In this document: positions 1 through 64,000 of the stretch, piece after piece
How the letters are laid out: each line of letters starts with the position of its first letter
Position numbering within the stretch: position 1 is the first letter of the stretch
Origin: Winogradskyella sp.
Lineage (GTDB): Bacteria > Bacteroidota > Bacteroidia > Flavobacteriales > Flavobacteriaceae
Assembly: GCF_003712105.1 (NCBI RefSeq)
Contig: NZ_RHLG01000004.1
Location: 186,001-250,000, forward strand
Direction of reading: 5' to 3'
DNA: 64,000 nt
Notes under the pieces: generated by a model
Told to the model about the DNA's origin: nothing
The model's database searches: none
What the model saw: the letters and a program-made list of their open reading frames with translations, nothing else
Translations under genes and position numbers: made by a program

Positions 1-386
1 ATAACATTTGTATAGTCTGATGTACCAAATAAAAATGTATTGATATAACCTGCAAAATAATAGCAACCTAAAGCAGAAATAATAGTACTTAGAAAACCAA
101 TGTAAAACGATGTGGAAAGTACTTTCTCTAACTCTTTATTATTTTCTCTGAACTCAGCAATATATTTAACTAATCCTTTATAAAATCCTAACGCAGAAAA
201 AGATTGAATCGCTCGAAGAAAATTTGAAATATTTCCTATAAGAGCTAAACCTTCAGCACCAATAAAAATTGCTATAAATTTTGAAGTAAATAAACCTGCT
301 ATTATCTTAATTGTAACCGTAAAAGAATTAAGATTAGCTACATTAAACAATACATTTGAATTGATGTACTTATTAAATTTCTTCAA
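1..386 (-). CDS. O-antigen/polysaccharide flippase (Wzx-like), N-terminal part
   Basis: This reading frame is open from a TTG codon at 386 to the window edge, giving about 128 residues, and no stop is present. The start region reads MKKFNKYINSNVLFNVANLN, followed by hydrophobic segments with IAIFIGAEGLALIGNISNF. This pattern is typical of the N-terminus of flavobacterial polysaccharide biosynthesis (MATE-fold) flippases, which move lipid-linked oligosaccharides across the inner membrane. No in-frame ATG exists nearby and a TAG lies two codons upstream, so TTG is the only plausible start. The rest of the gene lies outside the window. The family call is by sequence resemblance and the exact substrate is unknown. 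Confidence 0.75.
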   Translation of the reverse strand, partial: MKKFNKYINSNVLFNVANLNSFTVTIKIIAGLFTSKFIAIFIGAEGLALIGNISNFLRAIQSFSALGFYKGLVKYIAEFRENNKELEKVLSTSFYIGFLSTIISALGCYYFAGYINTFLFGTSDYTNV

Positions 387-474
387 TGGCTAGTTTGTGT
401 TTTTTGTAGTGCTTATTAGCAAATCTAGTTGTTTAGGCTATTAACTTCAAACTTAACTTAAAAAAAATAACCTA

Positions 475-717
475 CTAAGTTCTAGAAGGTCTAATTAAAT
501 AGTAAAAATTTACAGCTAAGATTGCAAAATTAGCAATGATAATTGGCAACCCTACTCTAAGGGTAGGCATTAAAAATCCATAAATGATAAATAATATACA
601 TCCTGACATATTTACCAAACGTAACTTTCTTACAGTCTTCATGGTAAAAGAAAGCAATACCATAAACGAGGCTAAATAACCTACATATTCTATTCCCGTA
701 ATACCAAAAAATTCCAT
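475..717 (-). CDS. YgjV-family small inner-membrane protein
   Basis: This 80-residue protein is almost entirely hydrophobic, with about three membrane segments (residues 8-25, 36-55, 57-76). The GYLASFMVLLSFTMKTVRKLR motif region and the following NMSGCILFIIYG resemble the YgjV-type inner-membrane family, which has no settled function. It starts at an ATG only 6 nt downstream of the typA stop codon on the same strand, so it is probably co-transcribed with typA. Nothing in the sequence indicates a substrate or partner. Confidence 0.65.
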   Translation of the reverse strand: MEFFGITGIEYVGYLASFMVLLSFTMKTVRKLRLVNMSGCILFIIYGFLMPTLRVGLPIIIANFAILAVNFYYLIRPSRT

Positions 718-723
718 GTAGTA

Positions 724-2523
724 TTAATGAACCTTATTGCGCTTACGATCTACTTCTTTTAAAAGTATTTTGCGTAATCTTAAATGATTTGGTGTCACCT
801 CAACATACTCGTCTTTTTGAATGTATTCTAAAGCTTCTTCTAATGAGAATTTAATTGCTGGTACAATTTTGGCCTTATCATCAGCACCCGCTGAGCGCAC
901 ATTACTTAACTTTTTGGTCTTAGTAACATTAACCGTCATATCATCGCCACGAGAGTTTTCACCAATTACTTGACCTTCATAAATATCTTCTCCTGGATCT
1001 ATAAAAAACTTGCCACGCTCTTGCAATTTATCAATAGAATAAGGAATAGCAGTACCATTTTCCATAGATACTAAAGATCCATTTTGACGCTCAGGAATTC
1101 CACCTTTTAAGGGTTGATATTCTTTAAAGCGATGTGCCATTATGGCTTCACCGGCAGTAGCAGTTAATAATTGGTTTCTTAATCCAATAATACCCCTAGA
1201 TGGAACTATAAATTCGCAAACCATTCGATCCCCTTTAGCTTCCATACTCAGCATCTCACCTTTTCTCATAGTCACCATCTCAATTGCTTTACCAGAAACA
1301 TGCTCCGGTAAATCAATAGTCATTTCTTCAAAAGGTTCGCACTTTACACCATCAATTTCTTTTATAATTACTTGTGGTTGCCCAATCTGAAGCTCGTAAC
1401 CTTCACGACGCATAGTTTCTATCAAAACCGATAAATGAAGAACACCACGTCCAAAAACCATAAACTTATCGGCACTATCGGTTTCTTCTACTCTTAGTGC
1501 TAAGTTTTTTTCAAGCTCTTTTGTTAAACGTTCTTTTATATGTCTTGAGGTAACATATTTTCCGTCCTTTCCAAAAAACGGAGAGTCATTAATGGTGAAC
1601 AACATACTCATTGTAGGCTCATCAATTGCTATAGTTTTAAGACCTTCAGGGTTTTCGAAATCTGCAACGGTATCACCTATTTCAAAACCTTCTAGACCAA
1701 CGATAGCACAGATATCTCCTGCTTGCACTTCTTCAACCTTTTTGCGACCTAATCCTTCAAAAGTATGTAGTTCTTTTATCTTGTTTTTTACAATTGTTCC
1801 ATCTCTTTTAACTAGAGATATTTGCTGATTTTGTTTCAGTGTTCCTCTTGTTAATCTACCTATGGCAATTCGTCCTGTAAATGATGAGAAATCTAAGGAT
1901 GTAATTAGCATTTGCGTAGAACCGGATTCAATTTTAGGTTCTGGAATATGCTCAATAACCATATCCAAAAGTGGCTCAATATTCTGAGTTGGTTTTTGCC
2001 AATCGTCACTCATCCAATTTTGTTTTGCAGAACCGTATACGGTTGGAAAGTCAAGTTGCCATTCTTCGGCACCAAGCTCAAACATCAAATCGAATACCTT
2101 TTCGTGTACTTCCTCTGGAGTACAGTTTTCTTTGTCAACTTTATTAATAACAACACAAGGCTTAAGACCTAAATCAATAGCCTTCTGTAATACAAAACGT
2201 GTTTGAGGCATTGGCCCTTCAAAAGCATCTACCAATAATAAAACACCATCTGCCATATTGAGCACGCGTTCTACTTCACCACCAAAATCGGCGTGACCTG
2301 GTGTATCTATAATATTAATTTTAGTGCCTTTGTATACAACAGAAACATTCTTTGAAGTTATAGTTATACCACGTTCTCGTTCTAAGTCGTTGTTATCTAG
2401 AATTAAATCACCAGTATTTTCATTTTCACGAAATAACTGACAGTGGTACATAATCTTATCTACCAAAGTCGTTTTACCGTGGTCAACGTGAGCAATAATC
2501 GCTATATTTTTAATTGAAGCCAT
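724..2523 (-). CDS. typA: Translational GTPase TypA/BipA
   Basis: The 599-residue product is a ribosome-associated GTPase of the EF-G family that acts in 50S maturation and stress adaptation. The G motifs are intact: G1 AHVDHGKTTL at residues 11-20, the switch-I region with RERGITI, G3 DTPGHADF, and G4 NKVD. EF-G-like domains and the TypA-specific C-terminus follow (EYVEVTPNHLRLRKILL, near the end). Length matches the family. It is divergent from kdsA across a 98-bp gap that contains promoters for both directions. Confidence 0.98.
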   Translation of the reverse strand: MASIKNIAIIAHVDHGKTTLVDKIMYHCQLFRENENTGDLILDNNDLERERGITITSKNVSVVYKGTKINIIDTPGHADFGGEVERVLNMADGVLLLVDAFEGPMPQTRFVLQKAIDLGLKPCVVINKVDKENCTPEEVHEKVFDLMFELGAEEWQLDFPTVYGSAKQNWMSDDWQKPTQNIEPLLDMVIEHIPEPKIESGSTQMLITSLDFSSFTGRIAIGRLTRGTLKQNQQISLVKRDGTIVKNKIKELHTFEGLGRKKVEEVQAGDICAIVGLEGFEIGDTVADFENPEGLKTIAIDEPTMSMLFTINDSPFFGKDGKYVTSRHIKERLTKELEKNLALRVEETDSADKFMVFGRGVLHLSVLIETMRREGYELQIGQPQVIIKEIDGVKCEPFEEMTIDLPEHVSGKAIEMVTMRKGEMLSMEAKGDRMVCEFIVPSRGIIGLRNQLLTATAGEAIMAHRFKEYQPLKGGIPERQNGSLVSMENGTAIPYSIDKLQERGKFFIDPGEDIYEGQVIGENSRGDDMTVNVTKTKKLSNVRSAGADDKAKIVPAIKFSLEEALEYIQKDEYVEVTPNHLRLRKILLKEVDRKRNKVH

Positions 2524-2544
2524 TAGGTCTTGATTTTAAGCGTG

Positions 2545-2552
2545 CAAAGGTA
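2545..2552 (-). promoter_or_regulatory. -7 promoter element for typA
   Basis: On the minus strand the sequence reads TACCTTTG, a perfect match to the Bacteroidota -7 consensus TAnnTTTG. It lies 21 nt upstream of the typA ATG, which predicts a very short leader. No convincing TTG element is seen at the -33 position. Confidence 0.55.
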
Positions 2553-2563
2553 GTCTTTATTTA

Positions 2564-2595
2564 TTGATTATAAATCTGCATTAATAGTATATTTG
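2564..2595 (+). promoter_or_regulatory. Promoter for kdsA
   Basis: TTG at 2564-2566 and TATATTTG at 2588-2595 match the Bacteroidota -33 and -7 elements, with a 21-nt spacer that is slightly long. The -7 box ends 26 nt before the kdsA ATG. Confidence 0.6.
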
Positions 2596-2621
2596 CACTT
2601 TAAAGTCTTAACGTTTTAATT

Positions 2622-3440
2622 ATGGCGCTTCAAAATATTCCTAATATTAAACATACCAACGCAAATAACTTCTTTCTACTATGCGGACCATGCGCGATTG
2701 AAGGTGAAGATATGGCACTTAGAATTGCTGAAAAAGTTGTTTCAATAACTGATAAATTAGAAATCCCATATGTGTTTAAAGGCAGTTTTAAAAAAGCAAA
2801 CCGAAGTAGAATTGATAGTTTTACGGGAATAGGCAATGAAAAGGCACTTAAAATTTTACGTAAAGTATCTGAAACTTTTGACGTGCCAACTGTTACAGAT
2901 ATTCATGAGGTGTCTGACGCTGCTATGGCAGCTGAATATGTAGATGTGTTACAAATACCTGCTTTTTTAGTACGCCAAACTGATTTAGTAGTAGCTGCGG
3001 CTAATACTGGGAAAACCGTGAATCTAAAAAAAGGACAGTTTATGAGTCCCGAAGCCATGAAACACGCTGTACAAAAAGTTAAAGATGCTGGAAATGAACA
3101 CGCTTGGATTACGGATCGAGGTACTATGTTTGGCTACCAAGATATGGTTGTGGACTTTAGAGGAATTCCAACAATGAGAGGATATGCGCCGACAGTTTTA
3201 GATGTTACCCACTCACTACAACAGCCAAACCAAAGTATTGGTGTTACTGGAGGACGCCCAGATATGATTGAAACTATTGCTAGAGCTGGGGTTGTAAATA
3301 ATGTAGATGGGTTATTTATTGAAACACATTTTGACCCAGCAAATGCAAAAAGTGATGGTGCAAATATGCTCCATTTAGATAATTTAGAAAATTTACTTAC
3401 TAATCTAGTAGCTATAAGAAAATTGGTCTCTACGTTTTAG
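2622..3440 (+). CDS. kdsA: 3-deoxy-8-phosphooctulonate synthase (KDO-8-P synthase)
   Basis: The 272-residue enzyme condenses phosphoenolpyruvate with arabinose 5-phosphate to KDO 8-phosphate, the first committed step of KDO synthesis for lipopolysaccharide, in the cytoplasm. Diagnostic segments are LLCGPCAIE near residue 20, FKGSFKKANRSR around residue 53, TDIHE, ITDRGTMFGY and GLFIETHFDP near the C-terminus. Length is normal for KdsA and full TIM-barrel motifs are present. Its last 11 nt overlap the convergent DUF1801 gene. Confidence 0.97.
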   Translation: MALQNIPNIKHTNANNFFLLCGPCAIEGEDMALRIAEKVVSITDKLEIPYVFKGSFKKANRSRIDSFTGIGNEKALKILRKVSETFDVPTVTDIHEVSDAAMAAEYVDVLQIPAFLVRQTDLVVAAANTGKTVNLKKGQFMSPEAMKHAVQKVKDAGNEHAWITDRGTMFGYQDMVVDFRGIPTMRGYAPTVLDVTHSLQQPNQSIGVTGGRPDMIETIARAGVVNNVDGLFIETHFDPANAKSDGANMLHLDNLENLLTNLVAIRKLVSTF

Positions 3441-3816
3441 ACCGTTTTGGTTTTAAGATTAATGTAAATGGATTAGTATTTATCTCCAATTGTTTCTGAA
3501 GTACATATACTATAACTTCATCATCGATTTGTTCAACAGATGTATAGCGTAGTGATCGAATCGACTTTCTATTGGCATCTACAAAATGTTCAGTAAACTT
3601 TTCCATTTTGTCAAAATGCCAAAATGCTAAATCTACATAATCTTTAGATTGGTTTAAAAAACAAAGCGGGATACCATTTGCATAATAAAATGGAATGCGC
3701 CATTTGTACAATAATTCACAGTCTGGTGCAACCGCTTCAATTATCGTTTGAAGTTGTAAAAGAATTGATTTATAAGGTTCTTCCTGTTTTAAAATATAGG
3801 CTTCAGCTGGGTTCAT
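3430..3816 (-). CDS. DUF1801 domain protein
   Basis: The 128-residue soluble protein has the DUF1801 (YdhG-like) layout: an N-terminal helix with NPAEAYILKQEEPYKSIL, then a beta-rich core with LLYKWRIPFYYANGIPLCFLN and VDLAFWHF. The biochemical role of this family is not established. It lies 8 nt downstream of the next minus-strand gene (3825-4178) and is probably in one operon with it. Its 3' end overlaps the 3' end of convergent kdsA. Confidence 0.75.
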   Translation of the reverse strand: MNPAEAYILKQEEPYKSILLQLQTIIEAVAPDCELLYKWRIPFYYANGIPLCFLNQSKDYVDLAFWHFDKMEKFTEHFVDANRKSIRSLRYTSVEQIDDEVIVYVLQKQLEINTNPFTLILKPKRSKT

Positions 3817-3824
3817 TGCCTACT

Positions 3825-4178
3825 CTAAAACAAACCAAGTATTCCTAAAATTAATAAAGCAATACCAATGATGGCCTTAAATGGCATTAGTTTAGCGGAC
3901 AACTTTCTAAGTGAAGCTTCCATTGAAGGTACTTTACCAAACACATGTGTTAATAATAATAAACCTCCTAAAATACTTAAAGCAGTATAAATTAGATTAC
4001 TCCAAAACGTAATAATTGCAAAAACAATAAGTGCACCGCCAATAACGGTCTGAAAAGGTGCTAATGCTTTAGCAATTTTATTGAAAAAATTTGCATCACC
4101 ATCTAGTTTATCTAAAGTCGCAAGACCCAAGAGTATACCACCAGTAATTTTAGCTATTGTGTAAAGTAATCCTATCAT
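3825..4178 (-). CDS. Small four-helix membrane protein, unknown function
   Basis: I do not recognise this 117-residue protein with certainty. It contains about four hydrophobic segments and two internally similar halves, each with a PF(Q/K)xxIG motif: LAPFQTVIGGALIVF near residue 41 and LMPFKAIIGIALLILG near residue 97. This suggests an internal duplication. It could be a DoxX-like membrane protein, but no conserved catalytic residues are visible. It probably forms a two-gene unit with the DUF1801 gene downstream. Confidence 0.6.
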   Translation of the reverse strand: MIGLLYTIAKITGGILLGLATLDKLDGDANFFNKIAKALAPFQTVIGGALIVFAIITFWSNLIYTALSILGGLLLLTHVFGKVPSMEASLRKLSAKLMPFKAIIGIALLILGILGLF

Positions 4179-4373
4179 TTTTAAATGTATTAAATCTTAA
4201 CTAATATGTCTCTAAAATTACCAAAATGTTACGAAAAAAGTGTTTTATAGTATTTAAATCTTTGTTTTTATCTAAAAAATGTCAGAACTTAGATTTCTTG
4301 ACTTATAATTAACTGAATATTAATTATTTAATCTAAATATTACGACTTAGTTTTATTTAGATAGAATTCTATT

Positions 4374-6731
4374 GTGAAATTTAAAACCACATATCGCCAT
4401 TTTATTTTAGTGCTTTGCCTATTGCTCCTTGGATTAAAAATAAATGGTCAAAGCGAAAGAGATATATGGTATTTTGGGCAACAAGCTGGTATAAAATTTG
4501 ACGATGGAAATGTTGAAAGCATAAACGATAACTCACTTGAAAGAAATGTCTTTTTTGGTATTATCGAAGGTCCAGATAATATTATCTGTGTTACAGATTC
4601 AGATGGGAACCTACTTTTTTATTCAGATGGTAGACGATTTAAAAATAGGTTTCATGACAACCTTCAAAACTCACCAACAAATGAATATGCAGTTAATTAT
4701 TCCCAAACTGCGGTTGCTAGAGACCCATCTAACGAAAACAGATTTTATGTATTTGTTACGATTCAAGATGGTCTTAAATCTAAACTTACTTATACATTAG
4801 TCGATATGTCCTTAAACAATGGTCTTGGGGCACTTTTACCATCACAAACCAATGTTGTATTAACTACAGATGTAGGTCAACAGTTACTTACTGCAAGACA
4901 TGCAAATGGAAGAAATACATGGTTAATTTGCTTGAGTAAAGGGGTTTACTTTTCATTTTTAGTGACTGAAGACGGAGTTTCAACCTCACCGGTAACATCC
5001 GAAGAAGGCGTTAATTTTTTTGATGGTTCCAATGCCAATTATGGTATGATGTCAATTTCCCCGAATAACGAAACCATAGCTTCTATTTTTCCTGCATTGG
5101 GCGAGTTACATGTACTGTCTTTTGATACATTAACCGGTCGATTAGATTTGATCTATGAAGATGAAATAGAGCAAATTATTACTTCACCTCCTTTTGGCTC
5201 TAGCTCGACCTCTGGTGCAGAGTTTTCTGATAATAGTAACATACTTTACACCATCCACGGAAATTCAGGGATACAACAATACAATTTATCTGATCTTGAT
5301 AACATACCAGATAAAATAGGCATCAAAGAAAACCAGTCATTTTCATCAGTGAAAAGAGGACCAAATAAAAAAATATATGTTGCAAAAATTAACGATTATT
5401 TTTTAGGGGCAATTAATGCTCCTGACATTGTTGGACCTGATTGTGATTTTGAAAATAATGTTATAAGTATCGATGCCGAGAACCTTTTAGATTTACCAGT
5501 ATTTCTTGGAGCAAAATACCCAGAAGGAATTTCATATATCAATATTTGTGAAGCAGAAGAAACACAAATTAACTTCTCTGGGAAATTTCGTGAAATAACA
5601 CGTATTGAGTGGGATTTAGGAGATGGAAATACCGCTACTGGAGAAAACATCTTATACACGTATTCTAGTCCAGGGACGTATACAGTTACAGCAAATGTAA
5701 TTGATGAAGAAAATGGCAATGTGATCTTTACAGATACTGAAGAAATAGTAATATATAGTCTTCCTTCGCTCTCGGATCTAGATGATATTTATTTTTGTAC
5801 TGAAAACACAACTTTATTTCTTAATAATTACAATGAAGATATATTAAATGGTGAGGACAATACTATTTTTAATGTTCGATACTACCTATCTGAAAATGAC
5901 GCTCAATTAAGAAGTAATGAAATTACTGAAATAGTTCCTGAAATTGGGACTACGCCAATCTGGGTCAGAGTTGAAAACAAATTAAGTCCTAGTTGTTTTA
6001 CAATTTTAAATTTTAACATCATTGTCCCAGAATATATTACGATAGATATCCCGACTGAACAATATATCTGTGATACAAGATTAGGGTTAACTTTAGAAGC
6101 TCCTGATGGTTTTTCGAGTTATGCCTGGTCTAATGGAGCTAATACGCAAACAACAACCGTCTTTAATACTGGTAGATACACACTATATGTTGAGAAAGAT
6201 TTTGGAAGCTTTATTTGTGATGCTCAAATAACGATTGTTGTTTTAGAAGGCGATGAGCTACCTGTAATAGAAGATATAAAAGTAATTGATTGGAGTCAAA
6301 ATCATAATTCGATTGAAGTGATTTTAAACAGAAGAGGAATCTATGAATTCTCTGTTGATGGCATTAACTACCAAGAATCACCAGTCTTCCTGAATCTTCC
6401 GATTAATGATTATTGCGTATATGTCAGGGATTCTCGTTGTTTAAAGGAAATAAAAAGTGATACGCTCTTTTTGTTATACTACAATAAATTCTTCACGCCA
6501 AACGGAGACGGAGTAAATGACTATTGGCAAGTAATTAATGCTAGTAGAGAAGAAAATATCGATATTGCCATATTTGACAGATTTGGAAAATTATTATCCA
6601 AACTTAAATATTATGACCGCGGATGGGATGGCACATTTAATGGAGCAAAAATGCCAAATTCGGATTATTGGTTTAGAGTTGTTAGAGAAAATGGAGATGT
6701 ACGCTATGGTCATTTTACCCTAAAAAGATAA
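4374..6731 (+). CDS. T9SS type B sorting domain surface protein with PKD domain
   Basis: The 785-residue protein begins at GTG (4374) with a clear signal peptide ending near GLKINGQ. Residues ~25-380 resemble the propeller-like N-terminal region common in flavobacterial surface proteins (SERDIWYFGQQAGIKFDDG). Residues ~398-455 form a PKD-like domain (IEWDLGDGNTATGEN, YSSPGTYTV). Residues ~703-785 are the gliding-motility-associated C-terminal domain (FFTPNGDGVNDYW, IFDRFGKLL, GWDGTFNG), the type B signal for T9SS export and attachment. It probably acts outside the cell in adhesion or gliding. It appears monocistronic, with a 195-bp upstream gap. Confidence 0.9.
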   Translation: MKFKTTYRHFILVLCLLLLGLKINGQSERDIWYFGQQAGIKFDDGNVESINDNSLERNVFFGIIEGPDNIICVTDSDGNLLFYSDGRRFKNRFHDNLQNSPTNEYAVNYSQTAVARDPSNENRFYVFVTIQDGLKSKLTYTLVDMSLNNGLGALLPSQTNVVLTTDVGQQLLTARHANGRNTWLICLSKGVYFSFLVTEDGVSTSPVTSEEGVNFFDGSNANYGMMSISPNNETIASIFPALGELHVLSFDTLTGRLDLIYEDEIEQIITSPPFGSSSTSGAEFSDNSNILYTIHGNSGIQQYNLSDLDNIPDKIGIKENQSFSSVKRGPNKKIYVAKINDYFLGAINAPDIVGPDCDFENNVISIDAENLLDLPVFLGAKYPEGISYINICEAEETQINFSGKFREITRIEWDLGDGNTATGENILYTYSSPGTYTVTANVIDEENGNVIFTDTEEIVIYSLPSLSDLDDIYFCTENTTLFLNNYNEDILNGEDNTIFNVRYYLSENDAQLRSNEITEIVPEIGTTPIWVRVENKLSPSCFTILNFNIIVPEYITIDIPTEQYICDTRLGLTLEAPDGFSSYAWSNGANTQTTTVFNTGRYTLYVEKDFGSFICDAQITIVVLEGDELPVIEDIKVIDWSQNHNSIEVILNRRGIYEFSVDGINYQESPVFLNLPINDYCVYVRDSRCLKEIKSDTLFLLYYNKFFTPNGDGVNDYWQVINASREENIDIAIFDRFGKLLSKLKYYDRGWDGTFNGAKMPNSDYWFRVVRENGDVRYGHFTLKR

Positions 6732-6763
6732 CATAACATTTTTTATGTCCGATTATTTTTATT

Positions 6764-6782
6764 TACTTTGTATTTCAAAGTA
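6764..6782 (+). promoter_or_regulatory. Palindromic operator overlapping a -7-like box (copy 1)
   Basis: TACTTTG-N5-CAAAGTA is a perfect 7-bp inverted repeat. The left arm itself resembles a -7 element, so a bound repressor would block RNA polymerase. A 23-nt sequence beginning here is identical at 8024-8046. It lies 8 nt upstream of the ATG at 6791. Confidence 0.65.
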
Positions 6783-6790
6783 CTTTAAAT

Positions 6791-7402
6791 ATGAATAACG
6801 AACATTATCTCAAAGACCTGTCAGAAATTAAAAACTTAATGACCAAATCTTCACGATTTATTTCTTTAAGTGGTTTATCTGGAATATTAGCGGGTATATA
6901 TGCATTAATTGGAGCTGCTGTTGCATTTTATTTAGTTAATAGTTTTAGTCGAGGTACGTTATACATATTTAACGGTTGGGTATTTTGGACCTGTATGGCC
7001 ATACTGATCATGGTAGCATTATTGAGTGCTGCTACAGGTGTAATTCTCACTGTAAGAAAAGCTAAAAAAAATGGTGAAAAAATTTGGGATGTTTCCTCTA
7101 AGCGGTTATTACTTAATTTTTTAATTCCGTTAGCTGTTGGCGGCATTTACTGCTTAATAATATTATATCAAGGACGTTATGGGCAAACTGCGGGTTTAAT
7201 GCTAATTTTTTATGGTTTGGCATTAGTGAGTGCTTCCAAGTATAGCTTAGGCGATATCCGGTATTTAGGGTATACAGAGATACTACTTGGACTTATTGCT
7301 GCAGCCTATCCTGGTTATGGATTCTGGCTTTGGGTTTTAGGTTTTGGAATTATGCATATCATTTATGGTACTTGGATGCATTTTAAGTATGATTCAAAAT
7401 AA
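6791..7402 (+). CDS. Multi-pass membrane protein of the regulator-linked operon
   Basis: The 203-residue protein starts with a soluble helix (MNNEHYLKDLSEIKNLMTKS) followed by about six transmembrane helices, with cytoplasmic KAKKNGEKIWDV near residue 94. I do not know a function for this family. In flavobacteria such proteins are often encoded next to a small winged-helix regulator, as here (7699-7992). It is first in a likely three-gene operon starting at the palindromic operator. Confidence 0.7.
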   Translation: MNNEHYLKDLSEIKNLMTKSSRFISLSGLSGILAGIYALIGAAVAFYLVNSFSRGTLYIFNGWVFWTCMAILIMVALLSAATGVILTVRKAKKNGEKIWDVSSKRLLLNFLIPLAVGGIYCLIILYQGRYGQTAGLMLIFYGLALVSASKYSLGDIRYLGYTEILLGLIAAAYPGYGFWLWVLGFGIMHIIYGTWMHFKYDSK

Positions 7403-7409
7403 AAATATT

Positions 7410-7691
7410 ATGATTATAAGTAAAAGACTAAAAATTTTAATAGGCATTGCTACCTTGATACTACTAATTCCATTAATAGCTATGCAATTTACACAAGAGG
7501 TTAATTGGAATTTTACAGATTTTATTGTTGCTGGTATTTTATTATATAGTGCTGCTATAAGTATAAATTTTGTAATTGGTAAAAAAGGAAAATCAAAGGT
7601 TATACTTATCATAACAATCTTAATTATACTTTTGCTCCTTTGGACAGAAATGGCAGTTGGTATTTTTGGTTCTCCAATTGCAGGCAGTTAA
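7410..7691 (+). CDS. Small three-helix membrane protein
   Basis: From the ATG at 7410 this gene gives 93 residues with three hydrophobic helices and a Lys/Gly-rich turn (GKKGKSK). An alternative ATG at 7389 would overlap the upstream gene by 14 nt. I prefer 7410 because it lies 7 nt after the upstream stop and begins directly with MIISKRLKILIGI. Function is unknown. Position between a membrane protein and a regulator implies co-expression. Confidence 0.6.
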   Translation: MIISKRLKILIGIATLILLIPLIAMQFTQEVNWNFTDFIVAGILLYSAAISINFVIGKKGKSKVILIITILIILLLLWTEMAVGIFGSPIAGS

Positions 7692-7698
7692 TTATTTA

Positions 7699-7992
7699 AT
7701 GAGTATAATAACCAACATAAATAAACTCTTTGATCACAGAATACGCTTAGGTATTATGTCTGTTTTAATGGTGAATGAATATGCCGATTTTAATACTTTA
7801 AAAGAGTTGCTTGGAGCAACAGATGGTAATTTAGCAAGCCATACCAAAGCCCTTGAAAAAGCCGAGTACATATCTATAGAGAAACAGTTTATTGGCAAAA
7901 AACCCAACACAAGATATAGCGCTACAAAATTGGGTAGAAAAGCATTTAAAAAACATATCGATGCACTCGAAAAATTAATTAATAAAACATAG
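7699..7992 (+). CDS. Winged-helix transcriptional regulator
   Basis: This 97-residue single-domain protein has a winged-helix fold of the ArsR/MarR-like type: FDHRIRLGIMSVLMVN, then FNTLKELLGATDGNLASHTKALEKAEYI as helix-turn-helix, and a wing with FIGKKPNTRYSATKLG. No ligand or metal motif is visible. The ATG at 7699 is preferred because it directly precedes the fold and follows the upstream stop by 7 nt. The shared palindrome ahead of 6791 and 8060 is its likely operator, giving autoregulation; that link is inference. Confidence 0.85.
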   Translation: MSIITNINKLFDHRIRLGIMSVLMVNEYADFNTLKELLGATDGNLASHTKALEKAEYISIEKQFIGKKPNTRYSATKLGRKAFKKHIDALEKLINKT

Positions 7993-8023
7993 TAAACATC
8001 CAAACACATTTTTTTTACGTATC

Positions 8024-8042
8024 TACTTTGTATTTCAAAGTA
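8024..8042 (+). promoter_or_regulatory. Palindromic operator overlapping a -7-like box (copy 2)
   Basis: This is the same TACTTTG-N5-CAAAGTA inverted repeat as at 6764-6782, embedded in a 23-nt identical block, here 17 nt before the ATG at 8060. It suggests that the second transcription unit (8060 onward) is under the same repressor. Confidence 0.65.
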
Positions 8043-8059
8043 CTTTTAAATAATACAAC

Positions 8060-9445
8060 ATGAAACAACTATTTATTATCACTTCTGCCATTCTATTCAG
8101 TATTCTATTTTTCAATAAGTCTCTTGGATTAAACATTTTCTTATTCAGCATCTTAACTATCATATTCCTATGGTTTTCTCATCCTCAAAAAGCTAAAGAA
8201 AGAAATAACATTCTTCTACAAATGATCTACGTACTTGCAGCATTATTTGTCTTTTTTCAAAATTCTACCTTATCAATATTCACAAATTGTGTGCTTTTCT
8301 TTACGCTAATAGGAAGTATTCAAGACAGTAATTCTTCTGTATACATAAAATGGTTAAACGGAATATATTCAACTATAGCTGGGCTATTCCATAGGAATTT
8401 TGAAGTGAATAATACCGAAGAGAAAGTAAAGATTAAAACGGATGTTGATGTTATTCATCTTGCTAAACTTATAGGTATACCATTAGTATTTGTGATAATA
8501 TTTATACTGCTCTACAAAAACGGAAATCCGGTTTTTAAGGATTTAATTAATGCCATCAATTTCAGTTTTATAAACATTCGATGGATACTATTTACTGTTC
8601 TTGGATATTATGTATTTAACAATATTTCAAAGCCTGTTTCTGTTGAGCCAGCTACTCATATAGATATTGAAAAAGATAACAATCTTGAAAAGCAACTACC
8701 TTTTAACATTGACGCTCTAAGCAAAGAGGTGCAGCTTGGAATAACACTTCTAGGCATCCTTAATGCTATTCTTGTTTTTTATATAGCAACTGATATAATC
8801 TCAATTTATCAATTAGATTATTCTAGAGCTTCAAGGCTATCTGCAGAAGTACATAATGGTATTAATACCTTGATAGCATCGATACTCATTGCCATAAGTA
8901 TTATTTTATATTTCTTTAGAGGAAACCTAAACTTCTTTGAAAAAAACAAGTCTTTAAAGGTTCTGACCTATGCATGGATTAGTCTTAACATAGTTCTCAT
9001 TGCCCTTATAGCATTTAAAAATCAAAGTTACATATCAGCATTTGGATTAACCTACAAACGTATTGGTGTACATATCTATATATTTTTAACACTAATTGGG
9101 CTTTGTACAACTTTAATAAAGGTCTTAAATATTAGAAACCTTACCTATCTCTTTAGAGTAAATACGAGCATTGCTTTCTTAACCTTGATAACTCTAAGCA
9201 GCATCAATTGGGATGATACGATAACTATATACAATTTAACCAAAGTAGAAAACTTTGATATTAACTACTTACTTAGACTATCTGATAATAATGCCAATGC
9301 ACTTTATGAATTAAAAGATCAACTCAATATTTCTGAAATAGACAAAGCAAGAATAGAATCTAAATATAGGCACTATCTACAACGTATTGAAACATCTGAT
9401 TGGCAAGAAATGACATATAACCATTTTAAAATTGATAAGCGATAA
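8060..9445 (+). CDS. DUF4173-type membrane protein
   Basis: The 461-residue protein has about ten to twelve predicted transmembrane segments. The segment around residues 330-360 (SAFGLTYKRIGVHIYIFLTLIG) matches the DUF4173 pattern, a family of large membrane proteins without a known activity. The C-terminal ~60 residues are soluble (YELKDQLNISEIDKARIES). It heads a run of closely spaced plus-strand genes to 11994 and follows operator copy 2. Confidence 0.75.
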   Translation: MKQLFIITSAILFSILFFNKSLGLNIFLFSILTIIFLWFSHPQKAKERNNILLQMIYVLAALFVFFQNSTLSIFTNCVLFFTLIGSIQDSNSSVYIKWLNGIYSTIAGLFHRNFEVNNTEEKVKIKTDVDVIHLAKLIGIPLVFVIIFILLYKNGNPVFKDLINAINFSFINIRWILFTVLGYYVFNNISKPVSVEPATHIDIEKDNNLEKQLPFNIDALSKEVQLGITLLGILNAILVFYIATDIISIYQLDYSRASRLSAEVHNGINTLIASILIAISIILYFFRGNLNFFEKNKSLKVLTYAWISLNIVLIALIAFKNQSYISAFGLTYKRIGVHIYIFLTLIGLCTTLIKVLNIRNLTYLFRVNTSIAFLTLITLSSINWDDTITIYNLTKVENFDINYLLRLSDNNANALYELKDQLNISEIDKARIESKYRHYLQRIETSDWQEMTYNHFKIDKR

Positions 9446-9448
9446 GCA

Positions 9449-9808
9449 ATGAACATAGCTCATAATTTAATTCGGAGTACATTATTAGCAGCAGTTATAT
9501 TTTGGGTAATCGTATTCACTGATGATATTGATATTAATCTATTCCCGTATATTATTTTCTCACTGATTCCTATTTTTCTCTCAGTTAGTATTGTCATTTT
9601 AATAACCATATGTAGCATTTTTTGGTTGAGTAATTATGAGAATAATACTCTCGTGTTTAAACACTACTTTCCATACTATGCGGTTATCGTATTCTTTGTT
9701 TCATGTTTTGGTGCCTTCATGAGTGATTTTAATATAGGCATAATCGCATTTTTCACCTCAGCATATATAACAACATGCCAGGCTTGGGTTTGGTTTTCTA
9801 AAACTTAG
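9449..9808 (+). CDS. Small membrane protein, unknown function
   Basis: The 119-residue protein has four hydrophobic helices and short loops (DDIDINLFPY, SNYENNTLVFKHYFPYY). I do not recognise a family. It starts 3 nt after the DUF4173 gene and ends 4 nt before the Coq4-like gene, so it belongs to the same operon. Confidence 0.65.
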   Translation: MNIAHNLIRSTLLAAVIFWVIVFTDDIDINLFPYIIFSLIPIFLSVSIVILITICSIFWLSNYENNTLVFKHYFPYYAVIVFFVSCFGAFMSDFNIGIIAFFTSAYITTCQAWVWFSKT

Positions 9809-9812
9809 ACTC

Positions 9813-10295
9813 ATGCAAAAATTAAGAAAACAACTTATCGAATGGTTATTTGAGGTGAGTCAAAAAGTATATACCAAGTACTTTAAGCATAAACAACCAT
9901 GGAATATTAGCAGAGCAGAACTCTTAAAGTATAGCGAGGAAACATTTGGCAAACAATTGGGTGATTTTTTACATAAAAACGGATATGAGTTAATTCCTAA
10001 AGTTGAGAGACATGATTGCTACCATGTGTTATGCAATTATGGTACAAACGTAGAAGATGAAATTGCTTTACAATATCTATGCTATGGAAATGGAAAACGA
10101 AGCTTGTATTTATTTGGCGTTTTAGTTGTTGGATCAGCTCTATTACCGGAGTATTACAATTACTATTACAAGTCTTATGCAATTGGTAAATCGGCTAATC
10201 CATTTCACCATCACGATTACAGTAAATTATTAAATATCTCATTAAAAGATTTAAGAGCAATAACTTTTTCTAAAAACACCATTAAAACGCTGTGA
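9813..10295 (+). CDS. Coq4-like protein
   Basis: The 160-residue soluble protein carries HDCYH followed by eleven residues and Glu (around residues 66-82). This matches the HDxxH-x11-E zinc-binding signature of the Coq4 family, which in eukaryotes acts in coenzyme Q biosynthesis. Members of the Bacteroidota normally use menaquinone, so a ubiquinone role is not assumed here. The surroundings are membrane and envelope proteins rather than quinone genes. The motif is directly visible; the role is open. Confidence 0.7.
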   Translation: MQKLRKQLIEWLFEVSQKVYTKYFKHKQPWNISRAELLKYSEETFGKQLGDFLHKNGYELIPKVERHDCYHVLCNYGTNVEDEIALQYLCYGNGKRSLYLFGVLVVGSALLPEYYNYYYKSYAIGKSANPFHHHDYSKLLNISLKDLRAITFSKNTIKTL

Positions 10296-11321
10296 ATGAA
10301 AAACATTCTAAAATTTCATAAACATTACCTAATATGTGCTTTAATGCTATTTGGAGTTGAAGTCATCATTGCACTTCAATTTAAGACAGGTTTTATTAGA
10401 CATACTTTGGGTGATTTCCTAGTGGTTATTTTGCTGTATTGTGCGATACGAGGATTAACATCAATTAGTGTTTGGAGAAGCGCTATTATAGTTCTTATTA
10501 TTTCATTTTTAATTGAGTTTCTTCAATTGCTCAACATTGTCGAATTACTACATCAACAAAACAATCACGTTTTCAAATTAATTTTTGGTACCACGTTTCA
10601 ATTTATGGATTTGGTGGCTTACACTACAGGTATTATTACCATTCTGTTTATCGAGACAAAATATCAAAAACAGATACATCTTCGTCGTTATTTAAAGTCA
10701 AAATTCATACTAGGCTTCGGGTTTTTATTATTAGTATTGTGCCTAATTCTTCCTAATTATATTGTAGCAAAATCTGCTGAACAAAAGAACTTTTACAATC
10801 CTGAAGACATTCCAAAAAATAAGGTTGGTTTAGTTTTAGGAGCTAGTAAGTTTACTCAAAATGGACGTATTAACCTATATTATCGCTACAGAGTAGATGC
10901 AGCAGTTAAACTTTATAAAGCCAACAAAATAGATTACATTTTGGTTAGTGGTGATAATAGCAGAAAAGATTACGATGAACCTAGTTTATTTAAAGAAGAT
11001 TTAATTAAAAGAGGCATACCGGAAGACAAAATCTATCTTGACTATGCAGGATTTAGAACACTAGACTCTGTAGTTAGAGCAAAAGAGATTTTTGGCCAAT
11101 ATAATATCACAATTATTTCGCAAAGATTTCATTGTCAACGTGCCATCTTTTTAGCACAAGCTCATGGCATTAATGCTGTTGGTTTTAATGCCAAACATAT
11201 AAAAACTCCACAATTCTTTAATAAACCAATAAGAGAATACTTAGCAAGAAGTAAAGCTATACTTGACGTTATCATTAATAAAAAGCCTAAATACTTAGGA
11301 GAAAAAATAGCAATTAGATAG
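10296..11321 (+). CDS. DUF2809 - SanA/YdcF (DUF218) fusion membrane protein
   Basis: The 341-residue protein has two parts. Residues ~1-125 are a multi-helix membrane domain of the DUF2809 type (TGFIRHTLGDFLVVILLYCAI, FLIEFLQLLNI). After a further transmembrane helix (~143-160), residues ~175-335 form a SanA-like DUF218 domain (VGLVLGASKFTQNG, YRYRVDAAVKLYKA, ILVSGDN, FRTLDSVVRAKEIF, ISQRFHCQRAIFLA). SanA-type proteins affect envelope barrier function, but their reaction is unsettled. The start codon directly follows the stop of the Coq4-like gene. Confidence 0.8.
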   Translation: MKNILKFHKHYLICALMLFGVEVIIALQFKTGFIRHTLGDFLVVILLYCAIRGLTSISVWRSAIIVLIISFLIEFLQLLNIVELLHQQNNHVFKLIFGTTFQFMDLVAYTTGIITILFIETKYQKQIHLRRYLKSKFILGFGFLLLVLCLILPNYIVAKSAEQKNFYNPEDIPKNKVGLVLGASKFTQNGRINLYYRYRVDAAVKLYKANKIDYILVSGDNSRKDYDEPSLFKEDLIKRGIPEDKIYLDYAGFRTLDSVVRAKEIFGQYNITIISQRFHCQRAIFLAQAHGINAVGFNAKHIKTPQFFNKPIREYLARSKAILDVIINKKPKYLGEKIAIR

Positions 11322-11325
11322 ACCT

Positions 11326-11994
11326 ATGAAATCACTCATCATCAAAAAATTTGAAACTATATCTCTATTATTCACTGCTTTAATAATGAGTAGTTTTTTA
11401 TTAATCTTTAGAATAAAACTCAACAAATCATTCTTTTATCTGTTCTTGATCTGGAATATAGTTTTAGCATTTATTCCATATATCATTACCATGTATTTAA
11501 CAACCACAACACTCACCAAATTTAAGCTAGGGTTTTGGTTTTGTATTTGGCTACTGTTTTTGCCAAATGCGCCTTATATAGTTACAGATTTTCTTCATCT
11601 TAAGGTGAGTCAATCTCATTTGTTATGGTTAGATATTCTAGTTTTGTTGTCTTTCGCTGGCACAGGTTTATTACTGTTCTTCTTTTCTGTAAATGATATG
11701 AAATCTATAATCTCGGAACATTTTAAAAACGTCCCAATAAGATATCTAACTACAGTAATTATCTTTTTATGTGGATTCGGAGTCTACCTTGGGCGATTTT
11801 TAAGATATAATTCGTGGGAAATGATAAGTAACCCATTAAATCTGTTATCGGATATTATTGACGTTATTATTCACCCTGTTAATAATTCCGAAGTTTGGTT
11901 ATTTACCTTTGGTTATGGAGTGTTTCTTTACGTTAGCTATAGAATGTTTAATGAGCTTTACCATCATCATCAACATAATCCTGAAGATAACTAA
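11326..11994 (+). CDS. DUF1361 membrane protein
   Basis: The 222-residue protein has about six to seven transmembrane helices and the DUF1361 hallmark FWFCIWLLFLPNAPYIVTDF near residues 73-92, plus GVYLGRFLRYNSWE near residue 152. The function of this family is unknown. It is last in the 8060-11994 gene run. Its final 47 nt overlap the 3' end of the convergent gene at 11948-13165, unusually long for two coding genes. Confidence 0.8.
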   Translation: MKSLIIKKFETISLLFTALIMSSFLLIFRIKLNKSFFYLFLIWNIVLAFIPYIITMYLTTTTLTKFKLGFWFCIWLLFLPNAPYIVTDFLHLKVSQSHLLWLDILVLLSFAGTGLLLFFFSVNDMKSIISEHFKNVPIRYLTTVIIFLCGFGVYLGRFLRYNSWEMISNPLNLLSDIIDVIIHPVNNSEVWLFTFGYGVFLYVSYRMFNELYHHHQHNPEDN

Positions 11995-13165
11995 AACGTT
12001 CAGTTAATTGCCCATCTGCCGTTGTCATTCTAGAACGCTCCAGAATGCCTTTTTCATCCTTATTAAAAAAAGCAGGAATGACGTGCTTAATAAATGTTTC
12101 GCCAAAACCTTCACTTGCATCTTTAGGTAACTCACATGGCAAGTTGTCTACCGCCATGACTGTAATAGCATCTTTAGTATTAAAAGCAACTTCAGTCTCA
12201 TTTTGTGGATCGTAACCATAAAAAGGTTTTGCTATGGTAGATGGCCGAATAGTACTTGCTACAGGACCATCAATATCGCAAGAGATATCTGCAACCAAAT
12301 TTATTTTAAAGTCAGATTGCTTAGCGTCTTCTCTTGTAAATAAATACGGTGCATTATTGCCATAAAAATGACCTGCAATAAAATAATCCGTTTGCTTTGC
12401 GTAAGGCATAAAATTACTTTCGTAACCAGTTGGGTCTTTATAAAATTCCCACTTGTCTCCCACTTTACCATCACTTCGTTTTGCATATTCCATAACATCT
12501 ACTAAACAATACACAGGTTCAGTAAACTCAGAAGTTAAATACAAGGCATCGCTTACTTCTTTTATACCTAAATGATCTAAAATTTCTTTAGCGCCACGAG
12601 CAACTTTTCCTGTACCAGATAGTAAGATCTTAATATTTGGAAGCGTTATCTTATCTAATTCGGACTTTACCTCATCTAAATCAGCTAGGGTTTCTACTTT
12701 TGGCAGATTAAATAATCCGTCTCTTAAACCCAAAGCTCGAAAACCATTGTAAGCACCGACTAAGCCAGCGTAACGACCAAAGCCAATAAGACGGAATCCT
12801 TCTTGGTTAACAATGGTTTCATGATCGTACATTTCAATATTCTTCTCGAGCATAGCAATTAACAACTTTCTATTGTAAGGCTGCTTTTTAATGGTATGTG
12901 AGAAATAGAAATACTTTTTATTCGGAATTAAATGCTCTATCGGAACTTCTTTTACACCTATCATTACATCTGCATCCGATACGTCATCAGTAACTTCAAA
13001 CCCTAAATTAGCATAGGCTTCATCTGGAAACACTCTAATATCAGAAGACTCAACTATAAACTCAGCTTCTGGAAACTGCGCTCTAGCTTTTGCTAAAGTT
13101 TCTGGAGAAAACACAACACGTCGATCTGGTGGATTTTTACGTTCTTTGATGATGGCAAACTTCAT
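11948..13165 (-). CDS. Saccharopine/alanine dehydrogenase-like NAD(P)-dependent oxidoreductase
   Basis: The 405-residue protein has the alanine dehydrogenase / transhydrogenase N-terminal fold (MKFAIIKERKNPPDRRVVFSPE, VMIGVKEVP, YFYFSHTIKKQPYN) and a central Rossmann domain (IKILLSGTGKVARGAKEILDHLGI). This matches Lys1-type saccharopine dehydrogenases (L-lysine forming), which oxidise saccharopine with NAD. The actual substrate is not certain from sequence. It is transcribed alone, and its 3' end runs 47 nt into the convergent DUF1361 gene. Confidence 0.8.
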   Translation of the reverse strand: MKFAIIKERKNPPDRRVVFSPETLAKARAQFPEAEFIVESSDIRVFPDEAYANLGFEVTDDVSDADVMIGVKEVPIEHLIPNKKYFYFSHTIKKQPYNRKLLIAMLEKNIEMYDHETIVNQEGFRLIGFGRYAGLVGAYNGFRALGLRDGLFNLPKVETLADLDEVKSELDKITLPNIKILLSGTGKVARGAKEILDHLGIKEVSDALYLTSEFTEPVYCLVDVMEYAKRSDGKVGDKWEFYKDPTGYESNFMPYAKQTDYFIAGHFYGNNAPYLFTREDAKQSDFKINLVADISCDIDGPVASTIRPSTIAKPFYGYDPQNETEVAFNTKDAITVMAVDNLPCELPKDASEGFGETFIKHVIPAFFNKDEKGILERSRMTTADGQLTERFSYLQDYVDDDGKAH

Positions 13166-13182
13166 ATTATTTAAACTTTAAT

Positions 13183-13254
13183 TGTCACATTGAGCGCAGT
13201 CGAAATATCTTTATAATTTAATAACGAGATTTCTCAACTTCGTTCGAAATGACA
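13183..13254. repeat. Intergenic palindromic (REP-like) repeat
   Basis: Imperfect inverted repeat of ~70 bp: TGTCA with GAGCGCAGTCGAAAT on the left and ATTTCTCAACTTCGTTCGAAATGACA-type sequence on the right. It belongs to the dispersed TTCGACT(T/C)CGCTCAG-type family seen again at 49.7-50.6 kb. Confidence 0.6.
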
Positions 13255-13373
13255 AAAGATGATAACATAACTATTATTCCAAATCTGGAATAATTTTTGC
13301 ACGAAAATAACTGGATTTAAGAGGTTGCACAACTTTTTTTGTAACTTCGCTATCCTTTTTAAAATTATCATTT

Positions 13374-13764
13374 GGGGTCGACTGGTTTTGACAGCGAGAT
13401 TAATTAAATGGTAAGCACGTCGTGTAATGGTATTGAAACACGTTAAAGGCTAAACCAAATTTTAAACGGCGAGAATAACTACGCTTTAGCTGCATAATCT
13501 GAATTATAGTAAGATTAAGCCTCGGCTCACTAGGTGAGCAAGCTTTATGTCTCCAGAAAGCCTTGGTTAATGGCGTTCTATTTAGAGGCATCGTAAATAT
13601 TAACTAAGATTGGGTAGCGCTTTAATGCCTTTTCGAGATTTAGAAGCTAAGCTGTAAGTAGGCTGTTTTTTGTCAGCTTACGGTCTAAAACTAAGAAAAA
13701 ACTAAGCGTGTAGAAAGCTCTTTGGTTACTTGTTTGGACGAGAGTTCGATTCTCTCCGACTCCA
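13374..13764 (+). ncRNA. ssrA: tmRNA (ssrA)
   Basis: This is transfer-messenger RNA, which rescues stalled ribosomes together with SmpB. The 5' end GGGGTCGACTGGTTTTGACA and the 3' end GTTCGATTCTCTCCGACTCC are the conserved tmRNA termini; GGGGUCG pairs with CGACUCC to form the acceptor stem. The T-arm sequence is intact, and CCA is not encoded (ACAAC follows). An internal reading frame at 13468-13497 encodes the tag GENNYALAA and a stop. The 391-nt length and one-piece layout are normal. Confidence 0.97.
13468..13497 (+). other. tmRNA tag-peptide reading frame
   Basis: GGC GAG AAT AAC TAC GCT TTA GCT GCA TAA encodes GENNYALAA and a stop. With the alanine charged on the tmRNA this gives AGENNYALAA, a degradation tag ending in the ALAA motif read by ClpXP-type proteases. 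Confidence 0.93.
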
Positions 13765-13797
13765 CAACACTCACAACTGCGTTGTGACTTAAAATAG

Positions 13798-13828
13798 AAA
13801 ACCCATCAAGTTTGCTTGAGTGGGTTTT
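13798..13828 (+). terminator. Terminator after ssrA
   Basis: AAAACCCATCAAG and CTTGAGTGGGTTTT form a stem with one bulge around loop TTTG and end in a T run. A smaller perfect hairpin (TCACAAC-TGC-GTTGTGA, 13771-13787) lies between it and the tmRNA end. Confidence 0.8.
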
Positions 13829-13901
13829 GTGTTTTAAGACATCTGTCTTGTAAAGACAGGTAGTTGTAATTGCAACTTTAGAGTCACTAGAGAACAACAA
13901 A

Positions 13902-13920
13902 GTTAATCTCTCCGACTCCA
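13902..13920 (+). repeat. Partial copy of the ssrA 3' end
   Basis: GTTAATCTCTCCGACTCCA repeats the last bases of tmRNA (GTTCGATTCTCTCCGACTCCA at 13744-13764) with the final 14 nt identical. Duplicated ssrA 3' ends usually mark attachment sites of integrated elements; here only ~140 bp separates the copies and no integrase is present. Confidence 0.6.
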
Positions 13921-13924
13921 TAAT

Positions 13925-13958
13925 AAACCTTTGTATTATCATTAAATACAAGGGTTTT
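13925..13958 (+). terminator. Hairpin terminator
   Basis: AAACCTTTGTATT pairs with AATACAAGGGTTT with one G-T pair and is followed by T-rich sequence. It follows the ssrA 3'-end copy directly and resembles the hairpin at 14455-14490. Confidence 0.6.
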
Positions 13959-13990
13959 GTTATTTTTAGTGTAATTTTTAAATATAAATC

Positions 13991-14164
13991 ATGATTTACA
14001 GCTATATATTAGGTTTCATTGGTTTTGTCTGTTACATAGGGTATTATTTCTTTAAAGATAGAATCACTGAAAAACAAAAGTTTGCAATTTTGGAGCTTAG
14101 TATTTTACTATTATTAATACCATTCATTGCTCAAGTATATCCAATAATCAAGAAGTTATTCTGA
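13991..14164 (+). CDS. 57-residue small membrane protein
   Basis: The short frame starts at ATG 13991 and encodes two hydrophobic segments (SYILGFIGFVCYIGYYFF, then LELSILLLLIPFIAQVYPII) separated by a charged KDRITEKQK linker. It lies between two terminators. The two-helix layout, clear charge distribution and clean boundaries support a real gene. I do not recognise a family. Confidence 0.5.
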   Translation: MIYSYILGFIGFVCYIGYYFFKDRITEKQKFAILELSILLLLIPFIAQVYPIIKKLF

Positions 14165-14218
14165 AAACTTACTGATTTAATTGTTTGTAACAATCCTTAT
14201 TTTTATAACATATATATT

Positions 14219-14443
14219 ATGTTAAGGAAAGTTTTAGCCTATTTTTTAATCATTATCGGACTGTTATTGTTCTCAGTTTTATTTATCCTATTAGGTGGTA
14301 ACTCTTTGCTCCCAAGTTTTACCAGGTCTGGCCTATCACGGATATCAATAACCTTTCTAATCTCATTAATTATATTTTATATTATCACACCAATCATTAG
14401 TTACTTGTTGATTAGGTATGGATTTAAAATTTTATCTAAATAA
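14219..14443 (+). CDS. 74-residue small membrane protein
   Basis: The product has two long hydrophobic helices (residues 6-30 and 40-68) joined by a short polar loop with PSFTRSGLSRIS. It is followed after 11 nt by a hairpin terminator. No family is recognised. Together with the 57-residue gene it fills a small accessory-looking interval just after ssrA. Confidence 0.5.
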   Translation: MLRKVLAYFLIIIGLLLFSVLFILLGGNSLLPSFTRSGLSRISITFLISLIIFYIITPIISYLLIRYGFKILSK

Positions 14444-14454
14444 TCTCTAAAGTT

Positions 14455-14490
14455 AAAACCCCTATATTACTAATACATACAAGGGTTTTT
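14455..14490 (+). terminator. Terminator of the small membrane gene
   Basis: AAAACCC and GGGTTTT arms around an AT-rich loop, followed by TTATTTT. It resembles the hairpin at 13925-13958. Confidence 0.6.
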
Positions 14491-14516
14491 ATTTTGATTG
14501 ATGAAAGATTGGTTGG

Positions 14517-15359
14517 CTAAGCTTTTACTTTAGTTTGATTCCAAATTCCTGTCTGAGCTACCTTTTCAGCATATTCAGAAAATGAAATTGGTGCTTTTCC
14601 TAATACTAATTCTATATCATTTGTGACTATTGAATTTTCAGGATTACCTAAAACTACATCGAATAAATAGTCAATTAACCATATAAAATCTTCGGGTAAT
14701 TGCATCTCTCTCATTGCATTACTATACTCTTCTAAGGTAACAGGAATAAATGTGATGCTTTGGTTTGAAACTTTAGAAATGATATCAATCACCTCTTTAA
14801 AAGTGAACAATTGCTCACCTGTTAGCTCATATATTTGTCCATTATGTTTATCATTTAAGAATACCTCTACAACTACATCAGCTATATCATTAGCATCAAC
14901 AAAAGGTATTTTAACCTTAGATTGTGGTAATGCAACGACACCATCTAATATTGGTTCTAGCAAGAAATTTTCACTAAAATTTTGGTTAAACCAACTTGCT
15001 CTAACAATTGTATAATCAATTCCCGAATTAATAACTATTTTCTCGCAAAGTTGTGCTTCCTTTTCGCCTTTACCAGACAAAAGCACTAACTTTTTTACCT
15101 TGCTTTTTTTAGCCTGTTTTACTAATTCTGTAATGGCTTCTTTAGCACCTGGCACAGCCAAGTCTGGCTGATAAGTAATGTAGACTTTATCTATACCATC
15201 TAAGACTTGATTCCAGTTTTCTGGTTGATTCCAATCGAATGCTGGTTTAGCTGAACGTGAGCCTATGCGAACTTTGTGTCCTAATTTTTGTAAACGGTCT
15301 ACTATTCTTCGACCTGTTTTTCCGGTTCCGCCTGTGATTAAAAAATGTTCTTTTCTCAT
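14517..15359 (-). CDS. NmrA-family NAD(P)-binding protein
   Basis: The 280-residue protein is an atypical short-chain dehydrogenase. The nucleotide-binding motif TGGTGKTGRRIVDRLQKLG lies at residues 8-26, followed by VRIGSRS, KKLVLLSGKGEKEAQ and YTIVRASWFNQNFSE. NmrA-type proteins bind NAD(P) and act as reductases or redox sensors; the substrate is not deducible. It is the last gene of a minus-strand group with a DUF1772 protein, a membrane protein and an AraC regulator. Confidence 0.85.
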   Translation of the reverse strand: MRKEHFLITGGTGKTGRRIVDRLQKLGHKVRIGSRSAKPAFDWNQPENWNQVLDGIDKVYITYQPDLAVPGAKEAITELVKQAKKSKVKKLVLLSGKGEKEAQLCEKIVINSGIDYTIVRASWFNQNFSENFLLEPILDGVVALPQSKVKIPFVDANDIADVVVEVFLNDKHNGQIYELTGEQLFTFKEVIDIISKVSNQSITFIPVTLEEYSNAMREMQLPEDFIWLIDYLFDVVLGNPENSIVTNDIELVLGKAPISFSEYAEKVAQTGIWNQTKVKA

Positions 15360-15371
15360 GATTTTAAAATT

Positions 15372-15869
15372 TTATTTTGTGATTTGTGTTGTTAGTATAA
15401 CTAAGGTTATAAATGACAGTATTGAGGTTATAGTTCTGATGAAATGCAACTGGTTCCATTTAGTTTCAAAAGTGTTTCTTAAATCCTTTATTTTGACTTC
15501 ATTTAAGGTCTTTAAGTTGTGTTTATCGAGTATTTCATTTAGTGGTACGTTTCCTAAAACAGTGACTAAAACAACTCCTACAAAGTAGATTAGAAATGCT
15601 ATTAAAAGCCACCACCAAAAGCTTGAGGATGTATTTTTAAAAAGAAATAAATTAACAAGCCCTAAAAAGAATGGTCCAAAAAACACTGCAAAAAAAGCAG
15701 GGTTTAAAATCGCTCGATTCATCTGTTGAAAAGACATCAAAAAATCTAAATCATCAAGTCTACCAATACCTGGAGTAACAGAATTGAACCATGTAAAACA
15801 TAATCCTGCACTTAGACCTGTACAAACGACTAAGAGTAAGTAAACGATGTGTTGTAATGAGAGTTCCAT
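15372..15869 (-). CDS. DUF1772 membrane protein
   Basis: The 165-residue protein has four hydrophobic helices and the DUF1772 (anthrone-oxygenase-like) pattern: AGLCFTWFNSVTPGIGRLDDLDFLMSFQQMNRAILNP around residues 21-57. Relatives are integral membrane proteins of unclear activity. It lies 12 nt upstream of the NmrA gene and 4 nt downstream of the next membrane gene, so one operon is likely. Confidence 0.8.
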   Translation of the reverse strand: MELSLQHIVYLLLVVCTGLSAGLCFTWFNSVTPGIGRLDDLDFLMSFQQMNRAILNPAFFAVFFGPFFLGLVNLFLFKNTSSSFWWWLLIAFLIYFVGVVLVTVLGNVPLNEILDKHNLKTLNEVKIKDLRNTFETKWNQLHFIRTITSILSFITLVILTTQITK

Positions 15870-15873
15870 AGGT

Positions 15874-16275
15874 TTATTGATTTACTTTTATCGTTCTTAA
15901 ATACACCTTGATGTAATAGTATAATGCTGCTACCGAAATAAACTCAAATGCTACTAAGCAAAAGCTGAATGATGTAAAAAAAGTAAGATGGTCAATACCA
16001 ACTGGCTTCATAAAAAATGGTACTGTAATTAGTGCATCTAAGGCAATACTAACAAGTAAAAAAGTCTGGCCTAATTTGTATCCAAGTATAGTCTTATCAT
16101 TCTTGTAATACAAAGCGCTACCAAACCATACTAATGGTATAACAGATAAAAATAACACTATGTCAGCCTGAAGTTCTCTATCTTTCAATATTGAAAGATT
16201 AAACGAAACGATGTAGGCGGTTACTCCTAGTATCCAGATAGCTACACCTATTAAAATTGCTCTAATTGTTCTCAT
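15874..16275 (-). CDS. Four-helix membrane protein (possibly DUF5367)
   Basis: This 133-residue protein has four hydrophobic helices (residues ~5-25, 40-57, 67-90, 98-123). The composition and layout fit small membrane families such as DUF5367, but I am not certain. It is first in the three-gene unit ending with the NmrA oxidoreductase, downstream of the AraC gene after a 92-bp gap. Confidence 0.6.
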   Translation of the reverse strand: MRTIRAILIGVAIWILGVTAYIVSFNLSILKDRELQADIVLFLSVIPLVWFGSALYYKNDKTILGYKLGQTFLLVSIALDALITVPFFMKPVGIDHLTFFTSFSFCLVAFEFISVAALYYYIKVYLRTIKVNQ

Positions 16276-16367
16276 GTCTTAATAATTTTAATTACAAGAC
16301 AAAAGTATTTGCACTTTAGAGCATAGACTTATTTGAAAAGATTTTTGATTTGTTTGAAAAGACGAGA

Positions 16368-17222
16368 CTACCTCACTTGACTAGGTCTATAACCAAATTT
16401 TTTGGCGAATGCATTAGAAAAAGAACTTAGGCTATCATAGCCTACATGCCATGCTGCTTCTTGAACTGTAGCGTTTTCATTACTAATCATGTCATGCGCT
16501 GTTGAAAGTCTTTGATTTTGTAAATACTTAAATACAGGCACGCCAAAAACTTCTTTAAACTCCTTTTTTAGTTTAGTTGTGTTTAAGCCAATAATTTTAG
16601 AGAGCTCTGTTAAAGATGGTGGGCTATCAAGGTTTTTAGCTAATATCTCTTTTACCTCATCAAGTCGCTTTCTATCTTTCTCTTTAAAATCAGTAGTTTT
16701 TTGTATAGCTAATTGTCCAAAGAAGTGTGATAATAAAGCTGTAATCTGACTCCTAAAAAACATCATTCTAGCTTTACCTTCATATTTAATATTAAAGATA
16801 CTATCTACAATTTGTTGCATTTCTGGTGTCATAAAGAAGCTCGGGCCTTCTACATAATGATCTTTAGGATTTACTAATTGCCCTAAAAGGTCTGAAAATA
16901 ATTCACCTTCTTGATTTGGTAATTTATGAAGATTCCTAGTTGCGGTTGCGATTACAATACACTCTAAAGGGCAATCTTTTGAAACTGTATGTTTACACAA
17001 CACCTTTTCATCAGAATAAAAAGATAAGGCCAATCCTTTAGTATAATTATAAAATTTTGATGTTGTAGGATATTTAAATTCTAAATCTACATTACCTGAA
17101 CCATAAAATGCTACTGCTATGACTGGCTCATCAAAAAAACAAGAGTCTTCAATAGTCTTTTCAGAATTTGCAGTTTCTACCAATATAGTAAAGTCATTAA
17201 TATCTATAATATCTCTGGTCAT
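16368..17222 (-). CDS. AraC-family transcriptional regulator
   Basis: The 284-residue protein has an N-terminal sensing region (~1-185) and a C-terminal AraC domain with two helix-turn-helix motifs: PSLTELSKIIGLNTTKLKKE near residue 201 and ATVQEAAWHVGYDSLSSFSNAF near residue 252, ending in KKFGYRPSQVR. It probably controls the adjacent membrane protein/DUF1772/NmrA genes, which follow in the same direction. The inducer is unknown. Confidence 0.9.
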   Translation of the reverse strand: MTRDIIDINDFTILVETANSEKTIEDSCFFDEPVIAVAFYGSGNVDLEFKYPTTSKFYNYTKGLALSFYSDEKVLCKHTVSKDCPLECIVIATATRNLHKLPNQEGELFSDLLGQLVNPKDHYVEGPSFFMTPEMQQIVDSIFNIKYEGKARMMFFRSQITALLSHFFGQLAIQKTTDFKEKDRKRLDEVKEILAKNLDSPPSLTELSKIIGLNTTKLKKEFKEVFGVPVFKYLQNQRLSTAHDMISNENATVQEAAWHVGYDSLSSFSNAFAKKFGYRPSQVR

Positions 17223-17261
17223 AAAACTAAGATACTGTTTTTAAAATAACGTAGACATTAG

Positions 17262-17366
17262 CTCAACAAAAAACCTCCTTAATTTCTTAAGGAGGTTTTG
17301 ACACAAACAATGTTAATTCCCCTTTGCTAACTAACTCTTCTTTGTGCCTATCAACTATCAACTAGC
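17262..17366 (-). terminator. Terminator and flanking repeat (left copy) after the giant-gene operon
   Basis: AAAACCTCCTTAA-TTTC-TTAAGGAGGTTTT (17270-17298) is a strong hairpin for the minus-strand operon ending at 17394. It sits in a ~100-bp segment closely similar to 25886-25990, sharing TTAAGGAGGTTTTG, a CACA tail and CCTATCAACTATCAACTA. Confidence 0.8.
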
Positions 17367-17393
17367 AATCCATAAAAACTAACTTTAATAACT

Positions 17394-18185
17394 TTATCTA
17401 TCTTTTACTACTCGAATAGTTTCTTTCCCTCTTGGTGTATATATAGTTAGTAAATAAACACCACGTTGTAAATGACCTAATGATAATTGCTGTTCACTTT
17501 TAGCAGCATATACGCGTTTACCAGTTATATCATACATTTCTAAACGCTCAATTTTTTGTGTTGACTCTATTTGAAGTATGTCTGCAAATGGATTTGGATA
17601 TACAGATACGGCATGTGCCATCGTATCAAAATCATCAGTCGATAAGGTTGTGCAATTTATTGTGGCATCGCTTACATTACCAGAATACTCATTAGATGTT
17701 CCTGTTGGTGGTGGTGCTAAAGTTGTAAATACATTAGATGCATTTACACCACCAATATCACTTGGGTCTGTGCTATTAACAAACAACCTAGCCTCTTGGC
17801 TTGTACCATCTGATGGCGTTAAGGTCAGCCATAACACCGAAGTATTAGCAGTTAATATGCTTGATATATTTGCGCCTCCAGAAGAATTAAACGGGTAATA
17901 ATCATTACCTGTGCCATTGCCATCTATTATTGGAGTGACCTGGTTGTAAGTCACTACAGATTCGCTTGTATGAGCCACGGTGCGAGAGCTTCCTGTTGGT
18001 AGTACTAGAGTAATTGTAGAACTTCCGGCTGCCAAAAAAGGAGCAGTAGTTATATCTCTTGTTACATAAATCTCATAACTATTGCCATCGGAGCTACAAC
18101 GTAAATCAAACTGAATGTTTTGAGAACTTATTGATCCTGTAAAGCATAAGCTTAAGATAATTAGTGTTGTATATAATTGTTTCAT
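17394..18185 (-). CDS. Small T9SS type A sorting domain protein
   Basis: The 263-residue protein has a signal peptide (MKQLYTTLIILSLCFTGSIS) and a beta-rich Ser/Thr-rich middle (residues ~20-180). Residues ~190-263 are a type A T9SS C-terminal domain: VSVYPNPFADILQIES, MYDITGKRVYAA, LQRGVYLLTIYTPRGKE. It should be exported through T9SS and attached at the surface. It lies 29 nt downstream of the giant protein gene and is followed by a strong terminator, so the two are probably co-transcribed. Role is unknown. Confidence 0.85.
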   Translation of the reverse strand: MKQLYTTLIILSLCFTGSISSQNIQFDLRCSSDGNSYEIYVTRDITTAPFLAAGSSTITLVLPTGSSRTVAHTSESVVTYNQVTPIIDGNGTGNDYYPFNSSGGANISSILTANTSVLWLTLTPSDGTSQEARLFVNSTDPSDIGGVNASNVFTTLAPPPTGTSNEYSGNVSDATINCTTLSTDDFDTMAHAVSVYPNPFADILQIESTQKIERLEMYDITGKRVYAAKSEQQLSLGHLQRGVYLLTIYTPRGKETIRVVKDR

Positions 18186-18214
18186 GATATTTTGTTTTAT
18201 AAATGTGTAGGTTA

Positions 18215-21200
18215 TTAGTTGTTGTTATCTATGAGTTTTTGTAACTCTATTAATTGTTGTTCTATATAGGCTCTACGCTCAAGTATAAATGTGTCAGTTA
18301 CTCTGGTAGTACCTCCAGTTGGTAATTGCTCTGTAAACGTGAATAATGAACTGAACGAACTATTAGATGGGTGAAACAGCACATTAAATAACAGATTGTT
18401 TAAGTCATCTTGAAAAGATGCATTAGCATTAAGATCTGTATCGCCATCATAATAATCGTTTGCACCAGTAAACAGTGAACTAAATGATGCATTACTTGGA
18501 TCGAATAGAACATCAAAAAGGATAATATTACCATCGTTGGTAAAGCTTACCTCTCCATCACCATCTGCATCTCCTGCCCACATTCCAAGCACTCCGGCTG
18601 GCATACCTATTGTAGTTTGCGCTTCTGTACCAAAAGTAATTGGGTTAGCAGCATCAGTGAAATCAGCAGTTGTTGGACTACTACTCAATGTTATTGGTGC
18701 AGCGCTCATTATTCCTAAATGATTACGATGTTTCACAACGACGTAGTAATCATCTGATGGAATAGCAAAATTTAAACCATCTGTACCGTCTGCTTTTACA
18801 ACATCACCATCGCGTTGTAATAAAGCTGATTGTCCATCAACAACTAAAGTATTGTCTGTCTCATCTCTCAACTCAACCCAAACCCAATCTACTATGGTAT
18901 TATTAGGCTCTCCATTAGGGAAAGTGGCCGTTAATCCATCTTCAAAAGGACTTGTTGTTGGCAGTAATCCTGCGACTCTCAAATCATCACGCATAAGTGT
19001 GTTAGAGCTTCCTAAAGCTGCGCCTTGCAGATAGACTTTTACATCTAAGACTACTACTGTTGATGGGTTAATGCTTCCAAAAGTGCCAACGTCGGTTGGA
19101 GTCATATCAAAACTAGAGGCATCAACGTCTACACCACTATTATCGTAAATGGAACCATCAAAATTGGATATCAGGTAAAAATCACCTACACTACCTTCTC
19201 TAAATATAGCTGAAGGAATAGCTCCAATACTAGGTAAATCAACGCCTCCAAAATCCGTACCATATAAGACGTCTAATGGACAGCATGCGCCTCCATCACT
19301 AACACCTACTGCGTCGAATATTGTACCAAAAGCCGATAAATCGTCTGCAATACCATCATTATCATCATCAATGTCTGTAACATCAATAGTACCAGTAAAC
19401 GAATTAGTTAAAACTGCTGTATGTGTTGGGTTTGTCAAGTTTGGGACTATTGCGGTTAATATACCATCAGCATTAAAGTCACCAGAAATAGTATTAACAT
19501 CAGTAACAACACCTCTACCATTTCTACTATTATCACCGTCAATAATAACAAAGACACCACTGAATGATTCTCCAGGTTCTCCTTTAATCTCAATCGTTTG
19601 TGGTTCATCAATTCCAAATACTGGTTGATATTCGCTGATTAGTATTGGTAGTGTTGCATTGATGTTCGAGACTAAATTTATTGTCGTATTACACTCTGCT
19701 GTGTTACCGTTTGCATCTACTACAGTAAGCGTTACTATATTATCTCCGACATCACTAGTTGTGAAGTTAACTGAAGGCTGCCCATTTATTAGAAACGCAG
19801 TTATTGGTCCATTGTCCGATGAGCCACCATCTATTTGACTACCAATAACAGTAATACCATTAACACCAACTGTTAGGTTTAAATCCTGACATACTGCAAC
19901 GGGGTCTATAGTATCAGGTATTAAAACTACATCATTACCATCACCACCTGTATAGCTAATCATTCCTACAAAATCTCCGAAGACTACTCCACTATTTTCA
20001 GGCAGATTATTAAAAGTTCCTGATACAGCATTTGGACCATTATTATCAATAATTATTATTTCATCATCAGGCTCTATAATGTAACCTCCGGTTGGTGTAA
20101 GATTAGCATTATTTAAGGTGATGTTTCCGTTTACGGTTAATCTATCAAATTCAGAATTCGCAAATCCTCCATCTCCTACGATGCGCGGCGCAAAAGTAGC
20201 TCCTGTATCCATAACCAAATCATCAAATGTATAATTCAGACCAGTAGTTCCACCACCAGGAGTTAGTGTAGCATTGTCAGAAATCGTCGTGATTGCACCT
20301 TGTACAAATGGAAATCCTGTTACTAAAGTTGAGACTCCAGAGAAATTTGCAGCGTCTAAAACAGTGATTGGTATATCTCCTGCGTCTACCGTACCCGTTC
20401 CGTTTAATGTTCCAAAAGTGAAGCTTCTATCACCTCCTCCAAGCGGAAAATCCGAAAATTGACTATTTAGATTTGTAATAGTACCAGCAGCTCCATTATA
20501 GGTAACTTGACCATTAAAATCGTTAGTATCACCATTAAAATTAATGGTACCTGCACTATGATTAAAAATAGCTGTACCAGTACCATTATTAATATCTATA
20601 TCTGCATTAAAACTACTAACACCTGTTCCATTTTTTGTAATGACAGTAAAGTCTGGTTCTAAATCAAATTGTGGTGCTGTTAAAGTAAATTCATCAACTA
20701 TAATCTGTTCTAAAAACGTATTAGTAGCGTTAGTAAAAGATAAATTGGTGAATGCACTTTCATCAGCGTTAATAGGGTTTATAGCAGTTATTGCTCCGAC
20801 AGTATTTGCTCCATTTAATGTAGCAGTAGCCAGACCAGTTCCTTGTAGAATTAAAAAACACTCATTTATAATTCCACTTTGTTGCGTGATGCCGTTATTA
20901 CTCCCTATAAATAAGTTTGTATTTCTTTCGGTGACATTAATATTACCGTTTAAAGTAATTGTTCCTGGAGAAGCTACTAAAAAGTTCTGAAGTGCGTCTG
21001 TTGCCCTGATGTTCACTTCATTGAAAGTAAGATCTGCTCCAGCCGTAAATGTAATTCTGTCTGCTTCTAAAGTAACAGGACCATTAAATTCATGAAAGCC
21101 TTCGCCACCATTTATGACAATCTCATTCGAAGCACTGAAATTAGTAGCCCCTGTAACGGTAATTCCTGGACCTGGTCGATCAGTAATATTACTCGCATTA

Positions 21201-24200
21201 TTTACGGAAAAATTTTCTACAGTCCATGGACCTATATCGAGGTTTAAATTACCGTTACCAGTAATCTCTAAATCAGCTTCGGTATTAATAAACCCTATAA
21301 CATTGAAAGCTTGTAAATTATCAAATTTCAAGTCATTATCGTCTCCAGTAAAAATGAATACTTCAGACATTGTCACTTTATTGATGCCATCGCCGGCAAT
21401 AAATTCCATACCATTGGTGATATCTGCATATGGTACTGATACTGTCGTCTCATCTATTACAGTAACATCGCCTGACACTTGAACTGGTGCAGTTAAATTA
21501 CTTATGGTTAATACTGGTGATGCAAAATTTGAAAGAAAGAGATCATCATCTGAAATACCGCCATTAATATCTGTAATAGTAAGCTTTCCTCCTATAAATT
21601 CAACTAAAGTTTCTGGTAGAGAAACGGTTACAGTAAACGAACAAATCGTCTCATTACCACAAGCATCTGTTATGGAAAATGTATTTATGGTATCACCTTC
21701 AGGAAATAACTCACCAGAGGCGAATCCTTCCGTTTGTGTGATTGTAACATCTCCACAAACATCTGTTGCTGTCGGTAAATCATAGGTCACAATAGCCTCT
21801 GTTTCTCCTGGTGCTAGTTCGAATAGAATATCCTCAGGACATGTATCTAATATTGGCGCAACTGTATCTGTAACTGTAATGGTTTGAATACAACTACTCG
21901 AATTGCCAGAAGCATCAACCGCTGTCCATGTACGTGTAATGACCTCAGAAATACCACAGCCATCTACCACGGAATCTTCGTAGCTTATAGTAACATTACA
22001 ATCTGGCGTATTGCAACTATCTGTCGCAACAGCAGTACCTGTTACTGATGGGTCTGTATTTACAGAACCTGCAATTGCATCAGGGTCTATTGCCGTAATA
22101 TTAATCTGCCAAGACACTAAATTACCTGTATCATTATTAGCTAGGTCAAGTACAGTCAAACTCCAATCTCCATTAAAAGAGTTCCCATTCGCATTAATCT
22201 CTGCTATGAGTTGTTCAAAAGCATCAACACCTCCCATGGCGGTATATTCGCAGATATTATCGACCTGACAGGCAGCTTCACTATTTCCAACAGTTGCTCC
22301 AATATCATTAGCGCGTGTAGTCGCAGAATCAGTAAATGTTATAGGAAAGTCAGCATTTAAATCACTGGCCTCATTTAAAGATTCTGCAAATAAAGTCACA
22401 GTTTCACCACCGGGTGCAATAAGTTCTATGGATAAATCACCAGTCCATGTATGATTAATAGCAGTTTGTACAGTAATATTGGTAACTTCCAAATCAGCAT
22501 CTAAACCTGTAATATTGGCTATGCTTGTAATACCTGTACCATCATTGTCAGGAATATCGATTGGTGTGTCTGTACTTACACCAAGAGCAAAGACAGTTGC
22601 TGCATCAGCACAATCAATAGTTAAATCCTGAGGACAAGTTAAAATTGGTGCTTGAGAGTCTCGTGATAAGGTTACGTCATTACCATTTCCACCAGCATAA
22701 CTGATTATAAAAATGTCACTTGTTCCAGGCAATGTCACTTGTGCACCTTCAACTAATCCATTAAATGTTCCTACGACAGCATCATTTCCATCATTATTAA
22801 TAAGAATAATTTCCTCTGTACCTGAATCAATGCTAAAATCACCTGTAGGTGCAAAATCTGCATCCGTTAAAGTAACCGTACCAATAACATTTAATTGGTC
22901 AAATGCTACATCACTATCTATAAATGGTGCAAAAACGCCATCATTAAATTCGATGCTTCTAACAGTCAGTATAGATGGTGTTATGCCATTACCCGGTGCA
23001 ATAGTACCTTCTTGCTCAACTGTTGTTGATGTCCCTGTAAATGTTCCAGAACCAGATAAAACACTATTAGACCTATCTAATAATAATTCATCAACAACTT
23101 CAATAGTTATACCACTAGATCCGATATTTACTGGTGCTTGTATAATTAATGTTCCAAATTCTAATGACAGATCTAAATCATTAAAAGTTGTATTAGCATC
23201 CAAAAATCGTGTCCTTGTTCCTGAAACACCTGTATAATCTAACTTTTCAATTGTAATTGTACTTCCAAAAAATTCTACTGTACCTGCATTATGTTCAATA
23301 TTAGCTACGGAATTAGTTATTGGGTTGGTAATATTAATTGTACTTGTATCTGTACCTATGGATAATGACCCCGTTCCATTTTTAATAATATTTGTATTCT
23401 CAGTAAGATTCATGATTGGGGCAAACAGACTTGCATCTCCAATGTTTAATAGACCAATCTCCATATCATCGATATCATTAAATACAATGAGACCCATGGT
23501 GCGTCCACTTTCTACCTCAATCATATTTATATCATTATCTCCAAAGAATAGAGCTACCGTATCTCCGTTATCGCTTCCATCAAAAAACAACTTATCTGTC
23601 GTAATGGTTCCTGTAGGTTTGTTAATTGTATTCTCTGCCCTTAGATATAAATCAGAATCTCCAGCAGTAATCACATCTGCTGTTAGTGTTAAATCTCCAG
23701 AACCTACAAAAATTTCATTTCTGATGCTATCATCAATATCTGTTGCGGTTATAGTCCCAAGATTTACGGATTGTGAAGATGCAAGGAAAATGGAAGATGC
23801 ACTTATACTTACAGATCCACCAAAAGTATGTGGTGCAGTAGCTCCCAAACTTACATCCACATTTTCGTTAGTTTGGATAATTGTAGTACCTGTTATTGTT
23901 ATTGGAAATCCAGGAAATTGATCATTTAAAGAATTTATTCCTGATATGTCTAAACTTCCGGCTGTTAACGCTCTTCGGACTGTAAGGTCTAGAGCTATAC
24001 TTTCAGAAACTTTAAAAGCTCCTGTAGTTGTAATGGCTCCGTTTTGAGTAAACGTATTTATATTTTTAATATCAAAATCCCCAGTAATATTTAGATCAGA
24101 ATCTACAGAAATACTATTGGTTCCGTTTCCACCTATAAATTCAAAACCATCTGTAATATTAGAAATCGGAACGGTAACTGTAGTTGGGTCTGTTTTTACT

Positions 24201-25774
24201 ACGCCTGGTCCAGATACAGTTGGCACTACCAAATCCCCAATAGTTAGTGTTGTGCCGTCACTTGATAATGTGATTTGGTCATCAGAATCATTTTCAATAT
24301 CTGTAATAGTCAATTTACCACCACTAAGTTCAACTGAAGTCTCAAAAGGATTTTCAACAACAGTTACTTCAAATTCACAGCTACCGACGTTACCAAAGGC
24401 ATCAGTGGCCTCAAATGTATTTGTTGTTGTCCCTAAAGGGAACACACTTCCTGAAGCAAGACCAGTTGTTTGAGTTATTGTGGATTGAGATAACTCAATA
24501 ACATATTTTCTTGGAGTATTATTATTTATATCGTTCCATTTACCTCCACCGTTCATTTGTGTATAATCTTCACCTGATCCTGCGTCATTTGGTTCTATTG
24601 TTGCCCAATTGGTATAGGTAGATGTAGCATCTGGATCATGCCAAACAAAGGAATCCTCAACATCTACGTCACTATATCCGAATAGAAAGCCTGTCTCTCC
24701 TAGGGCTGCTGCTGTGGATCTAATGAATTCATTATGCGCTGCATCCTCTATAGTTGCTAAATACCCGCCAATAGATTCAGCGTTAGAGTATGCTTGACTT
24801 GGCACAAGAGCGGTTTGTGACAGAAAATAACTTTTGCCATTCCAAACACCTAAACTATCAAAACCGGTTGGTGTTTCTACAGTACAATCATTGTATAAAA
24901 TATCATCATAATTGACTACTGCTGGTATTCCAGGATCTGTAAATACCGTCATATCTCCTGGACAAGTTAATTCTGGAGCAGATCCATCTAAAATAGTTAC
25001 AGTTGCTTGACAAGAATTAAAATTACTATTTTGATCGCCCACTGTTAAGGTCACTATATTATCTCCAATATCTGAACAATCGAAATTACTTTGAGAGATG
25101 GAAAATGAGACAATCCCTGAATCTGCATCTGTAGAATTATTATTAATATTATTTGCACTAATACTAACGGTACCATCGGCACCTAAAGTTCGAGTAATGT
25201 TTCTGCAATTGGCATTTGGCGCCACATTATCTTCGTAATACACTCTAAATTCAAGATCCCAACCACTTATTGAAACAGAAGAAAAATCTCGTATCATTTT
25301 ACCATTTGTAAATACATCATTGGTGTTGACTAGTACCTCAATAATCTTATCAGTTTCATTATTAGTGAAAACTATTCCGTATTCAGTACCAGCATTTAAG
25401 GTAGGCGCGTCATCAAATGCAAAATATTGCTCAATATCGTCATTTGAAAGATTAAACGGTATGTCACGAGTTTCTGAGGCAATAAGTGTTCTCGAGTTCA
25501 ATGAAGGAAATCTCCATAATTCTGCTGTAACAGATACGCCACCTATTGTCCCGCCTAAAACACCATCGGTCCAAAAAGAAACGCCTTCTATTGTACTACT
25601 GCATGACGGAGTAAATGTTTGACCAACATTGTCTGGCCTTGAAGAATTCATTGCATAAAAACTTGGTCCTACAGATTGAATAATATCGTTAGTGCTATCG
25701 CACTGCGCCTTTGTGGGTGTTTGCCACAAACTAAATAAGATAAAAACTAAAACTAAAGGGGTATTTATTTTCAT
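18215..25774 (-). CDS. Giant mosaic surface protein with HYR, C-type lectin, P-domain and beta-helix-like repeats
   Basis: I take the ATG at 25774, which opens a signal peptide (MKINTPLVLVFILFSLWQ); an upstream in-frame codon at 25888 would hide it. The product is 2519 residues. In order: a domain to ~260; an HYR-like segment (~265-470) interrupted by a C-type-lectin-like domain (~306-428, with FLFGYSDVDVEDSFVWHD and WNDINNN); a repeat-rich region from GGKLTITDI at ~482; HYR (~1041); a proprotein-convertase P-like domain (~1069-1231); HYR (~1307-1385); a second GGKLTITDI block (~1395); HYR-like (~1959-2032); and two Ca-binding-like repeats (~2397-2478, GDADGDGEVSF). No T9SS C-terminal domain is visible. 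Adhesion is inferred. Confidence 0.88.
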   Translation of the reverse strand: MKINTPLVLVFILFSLWQTPTKAQCDSTNDIIQSVGPSFYAMNSSRPDNVGQTFTPSCSSTIEGVSFWTDGVLGGTIGGVSVTAELWRFPSLNSRTLIASETRDIPFNLSNDDIEQYFAFDDAPTLNAGTEYGIVFTNNETDKIIEVLVNTNDVFTNGKMIRDFSSVSISGWDLEFRVYYEDNVAPNANCRNITRTLGADGTVSISANNINNNSTDADSGIVSFSISQSNFDCSDIGDNIVTLTVGDQNSNFNSCQATVTILDGSAPELTCPGDMTVFTDPGIPAVVNYDDILYNDCTVETPTGFDSLGVWNGKSYFLSQTALVPSQAYSNAESIGGYLATIEDAAHNEFIRSTAAALGETGFLFGYSDVDVEDSFVWHDPDATSTYTNWATIEPNDAGSGEDYTQMNGGGKWNDINNNTPRKYVIELSQSTITQTTGLASGSVFPLGTTTNTFEATDAFGNVGSCEFEVTVVENPFETSVELSGGKLTITDIENDSDDQITLSSDGTTLTIGDLVVPTVSGPGVVKTDPTTVTVPISNITDGFEFIGGNGTNSISVDSDLNITGDFDIKNINTFTQNGAITTTGAFKVSESIALDLTVRRALTAGSLDISGINSLNDQFPGFPITITGTTIIQTNENVDVSLGATAPHTFGGSVSISASSIFLASSQSVNLGTITATDIDDSIRNEIFVGSGDLTLTADVITAGDSDLYLRAENTINKPTGTITTDKLFFDGSDNGDTVALFFGDNDINMIEVESGRTMGLIVFNDIDDMEIGLLNIGDASLFAPIMNLTENTNIIKNGTGSLSIGTDTSTINITNPITNSVANIEHNAGTVEFFGSTITIEKLDYTGVSGTRTRFLDANTTFNDLDLSLEFGTLIIQAPVNIGSSGITIEVVDELLLDRSNSVLSGSGTFTGTSTTVEQEGTIAPGNGITPSILTVRSIEFNDGVFAPFIDSDVAFDQLNVIGTVTLTDADFAPTGDFSIDSGTEEIILINNDGNDAVVGTFNGLVEGAQVTLPGTSDIFIISYAGGNGNDVTLSRDSQAPILTCPQDLTIDCADAATVFALGVSTDTPIDIPDNDGTGITSIANITGLDADLEVTNITVQTAINHTWTGDLSIELIAPGGETVTLFAESLNEASDLNADFPITFTDSATTRANDIGATVGNSEAACQVDNICEYTAMGGVDAFEQLIAEINANGNSFNGDWSLTVLDLANNDTGNLVSWQINITAIDPDAIAGSVNTDPSVTGTAVATDSCNTPDCNVTISYEDSVVDGCGISEVITRTWTAVDASGNSSSCIQTITVTDTVAPILDTCPEDILFELAPGETEAIVTYDLPTATDVCGDVTITQTEGFASGELFPEGDTINTFSITDACGNETICSFTVTVSLPETLVEFIGGKLTITDINGGISDDDLFLSNFASPVLTISNLTAPVQVSGDVTVIDETTVSVPYADITNGMEFIAGDGINKVTMSEVFIFTGDDNDLKFDNLQAFNVIGFINTEADLEITGNGNLNLDIGPWTVENFSVNNASNITDRPGPGITVTGATNFSASNEIVINGGEGFHEFNGPVTLEADRITFTAGADLTFNEVNIRATDALQNFLVASPGTITLNGNINVTERNTNLFIGSNNGITQQSGIINECFLILQGTGLATATLNGANTVGAITAINPINADESAFTNLSFTNATNTFLEQIIVDEFTLTAPQFDLEPDFTVITKNGTGVSSFNADIDINNGTGTAIFNHSAGTINFNGDTNDFNGQVTYNGAAGTITNLNSQFSDFPLGGGDRSFTFGTLNGTGTVDAGDIPITVLDAANFSGVSTLVTGFPFVQGAITTISDNATLTPGGGTTGLNYTFDDLVMDTGATFAPRIVGDGGFANSEFDRLTVNGNITLNNANLTPTGGYIIEPDDEIIIIDNNGPNAVSGTFNNLPENSGVVFGDFVGMISYTGGDGNDVVLIPDTIDPVAVCQDLNLTVGVNGITVIGSQIDGGSSDNGPITAFLINGQPSVNFTTSDVGDNIVTLTVVDANGNTAECNTTINLVSNINATLPILISEYQPVFGIDEPQTIEIKGEPGESFSGVFVIIDGDNSRNGRGVVTDVNTISGDFNADGILTAIVPNLTNPTHTAVLTNSFTGTIDVTDIDDDNDGIADDLSAFGTIFDAVGVSDGGACCPLDVLYGTDFGGVDLPSIGAIPSAIFREGSVGDFYLISNFDGSIYDNSGVDVDASSFDMTPTDVGTFGSINPSTVVVLDVKVYLQGAALGSSNTLMRDDLRVAGLLPTTSPFEDGLTATFPNGEPNNTIVDWVWVELRDETDNTLVVDGQSALLQRDGDVVKADGTDGLNFAIPSDDYYVVVKHRNHLGIMSAAPITLSSSPTTADFTDAANPITFGTEAQTTIGMPAGVLGMWAGDADGDGEVSFTNDGNIILFDVLFDPSNASFSSLFTGANDYYDGDTDLNANASFQDDLNNLLFNVLFHPSNSSFSSLFTFTEQLPTGGTTRVTDTFILERRAYIEQQLIELQKLIDNNN

Positions 25775-25797
25775 GATTATAAGATTAAAATCAAGTA

Positions 25798-25865
25798 CAA
25801 AATTATTCTTGGGATATAGCTTAAGAAATAAGTAATAACTCTTAATTTTTACGTACTGGCACGTA
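25798..25865 (-). promoter_or_regulatory. Promoter and TACGT-N6-ACGTA operator of the giant gene
   Basis: On the minus strand TAATTTTG (25798-25805) matches the -7 consensus. There is no TTG at the -33 position, which suggests dependence on an activator. A perfect inverted repeat TACGT-N6-ACGTA (25850-25865) is centred 56 nt upstream of the -7 centre, the same spacing as at 26570-26637 and 29394-29461. Confidence 0.6.
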
Positions 25866-25885
25866 TATCTGTTCCAGAATTTGGA

Positions 25886-25990
25886 CAAAGAAAAACCCCC
25901 TTAATAATTTAAGGAGGTTTTGGCACATAATTAGTTAATTTCCCTATATCTAACAGCTATTACGTACCTATCAACTATCAACTATTAACC
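25886..25990 (-). terminator. Terminator and flanking repeat (right copy)
   Basis: AAAACCCCCTTAA and TTAAGGAGGTTTT (25892-25921) form a hairpin with one G-T pair, placed to terminate the minus-strand unit coming from 26.6 kb. The ~100-bp segment matches 17262-17366, sharing the hairpin, CACA and CCTATCAACTATCAACTA. Confidence 0.7.
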
Positions 25991-26172
25991 CTTTAACAAA
26001 TTCTGGTATAGCTTAACCCAAATTATGCTATTCATTTGCTAAAATGAAGTTATTTTATTATCGCAACTATAACTAGACGATAATATGGTGCAAATTATTT
26101 TGGCTAAACCTAACATCAAATAAGAGGTAGTGCGTAAATTTTAAGTATTAACACTTAAATCAATAATTGGAT

Positions 26173-26559
26173 TCAGGTATCACTAATGACTTCTAATTTT
26201 ATTGAATTCAATGCTTCGATGAGATTGTGTATAAAGTCTTTATTATTAAGGTCTATATATTTTATTTTGTTTAAAAAGCTGCTCTTATAATGTTTACGTG
26301 AGGTATCGGACAATACTATAAAGTTTGATTTTATACCTTTAAAAATAGTTGCCTTTATAATGTCATTGGCAGTTAAATCAGGAAGTTTGTTATGTAAAAT
26401 TATAAGCTTAGGGCGTTTACTAATAATATGACCCAAAGTCTCAAATCCACCGTGAGATAATTCAATATTATTAAAACCATGACCGAGTAAAAGCTCTTCA
26501 AGGTGTTTTGCAAATGCCTTATTTTTATGGGCAATTATTATGGCAAGATGAGTTTTGGA
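26173..26559 (-). pseudogene. Degenerate response-regulator receiver-like frame without a normal start codon
   Basis: The frame is open from 26559 to the stop at 26173 and reads like a receiver domain: THLAIIIAHKNKAFAKHLEE, then GHIISKRPKLIILHNKLPDL, SNFIVLSDTS and IKYIDL. At the position of the phosphoacceptor Asp (normally LLD-xxMP) it has His (IILHNKLP), so phosphorylation there is not expected. No ATG or GTG is in frame before the receiver core; the first usable codon is TTG at 26436, which would remove the first strands. It is either a pseudogene or uses a rare start such as ATT. It has its own promoter-like region with the shared operator. Confidence 0.55.
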
Positions 26560-26569
26560 TTAATTTCTA

Positions 26570-26637
26570 CAAATTAAAACCAACGCCAAAAACCTATAAA
26601 TACGTATTAGCTCTTAAAAAATAGGTGTTGGCACGTA
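26570..26637 (-). promoter_or_regulatory. Operator and -7-like box upstream of the receiver-like frame
   Basis: TAGGT-N6-ACGTA (26622-26637) is a one-mismatch version of the TACGT-N6-ACGTA operator; on the minus strand it begins TACGTGCCA, as the giant-gene copy does. TTAATTTG (26570-26577) resembles a -7 box with one mismatch. The centre-to-centre distance is again 56 nt. Confidence 0.5.
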
Positions 26638-27285
26638 TTATTGAGAGAGTATTGTACTTCTATTCACTAAAGACCAATTGGTTAAAGCGTTATTACCTTT
26701 TTTTAAGCCTAGTTTATCAATAATATTACTTCTATGTTTTTCAATAGTTCTTATAGAAAGTGACAATGTATCTGCTATTTCTTGGTTAGAAACCTCTTGG
26801 GCTATTAGTTTTAGAATTTTTGTTTCTGAAAGCGTTAAAAGACTAAGCCTTTTTAACTCTTCAGTCGCTTCTATTATCGGTTGGTTATCTATAGACTTAC
26901 TAAAATAGATGTTACCAGAAACGACTTCCTTAATACAATTCTCTATCTCAAAAAAACTATCTTCTTTTAATAAATAACCATTAATCTGAAACGTCTTGGC
27001 CTGAACTAGATAATACGATTCTTTATGGAAGGATAAGATGATAAACTTAGTTTTAGAGCCTTTTTCTCGAGCCATTTTTATAACTTCAAAACCATTAAGC
27101 ATTGGCATATCAATGTCAAGAAAAGCTATGGTAGGGTTTAGTTTAAGAATTAGCTCTAGCGCCTGTATGCCATTGCTTGCTTGACCAATAATAGTGTAAC
27201 CATTTTTTTCAAGTTCATCATTTAACCCTTTTAAAAGCATAGGATGATCATCTGCGGTCACTATTTTAATATCTTCTTTGCTCAT
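26638..27285 (-). CDS. LuxR/NarL-type response regulator
   Basis: The 215-residue protein has an N-terminal receiver (acidic ADDHP at residues 11-15, phosphoacceptor Asp57 in FLDIDMPMLNG, conserved Lys near 105). The C-terminal LuxR helix-turn-helix lies at residues ~150-200 (LSETKILKLIAQEVSNQEIADTLSLSIRTIEKHRSNII). It overlaps the upstream kinase gene by 4 nt (ATGA), so the pair is translationally coupled. The inverted repeats near 25858, 26630, 29433 and 29454 are its likely binding sites. That assignment is inference from position and spacing. Confidence 0.93.
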   Translation of the reverse strand: MSKEDIKIVTADDHPMLLKGLNDELEKNGYTIIGQASNGIQALELILKLNPTIAFLDIDMPMLNGFEVIKMAREKGSKTKFIILSFHKESYYLVQAKTFQINGYLLKEDSFFEIENCIKEVVSGNIYFSKSIDNQPIIEATEELKRLSLLTLSETKILKLIAQEVSNQEIADTLSLSIRTIEKHRSNIIDKLGLKKGNNALTNWSLVNRSTILSQ

Positions 27286-29294
27286 ATAGGAATATTTAAC
27301 TGCATAACAGTACCCTGATTTTCTTGACTTTCAAAATGTATTTTGGCACCTATAATTTTCGCACGTTCTTTTAAAGTCTTAAGACCTAAACTCATGTCCT
27401 TGTATTTCGTCTGAAAATCAAATCCTTTACCATTATCGCTAACCGTGACATCAATTTCGTCTTTGGTTTTGGAAATTTTCATTTTTACAGCCTTAGCTTC
27501 TGAGTGTTTTACTATGTTACTCAGCGCTTCTTGAATTATTCTGTATACATGTAGTTCAACATTTTTAGAAACAGTATTATCTATATTCTCAATGTCTTCA
27601 CTAAAAAATAAATCTGTAGTTGCATTAATGTTATATACAAGGGCATTGATGGATTCAGTTAACCCTAAGCGCTCTAAATTTGATGGATGTAATCCTCTTG
27701 AAATACTTCTGACCTCTTCTAAAGTATCTTTTGCTAGACTCTTGGAATTTTCATTATCGGTAGATTTACTAAGAAGCATTAATTTTTGTCCTACACTATC
27801 ATGTAATTCTCTTGCTATACGACCACGTTCATTCTCTTGTGCATTAATTAAGTCTTGAGAGAATTTGTTTTGCAGTTTCTGCTTTTTTCGTTCAAATTTT
27901 CGGATACGTGATAAGTATGCAATAGTGAATATTGCTAATAATGAAAGCCCACCAAAAATTATCCAACGTTGTTTATCTCTATTCTTACCATTAAGAATTT
28001 CAATTTGTGTTTCATTCTTTGCAATTTGAACATCTCTTTTTTCAGTTTCATACAAGGTTTGATAATACGACAATGCATTTGAACGCCTTATACTTAATAA
28101 AGAATCGTTAATCTTTGTAGCCTCTTCAAAATGAAATAATGCTGATTTAGAATCTCCCATTGCTTGATAAACTTCATAAAGTAATATGTTAGCGCTCTTT
28201 TTTTGCTCAACAGAGCTATTCTTTATTTGAAAATCATAATGTTTTTTTGCAAACTCTAGAGATAGAGAATACTCTTTTTTTGCTAAATAATAGAGCCCAA
28301 GACTTTTGTTATGAGCATCTTCAAAATAGCCTTTTGTATAACGTTCTGGGTTAGATTGAATCCTTTTCAGAATCTCTGTAGCTTTTTCTAAGCTATCTAC
28401 TGAAGCATATGCTTGAAGTAGCTTGTTTAGTATTTGAGGTTCGTACCTGTCTTTTACTTCATCAGAATTTTGGGCATAATCCAGTGCAGCATTCAAATTT
28501 AGTAATGCCTCTGATTTATTTTCAATAAAGCTATTATCTATAGCAGAATTTAAAAGTGCAGATATTATTCCAGATTCGTAGCTTATGGCTTTGGCAAGTT
28601 CTACTACTTCATCTCTTTCAATCTTTGCCTCATCATAAAAACCACTCATACTGTACAAATCGGCTCTAGAACTTTTTGTGTTTACCAGCCTAATAGTGTC
28701 TTTTGTTCTCTGATAAATTGCCTCTACTTCCTGTAACATCTTAGAAGCATCAGCTAATTTACCTATACGTATGTATGCGTCAGCAATATATTTTTTTGAA
28801 ATACCAAATAATATGGAATCACCTTCCTTTATTGCATAATCCGAAGCAATATTATATATCTCTATAGCTTTCTCAACTTCTTCAGAAAAATAATAGCTGT
28901 CACCGCCATTAAGATAAAATCTCGCCAATAAAGCATTATTAGTAACGGGTAATTTTTTGGCGTCAAAATCTTCAAAAAATGCCTTACCTTCATTAGGTTT
29001 ACCCAATCTATTAGTATAGGACCAAATTAACCTAGCAGCTTGCCTATTGGCTATATTAAATGAATCTAAGTTAATGGCATGGTCTATAGTAACTTTTACA
29101 ATAGAATCGTATTTAAATTCTAATTTATCTCTTGTTAACCAACAGAGACTGTCAAGTAGTTTTAGCTTCTCTAATCCATCAGAATCCTGAATCTTATTTT
29201 TTAATGCCTTAACTGTATCGCTAGTCGGTTGCACTTGTGCAAACGTAAAAGAGCTAAAAATTAGAGTAATAAATACTAAACTCTTTTTAATCAT
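27282..29294 (-). CDS. TPR-containing sensor histidine kinase (HisKA_3 type)
   Basis: The 670-residue protein begins with a signal-peptide-like segment, then a long alpha-helical tetratricopeptide-type sensor region (~50-400), a transmembrane helix (~443-463), a coiled segment, and the NarX-type kinase core. The phosphoacceptor His498 lies in RIARELHDSVGQKLMLLSKS. The ATP-binding domain has IIQEALSNIVKHSEAK and VSDNGKGFD. It should phosphorylate the response regulator encoded directly downstream. The stimulus is unknown; the TPR region is predicted to be outside the cytoplasm. Confidence 0.93.
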   Translation of the reverse strand: MIKKSLVFITLIFSSFTFAQVQPTSDTVKALKNKIQDSDGLEKLKLLDSLCWLTRDKLEFKYDSIVKVTIDHAINLDSFNIANRQAARLIWSYTNRLGKPNEGKAFFEDFDAKKLPVTNNALLARFYLNGGDSYYFSEEVEKAIEIYNIASDYAIKEGDSILFGISKKYIADAYIRIGKLADASKMLQEVEAIYQRTKDTIRLVNTKSSRADLYSMSGFYDEAKIERDEVVELAKAISYESGIISALLNSAIDNSFIENKSEALLNLNAALDYAQNSDEVKDRYEPQILNKLLQAYASVDSLEKATEILKRIQSNPERYTKGYFEDAHNKSLGLYYLAKKEYSLSLEFAKKHYDFQIKNSSVEQKKSANILLYEVYQAMGDSKSALFHFEEATKINDSLLSIRRSNALSYYQTLYETEKRDVQIAKNETQIEILNGKNRDKQRWIIFGGLSLLAIFTIAYLSRIRKFERKKQKLQNKFSQDLINAQENERGRIARELHDSVGQKLMLLSKSTDNENSKSLAKDTLEEVRSISRGLHPSNLERLGLTESINALVYNINATTDLFFSEDIENIDNTVSKNVELHVYRIIQEALSNIVKHSEAKAVKMKISKTKDEIDVTVSDNGKGFDFQTKYKDMSLGLKTLKERAKIIGAKIHFESQENQGTVMQLNIPI

Positions 29295-29393
29295 TGGGTT
29301 AGGATAAAATTGTTAAAACTAAATATACTGACTTCTATTGATTTCTTTAAATTCTTTTAAAAAAATCAGTATTTATTTTTGATATTGACAACC

Positions 29394-29461
29394 CAAAACT
29401 ATTTGATTTTTGCATGGCATAGAATACGTACCAATACGTATTGTATACGTGGCAGTACGAA
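29394..29461 (-). promoter_or_regulatory. Promoter and double operator of the kinase-regulator operon
   Basis: TAGTTTTG on the minus strand (29394-29401) matches the -7 consensus. Upstream lie TACGT-N6-ACGTA (29425-29440, perfect) and TACGT-N6-ACGAA (29446-29461, one mismatch), 21 bp apart. The second is centred 56 nt from the -7 centre and shares most of its spacer with the giant-gene site (GGCAGT versus GCCAGT). Confidence 0.6.
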
Positions 29462-29926
29462 GCCGTAAATTGTTTTAGCCCACTCTGATTTGAATGCATT
29501 TTCGAATGGAATTCATTAAATTATAAGGTTTAATTTTTTTTATAAAAGTCGTAGAAATTATAATAGTAGTGCTCGTTCTTGTATAGGTATTATTAAAACT
29601 GCTTTTAAATCTTTTATATTCTCTACAAATGTGTCATTTATTCACGTATTCTACCGTTTATTACATCGTATTTCAAAACATAGGCTTTTATTCACATTTT
29701 TGGAATAGACAATAACTTATAATTTTCTTTAAATTAATAGCTTAGTAATTCTTCTGTTATTGTCTAATGGATTAAAATTGATAAAGCACTACAACACTCT
29801 CAATGTTGTAGTGTTTTCTTTTAGAATTCACTTCATTTTAACCTGTAAGAATACCTTAAATGTTTCGTCTATATTATTATATTTACAAAGGCATATTATT
29901 AACTAGAAAAGAAAGGAACTCAACGT
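29462..29926. other. Long intergenic region with inverted repeat and orphan terminator
   Basis: No coding frame is supported here. A 10-bp inverted repeat AGACAATAAC / GTTATTGTCT (29707-29716, 29756-29765) is followed 22 nt later by a strong terminator. No plus-strand gene lies upstream to use that terminator, so a small RNA is possible. Confidence 0.45.
29787..29818 (+). terminator. Orphan rho-independent terminator
   Basis: CACTACAACA and TGTTGTAGTG form a perfect 10-bp stem with a 7-nt loop, followed by TTTTCTTTT on the plus strand. The nearest upstream gene is on the opposite strand and diverging. Confidence 0.75.
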
Positions 29927-30385
29927 ATGCTAACCTGGAAAGATATTATCAATTTCTCTGTAAATGGGAGTCCAAAACCTGATAATCGTGTAGTAAAAAC
30001 CGACGCAGAATGGAAAGCTCAATTAACACCAGAACAATATAGAATTACAAGGCAAAAAGGCACTGAAATGGCACATTCAGGTGCGTTGTGCTCTATTTAT
30101 GATGCTGGTAAATATAACTGCGTATGTTGCAATACGCCACTATTTGATTCTACCATAAAATTTAGTTCTGGTACTGGTTGGCCGAGCTTTACTCAACCTA
30201 TAAAGGAAAATGCTATTAAGTATGAAAGGGACACATCTTATGGAATGGTACGTGTCGAGGTAATGTGTAACACTTGTGATGCACATCTAGGACATATTTT
30301 CCCCGATGGACCAGAACCGAGTGGTTTGCGTTATTGCATCAACTCCGAGTCTATGGTTTTAGAAAAAACAACTAGCAATGGATAA
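29927..30385 (+). CDS. msrB: Peptide-methionine (R)-S-oxide reductase
   Basis: The 152-residue MsrB reduces the R epimer of methionine sulfoxide in proteins. Visible motifs: CVCCNTPLF and CNTCDAHLGHIFPDGP (zinc-ligand CxxC pairs), SGTGWPSFTQP, and catalytic Cys137 in RYCINSESM. No signal peptide is seen, so it is cytoplasmic. It overlaps msrA by 8 nt and heads the msrB-msrA-glutaredoxin-selO unit. Confidence 0.95.
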   Translation: MLTWKDIINFSVNGSPKPDNRVVKTDAEWKAQLTPEQYRITRQKGTEMAHSGALCSIYDAGKYNCVCCNTPLFDSTIKFSSGTGWPSFTQPIKENAIKYERDTSYGMVRVEVMCNTCDAHLGHIFPDGPEPSGLRYCINSESMVLEKTTSNG

Positions 30386-30920
30386 AAACATACAATTAGC
30401 AACTGTTGGCGGTGGCTGTTTTTGGTGTACAGAAGCAGTGTTTCAAGAAGTGAAAGGTGTTGAAAAAGTAGTTTCTGGATATTCAGGTGGAACTGTTCCA
30501 GGTAGACCAACATACAGAGAAGTTTGCTCTGGTTTAACAGGACATGCCGAAGTGATTCAAATTACTTTTGATGCCAACGTTATTTCTTACGAAGACATTT
30601 TAGTCATTTTTATGACCACGCATGATCCAACAACATTAAATCGTCAAGGTGCTGATAGAGGTACACAGTACCGTTCTGTAATTTTTTATAATGACGACAC
30701 TCAAAAGGAAATTGCAGAGATTGTTATCAAAGAATTAGCACCTTACTATGATAATTCGATAGTTACAGAAATTACTCAACTAGATACTTTTTTTGAAGCT
30801 GAACAAGAGCATCAAAATTATTATAGAGAACATCAGTCTCAAGGGTATTGTAGCTTTGTAATAACACCAAAGCTCAACAAACTCCGTCAATTACATGCGG
30901 ATAAATTAAAAAGCGCTTAA
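30378..30920 (+). CDS. msrA: Peptide-methionine (S)-S-oxide reductase
   Basis: The 180-residue MsrA reduces the S epimer of methionine sulfoxide. The catalytic motif GGGCFWCTE places the nucleophile at Cys14. YSGGTVPGRPTYREVCSGLTGHAE, HDPTTLNRQGADRGTQYRS and the EHQNYYREH region are typical. Translation is coupled to msrB through an 8-nt overlap. It has no signal peptide. Confidence 0.96.
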   Translation: MDKNIQLATVGGGCFWCTEAVFQEVKGVEKVVSGYSGGTVPGRPTYREVCSGLTGHAEVIQITFDANVISYEDILVIFMTTHDPTTLNRQGADRGTQYRSVIFYNDDTQKEIAEIVIKELAPYYDNSIVTEITQLDTFFEAEQEHQNYYREHQSQGYCSFVITPKLNKLRQLHADKLKSA

Positions 30921-30938
30921 TTATAAGCCTTATGAAGC

Positions 30939-31202
30939 ATGATTGACAAACAAAAGATAAAACTTTTTGGGGTTGAACGTTGCCATAAAACCCAACACTA
31001 TAAAGACTTTTTTGAGAATCTTAATTTAGATTATTCTTTTTTAGATGTTGAAAAAAATGAATCTTATGCCCGAGAATTACGTAACTTGTACATGAGTCGT
31101 AAACTAAACTTTCCAACTATAACAATTGGAACAAAAAAACTAAGAAATCCATCTGATACAAATTTGCAAAAATGGATTGACAAATTATGCAGCTTAACCT
31201 AA
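30939..31202 (+). CDS. Glutaredoxin-like protein
   Basis: The 87-residue protein has a glutaredoxin/thioredoxin-fold pattern: IKLFGVERCHKTQHYKDFFE at the N-terminus, where CHKT takes the place of CxxC, giving a monothiol-type active site. LDYSFLDVEKNE and a cis-Pro loop FPTITIGTKKL follow. It should exchange thiols or handle mixed disulfides. It overlaps selO by 16 nt; SelO is known to AMPylate glutaredoxin in Escherichia coli, so this may be its substrate here (inference). Confidence 0.75.
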   Translation: MIDKQKIKLFGVERCHKTQHYKDFFENLNLDYSFLDVEKNESYARELRNLYMSRKLNFPTITIGTKKLRNPSDTNLQKWIDKLCSLT

Positions 31203-32749
31203 AACATTCATTCACTACCGAACTTCCTTCAGATTCTATTACTGAAAATTATATAAGGCAAGTTAAGGAAGCCTGTTTTTCTTATGTTTCGCCAATAGCA
31301 ACAAAAAAGCCCGAACTTATTCATACTTCGAGTGAAATGGTGCAGAATATAGGTTTAACTAAGAGTGATATTAATTCTGAAGACTTTCTGAATGTATTTA
31401 CAGGTAACACCGTTTTAGATGATACAAAACCTTATGCAATGTGTTATGGTGGCCACCAATTTGGAAATTGGGCTGGGCAATTAGGTGACGGTAGAGCCAT
31501 AAATCTTTTCGAAGTTGAACACAATAACAAACCTTGGGTAATTCAGCTTAAAGGTGCTGGCAAAACACCATATTCCAGAAGTGGTGATGGATTAGCAGTA
31601 TTGCGTTCATCTATTAGAGAGTATTTATGTAGTGAAGCTATGCATTATTTGGGTGTACCTACAACACGTGCACTTTCAATTTCGTTGACAGGTGATGAGG
31701 TTTTAAGAGATATGCTTTATGATGGCAATTCAGCTTACGAAAAAGGAGCCATTGTATCAAGAGTCGCCCCGTCCTTCTTGCGTTTTGGTAATTACGAAAT
31801 TTTTGCAGCAAGACAGGACCATAAGACCTTAAAAACTCTTGTAGATTATACGATTAAGCATCATTTCCCGAAATTAGGTGGGCCTTCTAAAGACACATAT
31901 GTCAAATTCTTTAGAGACGTTATGAAACGTACTTTAGATATGATCATTCATTGGCAACGAGTTGGTTTTGTTCATGGTGTAATGAATACAGACAACATGT
32001 CTATCCTAGGTTTAACCATAGATTATGGGCCTTACGGCTGGCTTGACGATTTTAATTTTGGCTGGACACCAAATACAACGGATGCGCAACATAAACGTTA
32101 CCGGTATGGAAACCAGCCAAGTATTGGACTTTGGAATTTGTATCAACTCGCTAATGCTTTGTATCCATTGATTGAAGATGTAGAACCATTAGAAAACATT
32201 CTAGAAGATTATAAAACAGGTTTTGAAACAAAGTCATTAATAATGATGAGATCTAAATTAGGTTTGTTTAATGATGAATCTGATGATATAAAACTCGTGC
32301 AATCTTTAGAAAATGCACTTCATCTTACTGAAACTGATATGACTATTTTCTTTAGGCTACTATCTAATTTTAAGAAAGATAATTCAGTTCATGGCTTTCA
32401 ACTAATTCAAAAGGCATTTTACAATATTGAATCCATTACTGATCCTATTAAAAAACAATGGTACGATTGGTTTGAAAATTATCAGTTACGATTAACAAAA
32501 GAAGAGTTATCTGATAAGGAACGCAAAGGGAAAATGGATACGGTGAATCCAAAATATGTGCTTCGCAATTATATGGCTCAATTAGCTATAGACGAAGCAG
32601 ATAATGGAAACTACAAGTTGATTGACGAGTTGTTCTCATTGCTAAAGACACCCTATTCTGAACAACCTGAATTTGAGAAATGGTTTGCTAAACGTCCTGA
32701 ATGGGCAAGGCATAAAGTTGGTTGCTCCATGCTATCTTGCAGTTCTTAA
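31187..32749 (+). CDS. selO: Protein adenylyltransferase SelO
   Basis: The 520-residue pseudokinase-fold enzyme transfers AMP from ATP to protein hydroxyls and is linked to redox stress. Family motifs: YAMCYGGHQFGNWAGQLGDG, IQLKGAGKTPYSRSGDG, LRSSIREYLCSEAMHYLGVPTTRAL, IVSRVAPSFLRFGNYE, FVHGVMNTDNMSILGLTIDYGPYGWLDDF, and a C-terminal SCSS tail typical of the family. Length is within range. The start overlaps the glutaredoxin gene, indicating tight coupling within the repair operon. Confidence 0.96.
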   Translation: MQLNLKHSFTTELPSDSITENYIRQVKEACFSYVSPIATKKPELIHTSSEMVQNIGLTKSDINSEDFLNVFTGNTVLDDTKPYAMCYGGHQFGNWAGQLGDGRAINLFEVEHNNKPWVIQLKGAGKTPYSRSGDGLAVLRSSIREYLCSEAMHYLGVPTTRALSISLTGDEVLRDMLYDGNSAYEKGAIVSRVAPSFLRFGNYEIFAARQDHKTLKTLVDYTIKHHFPKLGGPSKDTYVKFFRDVMKRTLDMIIHWQRVGFVHGVMNTDNMSILGLTIDYGPYGWLDDFNFGWTPNTTDAQHKRYRYGNQPSIGLWNLYQLANALYPLIEDVEPLENILEDYKTGFETKSLIMMRSKLGLFNDESDDIKLVQSLENALHLTETDMTIFFRLLSNFKKDNSVHGFQLIQKAFYNIESITDPIKKQWYDWFENYQLRLTKEELSDKERKGKMDTVNPKYVLRNYMAQLAIDEADNGNYKLIDELFSLLKTPYSEQPEFEKWFAKRPEWARHKVGCSMLSCSS

Positions 32750-32757
32750 TCACATCT

Positions 32758-32997
32758 ATGCTAAGACTTTATATCATAGGAATTTTAATATTAATCATAG
32801 CTATTTTAGCTAATGCTATTGCAATGAAATTAAACATACTTACTTGGTATGACTATATTTCAGTGTTAACCAAATCCAATTCATCTGAGATTTCAGTAAG
32901 ATTTATCGATTATTTATGGTTATTTTTAGCTTATCCGCTATCCCTTGGGTTTGGATATTGGATGGGTGATTATATCTACAAACTAATTTTTAATTAA
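32758..32997 (+). CDS. Small two-helix membrane protein
   Basis: From ATG 32758 the product is 79 residues with two to three hydrophobic stretches (LRLYIIGILILIIAILANAI and LWLFLAYPLSLGFGYWMGDYI). An upstream in-frame ATG at 32722 lies inside selO and is less likely. The stop codon directly abuts the nitroreductase start. Function is unknown. Confidence 0.6.
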   Translation: MLRLYIIGILILIIAILANAIAMKLNILTWYDYISVLTKSNSSEISVRFIDYLWLFLAYPLSLGFGYWMGDYIYKLIFN

Positions 32998-33726
32998 ATG
33001 GAAAAAACAGTTTCAGAAGCTATAGCTTATAGACGTTCTACACGAGTTTACAAAGACACACCTATAGATACCGAAAAAGTAAAACAGTGCTTAGTTAATG
33101 CGTCTTTAGCGCCAACAAGTAGTAATTTACAATTATGGGAATTTTATCATGTAACTAATGAGGAAAAGCTCAAAAATTTAGCTGAAGCTTGTTTTAACCA
33201 GAATGCGGCAAAAACGGCGAAACAATTAGTTGTTATTGTAACAAGAAAAGATTTATGGCGTAAACGTGCAAAAGCCAATATTGATTTCTTGAATAAAGTT
33301 TACAATAAAGAAGATTTAAGCGAGCGCGACTTAAAGCGCAAAAAAATGGCAACTAATTATTACCAAAAACTAATTCCAACTGTGTATTCAGATTTTTTGG
33401 GAATATTTGGTTTTTTAAAATATCTAGTGTTTAATGTCATAGGGATATATAGACCTATCTATCGTCAAGCGCGATTAAGTGATATGCGCATTGTTGCTCA
33501 TAAAAGCGCTGGATTAGCGGCACAGAATTTTATGAACAGTATGGCAGCTATCGGATACGATACTTGCCCTATGGAAGGCAGCGATACCTTAAGAGTAAAA
33601 CAAATTTTAGATTTACCTAGAGGTGCCGAAATAAATATGGTAATTGGCTGTGGGATACGCGATGAAAAAGGGATTTACGGACCTCGTTTTAGGGTGCCTT
33701 TCGAAGATGTTTACTTCGAAGTTTAA
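32998..33726 (+). CDS. Nitroreductase-family oxidoreductase
   Basis: The 242-residue protein has the flavin nitroreductase pattern: AIAYRRSTRVYKDTPIDTEKV at the N-terminus, then ASLAPTSSNLQLWEF, and LAAQNFMNSMAAIGYDTCPMEG for FMN-binding and helix regions. Members use NAD(P)H to reduce nitro compounds, quinones or flavins. It is longer than many nitroreductases, with an insert around residues 95-155. It completes the plus-strand redox run; its stop directly abuts the convergent DsbD-like gene. Confidence 0.88.
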   Translation: MEKTVSEAIAYRRSTRVYKDTPIDTEKVKQCLVNASLAPTSSNLQLWEFYHVTNEEKLKNLAEACFNQNAAKTAKQLVVIVTRKDLWRKRAKANIDFLNKVYNKEDLSERDLKRKKMATNYYQKLIPTVYSDFLGIFGFLKYLVFNVIGIYRPIYRQARLSDMRIVAHKSAGLAAQNFMNSMAAIGYDTCPMEGSDTLRVKQILDLPRGAEINMVIGCGIRDEKGIYGPRFRVPFEDVYFEV

Positions 33727-35724
33727 CTACTGAAAAATAATCGGTTTTAAACCGCCTTTTTTAAAATTCTCCAATCCAGTTTTCAGCCATTCAAAATAAG
33801 CATCTGCATCTGGCTCATATGCATTAGTTGTATTTAGCAATTCTAAATCATGGTTTAGTAATGCATAGTAAGGCTGAGAATTATTTTCAAAATTAATGGT
33901 TTGTAGCGTTGCCCATTTATCACCAATAGTTTCTATATCCTTTACAGTGCCATTAGCTCTTAAATACTGAAACTGTTCGCCTTCTGGTAATTCTTTCTTA
34001 TCATCAACATATAGCGAAATGATGACATAGTTTTCACTCAACATATCATACACGGCAGATGCACTCCAAACTTGTTCTTCCATTTTACGGCAATTAACAC
34101 ATGCCCAACCTGTAAAATCTAATAATATAGGTTTATTCTCAGTTTTGGCTTTTGCCAATCCTTCTTGCCAATCTTTACTGCAGTTTAAATCTAAAGGGCA
34201 TTCAGAAGCTTTATCATATAGGCTATAAAACATAGGTGGTGGAAACCCACTTAACAATTTCAAATTAGCATATTTTGTATTGGTTAACCCTGGCATTAAA
34301 TAAAGAACAAATGCTATAAATAGTAGTGCAGTAGTTATTCGGCCTTTGCCTAATTTTTGTAGTGGACCATCATGCGGAAATTTAATTTTTCCAAAGAGAT
34401 ACAACACCAGACCAATTCCAATTATAATCCAAAGTCCAATAAACACTTCACGCTTCAATATGCCCCAATGCTCTACTAAATCAGCATTAGATAAGAATTT
34501 GAGCGCTAAAGCTAATTCAATAAAACCTAAAACCACCTTTACTGTATTTAGCCAACCTCCAGATTTTGGCAAACTATTTAACCATTTAGGAAACATTGCA
34601 AATAGACTAAATGGTAATGCTAAAGCCAAACCAAAACCACTCATACCCATTGTTAATTGCATTGCTCCACCATCTGCTGTTAGGGAGCTTCCTAATAAAG
34701 TCCCTAAAATTGGACCTGTGCATGAAAAAGACACAATAGCTAAGGTTAAGGCCATGAAAAACACGCCAATAACTCCACCAATTTTTGTAGCTCTACTGTC
34801 CATAGCAGCACTCCAACTTTGTGGTAATGTCAGCTCAAAATATCCAAAGAATGAAAATGCAAACACCACAAAAATGACAAAGAAAATAATGTTTAGCGTC
34901 ACATTAGTAGATATGCTATTAAGTATTCCAGGGTCAATAGAGTCTAATAAATGAAAAGGAATACTTAGTAAAGCGTAGATTAAAAAGATAAAAAAGCCAT
35001 AAAGAATAGAATTAAATAAGCCTTTTTTTGATTCACTAGAACTTTTAGTAAAAAACGATACCGTCAAAGGAATCATCGGAAACACACATGGTGTCAATAA
35101 TGCAATAAGACCACCTAAAAATCCTAATAAAAATATAGACAGGTTACTCTTTTCTTTTATCTCTTGTTTTTGGTACTTGTCCCAACCTGTTACATTTAAT
35201 TGAAGCTCATCTGATAGCTGTTTACTTTTATCATCTACTGTTGCCGCTTCTTCAATAACTTCACTTCCATCAAGATTAAGCTTAAAACTATCATCACCTA
35301 ATATGCACTTTTCATCATCACAAGTTTGGTACTGAGCTAAAATCTGTATCTGTTTAAACTCAGGATTCGTCACAGAAATTTTCTGTGTGAATAGAACAGT
35401 CCCGCTGAATTTCTTCACATATTCTTTAAAGACAGAATCAAATTTTTCTTTTGAGTCTGGCTCTGTAGTTTCTCCTATGAGTTTATAATTTCCGTCTTGA
35501 TTTAAAAATTCAATATCAGTCTCGGGTGCAAATCCTTCTTCATCAAACTTATGCTGGGAGTATATGCTGTAGCCTTCTGCAACTGTTACTTCCATTGAAA
35601 TTAGATATTCAGTATCTGATATCTGTTCTATAGTATTTTCCCAACTCGCTGGGTTAAATATCTGAGAAAAAGAGCTTAAGGTAAATAGAACACTTAATAG
35701 GGCAAAAAGAAGACGTCTAGTCAT
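33727..35724 (-). CDS. DsbD-like thiol:disulfide interchange protein
   Basis: Start ATG 35724 opens a signal peptide (MTRRLLFALLSVLFTLSSFS); product 665 residues. An N-terminal periplasmic DsbD-alpha-like domain (~20-190, with a Cys pair in TCDDEKCILG) is followed by an eight-helix CcdA-type domain (~205-480, LLTPCVFPMIPLTVSFFT and FSCTGPILGT). A C-terminal thioredoxin domain has GWACVNCRKME. The protein carries electrons from cytoplasmic thioredoxin to periplasmic thiol proteins. This fits the neighbouring thioredoxin-fold proteins. Confidence 0.93.
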   Translation of the reverse strand: MTRRLLFALLSVLFTLSSFSQIFNPASWENTIEQISDTEYLISMEVTVAEGYSIYSQHKFDEEGFAPETDIEFLNQDGNYKLIGETTEPDSKEKFDSVFKEYVKKFSGTVLFTQKISVTNPEFKQIQILAQYQTCDDEKCILGDDSFKLNLDGSEVIEEAATVDDKSKQLSDELQLNVTGWDKYQKQEIKEKSNLSIFLLGFLGGLIALLTPCVFPMIPLTVSFFTKSSSESKKGLFNSILYGFFIFLIYALLSIPFHLLDSIDPGILNSISTNVTLNIIFFVIFVVFAFSFFGYFELTLPQSWSAAMDSRATKIGGVIGVFFMALTLAIVSFSCTGPILGTLLGSSLTADGGAMQLTMGMSGFGLALALPFSLFAMFPKWLNSLPKSGGWLNTVKVVLGFIELALALKFLSNADLVEHWGILKREVFIGLWIIIGIGLVLYLFGKIKFPHDGPLQKLGKGRITTALLFIAFVLYLMPGLTNTKYANLKLLSGFPPPMFYSLYDKASECPLDLNCSKDWQEGLAKAKTENKPILLDFTGWACVNCRKMEEQVWSASAVYDMLSENYVIISLYVDDKKELPEGEQFQYLRANGTVKDIETIGDKWATLQTINFENNSQPYYALLNHDLELLNTTNAYEPDADAYFEWLKTGLENFKKGGLKPIIFQ

Positions 35725-35822
35725 TGGAGTATAATAGTTGTTACACACAAATGTAATTGTTGTGCTTGTTTTATCAATTAATGGTCGACTAATTTATAAA
35801 AACCTTAAGAATTGAAGTCATA

Positions 35823-35845
35823 AAAAAACCGAACGTAGTGTTCGG
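35823..35845 (-). terminator. Terminator of the rhodanese operon
   Basis: CCGAAC and GTTCGG arms (35829-35845) form a short hairpin that on the minus strand is followed by seven T residues. It lies just downstream of the stop at 35856. Confidence 0.8.
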
Positions 35846-35855
35846 CCTTTAGTAT

Positions 35856-36266
35856 TTAAGATTTTTCATCTGCAGTGAGTAATTCGGCATATTCCCATTT
35901 CGATATGCCTCCGTCAAGGTCATATACTTTTTCGAACCCCGCATCTTTTAGTTTTTTTGCACATTTTGCACTGCGTCCTCCAGATTTACAGTACAGTAAT
36001 ACGGGCTTTGACTTATCTAGTTTTTGTATATCGGCATCAAAGGTTGGTGATCTAAAATCTATATTCTGAGCAGATTTAATATGAACCGACTCAAACTCCG
36101 AAGGTGTTCTTACATCTATAAGTTGAACATCTTCTCGTTCAATAATGGTTTTCATCTCATCAGCAGTTACTAGTTTTATATCTTCAGAATCTGCTTTCTG
36201 ATCTACACAACTTGTAATAAAAATTACAAGCATACCTGTTAGTAAAACTTTAGTTAATTGCTTCAT
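35856..36266 (-). CDS. Rhodanese-domain lipoprotein
   Basis: The 136-residue protein has a lipoprotein signal (VIFITSCVDQK, lipid-modified Cys20) and one rhodanese domain with active-site loop YCKSGGRSAKC. It would be anchored in the cell envelope and transfer sulfane sulfur or act as a persulfide carrier. Rhodanese features VQLIDVRTPSEFESVHIKSAQNID and KVYDLDGGISKWE are clear. It lies 21 nt downstream of a second, cytoplasmic rhodanese gene. Confidence 0.92.
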   Translation of the reverse strand: MKQLTKVLLTGMLVIFITSCVDQKADSEDIKLVTADEMKTIIEREDVQLIDVRTPSEFESVHIKSAQNIDFRSPTFDADIQKLDKSKPVLLYCKSGGRSAKCAKKLKDAGFEKVYDLDGGISKWEYAELLTADEKS

Positions 36267-36287
36267 GATGAATGATTTTTTGATTGA

Positions 36288-36608
36288 TTAATTTAGTTGA
36301 CTGACTTCACCTTGCCATTCCGTAAAACCTCCCAAAAGATTATATGCATTTTCAAATCCTAACTGATTCATAATTGCACATGCTTGAGCACTTCGTCCTC
36401 CTGATCTACAGTAAACATAGTAGTTCTTCGAGGTATCTAATTTTTGAATGTCTTCAATAAAACCTTGCCCTTTGTAAATATCTATATGTAAAGCTTTAGG
36501 AATAACTCCTAATTCTTCGACTTCTTCTTGTGTTCTAACGTCCAAAATTATAGCGTTAGTATCTTCATTTAGTTGTTTTGTCCAATTTTTTTGATCTAAA
36601 TCAGCCAT
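36288..36608 (-). CDS. Single-domain rhodanese
   Basis: The 106-residue cytoplasmic protein is a complete rhodanese domain: IILDVRTQEEVEELGVIPKALHID, active-site YCRSGGRSAQAC, and AYNLLGGFTEWQG. It probably moves sulfane sulfur; the acceptor is unknown. The adjacent lipoprotein rhodanese shares the CxSGGRSA loop, suggesting duplication into cytoplasmic and envelope forms within one operon. Confidence 0.92.
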   Translation of the reverse strand: MADLDQKNWTKQLNEDTNAIILDVRTQEEVEELGVIPKALHIDIYKGQGFIEDIQKLDTSKNYYVYCRSGGRSAQACAIMNQLGFENAYNLLGGFTEWQGEVSQLN

Positions 36609-36662
36609 TTACGTGGAATTTATTAAACAAAATTAACATTTCTTTATGATATAGACGTAAAA

Positions 36663-36689
36663 AAATCTGAAGTGTTACACTTCAGATTT
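36663..36689 (-). terminator. Terminator of the thioredoxin-fold gene pair
   Basis: AAATCTGAAGTG and CACTTCAGATTT form a perfect 12-bp stem with a 3-nt loop, followed on the minus strand by a run of T. It lies 26 nt past the stop at 36715. Confidence 0.85.
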
Positions 36690-36714
36690 AATATTTAACA
36701 TATTTAGTAAAAAA

Positions 36715-37329
36715 CTATCTTTTAACTTTTATAGAACAACCAATTGCTCTAGTCTTTGTCTGCTCAACTTCTTTTCCTTCCAATAGTGCATTAACAGCGT
36801 TTTCCACGTATTTTGTTTTTACTAAAGAAGCATCTTGATAATTATCATCAATTGCACCAATGTATTTTACAACATTTCCTTTAGTCGTTTTCTCAAGAAC
36901 ATACACATGTGGTGTTTTGGTCGCTCCATATTGTGGATATATTTTTTGACCTTCGTCCATTAAATACGGAAAAGTAAATCCTTTAGCTTTGGCTCTAGCT
37001 TGCATAGCTTGCATATTATCGCCAGGTTTTACATCAGTATCATTAGGCATAATAGCAATAACAGGATACCCTTTGGAGGCATACTTTTTATTTAATGCTT
37101 CTATTCTATCTTCGTATGCAACGGCATATGGACATGTATTACAAGTAAAAACAACTATAAATCCTTTTGCTGTGTTATAATCTGAAAGTGATACTTTTTT
37201 ACCATCAATATTTTGTAAGGAAAAATCCGTGGCGATGTCACCTATGTCATAGCCTGCAGTTCCTGTAACAGTAAATGCTGTTAAGCTTATAAAGCAGACA
37301 AATACTGCTATTAATTTTAAATTTCTCAT
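36715..37329 (-). CDS. Exported thioredoxin-fold (redoxin/AhpC-like) protein
   Basis: The 204-residue protein has a signal peptide (LIAVFVCFISLTAFTVTG) and a redoxin domain: IGDIATDFSLQNIDGKKVSL, active-site FTCNTCPYAVAYED (CNTC), and a cis-Pro loop ATKTPHVYVLE. It should act as an envelope thiol peroxidase- or reductase-like protein, probably reduced through the DsbD-like protein nearby. It lies 29 nt downstream of the TlpA-like gene and shares its terminator. Confidence 0.88.
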   Translation of the reverse strand: MRNLKLIAVFVCFISLTAFTVTGTAGYDIGDIATDFSLQNIDGKKVSLSDYNTAKGFIVVFTCNTCPYAVAYEDRIEALNKKYASKGYPVIAIMPNDTDVKPGDNMQAMQARAKAKGFTFPYLMDEGQKIYPQYGATKTPHVYVLEKTTKGNVVKYIGAIDDNYQDASLVKTKYVENAVNALLEGKEVEQTKTRAIGCSIKVKR

Positions 37330-37358
37330 AATTTTAGTTATTAATTATCTAATGCCCA

Positions 37359-37892
37359 TTATGGGTTTAAAAATTGTTGTACTTCGTTTTGTAATTCTTC
37401 ATAGGTGAAAGATTTTTCAAAAAACTTACGCTTATCACCTTTATATATTATTGTGGCTGGTAATGCACCAGACCATGTTTCATTTATTGCAGGCACCCAT
37501 CTATTTTGGTCTACATCATCCAAACAGACAACTTTAGATTGAATGCTATTCTTCTTTAAAAACGGAATTAAGTGAGTTTCATATTTTCTTGGAAAATCTA
37601 AACTAACCAATAAAACCTCAACATTCTTTTCTTTGTAATCTGCGTTTAGTTTTTCAAAATATGGCAGCTCTTTAATACATGGTGCACACCAAGTAGCCCA
37701 AAAATTTACCACATGTATAGTATTGTCATCAACATTTATCAAAGGTTTAAGGCCATCATAATCATATATTTCTAAACCTATATCGTCGTTCTGCTCTAAT
37801 TTAGTTGATGTATTTTCAGAAAGTGGAGCATCTTTAGGTGCTTCTTTACATGCACTCAAAACAAAAAGAAATAGTAAAAACAGCTGCTTCAT
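37359..37892 (-). CDS. TlpA-like thioredoxin lipoprotein
   Basis: The 177-residue protein has a lipoprotein signal (LFLLFLFVLSACKEAPK, Cys15) and a TlpA/ResA-type thioredoxin domain: IHVVNFWATWCAPCIKELPYFEK with active-site CAPC, and a cis-Pro loop ALPATIIYKG. It would reduce disulfides in the envelope, with electrons from the DsbD-like protein (inference). Confidence 0.9.
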   Translation of the reverse strand: MKQLFLLFLFVLSACKEAPKDAPLSENTSTKLEQNDDIGLEIYDYDGLKPLINVDDNTIHVVNFWATWCAPCIKELPYFEKLNADYKEKNVEVLLVSLDFPRKYETHLIPFLKKNSIQSKVVCLDDVDQNRWVPAINETWSGALPATIIYKGDKRKFFEKSFTYEELQNEVQQFLNP

Positions 37893-37969
37893 GCATTAAA
37901 AGTACAACCCGAAAAAACCAACTGTTTCATTTTTAACAAAAAATTAAATGTTAATATGAAAATTAGTTA

Positions 37970-37986
37970 TACATTTGTATATACAA
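37970..37986 (+). promoter_or_regulatory. -7 element with overlapping palindrome before the MarR gene
   Basis: TACATTTG (37970-37977) is a perfect -7 match, and TTGTATATACAA (37975-37986) is a perfect 12-bp palindrome overlapping it. The ATG follows 9 nt later, so the mRNA leader is very short. Autoregulation by the MarR protein is likely. Confidence 0.6.
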
Positions 37987-37995
37987 TTGTTGTAT

Positions 37996-38451
37996 ATGAA
38001 AGAGTTAGAAAAAATTATAAGTTCAACATCTAATATATCAGACACTAAAGCTGCGGTAATTAGCATATTTCATATCAATAATTATATTAAAGAAACCATC
38101 TTAACTCATCTTAAACCACACGATTTATCGATTGAACAATTTAATGTAATGCGCATCCTTAGAGGACAAAAAGGTAATCCTCTTAATCTCCAAGACATAC
38201 AGGAACGAATGATTAATAAGATGAGTAATACGACTAGACTAGTTGATAAACTATTAAAAAAGAGATTTGTTAAACGCACTATATGTAAGCAAAACAGAAG
38301 AAAAGTCGAAATCTCTATAACCGAGTTAGGATTAAAAACATTAAACGACTTAGATGCCGTTATCGATAATACAGAGCAGAACATAACTGCTCCACTTAAT
38401 AATGAAGAATTAAAACAATTAAATAAACTTTTATTAAAACTTAATAATTAA
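37996..38451 (+). CDS. MarR-family transcriptional regulator
   Basis: Starting at ATG 37996 the product has 151 residues with the MarR fold: LSIEQFNVMRILRGQKGNPLNLQDIQERM, recognition helix NTTRLVDKLLKKRFV, wing KQNRRKVEISITELG. An upstream in-frame start at 37975 lies inside the -7 box and is rejected. It is followed after 11 nt by the YceI gene, its probable target along with itself. The ligand is unknown. Confidence 0.9.
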   Translation: MKELEKIISSTSNISDTKAAVISIFHINNYIKETILTHLKPHDLSIEQFNVMRILRGQKGNPLNLQDIQERMINKMSNTTRLVDKLLKKRFVKRTICKQNRRKVEISITELGLKTLNDLDAVIDNTEQNITAPLNNEELKQLNKLLLKLNN

Positions 38452-38462
38452 AACAACAGAAA

Positions 38463-39026
38463 ATGAAGAATTTAAAACATTTAGCAATAGTAATCTTAGC
38501 CATGTCTTTTTTCTCTTTTACAGTATTTACTGAAAAGCAAATTAACATTGAAGAAAGCACAATAGAATGGACAGGTAAAAAAGTAACTGGCCAACATGTT
38601 GGTACAATAAACTTCGAAAGCGGTATGCTAGCTTTTGATGGTGATAATTTAGTAGGTGGTGAATTTGTAATCGATATGACAACCATTACTGTAACTGATT
38701 TAACCGGAAAAGGTAAAGCTAATTTAGAAGGTCACTTAAAATCTGATGACTTCTTTGGAGTTGCAGCGCATAACACAGCCACTTTAAAGATTACAAATGT
38801 TAGTAAGCACAAAAAAGATTATGAGGTCATAGGTAATTTAACGATTAAAGGTATTACCAAACCTATTAACTTTACCTTAGTTATGGAAGCTAATTCTGCG
38901 AGCGCTAAAGTCACTGTTAACCGTGCCGAGTTCGATGTAAGGTATGGTTCACCAAGCTTTTTCAACAATTTAAAAGACAAAGCTATCTACGATAATTTTG
39001 ACCTAGACGTGAAGTTATCTTTTTAA
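38463..39026 (+). CDS. YceI-family exported lipid-binding-like protein
   Basis: The 187-residue protein has a signal peptide (AIVILAMSFFSFTVF) and a YceI-type beta barrel: ESTIEWTGKKVTGQHVGTINFESG, MTTITVTDLTGKGKANLEGHLKSDDFF, GNLTIKGITKPINF, and FDVRYGSPSFFNNL. Relatives bind isoprenoid-like lipids in the periplasm. It forms a two-gene unit with the MarR regulator. Confidence 0.93.
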   Translation: MKNLKHLAIVILAMSFFSFTVFTEKQINIEESTIEWTGKKVTGQHVGTINFESGMLAFDGDNLVGGEFVIDMTTITVTDLTGKGKANLEGHLKSDDFFGVAAHNTATLKITNVSKHKKDYEVIGNLTIKGITKPINFTLVMEANSASAKVTVNRAEFDVRYGSPSFFNNLKDKAIYDNFDLDVKLSF

Positions 39027-39050
39027 TGTATTAAAAATTTTAAATTTAAT

Positions 39051-39080
39051 TTGAAATAAATAATTTCATTTCTATATTTG
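39051..39080 (+). promoter_or_regulatory. trp operon promoter
   Basis: TTG (39051-39053), a 19-nt spacer and TATATTTG (39073-39080) match the Bacteroidota -33/-7 consensus almost ideally. The leader-peptide ATG begins 8 nt later, so the leader would be translated from a nearly leaderless transcript. Confidence 0.75.
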
Positions 39081-39087
39081 ACATCAA

Positions 39088-39144
39088 ATGAGAAACAATA
39101 AAACATGGTGGTGGAACTTTGCAAACGAAACGTTCGTGAACTAG
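39088..39144 (+). CDS. trpL: trp operon leader peptide
   Basis: The 18-residue frame MRNNKTWWWNFANETFVN has three consecutive Trp codons (39106-39114), the classic sensor of charged tRNA-Trp. It lies between a strong promoter and a terminator that precedes trpE. Ribosome stalling at the Trp codons under starvation would change the downstream RNA fold. Confidence 0.9.
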   Translation: MRNNKTWWWNFANETFVN

Positions 39145-39199
39145 TCCATTGTGTTAATTAAAATATCAAAAGGCTTGTCATTCACGACAAGCCTTTTTT
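39133..39199 (+). promoter_or_regulatory. trp attenuator (terminator with alternative pairing)
   Basis: AAAAGGCTTGTC (39168-39179) and GACAAGCCTTTTTT (39186-39199) form a strong terminator with a 6-nt loop ATTCAC. TCGTGAA (39133-39139) near the end of the leader frame can pair with TTCACGA (39181-39187), which spans the loop and the 3' stem, and would form an antiterminator when the ribosome stalls at the Trp codons. Confidence 0.8.
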
Positions 39200-39226
39200 A
39201 ATTATTGTGCACTGAAATAATCAGAA

Positions 39227-40633
39227 ATGAAAACATTTAATTTAACAACTCATTATAAAAAGATTTTAACCGATACCATCACTCCTGTAACTGTATACTA
39301 CAAGATTAGGGATAAGTATCCAAATAGTATCTTATTAGAAAGTGGTGATTATCACAGAAATCACAAGAACTTTTCTTATATCTGTTTTAATCCAATAGCC
39401 TCGATAAAAATTGAAAATGAAGTTATAACACAGACGTTTCCTAGTGGAGACAGTTCTGAAATAAATATAACAGATGATATCAATGTAATTGATGAAATTT
39501 ACAATTTCACAAAACGATTCAAAAGTAACTCGACAGAAAAATTCAAGTTTATTAATAATGGCATTTTTGGCTATACCTCTTATGATGCTGTTAGGTATTT
39601 TGAAGACATAGAAATTGGCAAAAAGGAAAACTCTGTTGAAATACCAGATGTATATTACGCCGTTTATCAAAATATCATTGCCATAAATCACTTTAAAAAT
39701 GAAGCTTACATTTTTGCACATTGTCCTGAAGGTGTAACAAGCAATATTGATGCTATCGATAATCTTATAAACGTTCAGAATTTTGCATCTTTCAACTTCG
39801 ATCCAAAAGGAGATATTTCTTCTAACTTAACCGACCACGAGTTTTTACAACATGTAGATTATGCAAAAAAGCATTGCGCACGTGGTGATGTGTTTCAATT
39901 GGTACTATCGCGACGATTTTCTCAAGAATTTACAGGAGATGATTTCAATGTATATCGTGCATTAAGAAGCATCAACCCATCGCCTTATCTATTCTATTTC
40001 GACTATGGTGATTTTAAGATTTTCGGCAGTTCTCCAGAAGCCCAACTTATAGTCACTGATGGATTAGCAGAAATTCATCCTATAGCCGGTACATTTAAGC
40101 GTAGTGGAGACGACAAACAGGATGCATTACTGGCAGAAGAATTGGTAAAAGACGAAAAAGAAAATGCCGAACATGTCATGCTTGTGGATTTAGCCCGAAA
40201 CGATTTAAGTCGGCATGGAAGCAATGTAAAAGTAGAGACGTATAGAGAAGTTCAATTCTTTTCGCACGTTATTCATTTAGTAAGTAAAGTTACAGGACAA
40301 AAGCATGATACTACATCTACAATACAAGTAGTTGCAGATACATTTCCTGCTGGTACTTTAAGTGGTGCACCAAAGCATAGAGCCATGCAACTGATAGAGC
40401 AATACGAAAAAACAAGTCGTGGTTATTATGGCGGAGCAATAGGTTTTATGGATTTTGAAGGTAATTTTAATCATGCCATTATGATTAGAACCTTTTTGAG
40501 TAAAGATTACAAACTCAATTGGCAAGCAGGTGCTGGATTAGTATCAAAGTCTAACCCGGAAAGTGAAAGACAAGAAGTATTCAACAAATTAGGTGCCTTA
40601 AATAAAGCCATTGAATTAGCTAAAGAGATATAA
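39227..40633 (+). CDS. trpE: Anthranilate synthase component I
   Basis: The 468-residue subunit converts chorismate to anthranilate with ammonia from the TrpG subunit, the first step of tryptophan synthesis. Chorismate-binding enzyme motifs are intact: RGDVFQLVLSRRF, INPSPYLFYFDYGDF, IHPIAGTFKRSGDD, LVDLARNDLSRHG, and TFPAGTLSGAPKHRAMQLI. The N-terminal regulatory domain typical of TrpE is present. It starts 28 nt after the attenuator terminator and is 1 nt from trpG. Confidence 0.96.
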   Translation: MKTFNLTTHYKKILTDTITPVTVYYKIRDKYPNSILLESGDYHRNHKNFSYICFNPIASIKIENEVITQTFPSGDSSEINITDDINVIDEIYNFTKRFKSNSTEKFKFINNGIFGYTSYDAVRYFEDIEIGKKENSVEIPDVYYAVYQNIIAINHFKNEAYIFAHCPEGVTSNIDAIDNLINVQNFASFNFDPKGDISSNLTDHEFLQHVDYAKKHCARGDVFQLVLSRRFSQEFTGDDFNVYRALRSINPSPYLFYFDYGDFKIFGSSPEAQLIVTDGLAEIHPIAGTFKRSGDDKQDALLAEELVKDEKENAEHVMLVDLARNDLSRHGSNVKVETYREVQFFSHVIHLVSKVTGQKHDTTSTIQVVADTFPAGTLSGAPKHRAMQLIEQYEKTSRGYYGGAIGFMDFEGNFNHAIMIRTFLSKDYKLNWQAGAGLVSKSNPESERQEVFNKLGALNKAIELAKEI

Positions 40634-40634
40634 T

Positions 40635-41201
40635 ATGAAAAAAGTATTAGTCATAGACAATTACGATAGTTTTACATACAATCTAGTGCACTATCTAGAA
40701 GATTTAAACTGTGATGTTACGGTTTATAGAAATGATAAATTAACGCTAGATGATGTAAAACCCTTTGATAAAATTGTGCTTTCTCCTGGTCCCGGAATTC
40801 CAGATGAAGCCGGATTATTAAAAGCCATTATCGAGACGTATGCTCCAACAAAAAGTATTCTAGGTGTCTGCTTAGGACAGCAAGCTATTGGTGAAGTTTT
40901 TGGTGGTGAACTAGAAAATCTTGATAGTGTTTTTCATGGCGTAGCTACTAATGTGACATTATCTGTTGATGATGAAATTCTCTTTGAAGGTTTAGATAAC
41001 ACTTTTGAAGTTGGTCGTTATCACTCATGGGTTGTTAGCAACAACTTACCTGAAAGTTTAGAAGCCACATCTTTTGATGAAAACGGACAAATCATGTCTC
41101 TACGTCACAAAGTGTATGATGTAAAAGGTGTACAATATCATCCGGAATCGGTTTTAACACCTGATGGCAAAAAAATACTAAAGAACTGGTTAAACAATTA
41201 A
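40635..41201 (+). CDS. trpG: Anthranilate synthase component II (glutamine amidotransferase)
   Basis: The 188-residue class I glutamine amidotransferase supplies ammonia to TrpE. Motifs: VIDNYDSFTYNLVHYLE, LSPGPGIPDE, nucleophile Cys in ILGVCLGQQAIGE, and the His-Glu pair in VQYHPESVLTPDG. Length is normal. It may also serve as PabA, as in other bacteria. Confidence 0.96.
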   Translation: MKKVLVIDNYDSFTYNLVHYLEDLNCDVTVYRNDKLTLDDVKPFDKIVLSPGPGIPDEAGLLKAIIETYAPTKSILGVCLGQQAIGEVFGGELENLDSVFHGVATNVTLSVDDEILFEGLDNTFEVGRYHSWVVSNNLPESLEATSFDENGQIMSLRHKVYDVKGVQYHPESVLTPDGKKILKNWLNN

Positions 41202-41203
41202 AG

Positions 41204-41299
41204 TGTCACTTCGAGTGATTTTTGAAGTATGAAAAAATCGTATCGAGAAATCTAGGTCTCGATACAAAATTCTGAAAAAGAATTTCACTCGACCTGACA
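41204..41299. repeat. Palindromic repeat between trpG and trpD
   Basis: A ~95-bp imperfect palindrome with outer arms TGTCA/TGACA and a perfect inner stem GTATCGAGA/TCTCGATAC (41240-41248, 41257-41265). A second copy lies at 42312-42406. In RNA it would form a long hairpin without a T run. Confidence 0.8.
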
Positions 41300-41311
41300 A
41301 ACTAATAAAAT

Positions 41312-42304
41312 ATGAAAGACATATTAAACAGACTTATTGCTCATGAAACTATCTCTTCAGAAGAAGCTAAGCAAGTCATTGTAAACATATCTAACGATAT
41401 GTACAATCCTAGTCAAATAGCTTGTTTCTTATCTGTGTATATGATGAGGAGTATTACTATTGAAGAGTTACAAGGGTTTAGAGATGCATTATTGGAGCTA
41501 TGTGTGCCAATTGACCTTTCAGACTATAATGCTATCGATATTGTAGGCACTGGCGGCGATGGTAAAAACACATTTAATATATCTACATTATCATCATTTA
41601 TTACTGCAGGTGCAGGTGTACATGTTTCTAAACATGGTAACTATGGTGTCTCATCAACATCGGGTTCGTCAAATGTTATGGAGAACTTGGGCGTTAAGTT
41701 TTCAAATGATGAAGATTATTTAAAACGCTGCCTAGATAAAGCAGGTATCTGCATTTTACACGCACCTTTATTTCATCCTGCCATGAAAAATGTGGCACCA
41801 ATTCGCAAAGAATTAGGTGTAAAAACATTTTTCAATATGCTTGGTCCAATGGTAAATCCATCGTTTCCAAAAAGCCAATTATTAGGTGTTTATAGTTTAG
41901 AAATTTTACGTTTATACAGTTTTCTATATCAAAAGACAGATAAGAATTATAACATTGTCTTTGCTCTTGATGGATACGATGAAATTTCTTTAACAGGAAA
42001 AGCTAAAATCATTTCTAACCATTCGGAGACATTATTTTCTCCTAGAGATCTAGGGTTAAATTCTATAAAACAATCTGAAATCTTTGGTGGTGATACTATA
42101 CAAGATGCAGCTAAAATATTTGTAGATATAGTGAATGGTAACGGAACTGAAGCGCAGAATAATGTGGTTTGCGCAAATGCAGGTCTCGCTATAGCTACTA
42201 GCAAACAAATCTCTCATAAAGAAGGTTTTGAATTGGCTAAAGAATCTCTGTTTAGTGGTAAGGCAAAAGAAAGTTTAAATGCTTTAATCGAATTAGGTAA
42301 ATGA
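41312..42304 (+). CDS. trpD: Anthranilate phosphoribosyltransferase
   Basis: The 330-residue enzyme joins anthranilate to phosphoribosyl pyrophosphate. Visible: IDIVGTGGDGKNTFNISTLSSFITA (PRPP-binding), KHGNYGVSSTSGSSNVMENLGV, HPAMKNVAPIRKELGVKTFFNMLGP and the C-terminal NAGLAIA region. It is flanked on both sides by copies of a palindromic repeat that separate it from trpG and trpC. Confidence 0.96.
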   Translation: MKDILNRLIAHETISSEEAKQVIVNISNDMYNPSQIACFLSVYMMRSITIEELQGFRDALLELCVPIDLSDYNAIDIVGTGGDGKNTFNISTLSSFITAGAGVHVSKHGNYGVSSTSGSSNVMENLGVKFSNDEDYLKRCLDKAGICILHAPLFHPAMKNVAPIRKELGVKTFFNMLGPMVNPSFPKSQLLGVYSLEILRLYSFLYQKTDKNYNIVFALDGYDEISLTGKAKIISNHSETLFSPRDLGLNSIKQSEIFGGDTIQDAAKIFVDIVNGNGTEAQNNVVCANAGLAIATSKQISHKEGFELAKESLFSGKAKESLNALIELGK

Positions 42305-42311
42305 AAAAAAA

Positions 42312-42406
42312 CGACACTTCAAGTGATTTTTGAAGTATAAAAAATCGTACCGAGACGTCTTGGTCTCGATACAAAATTCTAAAATAGAATTTCACTCGAC
42401 CTGTCG
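42312..42406. repeat. Palindromic repeat between trpD and trpC
   Basis: Second copy of the element at 41204-41299: outer arms CGACA/TGTCG, the shared CACTTC...AGTGATTTTTGAAGTAT stretch, an inner GTACCGAGAC/GTCTCGATAC stem and the right-hand TTTCACTCGACCTG. Confidence 0.8.
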
Positions 42407-42417
42407 ACATTAATAAA

Positions 42418-43206
42418 ATGAACATATTAGATAAAATAGTAATAGATAAACGCAAAGAAGTAGCACTTCGAAAAGAGCTGATTCCAACGAATCAATTGGA
42501 AGCATCGGTTTTGTTTGACAGAGACACGTTTTCTTTAGCACATAATCTCCGAAATAGTAAATCAGGAATCATTGCAGAGCATAAGCGTCGATCACCATCA
42601 AAATCGGTAATCAACCAAAGCCTTAATGTTCAAGATGTGGCCAAAGGTTATGAAAATGCTGGTGTTTGCGGGATGTCTGTTTTAACTGACGGGAAATATT
42701 TTGGAGGCAGCCTAGATGATTTATTATTAGCTAGAGCGAGTTGTAAGCTTCCACTTTTACGAAAGGAATTCATTATAGATGATTATCAAATTCTTGAAGC
42801 CAAAGCATATGGTGCTGATATTATTTTATTGATTGCCGCTATTTTATCGAAAGAAGACATTAAACAGTTTTCAGAGTTAGCTAAAAGCTTAGATTTGGAG
42901 GTGTTACTCGAAGTACATAATGAAGAAGAATTACACAAATCTATTATGCCTAGTCTAGACATGTTGGGTGTAAACAACAGAAACTTAAAAACCTTTGAAG
43001 TAAGCCTTGAAACGAGTAAATCATTAAGCACATTAATTCCAGATGACTTTGTAAAGGTATCAGAAAGTGGTATTAGTTCTGTTTCAGCAATTACAGCATT
43101 ACAACCCTATGGTTACAAGGGTTTTTTAATTGGCGAAAACTTTATGAAAACTGATAATCCTGGAGTATCAGCTTCAGGTTTTATAAATGAATTAGAAAAT
43201 AATTAA
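42418..43206 (+). CDS. trpC: Indole-3-glycerol-phosphate synthase
   Basis: The 262-residue TIM-barrel enzyme makes indoleglycerol phosphate. Motifs: ILDKIVIDKRKEVALRK at the N-terminus, IIAEHKRRSPSKS, CGMSVLTDGKYFGGSLDDL, LLRKEFIIDDYQI, LLEVHNEEEL, GVNNRNLKTFEV and VSESGISS. It is a separate TrpC rather than a TrpC-TrpF fusion. Confidence 0.96.
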   Translation: MNILDKIVIDKRKEVALRKELIPTNQLEASVLFDRDTFSLAHNLRNSKSGIIAEHKRRSPSKSVINQSLNVQDVAKGYENAGVCGMSVLTDGKYFGGSLDDLLLARASCKLPLLRKEFIIDDYQILEAKAYGADIILLIAAILSKEDIKQFSELAKSLDLEVLLEVHNEEELHKSIMPSLDMLGVNNRNLKTFEVSLETSKSLSTLIPDDFVKVSESGISSVSAITALQPYGYKGFLIGENFMKTDNPGVSASGFINELENN

Positions 43207-43486
43207 TCAAATCAATGCAAAGCATTGAAAACTATTGAAATGCAGAATATAAAAATCAAATCGTTGAAAATTTTCGAAGCCTTGGAGAAAATTTAGATTT
43301 TATTTTTGGTTTTCAGAAGGAAAAATTCCTCATTTCAATTTGATTTTTTGGTTCGTTTTGTATCAAGACAAAATGAACAAAAGAGAAAAAATATTTCTTT
43401 AGGAGTTTATCTTGAGCGATAGTCGTAAGGCAGGAATAACAAAAACAAAAAACGCGGAGAGGTTTCCGCTTTAATAAAAATAAAAA
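43207..43486. repeat. trpC-trpF spacer with repeat-like hairpins
   Basis: This 280-bp gap inside the operon has no coding frame. It contains the hairpin GTTCGTTTTGT / ACAAAATGAAC (43351-43378) and a GC-rich hairpin GCGGA / TCCGC (43454-43469) followed by TTTAATAA, which might act as a weak terminator. The sequence looks like another dispersed intergenic element. Confidence 0.5.
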
Positions 43487-44101
43487 ATGAAGTTAAAAGT
43501 CTGCGGAATGAAACATAATAGTGCCGAAGTTGCTGCGTTGCAACCAGACTATCTAGGCTTTATATTTTACGAAAAGTCTCCTCGTAATTTTGATGTGAAC
43601 ATCCCAGAAATAGATACATCTATAAAAAAAGTTGGTGTGTTAGTAGATGAAAAAATTGAAGTCATAGTAAACCTTATTGAGAAGTATCAACTAGATGCTA
43701 TTCAGCTTCATGGTCATGAATCACCAGAAGCCTGCAAGTTATTAAAAGCTACAGGTAGAGAGATTATTAAAGTATTTAGTATCAAAGATGAATTCGATTT
43801 TAGCGTATTAAAACCTTATGAAGATGTAGTGGATTACTTTTTATTTGATACAAAAGGAAAACATCCTGGCGGTAACGGTTATACGTTTGATTGGAATGTT
43901 CTAAATAACTATTCATCAACAAAACCTTATTTTTTAAGTGGTGGCATTGGGCTAGATGAGATTGAAAATTTAAAAGCTTTTAAAGAAAGTTCTGCTTCAA
44001 AATTTTGCTATGCTATTGATGTCAACAGCAAGTTTGAAATTGAACCTGGATTAAAAAACATAGAAGAATTAGAAAAATTTAAAAATGAGCTACAACATTA
44101 A
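43487..44101 (+). CDS. trpF: Phosphoribosylanthranilate isomerase
   Basis: The 204-residue TIM-barrel enzyme performs the Amadori rearrangement before TrpC. Motifs: KLKVCGMKHNS with the catalytic Cys, YLGFIFYEKSPRNF, DAIQLHGHESPE, LFDTKGKHPGGNGYTFDW with the catalytic Asp, and FLSGGIGLDEI. It overlaps trpB by 17 nt. Confidence 0.95.
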   Translation: MKLKVCGMKHNSAEVAALQPDYLGFIFYEKSPRNFDVNIPEIDTSIKKVGVLVDEKIEVIVNLIEKYQLDAIQLHGHESPEACKLLKATGREIIKVFSIKDEFDFSVLKPYEDVVDYFLFDTKGKHPGGNGYTFDWNVLNNYSSTKPYFLSGGIGLDEIENLKAFKESSASKFCYAIDVNSKFEIEPGLKNIEELEKFKNELQH

Positions 44102-45266
44102 CAACAAAGGCTATTACGGAGAATTTGGCGGAGCATTTATTCCAGAAATGCTGTATCCAAATGTGGAAGAATTACGTCAAAACTATCTCAAGGTAATGGC
44201 AGAGCCAGAATTTCAAGAAGAGTTCAACCAGTTACTCAAGGATTATGTTGGTCGTCCTTCTCCACTCTATTTTGCCAAACGTTTGTCAGAAAAGTATACT
44301 ACCAAAGTGTATTTAAAACGTGAAGACCTCAACCATACTGGTGCGCATAAAGTCAATAATACTATCGGGCAAATACTTATGGCTAAACGCTTAGGAAAAA
44401 CTCGAATTATTGCCGAAACTGGTGCAGGACAACATGGTGTGGCCACAGCAACAGTTTGTGCACTCATGGGACTAGAATGTATTGTGTACATGGGCGAAAT
44501 AGATATCGCACGACAAGCACCAAATGTTGCCCGTATGAAAATGCTTGGTGCTGAGGTTCATCCGGCGCTATCAGGAAGCCGCACCCTAAAAGATGCTACC
44601 AATGAAGCCATTAGAGATTGGATAAATAACCCTGTAAACACACATTATATTATTGGGTCTGCTATTGGACCTCATCCATATCCTGACATGGTAACACGTT
44701 TTCAGTCGGTTATTTCAGAAGAGATCAAATGGCAACTCAAGGTACATGAAGGCAGAGAAAATCCAGATTACGTAGTCGCTTGTATTGGTGGTGGCAGTAA
44801 TGCTGCTGGTACTTACTATCACTTTTTAGATAATGAAGATGTTGGTATTATAGCGGTCGAAGCCGCAGGAAAAGGTATTGATTCTGGCGAGAGTGCAGCG
44901 ACTTCAGTATTAGGAAAAGAAGGCATTATTCATGGTTGTAAAACCTTACTGATGCAAACTAATGACGGACAAATTACTGAGCCATATTCTATTTCAGCAG
45001 GATTAGATTATCCGGGTGTTGGACCATTACATTCGCATTTGTACAAATCGGGTCGTGGTGAATTTTATTCGGCTACAGATGATGAAGCAATGACCGCAGG
45101 CTTAGAGTTAGCCCAATTAGAAGGTATTATTCCTGCAATTGAAACCAGTCATGCATTGGCCATTTTTGAACATAAAACATTTAAACCAGAAGATATTGTT
45201 GTGATCAGTTTATCTGGTCGTGGTGATAAAGATTTACAGAACTATATTGATTATTTTAAGTTATAG
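44085..45266 (+). CDS. trpB: Tryptophan synthase beta chain
   Basis: The 393-residue PLP enzyme joins indole and serine to tryptophan. The PLP lysine is Lys89 in LNHTGAHKVNNTIGQ. AETGAGQHGVATATVCALMGL, CIGGGSNAAGTYYHFLD (phosphate loop), and LDYPGVGPLHSHL are conserved. Length is standard. Start overlaps trpF; trpA follows 2 nt after the stop. Confidence 0.98.
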   Translation: MSYNINNKGYYGEFGGAFIPEMLYPNVEELRQNYLKVMAEPEFQEEFNQLLKDYVGRPSPLYFAKRLSEKYTTKVYLKREDLNHTGAHKVNNTIGQILMAKRLGKTRIIAETGAGQHGVATATVCALMGLECIVYMGEIDIARQAPNVARMKMLGAEVHPALSGSRTLKDATNEAIRDWINNPVNTHYIIGSAIGPHPYPDMVTRFQSVISEEIKWQLKVHEGRENPDYVVACIGGGSNAAGTYYHFLDNEDVGIIAVEAAGKGIDSGESAATSVLGKEGIIHGCKTLLMQTNDGQITEPYSISAGLDYPGVGPLHSHLYKSGRGEFYSATDDEAMTAGLELAQLEGIIPAIETSHALAIFEHKTFKPEDIVVISLSGRGDKDLQNYIDYFKL

Positions 45267-45268
45267 AA

Positions 45269-46033
45269 ATGAACAGAATACATCAAAAATTACAAGAGAA
45301 CAAAAAACTCTTATCTATATATTTTACGGCTGGATATCCGAGTATAAATGACACCGTTTCAATTATTGAAGACCTCGAAAAATCAGGCGTAGACATGATT
45401 GAAATTGGTCTGCCGTTTAGTGATCCATTAGCCGATGGCCCAACCATACAAGCCAGCTCTACACAAGCTCTAAAAAACGGAATGACCACTGAGAAGCTAT
45501 TTGAGCAGATTAAAGATATCCGTAAAACAGTATCTATTCCATTAATAATCATGGGCTATTTTAATCCAGTGTTACAATATGGTGTAGAAGCCTTTTGCAA
45601 AAAATGCCAAGAGGTAGGTATTGATGGTTTAATTCTTCCTGACTTACCAGTCGATGTGTACGCAGAGCAGTATAAAGACACATTCGAGAAATTTGGTTTA
45701 AAGAATATCTTTTTAATCACGCCACAGACTAGTAATGAGCGTATTCAATTCATCGATTCGGTTTCTGATGGATTTATCTACATGGTAAGTTCGGCGAGCA
45801 CAACAGGTGCTAAATCTGGCTTTGGTGACGAACAAACACAATACTTTGAGCGAATAGCTTCGATGCAACTAAAAAACCCTCAAATTGTTGGTTTTGGAAT
45901 CAGTAACAACGAAACGTTTACACAAGCTACACAATATGCAAAGGGTGCTATTATTGGTAGTGCGTTTATTAAGCATTTAACGAATAAAGGTGTAAATACT
46001 ATTGATGCTTTTGTAAAAGGAATTTTGAATTAA
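45269..46033 (+). CDS. trpA: Tryptophan synthase alpha chain
   Basis: The 254-residue TIM barrel cleaves indoleglycerol phosphate and channels indole to TrpB. The catalytic Glu is in MIEIGLPFSDPLADGP and the catalytic Asp in LILPDLPVDVYAE. YMVSSASTTGAK and the phosphate-binding GFGISNNE are also present. It is the last trp gene. Confidence 0.97.
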   Translation: MNRIHQKLQENKKLLSIYFTAGYPSINDTVSIIEDLEKSGVDMIEIGLPFSDPLADGPTIQASSTQALKNGMTTEKLFEQIKDIRKTVSIPLIIMGYFNPVLQYGVEAFCKKCQEVGIDGLILPDLPVDVYAEQYKDTFEKFGLKNIFLITPQTSNERIQFIDSVSDGFIYMVSSASTTGAKSGFGDEQTQYFERIASMQLKNPQIVGFGISNNETFTQATQYAKGAIIGSAFIKHLTNKGVNTIDAFVKGILN

Positions 46034-46069
46034 ATTATAGATTCCTGAATGCTCAGGACTAACAACATC

Positions 46070-46525
46070 ATGCCAATTAACATCGTCCTTATAGAACCCG
46101 AAATCCCAAACAATACTGGTAATATTGGCCGTTTAGCACTTGCTACGGGTTCTAATTTACATCTGGTAAAACCTTTTGGTTTTGAAATTGACGATAAACG
46201 CTTGAAGCGTGCCGGATTAGATTATTGGCAACACCTCGACGTCACCTATTACGATTCTAGCGCGGATTTTTTCGAAATACATAAAGACAAAACCATGGCT
46301 TTTTTATCTGCACATGGCACGACCTCACATTGGGATATTGAATTTGAAGATGATATATTCTTAATTTTCGGTAAAGAATCTGTTGGTTTATCTAAAGCCA
46401 TTACAGAAAAATACAAGACCCAATTATTCAAAATTCCGATGTTTAGTAAAAATATAAGAAGTCTTAACTTAGCAAATGCTGTAAGTATCGTAACTTATGA
46501 AGCGTTAAAGCACATCCATAATTGA
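46070..46525 (+). CDS. trmL: tRNA (cytidine/uridine-34-2'-O)-methyltransferase TrmL
   Basis: From ATG 46070 the product has 151 residues and begins MPINIVLIEPEIPNNTGNIG, the TrmL start; an upstream in-frame ATG at 46049 adds an unconserved extension. SPOUT (alpha/beta-knot) motifs: NTGNIGRLALATGSNLHLV, FLIFGKESVGLSKA, and IRSLNLANAVSIVTYEALK. It methylates the wobble ribose of tRNA-Leu using S-adenosylmethionine. Confidence 0.93.
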   Translation: MPINIVLIEPEIPNNTGNIGRLALATGSNLHLVKPFGFEIDDKRLKRAGLDYWQHLDVTYYDSSADFFEIHKDKTMAFLSAHGTTSHWDIEFEDDIFLIFGKESVGLSKAITEKYKTQLFKIPMFSKNIRSLNLANAVSIVTYEALKHIHN

Positions 46526-46635
46526 ATTAAATCATCTAACTATGATAGCCCATAATGGGCATTTGGAAGCAATGGTTTATGCTAATTAAAATAATTAAAT
46601 GTTGTAACAATATCTCATTACAAAAAATTAAATAG

Positions 46636-48444
46636 ATGAAGAACAGAATCCTACTAATCCTTTTTATTCAAGCTTTAGTTTGCAATTCTATTTTTGGGCA
46701 GACGAAACTTCAGAAAACAGATTCCAACTGGGAACTCATTGTTAACGACAAACCTTTTGAAGTCAAAGGCGCTACCTTTGGTTATGTTGACGATATCGAA
46801 AATTACGACATCTACTTTAAAGACCTTAAGTCATTAGGTGTAAATACCATACGTCTTTGGGCTACAGATAAGCAAACAATCAAATTATTAGATGCAGCCC
46901 ATAAGTACGACATTAAAGTCATGGTTGGTATTTGGATGCGTCATGGTAGACCAGGCATGGAAGATGATGACAGCTTTAATTATCTGGAGGATAACAAAGG
47001 CAAAGAAGACATGTATACCAATGCCATTAAAGTTGTTGAAACCTTCAAAAATCATCCTGCGGTTTTGGTTTGGGGCATTGGTAACGAAGTGTATTTAAAT
47101 ACAGCTACAGACGAAGAAAAAAAGGCATATTCGTTATTGTTAGAAAAGATATGTTCTAAAATAAAAGCTATTGACCAAAATCATTTAATTACCTCAGTTG
47201 AAGCGTGGACATTTGGCTTGGATTGGTGGGAAAAGTATGTACCATCAATTGATATTTATGGATTGAATAGTTATGGTCCTGGTGCTGGTATTTTGAGTTC
47301 AGAATTGACAAAAAGAAATATTGACAAGCCTTACATAATCACTGAATTTGGCGTTACTGGCGAATGGGATATTAAGGCTGAAGTAAATGGCATAAAACAA
47401 GAACCTTCAGATGCAGCTAAGTACAGCGCACTAACTGATGGTTACGACCAATGGATAAAACCTAAAGCCAATTGTTTAGGTGTGTATATGTTTCACTATT
47501 CTGACGGAAAGGATTTTATTTCGCCATGGTTATTTACGCATCACAATGGTAAATACCGACCACAATATTGGGGCATTCGAAAAGCCTATACTGGTGAGAA
47601 TCCCGTTAATTATTGGCCAGAAATAAAAAGCTTTAGTCTAAACAAATCAAATTCTGAAAGTAATGCTTGGATGCCAGTAACATTAGAAGTATCCGATAAA
47701 GAAAATGAAACTTTAAATGTTAGTTTTTATTACAACCAACGTACAGGAAGCAGAAAACGACGTGACCAAATTTTACCATTGCAACATCGTGGTGATTTAG
47801 CTAGCGGATTCGAAATATTGCTACCAAAAGTAGATGGCGCCACTAAAATCTATACAAACGTAACTGACCAATACGGTAATACAGGTATTGAATCAACAGG
47901 TATCATTATTAAAGACGATGAAGCTAAAACTAAGAAATACCTCGTTCCTAAAGTAGAGCTGCCGTTTTACGTGTATAAAGACGGTGAAGATTCGCCTTTT
48001 GCGCCATCGGCATATATGGGTAACTATAAAGATATGACGGTTGACCTCAACAACACCGAAGATGTTTTTGAGGGTAAAGCAGCTTTAAAAATTTCTTATG
48101 ATGCCTATGACTGGTTTGGTTTAGGATTAGTTGACCCAGCTAACGATTGGGGCGAAATTCTTGGAGGTTATGATTTACAAGGCGCCGAGACCTTTAGCTT
48201 TTGGGCTAAAGCTAGTACAGACAATGTTGTGGCAACCATAGGTTTTGGGCTCATCGGAAAAGACAAACCCTATCCAGATACAGCAAAGGAAAGCAAAGAA
48301 ATAAAGCTAAAAACCAAGTGGAAAAAATACACCTTCAAGCTTAAAAATATAGACTTAAGTTGCATTAGATCGGGGCTTGTTATTTTTTCTAGTGGTAGAG
48401 GTCTAGAACAGGATATCTATATCGATAATGTAGTCTTTGAGTAA
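46636..48444 (+). CDS. Exported glycoside hydrolase (GH2/GH5-like TIM barrel) with C-terminal carbohydrate-binding-like domain
   Basis: The 602-residue protein has a signal peptide (residues 1-22, ending NSIFGQ). Residues ~30-310 are a TIM barrel of the clan GH-A type: general acid/base Glu151 in LVWGIGNEVY and nucleophile Glu237 in YIITEFGVTGEW. Residues ~330-430 are beta-rich. Residues ~445-602 resemble a CBM11-like jelly roll (GKAALKISYDAYDW, FSFWAKAST, LVIFSSGRGLEQDIYIDNV). It probably cleaves or transfers beta-glucan-like chains in the periplasm or outside; the substrate is unproven. No T9SS domain is seen. Confidence 0.82.
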   Translation: MKNRILLILFIQALVCNSIFGQTKLQKTDSNWELIVNDKPFEVKGATFGYVDDIENYDIYFKDLKSLGVNTIRLWATDKQTIKLLDAAHKYDIKVMVGIWMRHGRPGMEDDDSFNYLEDNKGKEDMYTNAIKVVETFKNHPAVLVWGIGNEVYLNTATDEEKKAYSLLLEKICSKIKAIDQNHLITSVEAWTFGLDWWEKYVPSIDIYGLNSYGPGAGILSSELTKRNIDKPYIITEFGVTGEWDIKAEVNGIKQEPSDAAKYSALTDGYDQWIKPKANCLGVYMFHYSDGKDFISPWLFTHHNGKYRPQYWGIRKAYTGENPVNYWPEIKSFSLNKSNSESNAWMPVTLEVSDKENETLNVSFYYNQRTGSRKRRDQILPLQHRGDLASGFEILLPKVDGATKIYTNVTDQYGNTGIESTGIIIKDDEAKTKKYLVPKVELPFYVYKDGEDSPFAPSAYMGNYKDMTVDLNNTEDVFEGKAALKISYDAYDWFGLGLVDPANDWGEILGGYDLQGAETFSFWAKASTDNVVATIGFGLIGKDKPYPDTAKESKEIKLKTKWKKYTFKLKNIDLSCIRSGLVIFSSGRGLEQDIYIDNVVFE

Positions 48445-48449
48445 AACAA

Positions 48450-49340
48450 ATGAAGTATCAAAAACTTAGAAGTGTAATCTCCGAATACGTTCAAATATGT
48501 ATTGGTATTATATTGGCCAGTATTGGACTCAAAGCATTTTTATTACCTAATGGATTTTTAGATGGTGGTGTTACCGGTATTGCGCTTTTGGTAAGGACTC
48601 AGGTAGATATCAATATTTCATTTTTATTAATAGCATTTAGTATTCCGTTTATAATTCTAGGCTTATACACTGTGAGTAAGCGTATTGTTATAAAATCTAT
48701 CATCAGTATTATTGGCCTATCATTATTTATTTATTTCGAAAATTTTGAAACTATCACGGACGACAAATTACTAATCTCCATTTTTGGTGGTCTGTTTTTA
48801 GGTGCTGGTATTGGCATTGCTATTAGAAATGGTTCTGTTTTAGATGGTTCAGAAATTTTGGGTGTGTACCTTAATGATAAGTTTGGTATTAGCATTGGGC
48901 AGATTATCCTAGTCTTTAATATCATTTTGTTTAGTGTTACGGCATTTGTACTTACAGTTGAAGTAGCACTTTATTCTATCCTTACCTACATAGTCACTGC
49001 AAAAGTCACAGACCTAATTATTGAAGGCTTCGAAGATTTTATAGGTATTACCATTGTCTCCAAAAAGTACGAAGCTGTAGAAGCTGCCATTATGCAACAT
49101 CTTGGTACTGGAATGACCTTGTACAAAGGCACCAGAGGTATCGGTAATACAGGCAAGCAAGAAGACTTTGATATTATACATACTGTAATTAACCGTATCG
49201 ATATTAAAAAAATGTACCGTATTGTTAATGCCATTGACAGTAATGCTTTTATTGTTGAATTTGATGTTAACTCGGTAAAAGGTGGTGTATTGCGGCATTA
49301 TTTAGATAAGAAAAAGAATAAGGTTTTACCCAAAGTTTAA
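48450..49340 (+). CDS. YitT-family membrane protein (DUF2179)
   Basis: The 296-residue protein has five to six transmembrane helices with YitT features (GIILASIGLKAFLLPNGFLDGGVTGIALL, GLFLGAGIGIAIRNGSVLDGSEILG). A cytoplasmic DUF2179 domain follows from ~residue 215 (IVSKKYEAVEAAIMQHLGTGMTLYKGTRG). The transported substrate is not known. It starts 5 nt after the glycoside hydrolase gene, so co-transcription is likely. Confidence 0.9.
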   Translation: MKYQKLRSVISEYVQICIGIILASIGLKAFLLPNGFLDGGVTGIALLVRTQVDINISFLLIAFSIPFIILGLYTVSKRIVIKSIISIIGLSLFIYFENFETITDDKLLISIFGGLFLGAGIGIAIRNGSVLDGSEILGVYLNDKFGISIGQIILVFNIILFSVTAFVLTVEVALYSILTYIVTAKVTDLIIEGFEDFIGITIVSKKYEAVEAAIMQHLGTGMTLYKGTRGIGNTGKQEDFDIIHTVINRIDIKKMYRIVNAIDSNAFIVEFDVNSVKGGVLRHYLDKKKNKVLPKV

Positions 49341-49343
49341 GTT

Positions 49344-49685
49344 ATGCCCTATCGTATTTATGTTGTAGAACTCTCTAAACGTGTGTATACCGAGAGTAGA
49401 AAATTTCGTGAAGCCAATCCGCAGTTTAATGGTGTTTTAGAATGTTTATATGTTGGCATGACGAGCAAAACACCTAAAGAGCGTTTTCTACAGCATAAAA
49501 CAGGTTACAAAACCAAAAAGGGTGTGACTATATCCTCAAGCATTGTTAAAAAATATGGCTCGTATTTACGCCCAAGTTTGTATAACCATATCAAACCTTT
49601 AAGAACACGAAAAGAAGCCCTAGAAGCAGAAAAAGCCTTGGCGTTACAACTAAGACGACAACGCTACGCGGTTTGGTTTAATTAG
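49344..49685 (+). CDS. GIY-YIG-like nuclease-domain protein
   Basis: The 113-residue protein begins YRIYVVELSKRV, and LECLYVGMTSKTPKERFLQHKTGYK at residues ~31-55 resembles the GIY-YIG core (the YVGMT strand followed by a helix with Arg). A Lys/Arg-rich C-terminus follows (RTRKEALEAEKALALQLRRQ). It may be a small structure-specific nuclease; the call is by motif only. It is 3 nt after the YitT gene. Confidence 0.65.
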   Translation: MPYRIYVVELSKRVYTESRKFREANPQFNGVLECLYVGMTSKTPKERFLQHKTGYKTKKGVTISSSIVKKYGSYLRPSLYNHIKPLRTRKEALEAEKALALQLRRQRYAVWFN

Positions 49686-49704
49686 AAACAACCAAGACCT
49701 ATGC

Positions 49705-49776
49705 TGTCATTCCGCCATGTCTAACTGAAAGTGGTCACTGAGCGAAGTCGAAGTGCAGTCTCCATATGGAATGACA
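49705..49776. repeat. Intergenic palindromic repeat (TGTCATTCC family)
   Basis: Perfect 9-bp ends TGTCATTCC (49705-49713) and GGAATGACA (49768-49776) enclose CACTGAGCGAAGTCGAAGTG, the dispersed module that recurs inside and beside the next gene. Confidence 0.8.
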
Positions 49777-49782
49777 AAACTC

Positions 49783-50523
49783 TTAAAAAAACTCCCGATA
49801 CTGCATTACCCTAAAATCAAAAGTATTAAAGTTCGGATTTTTAGCTTTTAATTGCTTGTACAATGGCAATCTACTTATGGAGATATTGGCTGCTCCAGAG
49901 CCAGAGGTTAGTGATACGGTTTTTATGCTTCGACTGCGCTCATTATTGGTGCTTCGACTCCGCTCAGCAACCACTTTTTGATTATGTACTTTGGTAGCAC
50001 TTCGACTTCGCTCAGTGTCCACGGGTAAATAAAATTGGTGTATGCGTGGCACCTCGTTAGAGACTAGTTCTAACTTTATGTTGTAAGCTTTAATATGTTT
50101 TCTAAAAAAGTATTCTGGGCCATTCTTACTATTACCGCCAGTAAATAATAGTGTATCAATATTTGGGTATTGCTTTATATAGCCAATAACATCTCTTAGC
50201 TTAATATTTTGCATGCCTAAATCAGAGGCATCAATCTTTTCGCGTTCAGCACTATCTACAATATCACAAACACCAATGTTACGTTGTATTAAAAACTGTT
50301 TGCGTTCGTCAATAGCGTCTTGAGAGTTATCGTAACGTAAGCCCAAATTATGGATAGCATCTATTTTTTTCCACAGCGAATTATGGTAACTACCATAACA
50401 GAAATCCACATCTTTTTCATGTAAGTCGCCCGTAGAAAATCGTGGTGGTGGTAATGTACCCACAATCAGCTTGGTGGCATTTTCTGGAATAAAGGGCTCG
50501 TAAGGATGCTTGTGGAAAAACAC
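49783..50523 (-). CDS. Uracil-DNA-glycosylase-family protein with a repeat-derived insertion
   Basis: The 246-residue protein has a uracil-DNA glycosylase superfamily pattern: TKLIVGTLPPPRFS at residues 17-30, DFCYGSYHNSLWKKID, NIGVCDIVDSAERE and a C-terminal LTSGSGAANISISRLPLYKQL. These proteins excise altered bases. Residues ~169-200 contain ERSRS three times; the DNA (49924-50019) is a tandem of TTCGACTxCGCTCA modules of the dispersed repeat. The insertion keeps the frame and lies just before the C-terminal motif, so activity is uncertain. Confidence 0.8.
   Translation of the reverse strand: MFFHKHPYEPFIPENATKLIVGTLPPPRFSTGDLHEKDVDFCYGSYHNSLWKKIDAIHNLGLRYDNSQDAIDERKQFLIQRNIGVCDIVDSAEREKIDASDLGMQNIKLRDVIGYIKQYPNIDTLLFTGGNSKNGPEYFFRKHIKAYNIKLELVSNEVPRIHQFYLPVDTERSRSATKVHNQKVVAERSRSTNNERSRSIKTVSLTSGSGAANISISRLPLYKQLKAKNPNFNTFDFRVMQYREFF
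49924..50019. repeat. Dispersed repeat modules inside a coding gene
   Basis: CTTCGACTGCGCTCATTATT, CTTCGACTCCGCTCAGCAAC and CTTCGACTTCGCTCAGTGTC occur in tandem. They encode the ERSRS peptides on the minus strand. The same module occurs at 49705-49776 and 50550-50620. Confidence 0.8.
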
Positions 50524-50539
50524 GTAATAATGGTTTTAT

Positions 50540-50625
50540 TATAGTTCGACTTTTCTCATTATTGGTGCTTCGACTCCGCTCAGCAACCACATTTTGATTT
50601 CAACCAATGCTCAGTGACCAAACTC
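50540..50625. repeat. Dispersed repeat modules upstream of the glycosylase-family gene
   Basis: TTCGACTTTTCTCATTATTG, CTTCGACTCCGCTCAGCAAC and a degenerate AATGCTCAGTGACC unit form an array much like the one within the neighbouring coding region, starting just upstream of its start codon. Confidence 0.7.
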
Positions 50626-50654
50626 AATCAGATAAGAATTCTCTCGAATTGACG

Positions 50655-51377
50655 TTATAATGTTTTTAAAATCTGCTCAACTTCAGTAATTGTTTTTCTA
50701 AACAAACGCCTATTCTGTTTTGTCATGTATTTGGCTTCATTGCTTATTTCTTCGAGCAACGCTTGCCCATCTTCAGTTTTATCATGTGAGAGATAAAACT
50801 TAGCCAATTCTAATCTTTCGCTATAATTAGAATACGGCCTATCAATGGATTTCAATTCAGTTTCAGCTTTTTCAATCTCACCTATAGATTGCAGAGCTAA
50901 ACCATAACAAAACTGTTCTTTAGAGGCTTTAAACTCTGGTAATGCCTTTATTTTTTCAGCATAAAAAATCACCTTTTCAAAATCTTCAATTTCAAAATTA
51001 CTCTGTACTAATTTCTGGTTGGCATACGTAGCATTTTGCACCTCATCTTCTAGAGTTTTCTCGTAATTAAAAATTGCATTCTGATAAGCTTGGATTTCAA
51101 AATAAGCATCAGCCAAATCCAATCTATTAGCATAGGTATCGGCAAATTCTATTTTCTTTTCTAAGTCTTTTATCTTTTTAGTAGGATTAACTATCGATGT
51201 AATTTCTTTCTGAATAGTATCTACATCTCTACTTGTTAACACCTGAGTAATAATATAAAACACAGCACCGACAACGGGAATTAAGAAAATAACAAAGAAC
51301 CAATAATAGGGTTTGCGATTTTTGTAAATATGGTAAAGGCAAAATACCTTGAGGGCAACAATTAAGTAATAATGCAT
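50655..51377 (-). CDS. Membrane-anchored TPR-like protein
   Basis: The 240-residue protein has two N-terminal hydrophobic helices (residues 3-18 and 24-45; YYWFFVIFLIPVVGAVFYII resembles the phospholipase D/cardiolipin synthase N-terminal segment). A helical region (~65-235) follows with repeat-like helices (RLDLADAYFEIQAYQNAIFNYEKTL, GLALQSIGEIEKAETELKSI) typical of tetratricopeptide repeats. It probably scaffolds a complex at the inner membrane. Partner unknown. Confidence 0.7.
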   Translation of the reverse strand: MHYYLIVALKVFCLYHIYKNRKPYYWFFVIFLIPVVGAVFYIITQVLTSRDVDTIQKEITSIVNPTKKIKDLEKKIEFADTYANRLDLADAYFEIQAYQNAIFNYEKTLEDEVQNATYANQKLVQSNFEIEDFEKVIFYAEKIKALPEFKASKEQFCYGLALQSIGEIEKAETELKSIDRPYSNYSERLELAKFYLSHDKTEDGQALLEEISNEAKYMTKQNRRLFRKTITEVEQILKTL

Positions 51378-51406
51378 CAGTTAGTATTGATGCTTAAATA
51401 TAGAAA

Positions 51407-52165
51407 CTATCTTGTAAACACCAACTCATTTTCTGACGACAATTCTTCACTAAAACCATAGCCTTCATAATTAAAGCCTTTAACGTCGTCAATAGTATTA
51501 GCATCGGTCTCAATAATATAGCGCGTCATATAACCTCTAGCGAGTTTAGCAAAGGTCATAATGGTTTTATATTGGCCGTTTTTAAAATCCTTAAAATTCG
51601 CAGTAACCACTGGTACTTTTAAGGCTTTAGTGTCTATAGCCTTAAAATATTCGTTACTCGCAAGGTTTAAGAACAACTCATCATCAGCCAATTCATCATT
51701 AAGTGCTTGAGTGATTTTCTTTTTCCAAAACTCGTATAGGTTTTTGTTTTTCCCAACAGGAAACTTAGTACCCATTTCTAATCGGTAAGGTTGCATTAAA
51801 TCCAGAGGTTTCAGTAATCCATACAATCCAGAAATAATACGCACAGTATCTTCAACTTTATCAAGCTTTTTGGTATCAATGTTATAAGCATCCAATCCGC
51901 GATATACATCACCGCTAAATGCGTATAGTGCTGGTCTAGCATTTTCACTCGTAAAAGGTAAAGACCATGCTTGGTTACGCTCGTAATTCAGTTGTCCTAA
52001 ATTATCAGAAATACTCATAAGTTTAGATAAACTTCTGGCTGATTTCTTTTTTAATAATCTATTGAGGCGTTCTGACTCTGCCAAAAAACAAGATTCTGTT
52101 GTTTTTGCCGTTGGCAAACTGCTTTCAAAATTTAAGGACTTAGCTGGTGATAATACGAGTTTCAT
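51407..52165 (-). CDS. yaaA: Peroxide stress protein YaaA
   Basis: The 252-residue protein from ATG 52165 begins MKLVLSPAKSLNFE, the conserved YaaA (UPF0246) start; the ATG two codons upstream is less typical. Other conserved blocks: ALYAFSGDVYRGLDA, ISGLYGLLKPLDLMQPYRLEMGTKF, LNLASNEYFKAI. YaaA limits oxidative DNA damage by lowering free iron in E. coli. It appears to be a single gene here. Confidence 0.93.
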   Translation of the reverse strand: MKLVLSPAKSLNFESSLPTAKTTESCFLAESERLNRLLKKKSARSLSKLMSISDNLGQLNYERNQAWSLPFTSENARPALYAFSGDVYRGLDAYNIDTKKLDKVEDTVRIISGLYGLLKPLDLMQPYRLEMGTKFPVGKNKNLYEFWKKKITQALNDELADDELFLNLASNEYFKAIDTKALKVPVVTANFKDFKNGQYKTIMTFAKLARGYMTRYIIETDANTIDDVKGFNYEGYGFSEELSSENELVFTR

Positions 52166-52380
52166 ATGCATTTACTGCGTATGCAGGAATCTTTTTAATT
52201 CAACATTAATTTATGAGAGTAAAAATACGATGTAATTAGAACAGTTTCAAGTATTGTCAACAACTAATCTAGATAGTCGCATAAACGATTACTATCATAA
52301 GATATTAAACTCCAAAAGCTTCATAAAACTTAGCTTTATATATAGAATTGCTTTAAACTCGTCAAACTATTTACTTTAAG

Positions 52381-52400
52381 ATTCCTTCTTTCGAAGGAAT
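52381..52400 (-). terminator. Hairpin at the pseudouridine synthase stop codon
   Basis: ATTCCTTC and GAAGGAAT form an 8-bp stem with loop TTTC, directly at the stop codon of the minus-strand gene. The following sequence on the minus strand is only weakly T-rich. Confidence 0.55.
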
Positions 52401-53422
52401 TAAGCTTGATGCTTGGCATAACTGCGCCATTTTTCAATACACTGTTGCATATCGTCTGGGATTTCGGAAGAAAAACGCATAAATTCTCCAGTCGTTGGAT
52501 GTTCAAAACCAAGAGTTTTTGCATGTAAGGCTTGACGTGGCAACACTTTAAACGCATTATCTACAAATTGCTTGTACTTGGTAAAGGTTGTGCCTTTAAG
52601 TATGGCATCACCACCATAACGTTCGTCATTAAAAAGTGTGTGGCTAATATGTTTCATATGCACGCGTATTTGATGCGTACGTCCAGTTTCGAGCTTACAA
52701 CTTACAAGGGTTACATATCCTAATCGTTCCACAACATTATAATGCGTAACAGCAGGTTTTCCTTTGTAAGCATCATCACCTTCAAAAACGGTATTCTGTA
52801 ATCTGTTTTTTGGATGGCGGCCAATATTACCCTCTATAGTTCCGGAATCTTCATTTAAGTTGCCCCAAACCAAAGCTAAATACTCACGTTCTGAGGTTTT
52901 TTCAGCAAACTGATTAGACAAATGGTTCATAGCATGTTCGGTCTTTGCAACAACCAATAAACCGCTTGTATCTTTATCTATGCGATGCACCAAACCTGGT
53001 CTATCACTTGAGTTTTTTGGCAGATTATCAAAGTGAAAAATAAGAGCATTAATCAACGTCCCTGAATAGTTACCATGTCCTGGATGTACTACCATTCCGG
53101 CAGGTTTATTTACAACCAATAAATCGTCATCTTCGTAAACGATATCGATAGTTATATCTTCTCCAACCAATAAATGCTCGTGTGGTGGATGCTCGAATTT
53201 TACAGTAATAACATCATTCGGTTTTACCTTGTAATTCGATTTTACAGGCGTATCATTTACGAAAATACTGCCATCTTTTGCTGCCGCTTGAATTTTATTT
53301 CGTGTCGCATTTTCTATAAAATTCATTAAGTATTTATCTATACGGAGTGCTTGTTGTCCTTTTTCTACAACAAACCTGTAATGCTCAAATAAATCCTCGT
53401 TCTGTGGAAGTTGTGGTGTCAT
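52400..53422 (-). CDS. RluA-family 23S rRNA pseudouridine synthase (RluD-like)
   Basis: The 340-residue protein has an N-terminal S4 RNA-binding domain (RIDKYLMNFIENATRNKIQAAAKDG, residues ~27-51). The pseudouridine synthase domain has LVVNKPAGMVVHPG, the catalytic Asp in RIDKDTSGLLVVAKT, and LETGRTHQIRVHMKHI. RluD-type enzymes modify helix 69 of 23S rRNA. It lies 9 nt downstream of the PASTA gene and likely shares its transcript. Confidence 0.93.
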   Translation of the reverse strand: MTPQLPQNEDLFEHYRFVVEKGQQALRIDKYLMNFIENATRNKIQAAAKDGSIFVNDTPVKSNYKVKPNDVITVKFEHPPHEHLLVGEDITIDIVYEDDDLLVVNKPAGMVVHPGHGNYSGTLINALIFHFDNLPKNSSDRPGLVHRIDKDTSGLLVVAKTEHAMNHLSNQFAEKTSEREYLALVWGNLNEDSGTIEGNIGRHPKNRLQNTVFEGDDAYKGKPAVTHYNVVERLGYVTLVSCKLETGRTHQIRVHMKHISHTLFNDERYGGDAILKGTTFTKYKQFVDNAFKVLPRQALHAKTLGFEHPTTGEFMRFSSEIPDDMQQCIEKWRSYAKHQA

Positions 53423-53431
53423 AGCTATGAC

Positions 53432-53995
53432 CTAGTTTGAAGACGCACGATTACCATTACCTAAAACCAAATCAATCTTAGAGGTTAATGGTAACATATC
53501 ACCTACTTTAATATCTTGTCCTTTATGCTTAATTCCGAGCACCACATCTTTACCAATATTATCGATATAAGTCTTCTCTCCTACCACAAAACCTAACGCT
53601 TCTAGGGTTGGCTTTGCTTGTCTAAAAGTACGTCGTAGAATTTCTGGAACAGCAACTTTTCTGTACCCTGATGGATTTAGTGTAAGATATATTTTTCTGT
53701 TTTCTTTTACCTGAGCTCCAGCAATTGGGTCTTGCTCAATCACCGAATACTTTGGATAATTAGGATTAAAGTTTGCCGAATCTTGCACTTGCATCACCAA
53801 ATCATTATCATCGAGTTCTATTTCGGCCGTTTCAATAGACTTACCTTTTAAGTCTGGGACAGTTACAAATTGTCCGTTATTAGTAGTTATATCTAACCAC
53901 TTTAAGAGAATAAAACAAAATACGACCACAGCTAAAATTGCTAACGCTATGTGCTTAAAAAAAGTCTTACTTGTTAAAAATTTAATGATACTCAT
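53432..53995 (-). CDS. PASTA-domain membrane protein
   Basis: From ATG 53995 the product has 187 residues; a TTG two codons upstream is an alternative. One transmembrane helix (residues ~15-35, HIALAILAVVVFCFILLKW) is followed by two to three PASTA repeats (VTVPDLKGKSIETAEIELDDN, VAVPEILRRTFRQAKPTLEALGF). PASTA domains bind peptidoglycan fragments or act as spacers. There is no kinase or transpeptidase domain. Its divergent neighbour is ddl, a cell-wall gene. Confidence 0.88.
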   Translation of the reverse strand: MSIIKFLTSKTFFKHIALAILAVVVFCFILLKWLDITTNNGQFVTVPDLKGKSIETAEIELDDNDLVMQVQDSANFNPNYPKYSVIEQDPIAGAQVKENRKIYLTLNPSGYRKVAVPEILRRTFRQAKPTLEALGFVVGEKTYIDNIGKDVVLGIKHKGQDIKVGDMLPLTSKIDLVLGNGNRASSN

Positions 53996-54123
53996 ACCCA
54001 AGAATTGTTCACAAAACTAGTGAAATTTGTTGTTCTATATACGATAGTAAAATACAAATCGATTTTTGCAGTTAAAATAAAATAAATGATACTTTTACAT
54101 AACAAGAAAATCTTAAGCTTATT

Positions 54124-55101
54124 ATGTTGAAAAATATAGCAATAATTATGGGTGGCTACTCTAGTGAGTATGAGATCTCACTTAAAAGTGGTGGTGTTGT
54201 TTTTGACACTCTTGACAGAACAAAGTTCGCACCTTATGCTATACATATCTTTAAACATAAATGGGTTTATGTCGATGAAAACAATAAAGAATACCCAATA
54301 GACAAAGATGATTTTTCCGTTACTGTTGCTGATAGCAAAATAACTTTTGACTGTGTGTTTAATGCCATACATGGTTCTCCTGGCGAAGATGGTTTTATGC
54401 AAGGTTATTTTGAGCTTTTAGGCATTCCACATACGAGTTGCGATATGTATCAAGCAGCATTAACATTCAACAAACGTGACTTACTGGCAACACTTAAACC
54501 CTTTGGGATAAAAACCGCTGAGAGTTATTATTTAAACTTAGGTGATCAGATTAATGAAGATGACATTATTGCAACAGTAGGATTACCATGTTTTGTAAAA
54601 GCCAATAGAGCTGGTAGTAGTTTTGGTGTTAGCAAAGTGTATAAAAAAGAAAAACTTAAAGCTGCAATAGAAATTTCTTTTAAAGAAGATGACGAAATTA
54701 TTATCGAAGAATTTTTAGATGGTACCGAAGTTTCGGTTGGTGTGATTTCGTACAAAGGCGAAACCAAAGTTCTTCCGATAACAGAGATTGTTTCAGAGAA
54801 TGACTTTTTTGATTATAAAGCTAAATACGAAGGCCAATCTCAAGAAATTACACCTGCTCGACTAACTGAAGATTACGAGACTAAAGTAAGGATAGTTGCT
54901 AAAAAAGTATACGAAGTTCTTAAAATGAAAGGCTTTAGCCGTAGCGAATATATCTTTAAAAATGATGAACCTTACCTATTAGAAGTAAATACTGTTCCTG
55001 GTTTAACCAAAGAAAGTATTTTACCTCAACAAGCCAATGCTGCAGGAATTTCACTCGAGGAATTATTTAGTAATGCCATTGAAGAAGCTCTTAAAGATTA
55101 A
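54124..55101 (+). CDS. ddl: D-alanine--D-alanine ligase
   Basis: The 325-residue ATP-grasp enzyme makes the D-Ala-D-Ala dipeptide for peptidoglycan. Motifs: MGGYSSEYEISLKSGG, HGSPGEDGFMQGYFELLGIPHTSCD, PCFVKANRAGSSFGVSKV, and the C-terminal EVNTVPGLTKESILPQQA with metal and substrate residues. Length is normal. It precedes a small membrane protein gene and coaD in one operon. Confidence 0.96.
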   Translation: MLKNIAIIMGGYSSEYEISLKSGGVVFDTLDRTKFAPYAIHIFKHKWVYVDENNKEYPIDKDDFSVTVADSKITFDCVFNAIHGSPGEDGFMQGYFELLGIPHTSCDMYQAALTFNKRDLLATLKPFGIKTAESYYLNLGDQINEDDIIATVGLPCFVKANRAGSSFGVSKVYKKEKLKAAIEISFKEDDEIIIEEFLDGTEVSVGVISYKGETKVLPITEIVSENDFFDYKAKYEGQSQEITPARLTEDYETKVRIVAKKVYEVLKMKGFSRSEYIFKNDEPYLLEVNTVPGLTKESILPQQANAAGISLEELFSNAIEEALKD

Positions 55102-55107
55102 ACTTAA

Positions 55108-55509
55108 ATGTCAATTTTTAAGAAAATACACTTATTTGGAGGAATTATAATTGTAATCATCTTTCTTCTTACAGGTCAGTATATGCATCATAACTATGAC
55201 CATCTAAAAGGTATGGAGTTAATGACCAGAGCTTTATTTAGAACAGGCCATTTATATATTCTTCTCTTTGGTTTAATACATATATCCTTAGGTGCATATT
55301 ACAAACCGAGTCGTCAAAAAATATTAAAACGCTTGCAATTGTTAGGTTCTGTGCTCATCATTATAGCTTCGGTACTAATTATTTATTCGTTTTTTACAGA
55401 ATTACCAGCCTATCAAATAGAACGTATTATATCTAGGTATAGCTTGTACATTGTTTTTGCTGGTGTATCTATTCACGGTTTTGTATCTTTATTCAATAAA
55501 TCAGAATAA
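55108..55509 (+). CDS. Four-helix membrane protein
   Basis: The 133-residue protein has four hydrophobic helices and conserved-looking MHHNYDHLKGMELMTRALFRTGHLYILLFGLIHI near residues 26-60, with His residues in helix-terminal positions. I do not recognise a named family. It begins 6 nt after ddl and its stop overlaps the coaD ATG, so it is part of that operon. Confidence 0.65.
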   Translation: MSIFKKIHLFGGIIIVIIFLLTGQYMHHNYDHLKGMELMTRALFRTGHLYILLFGLIHISLGAYYKPSRQKILKRLQLLGSVLIIIASVLIIYSFFTELPAYQIERIISRYSLYIVFAGVSIHGFVSLFNKSE

Positions 55510-55964
55510 TGAAACGCGCCATTTTCCCAGGTTCTTTTGACCCAATTACTCTAGGACATTACGATATTATAAAACGAAGTGTGAAACTTTTTGATGAAGT
55601 TATTGTTGCTATTGGGATTAATGCTGATAAAAAATATATGTTCTCTTTAGAAGAACGGCAATCTTTTATTGAAAATGCTTTTAAAGACGAACCTAAAGTA
55701 AAGGTAGTAACTTATAAAGGTCTTACTGTTGATTTTTGTAAAGAAAATAATGTCGACTTCATTTTAAGAGGCTTAAGAAATCCTGCTGACTTTGAATTTG
55801 AAAAAGCCATTGCGCATACCAATAGAGATTTAGCGCCTATTGAAACTGTTTTTCTACTTACAGCTGCTAGCACCTCATATATCTCTTCTAGTATTGTGCG
55901 CGACGTAATTAGAAATAATGGCGATTATACCTTACTAGTTCCTGATAGCGTTAGGGTAAAGTAA
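55509..55964 (+). CDS. coaD: Phosphopantetheine adenylyltransferase
   Basis: The 151-residue enzyme makes dephospho-CoA from 4'-phosphopantetheine and ATP. Signature motifs: FPGSFDPITLGHYDIIKRS (nucleotidyltransferase TxGH), INADKKYMFSLEER, FILRGLRNPADFEFE and STSYISSSIVRD. Length fits the family. Overlaps the upstream membrane gene by a single nt. Confidence 0.97.
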   Translation: MKRAIFPGSFDPITLGHYDIIKRSVKLFDEVIVAIGINADKKYMFSLEERQSFIENAFKDEPKVKVVTYKGLTVDFCKENNVDFILRGLRNPADFEFEKAIAHTNRDLAPIETVFLLTAASTSYISSSIVRDVIRNNGDYTLLVPDSVRVK

Positions 55965-56010
55965 TAGCATTCTTGTAACATTTTGTTATTGCTAATGACC
56001 TATATATACT

Positions 56011-56457
56011 ATGCTAGGTCGTATTACTTTTCTATTAATTAAACTAAGAATACTTCAACCAAATAAAAAAATACTCAATGGTTGGACAAGAAATTCTGAT
56101 GCAAAAAAGTTGCGCTTTATCTTAAAATATGGCGATTATAAAACACGACCAATAGCAGCTATAGCATTAGCTGATATTGATGATAAATCCTCCATTCCTT
56201 TATTACTAGAATCAATAGATGATAGGATTCACCATGTTTCTATCACTGCGCTTAATGCTTTAGAGCAATTGGACACTGAGAAGGAAACAAGTAAAATAAT
56301 TACTCGGAAACGCTTTTATTGGACCGAATTACTAACAAAAAAAGCCAATACACAAAAGAAAAAACGCGGAAAGGCTAATATTTATAAATGGGAAAGAAGC
56401 AGTAAAAAAACATTTGATATGGTAAAGGAACGGCTGAAAAGACCTATACGATGGTAG
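56011..56457 (+). CDS. Short HEAT-repeat-like protein
   Basis: The 148-residue protein has a central HEAT-type pair of repeats (residues ~30-90: RPIAAIALADIDDKSSIPLLLESIDDRIHHVSITALNALEQL). The C-terminus is very basic (KKANTQKKKRGKANIYKWERSSKK). This suggests binding to a partner protein or nucleic acid. No enzyme motif is visible. It follows coaD by 46 nt and may be in the same operon. Confidence 0.65.
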   Translation: MLGRITFLLIKLRILQPNKKILNGWTRNSDAKKLRFILKYGDYKTRPIAAIALADIDDKSSIPLLLESIDDRIHHVSITALNALEQLDTEKETSKIITRKRFYWTELLTKKANTQKKKRGKANIYKWERSSKKTFDMVKERLKRPIRW

Positions 56458-56465
56458 AATAAAAT

Positions 56466-57173
56466 CTACTCTGAGAAAAGCAATAATTGCTTTCGAATTT
56501 CGTCTTTGTCTTCTTCGGTTTCACTCATTTTGTCTACGAGGTAATCTAAAACTCTACTATCTTCTCGTATTGCCACTAAGAAGAAGTCAGTGATAAATCT
56601 AAAAATCACTAGTAAAATAGCTGTTATTATGGAAGCTTCTGATAAAATAATGAAAAAGCCACCTAAAATAACAACAAACTGCTGAATCAATATTCTTAAA
56701 TAAGGCTTAAACATGATCTCTTTACCAGTAAACTTGGTATACTTTTTTGGGACTAGGAAATCGAAATAATACTTCAGTAATTGTCCAATAAATAAAATAA
56801 GAAGCATCCAATGCATACCCTCAAAACCTATTGCTATCTGATAATTATCTATTAAGTGAAATGGTTCCATAAACAGTTCTCCATCGCCAGAAAAAGAAAA
56901 AATAGAAAACAAAAAAATGGATTGCACCGCAATGAAACCTCCATAATGAGCACAGAAAAAGAGAATTGTACCTATAGAGGATTTTTTTTCATGTGCAGAA
57001 CATCTATATATTTTAAAACAATTAAATATACCGATAATAATAGTCTCAAAGAAGTACCCAAATAAAACTGTATAAGCCGTAATCTTACCTATTGCAATTA
57101 GTAAAATTAAGAACAACAAATTAGCCCAAGCAAAGCTGTTAGTTCTATTAGGTATAAAAACACTCTTTAGCAT
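56466..57173 (-). CDS. DUF6498-like multi-pass membrane protein
   Basis: The 235-residue protein has about six hydrophobic helices. The N-terminal NSFAWANLLFLILLIAIGKITAYTVLFGYFFETIIIGIFNCFKIY region resembles DUF6498 membrane proteins, which have no known role. The C-terminus is charged and cytoplasmic (KMSETEEDKDEIRKQLLLFSE). It is convergent with the HEAT-repeat gene. Confidence 0.6.
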   Translation of the reverse strand: MLKSVFIPNRTNSFAWANLLFLILLIAIGKITAYTVLFGYFFETIIIGIFNCFKIYRCSAHEKKSSIGTILFFCAHYGGFIAVQSIFLFSIFSFSGDGELFMEPFHLIDNYQIAIGFEGMHWMLLILFIGQLLKYYFDFLVPKKYTKFTGKEIMFKPYLRILIQQFVVILGGFFIILSEASIITAILLVIFRFITDFFLVAIREDSRVLDYLVDKMSETEEDKDEIRKQLLLFSE

Positions 57174-57240
57174 ATAAATAATCTACCTAGTACTAAGACT
57201 AGTGGTATTTAAATCTTGATGTTAGTAAATGTAACCCAAA

Positions 57241-58200
57241 TTATTTAGATGAAAAACGTATTGAAGGGATCTCAGATTCTAGCTTGCTTATTTTCTCTTC
57301 AAGTTGTTTTTTAAATGCGGTATGTGCTTCAGATGTTGCATTAAAAGGTTTATGTGCTATACTTTTCTGAATTGAATCTACGCTTTCCATAATGGCGAAG
57401 TTATTATCAGCAAACCAAACAGAAGTAAACTTCTCCCAAATATAATCTATGGCAACTGCGTTTGGATGAATCATATCTTCCTTAAAGAAACGATAATCTC
57501 TTAATTCGTCCATCACTAATTCATAAGATGGAAAATAAAATTGCTTATTTTTAATATTAACCACATCATGAATTGCTGATATCAAGTGAGATTTACTTTG
57601 GGTATTTTCAACAAAACCATCTTTAAGATGCCTCACAGGAGAAACCGTAAACAAAAATGTTATGTCTGGATTAATAGTTCTAATCAAACTAATTATAACT
57701 TCAAGAGATTGAGTAATTGCATCAACAGACAGCAGCTCTTTTAAAAATTGCTTCTGTGGTATTTTGTGACAATTAGCAACGATACTATCCGTAGAAATAT
57801 ATCTATAAACCCATGCTGTACCTAGAGTGATTACAACATGTGTAGTGTTTTTAATGCATTGATGCGTTGTTGTTATATTAGAATTTAATTCTTCTAATAG
57901 TAGCTCTTTTGACGTATTACTTAATCTCGAATGTGCATCAAAACAATGCCAAGCTTCGTTATTATAAAATATGTCGTCTTCTGAATATTGCTTTTCATTT
58001 ATCACGTTAGTGATAAAATTCTCAATTGCTAATGGATGAAATAATATCCCAAAAGGGTTTACTAGATTTTGAAACTTGAAATAATTAAACTTCTCACCGA
58101 TATTTTCAGAAAAACATGACCCTAATAATACAACCTTAGAATCATAACTTATAAGGTTATGTTTTTGTCTCTCTAATGGTATATGAGTTTGAAAATTCAA
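57241..58200 (-). CDS. GSCFA-domain protein
   Basis: The 319-residue protein carries the family signature as LLGSCFSENIGEKFNYF near residues 29-45. The catalytic-like TLGTAWVYR, FTVSPVRHL and DMIHPNAVAIDYIWEKF blocks follow, as expected of SGNH/GDSL-like hydrolases. GSCFA genes next to alaS are common in flavobacteria. The substrate is unknown. It abuts alaS with no gap (58200/58201). Confidence 0.9.
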   Translation of the reverse strand: MNFQTHIPLERQKHNLISYDSKVVLLGSCFSENIGEKFNYFKFQNLVNPFGILFHPLAIENFITNVINEKQYSEDDIFYNNEAWHCFDAHSRLSNTSKELLLEELNSNITTTHQCIKNTTHVVITLGTAWVYRYISTDSIVANCHKIPQKQFLKELLSVDAITQSLEVIISLIRTINPDITFLFTVSPVRHLKDGFVENTQSKSHLISAIHDVVNIKNKQFYFPSYELVMDELRDYRFFKEDMIHPNAVAIDYIWEKFTSVWFADNNFAIMESVDSIQKSIAHKPFNATSEAHTAFKKQLEEKISKLESEIPSIRFSSK

Positions 58201-60813
58201 CTAGGATATGTATTCTTTTACTTTATTTAAAGCATCATCAATTCCAGCAGGATGTTTTCCGCCTGCTGTCGCAAAAAATGGCTGTCCGCCGCCACCACCT
58301 TGGATAAATTTACCCAATTCTCTAACTATATGTCCTGCATTTAAGCCTTTGCTAGCAACAAGCTCTTTAGATATGTAACACGATAAAATAGCTTTTCCAT
58401 TTGTTTCACTTCCAAATAGTAAAAACAAGTTGTTATACTGACTTCCAAGCTCAAAGCTTAAATCTTTTATTCCACCTGCATCTAAGTCTACTTTTTTAGC
58501 CAGAAACTGTATCCCATTTATATCAGAAATTTCAGCTTTAAGCTCATTTTTTAAGTTCTTAGCTTTGTCTTTTAACAGCTGCTCTATCTGCTTCTTAAGT
58601 TGGCTATTTTCAGATTGCAAGTTCTTTAATGCTTTAACCGGCTCTTGAGCATTAAGTATGTCTTTCATTTCAAAGAATGCACGATTATTTTCAAAATAAA
58701 AATCCTTGACAGCATCATAAGTAATAGCTTCAATACGTCTAATTCCAGATGCTACAGCACTTTCAGATCTAATCTTAAAATGCCATATCTCCGAAGTATT
58801 ATTTACATGTGTCCCACCACACAATTCTATAGACTGGCCAAATCGAACAGTTCTCACCGTATCACCATATTTTTCACCAAATAGTGCCATTGCACCATCT
58901 TGCAAAGCGATATCGACTGGCACATTACGGCTTTCTTGTAATGGTAATTTACCATCAATTCTGGCATTCACAAAATTTTCGACATCTCTCAATTCTTCCA
59001 CTGTCATCTTAGAAAAATGTGAGAAGTCAAAACGTAAATATTTAGAATGCACTGCAGAACCTTTTTGCTCAACATGCTCTCCTAGAACTTCGCGTAACGC
59101 TTGATGCAATAAATGTGTCGCCGTATGATTACATTCAGTTCTGTAACGCTGTTTAGCATCTACTACTGCATTAAATGTTTCATTAAGATGCTTTGGTAAA
59201 TTCTTTACAAAGTGAATAATAATGTTATTCTCTTTTTTGGTGTCTACAATATAGACTACATCACCATGTGCATCCTGTAAATACCCTTTATCACCAACTT
59301 GTCCACCACCTTCTGCATAAAAAGGTGTTAGATTAAATACCAACTGATACATTTCGCCTTCCTTTTTGGAGGTCACCTTTCTGTATCGGGTAATTTTAAC
59401 CTTAGCTTCTAAATGGTCATAACCTATAAACTCTTGTATATTATCATCAACTAAAACTGTCCAATCCTCAGTAGAAGTCTCACTCGCAGCACGCGAACGG
59501 TCTTTTTGTATTTGCAGTTGTTCTTCAAACCCTTTTTTATCTAACTTTAAATTGTTTTCAGAAAGAATCAACGCCGTTAAATCCATCGGGAAACCATAAG
59601 TGTCGTACAGCTCAAATACTTTTTCCCCAGACACCGTATCTCCTTTGGTAGAATTTACCACACCATCTAATAGTATTAAGCCTTGTTCTAAGGTTCTTAA
59701 AAAAGAGGCTTCTTCTTCTTTAATAACATTTTCTATAAGCTGTTTTTGCGTTTTTAGTTCCGGAAACGCACTACCCATTTTTTTACTTAGAATATCAACT
59801 AGGCGATAGATAAAAGGCTCTTTTTGGTTTAAAAACGTAAAACCATATCGTATAGCACGTCTTAAAATTCGACGTATTACATATCCAGCTCCTGTATTAC
59901 TTGGAAGTTGACCATCCGAAATTGAGAACGCCACTGCTCTAACATGATCGGCAATTACTCTAATAGCAACATCAACTTTTTCATCAGTTTCGTAATCTGA
60001 ATTAGTTATAGTTTCAATCTCTCGAATAATTGGTGTAAATACATCCGTATCATAGTTAGATTGTACGCCTTGCAGCACCATACATAAACGCTCAAAGCCC
60101 ATACCTGTGTCGATATGCTTATTTGGTAATATTTCTAAACTACCATTGGCTTTACGGTTGTATTGCATAAAAACAAGATTCCATATTTCTACAACCTGAG
60201 GATGATCCATATTTACTAAAGTTTTACCATCTACTTTAGCTTTTTCTGCATCAGATCTTATATCTACATGTATTTCACTACAAGGGCCACATGGACCTTG
60301 ATCGCCCATTTCCCAGAAGTTATCCTTTTTATTACCTTTTAATATTCGATCTTCAGAAATGTATTTTTTCCAGATATCATAAGCTTCGGTATCCATTTTA
60401 AGATTGTCTTTATCATTACTACCTTCAAAGACAGTAACGTAAAGCATATCTTTATTAATACCATAAACTTTGGTAAGAAGCTCCCATGCCCATGCAATAG
60501 CCTCTTCTTTAAAATAATCTCCAAAACTCCAATTACCAAGCATCTCAAACAATGTATGATGGTAAGTATCGTATCCAACTTCTTCTAAATCATTGTGCTT
60601 ACCTGATACTCTAAGACATTTTTGTGTATCGGCAATTCTATTTTTCTTTGGTTGTGAATTGCCTAAAAAGTATTCCTTAAAAGGTGCCATACCAGAGTTA
60701 ACGAACATCAAGGTTGGGTCGTTTTTTACAACCATAGGTGCAGATGGTACGATTAAGTGTTCTTTAGATTTAAAAAAATCAAGAAATGTTTTTCTGATGT
60801 CTTGAGATGTCAT
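58201..60813 (-). CDS. alaS: Alanyl-tRNA synthetase
   Basis: The 870-residue class II synthetase charges tRNA-Ala. The catalytic domain begins [22 protein letters not shown] and includes [18 protein letters not shown]. The editing domain carries the zinc motifs [16 protein letters not shown] and [17 protein letters not shown]. The C-terminal C-Ala domain has [20 protein letters not shown]. All expected domains are present and length is normal. Confidence 0.98.
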
Positions 60814-60877
60814 CTGTATGTTAATTTTAATACTTAATCTTCAAAATTGGAGTTTATATATATCATAGTCTCACGAA

Positions 60878-60908
60878 TTGCTTCAAACACCAAGTATTTT
60901 TATATTTG
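60878..60908 (+). promoter_or_regulatory. Promoter of the M23 peptidase - MerR - lemA genes
   Basis: TTG (60878-60880), a 20-nt spacer and TATATTTG (60901-60908) fit the Bacteroidota -33/-7 consensus. The first ATG follows 42 nt later at 60951. Confidence 0.65.
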
Positions 60909-60950
60909 TATATTGTTCTAATTCGCCACAAAAATAGAACATTTTAACAT

Positions 60951-61922
60951 ATGGCTAAAGTAAAATACTATTACGATCCTGATACGCTGTCTTACCGTAA
61001 AATTGAGCGTAAAAAACGTATAACCATACTAAATGCTGCGGCGTTTTTATTAGCATCTGCACTTTTTGGTTTTTTTATTTTTTTTACAAGCGGTTATTTT
61101 ATTGAATCACCAAAAGAGCGCGAGCTGTCTCGGGAGTTGGAAAATATGGAATTGCAATATGAGTTACTTAACAAACGTATGGATGATGCCATTTCTGTTC
61201 TAGAAAATATTGAAGAGCGTGACAATGCTATTTACCGTTTGTATTTTGAAGCTAACCCAATTCCCGAAGAACAACGTCGTGCAGGATTTGGCGGCATCAA
61301 TCGTTACAAAAAGTATGATGGCTTTGATAATTCTGCTCTAATTCGTGAAAGTAACAAACGACTAGATATTTTAGAAAAAGCAATGGTAGTCCAGTCTAAG
61401 TCACTTGATGAAATAGCTATATTGGCAAAAAATAAAGAAAAGTTTTTGGAAGCAATTCCGGCGATACAACCTGTTAATAATGAAGATCTAACACGTATGG
61501 CCTCTGGTTTTGGTTTTAGAACTGACCCATTCACCAAGGTAAGGAAGTTCCATCACGGCATGGATTTTACAGCACCAAGGGGAACACCAATTTACGCTTC
61601 AGGTGATGGTATCGTAAAACGTGCAGATAATAGCTCATCTGGTTTTGGCAAGCACATCCGTATTGATCATGGTTATGGTTATGTGTCACTTTATGCACAT
61701 TTATATCGGTACAATGTTCGTGTTAATCAACGTGTAAAGCGCGGCGACTTAATTGGATTTGTAGGCAGTACCGGACGCTCTCAAGCACCTCATCTACATT
61801 ATGAAGTACATAAAGATGGTGTGCGTATTAATCCAATAAATTTCTATTATGGAAATTTATCTCCAGAAGAGTTTAACAAGCTCTTAGAAAAAGCCTCTTT
61901 AGAAAATCAATCTTTAGATTAG
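60951..61922 (+). CDS. M23-family peptidoglycan metallopeptidase
   Basis: The 323-residue protein has an N-terminal transmembrane anchor (residues ~27-48, AAAFLLASALFGFFIFFTSGYF), a coiled coil (~58-90), and a C-terminal LytM/M23 domain. Zinc ligands lie in FHHGMDFTAPRG (HxxxD) and HLHYEVH. FGFRTDPFTKVRKFH and GFGKHIRIDHGYGYVSLYAHL are typical. It should cleave peptide cross-links of peptidoglycan outside the inner membrane. It precedes a MerR regulator by 3 nt. Confidence 0.93.
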   Translation: MAKVKYYYDPDTLSYRKIERKKRITILNAAAFLLASALFGFFIFFTSGYFIESPKERELSRELENMELQYELLNKRMDDAISVLENIEERDNAIYRLYFEANPIPEEQRRAGFGGINRYKKYDGFDNSALIRESNKRLDILEKAMVVQSKSLDEIAILAKNKEKFLEAIPAIQPVNNEDLTRMASGFGFRTDPFTKVRKFHHGMDFTAPRGTPIYASGDGIVKRADNSSSGFGKHIRIDHGYGYVSLYAHLYRYNVRVNQRVKRGDLIGFVGSTGRSQAPHLHYEVHKDGVRINPINFYYGNLSPEEFNKLLEKASLENQSLD

Positions 61923-61925
61923 ATT

Positions 61926-62255
61926 ATGCATATCGATTTACCAGAAAAACGTTATTATGGCATCGGAGAAGTTGCCAAGGCATTTAATGTAAATACATCA
62001 CTAATTCGATTTTGGGAGAAAGAATTTGATATTATAAAACCAAAGAAGAATGCAAAAGGTAACCGCAAGTTTACACCTGAAGATATTAAGCATTTAAAAT
62101 TTATTTATCATCTTGTTAAGGAAAGAGGTTTTACGCTCGAAGGTGCTAAAACCCATATAAAAGAAGAACGAAAACAAGCTTTAAGTAACTTTGAGATTAT
62201 AACTAAACTCGAAGGTATTAAGGCAAAACTTATCAAAATAAAATCACAACTTTAA
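61926..62255 (+). CDS. MerR-family transcriptional regulator
   Basis: The 109-residue protein has the MerR helix-turn-helix: YYGIGEVAKAFNVNTSLIRFWEKEFDIIKPKKNAKGNRKFTPEDIKHL (residues ~10-57). A coiled-coil dimerisation helix follows, with no C-terminal ligand domain. Such short MerR proteins are common in flavobacteria downstream of M23 peptidases. Target genes are unknown. Confidence 0.92.
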   Translation: MHIDLPEKRYYGIGEVAKAFNVNTSLIRFWEKEFDIIKPKKNAKGNRKFTPEDIKHLKFIYHLVKERGFTLEGAKTHIKEERKQALSNFEIITKLEGIKAKLIKIKSQL

Positions 62256-62267
62256 ACTATAATCAAT

Positions 62268-62852
62268 ATGAAAAAGTGGCTCATACCTTTGTTGTTAATC
62301 GCAGCAATTTTAATTTGGGGAATAAGAACTAATAATCATGCTGTCGATTTAGATGAGAAAGTAGGAAAATCTTGGGCAGATGTAGAAAGCAGTTATCAAA
62401 GACGAAATGATCTCATTGGTAACTTAGTAAAAACAGTACAAGGTGCTGCTGATTTTGAAAAGAGTACTTTAACTGCAGTAATAGAAGCAAGAGCGAAAGC
62501 AACTTCAATTAATATTGATCCAAATAATGTTACGCCAGAGCAACTTGCAAAATTTAATGAAGTTCAAGGTGGTCTTTCTGGTGCTCTAAAAAGTCTTTTA
62601 GTAACTGTAGAACGTTATCCAGAATTAAAAGCCAATCAAAATTTCATTGAATTGCAAAGTCAATTAGAAGGAACAGAAAATAGAATAGATGTCGCTAGAA
62701 CTAGATTTAATAAAGCTGTTGAGCCTTACAATAGTTATATAAGAAAGTTTCCTAGAAGTCTGGTCGCCAATATCGCAGGCTTTGATAAAAAGGCTTACTT
62801 TGAGTCTGAAGAAGGTGCAGATGAAGCACCAGATGTCGAGTTTGATTTTTAA
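62268..62852 (+). CDS. lemA: LemA-family protein
   Basis: The 194-residue protein has a single N-terminal membrane helix (WLIPLLLIAAILIWGI) and the LemA helical bundle: KVGKSWADVESSYQRRNDLIGNLVKTVQG, AVIEARAKATS, LKSLLVTVERYPELKANQNF, LEGTENRIDVARTRFNKAVEPYN. LemA precedes TPM-domain genes in many genomes, as here, and the set is membrane-associated. Precise function is not settled. Confidence 0.95.
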   Translation: MKKWLIPLLLIAAILIWGIRTNNHAVDLDEKVGKSWADVESSYQRRNDLIGNLVKTVQGAADFEKSTLTAVIEARAKATSINIDPNNVTPEQLAKFNEVQGGLSGALKSLLVTVERYPELKANQNFIELQSQLEGTENRIDVARTRFNKAVEPYNSYIRKFPRSLVANIAGFDKKAYFESEEGADEAPDVEFDF

Positions 62853-62861
62853 GTAATCGCA

Positions 62862-63299
62862 ATGTCCGTAATTGAAAACTTTCTCACCGCTTCTGAAGAA
62901 GAAGCCATAGTTGCTGCAATTCGAAAAGCTGAAAAAAACACTTCAGGCGAAATCCGTGTGCACATCGAAAAGAATTGTGACACAGATGCACTAGAGCATG
63001 CTATGGAAGTATTTCATTACCTTAAAATGGACAACACTAAAGCACAAAACGGTGTCCTTATTTATGTCGCCGTAGATCAAAGAACATTCGTTATTTATGG
63101 TGATAAAGGTATTAATGAAGCTGTTGGTGAAGATTTCTGGAATTCAACAAGAGATGTCATCGCAAATCATTTTAGAGAAGGTGAATTTGCACTTGGTTTA
63201 ATTGAAGGTATTGAGCTTGCAGGTAAAGAATTATCGCATTATTTCCCATGGATACATGGCGACACCAATGAACTTGACAATAGTATTTCTAAAGGCTAA
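62862..63299 (+). CDS. TPM-domain protein (short form)
   Basis: The 145-residue protein has one TPM-phosphatase-type domain (EEEAIVAAIRKAEKNTSGEIRVHIEKN, NGVLIYVAVDQRTFVIYGDKGINEAVGEDFW). It has no signal peptide or transmembrane helix, so it is probably cytoplasmic. It lies 9 nt after lemA and just ahead of the second TPM gene. Confidence 0.9.
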   Translation: MSVIENFLTASEEEAIVAAIRKAEKNTSGEIRVHIEKNCDTDALEHAMEVFHYLKMDNTKAQNGVLIYVAVDQRTFVIYGDKGINEAVGEDFWNSTRDVIANHFREGEFALGLIEGIELAGKELSHYFPWIHGDTNELDNSISKG

Positions 63300-63306
63300 T
63301 TAGTAC

Positions 63307-64000
63307 ATGAAATTTACATTTAGAAATACATCATTTTTACTTCTATTAATTTCATTTTTAGGGTTTCAGAATGTTGAAGCGCAATATGAGATTCCAGATA
63401 TTCCGAGTTTTCAAACAAGTGTCTACGATTATGTCAATCTACTTTCTGAGACACAGAAACACAATCTAGAGCAAAAACTAATACGATATTCCGACACCAC
63501 TTCTACTCAAATTGTGCTTGTAACAATTTCTTCAACAAATGGAGAAAACATCAATTACCTCGGTGCTAATTGGCTTTCTGATTGGGGGATTGGGCAAGCA
63601 GAAAAAGATAATGGTGTCTTAATAATATTAGCCAAAAATGATAGACGAATAGGAATAACCACCGGATATGGCGTTGAGCACCTATTAACAGATGCTATGT
63701 GTAAACGTATCATTGAACGCGATATTATTCCATATTTTAAGCGTAATGATTATGCTGGTGGCCTCAATCGCGGTGTTGATGCTATCTTTGAAGTTCTACA
63801 AGGTGAGTATCAAGGCACAAGACAATCTAGCGGTAGTGGTGAATTTCCTTTTGCAGTCTTTTTTGTGCTATTTATCTTTTTTATTATTCTAATCATTGTC
63901 ATATCAAAACATAAAGGTGGCGGTGGTGGTGGCGGTAATTATAGAAGAAATGATGGCAGTATTCTTGAGGCTATTATTTTAAGCAATATGGGCCGTGGCA
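63307..64000 (+). CDS. YgcG-like TPM-domain membrane protein, partial
   Basis: The frame opens at ATG 63307 with a signal peptide (FLLLLISFLGFQNVEA) and runs off the window after 231 codons. A TPM domain (residues ~35-155, VYDYVNLLSETQKHNLEQKL, IVLVTISSTNGENINYLGANW, NDRRIGITTGYGVEHLL) is followed by a transmembrane helix (~180-198) and a Gly-rich stretch (GGGGGGGN), the usual YgcG layout. It is third in the lemA unit. The stop codon lies outside. Confidence 0.9.
   Translation, partial: MKFTFRNTSFLLLLISFLGFQNVEAQYEIPDIPSFQTSVYDYVNLLSETQKHNLEQKLIRYSDTTSTQIVLVTISSTNGENINYLGANWLSDWGIGQAEKDNGVLIILAKNDRRIGITTGYGVEHLLTDAMCKRIIERDIIPYFKRNDYAGGLNRGVDAIFEVLQGEYQGTRQSSGSGEFPFAVFFVLFIFFIILIIVISKHKGGGGGGGNYRRNDGSILEAIILSNMGRG

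Follow-up and report, generated by a model that had tools for sequence, protein, structure and literature searches.

How is a locus that combines a TPR sensor kinase, a LuxR-type response regulator and a giant surface protein controlled, and by which protein? The window, that is, the whole 64,000-nt stretch of Winogradskyella sp. DNA analysed here, carries all of them on one strand (Table 1). The regulator has an N-terminal receiver (PF00072, E 1.1e-19) and a C-terminal GerE domain (PF00196, E 2.4e-11). Its closest solved structure is NarL (1a04), while its score against the NarL equivalog model, 106.8 bits, is below the cut-off of 250, and it is not NarL itself. Both PF07730 and PF02518 match the kinase above cut-off, as in NarX-type histidine kinases.

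Next to this pair lies a degenerate receiver-like frame. Its PF00072 match (E 0.06) is under the cut-off, ATG, GTG and TTG are absent near its 5' end, and a His occupies the phospho-Asp column. Is it a pseudogene? Compared with G007, the closest relative, in which this locus is also present (as in the W. haliclonae record L046), its coding sequence is conserved (dN 0.31, dS 1.33), and a dN/dS of 0.23, only rough because dS exceeds 1, disfavours a pseudogene despite the missing usual start codon. The T9SS sorting domain (PF18962 / TIGR04183) was not matched in the giant protein of the window and was found in 4/4 scanned giant proteins of other loci (L080, L084, L086, L089).

Table 1. Genes, promoter arrays and candidate RNA of the locus (positions in the window)
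Feature	Position	Strand	Details
TPR sensor histidine kinase, 670 aa	27282..29294	-	HisKA_3 + HATPase_c
NarL/FixJ (LuxR)-type response regulator, 215 aa	26638..27285	-	putative binder of the arrays
Degenerate receiver-like frame, 128 codons stop to stop	26173..26559	-	
Giant surface protein, 2519 aa	18215..25774	-	HYR, proprotein-convertase P-domain, C-type lectin and DUF5649 matches
Candidate small noncoding RNA, ~195 nt	25892..26085	-	after array 3; ends in terminator-like hairpin
Array 1, kinase-regulator operon	29394..29461	-	distal 29446-29461; proximal 29425-29440; -7 box TAGTTTTG 29394-29401; predicted start 29389
Array 2, degenerate receiver	26570..26637	-	distal 26622-26637; proximal 26601-26616; -7 box TTAATTTG 26570-26577; predicted start 26565
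Array 3, noncoding stretch	26090..26157	-	distal 26142-26157; proximal 26121-26136; -7 box TAATTTGC 26090-26097; predicted start 26085
Array 4, giant protein gene	25798..25865	-	distal 25850-25865; proximal 25829-25844; -7 box TAATTTTG 25798-25805; predicted start 25793

Tandem sites in constant register

Each of the four promoters in the window consists of two tandem 16-mers, TACGTAn-nn-nTACGTA, 21 bp apart, followed by a -7 box in constant register. At the sequence level the 16-mer is a 7-2-7 inverted repeat, the arrangement of NarL sites. A first-pass annotation had noticed part of this. The copies of TACGT-N6-ACGTA that it described, perfect at 25850-25865 and 29425-29440 and with one mismatch at 26622-26637 and 29446-29461, were confirmed, as were the step of 21 bp between the kinase-operon sites and the 56 nt between the centres of site and box in three units (25857.5 to 25801.5, 26629.5 to 26573.5 and 29453.5 to 29397.5). 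Its three units stand, but the count is four, for array 3 had been missed; the two 16-mers of this array have 2 and 3 mismatches, and it reaches 37 bits (E 8.2e-9) with the array model R1. The proximal 16-mers of the giant-gene and receiver arrays, likewise missed, have 3/10 and 2/10 mismatches. The giant-gene promoter does lack a -33 element, as had been said, but this is not confined to that gene: TTG at 17-19 nt before the -7 box is absent from arrays 1, 2 and 4, all three promoters then named, and present in array 3, at 19 nt.

Starts were placed by the convention of another species, F. psychrophilum, in which the -7 box spans -12 to -5 (PMC9723704, main text). On this basis the centres of the 16-mers are estimated at -43.5 (proximal) and -64.5 (distal), and the predicted start of array 4 is 19 nt ahead of the ATG of the giant gene. 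The single activator near -66 that had been proposed gives way to two sites per promoter.

Could sites and spacing be a chance pattern chosen by eye? The bare 16-mer might suggest so. With up to 2 mismatches the window has 24 copies against 20.6 expected, and with up to 1 mismatch the whole genome has 76 where the reversed-pattern control has 92, so that there is no enrichment in either and the bare motif is ruled out as a genome-wide marker of the regulon. The composite array behaves differently from the bare motif. A weight matrix trained on 27 arrays from other genomes, with the window genome and G007 excluded, gives the four window arrays 48.5, 40.5 (array 3), 38.7 and 32.8 bits, against a maximum of 13.7 bits when the window was dinucleotide-shuffled 100 times, and the best four R1 matches in the 3.15-Mb genome are all inside the window. 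The array is far beyond chance expectation and is conserved in other genera; a chance origin is next to inconceivable. Commonness of the motif across the genome, which the first-pass annotation had named as grounds for doubt, thus concerns the bare 16-mer and not the full array.

Perfect copies of the bare motif number 9 in the genome, 2 of them in the window. Several of the others were excluded from the regulon: C2:161669 and C9:277429 are within open frames, C6:304633 and C9:20242 reach no more than 11.7 and 10.9 bits, and C1:152718 and C9:197385 score 18.0 and 21.7 bits. The last two have TAACTTCG 22-23 nt downstream, and the stretch that follows is common to both.

Is the register kept in relatives? 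In 33 regions of relatives (631 kb), 34 arrays were found in 20/33, and the reversed motif gives 0. Although these arrays were selected without use of the -7 box, TAnnTT stands at offset 61 in 32/34 and in 0/34 in the opposite orientation; T61, T65 and T66 are present in all 34. The boxes comprise 9 TAnnTTTG, 14 TAnnTTGY, 9 other TAnnTT and 2 others. A weaker 16-mer with 4 or 5 mismatches of 10 occurs in 6/34 arrays. Sites with up to 1 mismatch fall outside the counted arrays in 18 of 62 cases; some of these are intragenic and some beside regulators, seemingly single or poorly paired.

Would a regulator bound here activate or repress? Repression is an idea worth weighing, since autoregulation of that kind is common. 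Against it, both sites are upstream of the -7 box, and TTG 17-19 nt ahead of the box is found in 4/34 arrays and missing in 30/34. NarL, moreover, activates from -44.5, as far as the excerpts of PMC7419079 go. The base-exact register, the upstream sites and the missing -33 TTG together suit activation, and we consider repression quite unlikely.

Linkage to a regulator subfamily

The likely binder had been named as the neighbouring LuxR-type regulator. Is it so? Among 59 loci of homologous regulators, the window locus counted in, 48 have a site 3' of the regulator gene; because the loci are related, these counts are not independent. The 59 loci contain 72 perfect and 24 one-mismatch sites, and the reversed motif gives 0 and 4. 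No site with up to 1 mismatch was found 3' of the gene in the remaining 11/59, and for two of these (L090, L110) the matching regions turned out to contain degenerate arrays. More distant LuxR regulators have sites in just 3/20 loci. The recognition-helix pattern S-x-RT[IV][EQ]KH[RK] is present in 39/39 site-bearing subfamily regulators and in 0/20 distant ones. Together with the register in 32/34 arrays, this linkage speaks for the proposed binder.

Some other protein might nevertheless bind the arrays. Palindromic sites may also fit other regulators that act as dimers, the genus has promoters of similar sequence with a single site outside the examined loci, and for two distant regulators with a different helix (L235, L236) a site lies 163 bp 3' of the gene. 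However, the arrays are linked to three subgroups of the regulator subfamily across many genera, the helix pattern separates the subfamily from the distant regulators, and the arrays are nearly absent outside the family: R1 matches at E<=0.001 in 1/23 genomes there. That genome, G050, has the closest regulator of those (E 5.1e-33), and its R1 matches and regulators are on different contigs. Another binder is therefore very unlikely, and there is strong support for a local regulon whose probable binder is the LuxR-type regulator next to it.

The linkage to the kinase operon is narrower. In the genus of the window, an array precedes the operon in 5/5 genomes examined (G000, G007, G010, G017, G470). 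In other genera no clear array was seen at the kinase start among the loci examined; near kinases there, L089 has a one-mismatch site at 2899, and L085 has an array between a regulator and a second kinase.

Candidate small RNAs

What does array 3 drive? The stretch after it has stop codons in all three forward frames, its 3' part is conserved in G007, and its fold has -49.8 kcal/mol (z -4.1). It ends in a terminator-like hairpin at 25892-25921 with 13 pairs and a T-rich tail, retained in G007. We read it as a candidate small noncoding RNA. It could instead be that the giant gene has array 3 as an additional promoter further upstream, with the hairpin as an attenuator that allows occasional read-through: a transcript from array 3 is directed at the giant gene, the hairpin lies between arrays 3 and 4, and terminator-like sites in the scanned stretch are not in excess (2 seen against 1.5 expected from shuffles). 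But G007 retains the hairpin with its tail, and the independent array 4 comes after it; at L093 the noncoding stretch behind an array is terminated, and the next gene lies on the opposite strand; and most tandem units of L195-L201 have their own terminator. An attenuator is thus an unlikely reading, if one to be kept in mind, and the stretch more probably makes a separate RNA. Candidate group-I noncoding RNAs from L089, L092 (two), L093, L094, L078 and the window, plus L085, were aligned to see whether they form a common family. A stretch like TRACTAACCA precedes the hairpin in five of them, is weaker in L078 and the window, and is absent from L085.

Further candidates come from a regulator subgroup that is missing from the window genome. 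Predicted sRNA genes of ~75 nt each, with similar promoters, lie directly 3' of the regulator gene, often in tandem, and their consensus has one loop with GGG per RNA. The covariance model of these group-III sRNAs, R2, has matches in 108/397 genomes of the family. The best match in the genome of the window, at E 0.017, does not qualify, and the noncoding stretch of the window is not an R2 RNA. Rfam at gathering score returned tRNAs only in 13 loci, a search that left L085, L093, L094 and L104 outside, and only sub-threshold matches in slices of L196 and the window. Might the sRNAs titrate CsrA? CsrA (PF02599) was detected in 0/18 genomes (the window genome, G007 and 16 with R2 RNA), while 3/14 control genomes were positive, and titration is ruled out for these genomes.

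Taken together, these candidates raise a broader scenario to which we give an even chance. One NarL-like subfamily of Flavobacteriaceae would have as its main output 1-7 tandem candidate sRNAs directly behind its own gene, all driven through one promoter code, TACGTA-N4-TACGTA and a -7 box a set distance away. This would be an sRNA-based two-component pathway of Bacteroidota that does not act through CsrA titration, and the lineage of the window would have extended this code to a giant surface protein, a degenerate receiver and one noncoding RNA.

Discussion

We regard it as highly probable, judging from the sequence, that the regulator activates four units: its own kinase operon, the degenerate receiver, the small RNA and the giant protein. 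The TPR kinase would relay a signal to the NarL-type regulator, which we infer binds as two dimers on the tandem 7-2-7 repeats, two helical turns (21 bp) apart. The proximal dimer would lie at about -43.5, immediately before the place at which a -33 element is normally contacted, and the distal dimer at about -64.5. Together they would bring RNA polymerase to a -7 box that mostly has no -33 element. The four co-directional units would then be switched on, the noncoding RNA as a terminated transcript, and activation of the kinase-regulator operon by its own product would be a positive feedback.

How does this compare with known systems? A close one is NarX/NarL of E. coli, with its REC+GerE regulator and HisKA_3/HATPase_c kinase, a likeness known here from sequence. 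The half-site is different, TACGTAn here and TACYYMT for NarL, and so are the TPR sensor, the Bacteroidota -7 box mostly without -33 and the predicted targets, local surface proteins and RNAs. In the excerpts of PMC7419079, the ogt promoter of E. coli is activated by NarL through two tandem 7-2-7 sites, one at -44.5 and one at -77.5; the arrays share with ogt the 16-bp 7+2+7 inverted repeat, the two tandem sites and a proximal site near -44, whereas their distal site is at an estimated -64.5, two turns upstream. GacS/GacA-RsmX/Y/Z is also similar, since it combines a LuxR-type regulator with a palindromic element upstream of several small RNA genes (PMC2375449, excerpts). Unlike in that account, the candidate sRNA genes lie directly 3' of the regulator, often in tandem, with one GGG loop per RNA, and the 18/18 genomes have no CsrA/RsmA gene.

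The main text of PMC9723704 gives promoter classes for F. psychrophilum, TAnnTTTG for SM1-3 and TAnnTTGY for SM5, and attributes SM4-6 most probably to alternative sigma factors. The -7 boxes of the arrays include both the SM1-3 and the SM5 kinds, and unlike in that view both are here under one array type; LuxR, response regulator and TACGT are absent from that main text. No paper on the motif with a flavobacterial regulator, or on such sRNAs, was found in open-licence PMC, mostly via narrow multi-term queries. The mechanism would be NarL-like and of a known kind, while the site, the double array and the sRNA output look new.

What would it mean? To our knowledge, TPR-kinase/LuxR pairs are mostly without known sites. 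If the reading is true, a large TPR-kinase/LuxR subfamily in Flavobacteriaceae would have a readable promoter code, and its targets would be predictable from sequence in many genera. The subfamily would be tied to giant surface proteins, a widespread small-RNA family for which no Rfam entry was found would be exposed, and part of the TAnnTTGY promoter class would gain an activator-based reading.

Arrays in the window and in related regions

Is the inverted repeat TACGT-N6-ACGTA by itself frequent in this DNA? The window has 24 copies with at most two mismatches against 20.6 expected, and the whole of its own genome, G000 (3.15 Mb), has 76 sites against 92 for the reversed pattern, so the bare motif is enriched in neither. 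Perfect copies in G000 number nine, two of them inside the window. A third lies 4 bp past the stop codon of a gene for a paralogous regulator (contig C1, locus L002), and it was because of this copy that a link between motif and regulator was first suspected. Two dispersed single-site elements of G000, at C1:152718 and C9:197385 (1501-1600 in both L001 and L008), are followed by TAACTTCGCTTATCnAnCGATATAnTTCA; they are possibly further targets of the window regulator or of another regulator.

The array search covered 631 kb in 33 regions, none longer than 20 kb, with the eight regions of regulator subgroup III set aside. To count as an array, two 16-mers had to stand 21 bp apart, neither with more than five mismatches and the better one with no more than one. 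By this definition 34 arrays were found, in 20 of the 33 regions, and none with the reversed motif. The expectation of the first-pass annotation that the motif would exceed chance fails for the bare 16-mer and holds for the full array. The 21-bp spacing was picked because it was conspicuous by eye, and it tops the spacing table. In 28 arrays the weaker 16-mer deviates at 0-3 of its 10 motif positions, and in the other six at 4-5. These regions hold 62 sites with no more than one mismatch, of which 18 lie outside any counted array.

Note that the -7 box played no part in array selection. T occupies offsets 61, 65 and 66 in all 34 arrays, and TAnnTT stands at offset 61 in 32, against none in the opposite orientation. 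The boxes comprise nine TAnnTTTG, 14 TAnnTTGY, nine other TAnnTT and two others. In 4/34 arrays a TTG stands about where a -33 element would, the expectation from nearby sequence being about 4%. In Flavobacterium psychrophilum, according to PMC9723704, both kinds of box span -12 to -5; on that convention, which rests on another species' starts, the site centres are estimated at -43.5 and -64.5.

The matrix used to scan the window was derived from 27 arrays of other genomes, with G000 and its relative G007 left out. Four arrays were obtained (see table), ranks 5-8 being the same four places read backwards; the top score in 100 shuffled windows was 13.7 bits. They are also the four best matches in the whole G000 genome to R1, the array search model, which itself contains three of them and, in place of the fourth, its G007 relative.

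Arrays of the window and the receiver-like frame
Feature	Position	Strand	Score (bits)	Remark
Array, giant protein gene	25798-25865	minus	48.5	
Array newly found, before noncoding stretch	26090-26157	minus	40.5	TTG 19 nt ahead of box, unlike the other three
Array, kinase-regulator operon	29394-29461	minus	38.7	
Array, receiver-like frame	26570-26637	minus	32.8	
Receiver-like frame	26173-26559	minus		

The four TACGT-N6-ACGTA sites first noticed in the window have the coordinates originally assigned to them, and the site-to-box distance of 56 nt is exact in all three transcription units named then. A regulon of three units had been proposed; arrays do lie at all three, and the number was incomplete, as the fourth array indicates. 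The giant-gene promoter does lack a -33 element, and the other two promoters named at that time likewise have no TTG 17-19 nt before the box, so this is not a feature of the giant gene alone.

Genes of the locus and their conservation

The kinase has TPR, HisKA_3 and HATPase_c domains, and the regulator has a receiver and a GerE domain, with NarL as its best solved relative. The giant protein matches HYR, P-domain and lectin; no sorting domain was found in it, and one is present in the giants of all four other loci scanned. The receiver-like frame has a weak PF00072 match (E 0.06, below the cut-off), and it is conserved between species, its comparison with G007 giving dN 0.31 and dS 1.33. No ATG, GTG or TTG is found near its start in G000 or G007. 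The G395 version is longer and has a helix-turn-helix. The frame is read as a putative duplicate of the regulator minus its output domain. In the alignment the phospho-Asp column holds His in G000, Glu in G007, G017, G010 and G146, and Asp in G395; the Glu of the four relatives and the His look as if the domain might be locked or not phosphorylatable.

Downstream of the newly found array, about 195 nt have no open frame, with a predicted fold of -49.8 kcal/mol (z -4.1), and end in a hairpin of 13 pairs that has a T-rich tail. The scanned stretch shows no surplus of terminator-like sites (2 against 1.5 expected). G007 keeps the same array with a hairpin of 12 pairs. In the window, L078, L085, L089, L092 (twice), L093 and L094, an array leads into noncoding sequence that closes with a terminator-like hairpin, some of these being judged by eye.

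Conservation upstream of orthologous genes, proposed earlier as a check, is borne out: in G007, G010, G017 and G470 of the window's genus, arrays precede the kinase, the degenerate receiver and one to three surface-protein genes, those proteins without a domain scan being called by size and signal-like start. The kinase-side array of G470 precedes the TPR gene at the head of the operon. G472 and G463 have strong R1 matches. The order regulator-array-giant recurs in other genera, e.g. L084, L086, L089 and L092. No clear array was seen at the kinase starts of other genera, the exceptions nearby being a one-mismatch site at L089 2899 and an array between regulator and second kinase in L085. At L080 (G010), 2950-4999 on the regulator strand, the kinase appears to be split into two overlapping frames (333 + 359 aa) by a frameshift or an assembly error.

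Linkage of sites to the regulator subfamily

Do the sites accompany the regulator? Across 59 regulator loci (best place per genome, 1.5-kb flanks), 72 perfect and 24 one-mismatch sites were counted, the reversed pattern giving 0 and 4, although many loci come from one genus and the counts are not independent. On the 3' side of the regulator gene, 48/59 loci, the window locus counted, have a site and 11 have none (L054-L056, L058-L061, L070, L073, L074, L076). Degenerate arrays are present in L090 and L110, the larger regions matching the site-less L058 and L070. For comparison, 20 loci whose LuxR regulators are more distant (29-41% identity, 180 kb in total) gave one perfect and two one-mismatch sites spread over three loci; two of these three may be genuine, each lying 163 bp 3' of the regulator. 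All 39 subfamily regulators have the helix pattern S-x-RT[IV][EQ]KH[RK], and none of the 20 distant ones does. Outside the family, R1 matches at E<=0.001 occur in 1/23 genomes, namely the one with the closest regulator among those 23, and both of its matches are on contigs other than those of its regulators.

The distant regulators of L235 (G003) and L236 (G031) are the two with that TACGT-N6-ACGTA-like site 163 bp 3' of the gene. Their recognition helix (SKRTAEVHR) differs from the subfamily pattern, and perhaps they are a further branch of the same site code.

Putative tandem small-RNA genes beside group III regulators

Promoters beside group III regulators (39-44% identity in the window's genus) have one site with the box register unchanged, often several in a row. 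Rows of predicted sRNA genes of about 75 nt, terminator-ended and 3' of the regulator, are seen in L195-L201 (tandem) and L022-L045 (group III of the window's genus). The promoters read TACGTA-N4-TACGTA; R1 counts seven in L195, five or more in L196, three in L197 and four in L198, and neighbours are spaced 140 to about 540 bp apart, in many cases close to 145. The tandem units have in common GCUAUUAAU, a small hairpin whose loop resembles UAGGG, and a terminator. RNAalifold on 28 of 34 extracted units gave 17 pairs, 12 with at least one double change, and 10 of those 12 are in the terminator; such covariation speaks more for a terminator that is transcribed than for any special fold.

R2, a covariance model of this candidate sRNA, matches 108/397 family genomes and 73/237 genera at E<=1e-4, and at E<=0.01 it matches 23/60 relatives, every one in the window's genus. 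Of 150 R2 places listed, 91 are in genomes with a regulator among the matches listed. Sixty-three of the 91 share the strand of a listed regulator and lie within 2 kb 3' of it, 24 of these at 52-60 nt, and 41 of the 49 genomes with both have at least one place so positioned. The remaining 28 lie elsewhere; an R2 place therefore need not adjoin a regulator among the matches listed. In the 13 loci compared with Rfam, nothing but tRNAs matched at gathering score. In G000 the group III subgroup is absent, and the R2 RNA was not found (best E 0.017).

Could the R2 RNAs titrate CsrA? This is ruled out in the genomes tested, because CsrA is absent from 18/18 of them. In L202 (G312) and L203 (G086), around 5050-5230, there are array-like promoters with a terminator-like hairpin 106-133 nt past the box, not at listed regulator genes; dispersed sRNA genes are a possible interpretation.

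Mechanism and novelty

The open-licence PMC literature gave nothing relevant on this motif or such sRNAs. The mechanism would be of a known kind, and what looks new is the site, the strict array and the sRNA branch. The best reading of the sequences is a NarL-like activator that would bind as two helically phased dimers at each promoter. It would activate its own kinase-regulator operon, giving positive feedback, and the output of the switch would be a surface protein. Among the 34 arrays, TAnnTTTG and TAnnTTGY boxes were found under one kind of array, a mixture relevant to the question of an alternative sigma factor for the SM5 class of F. psychrophilum.
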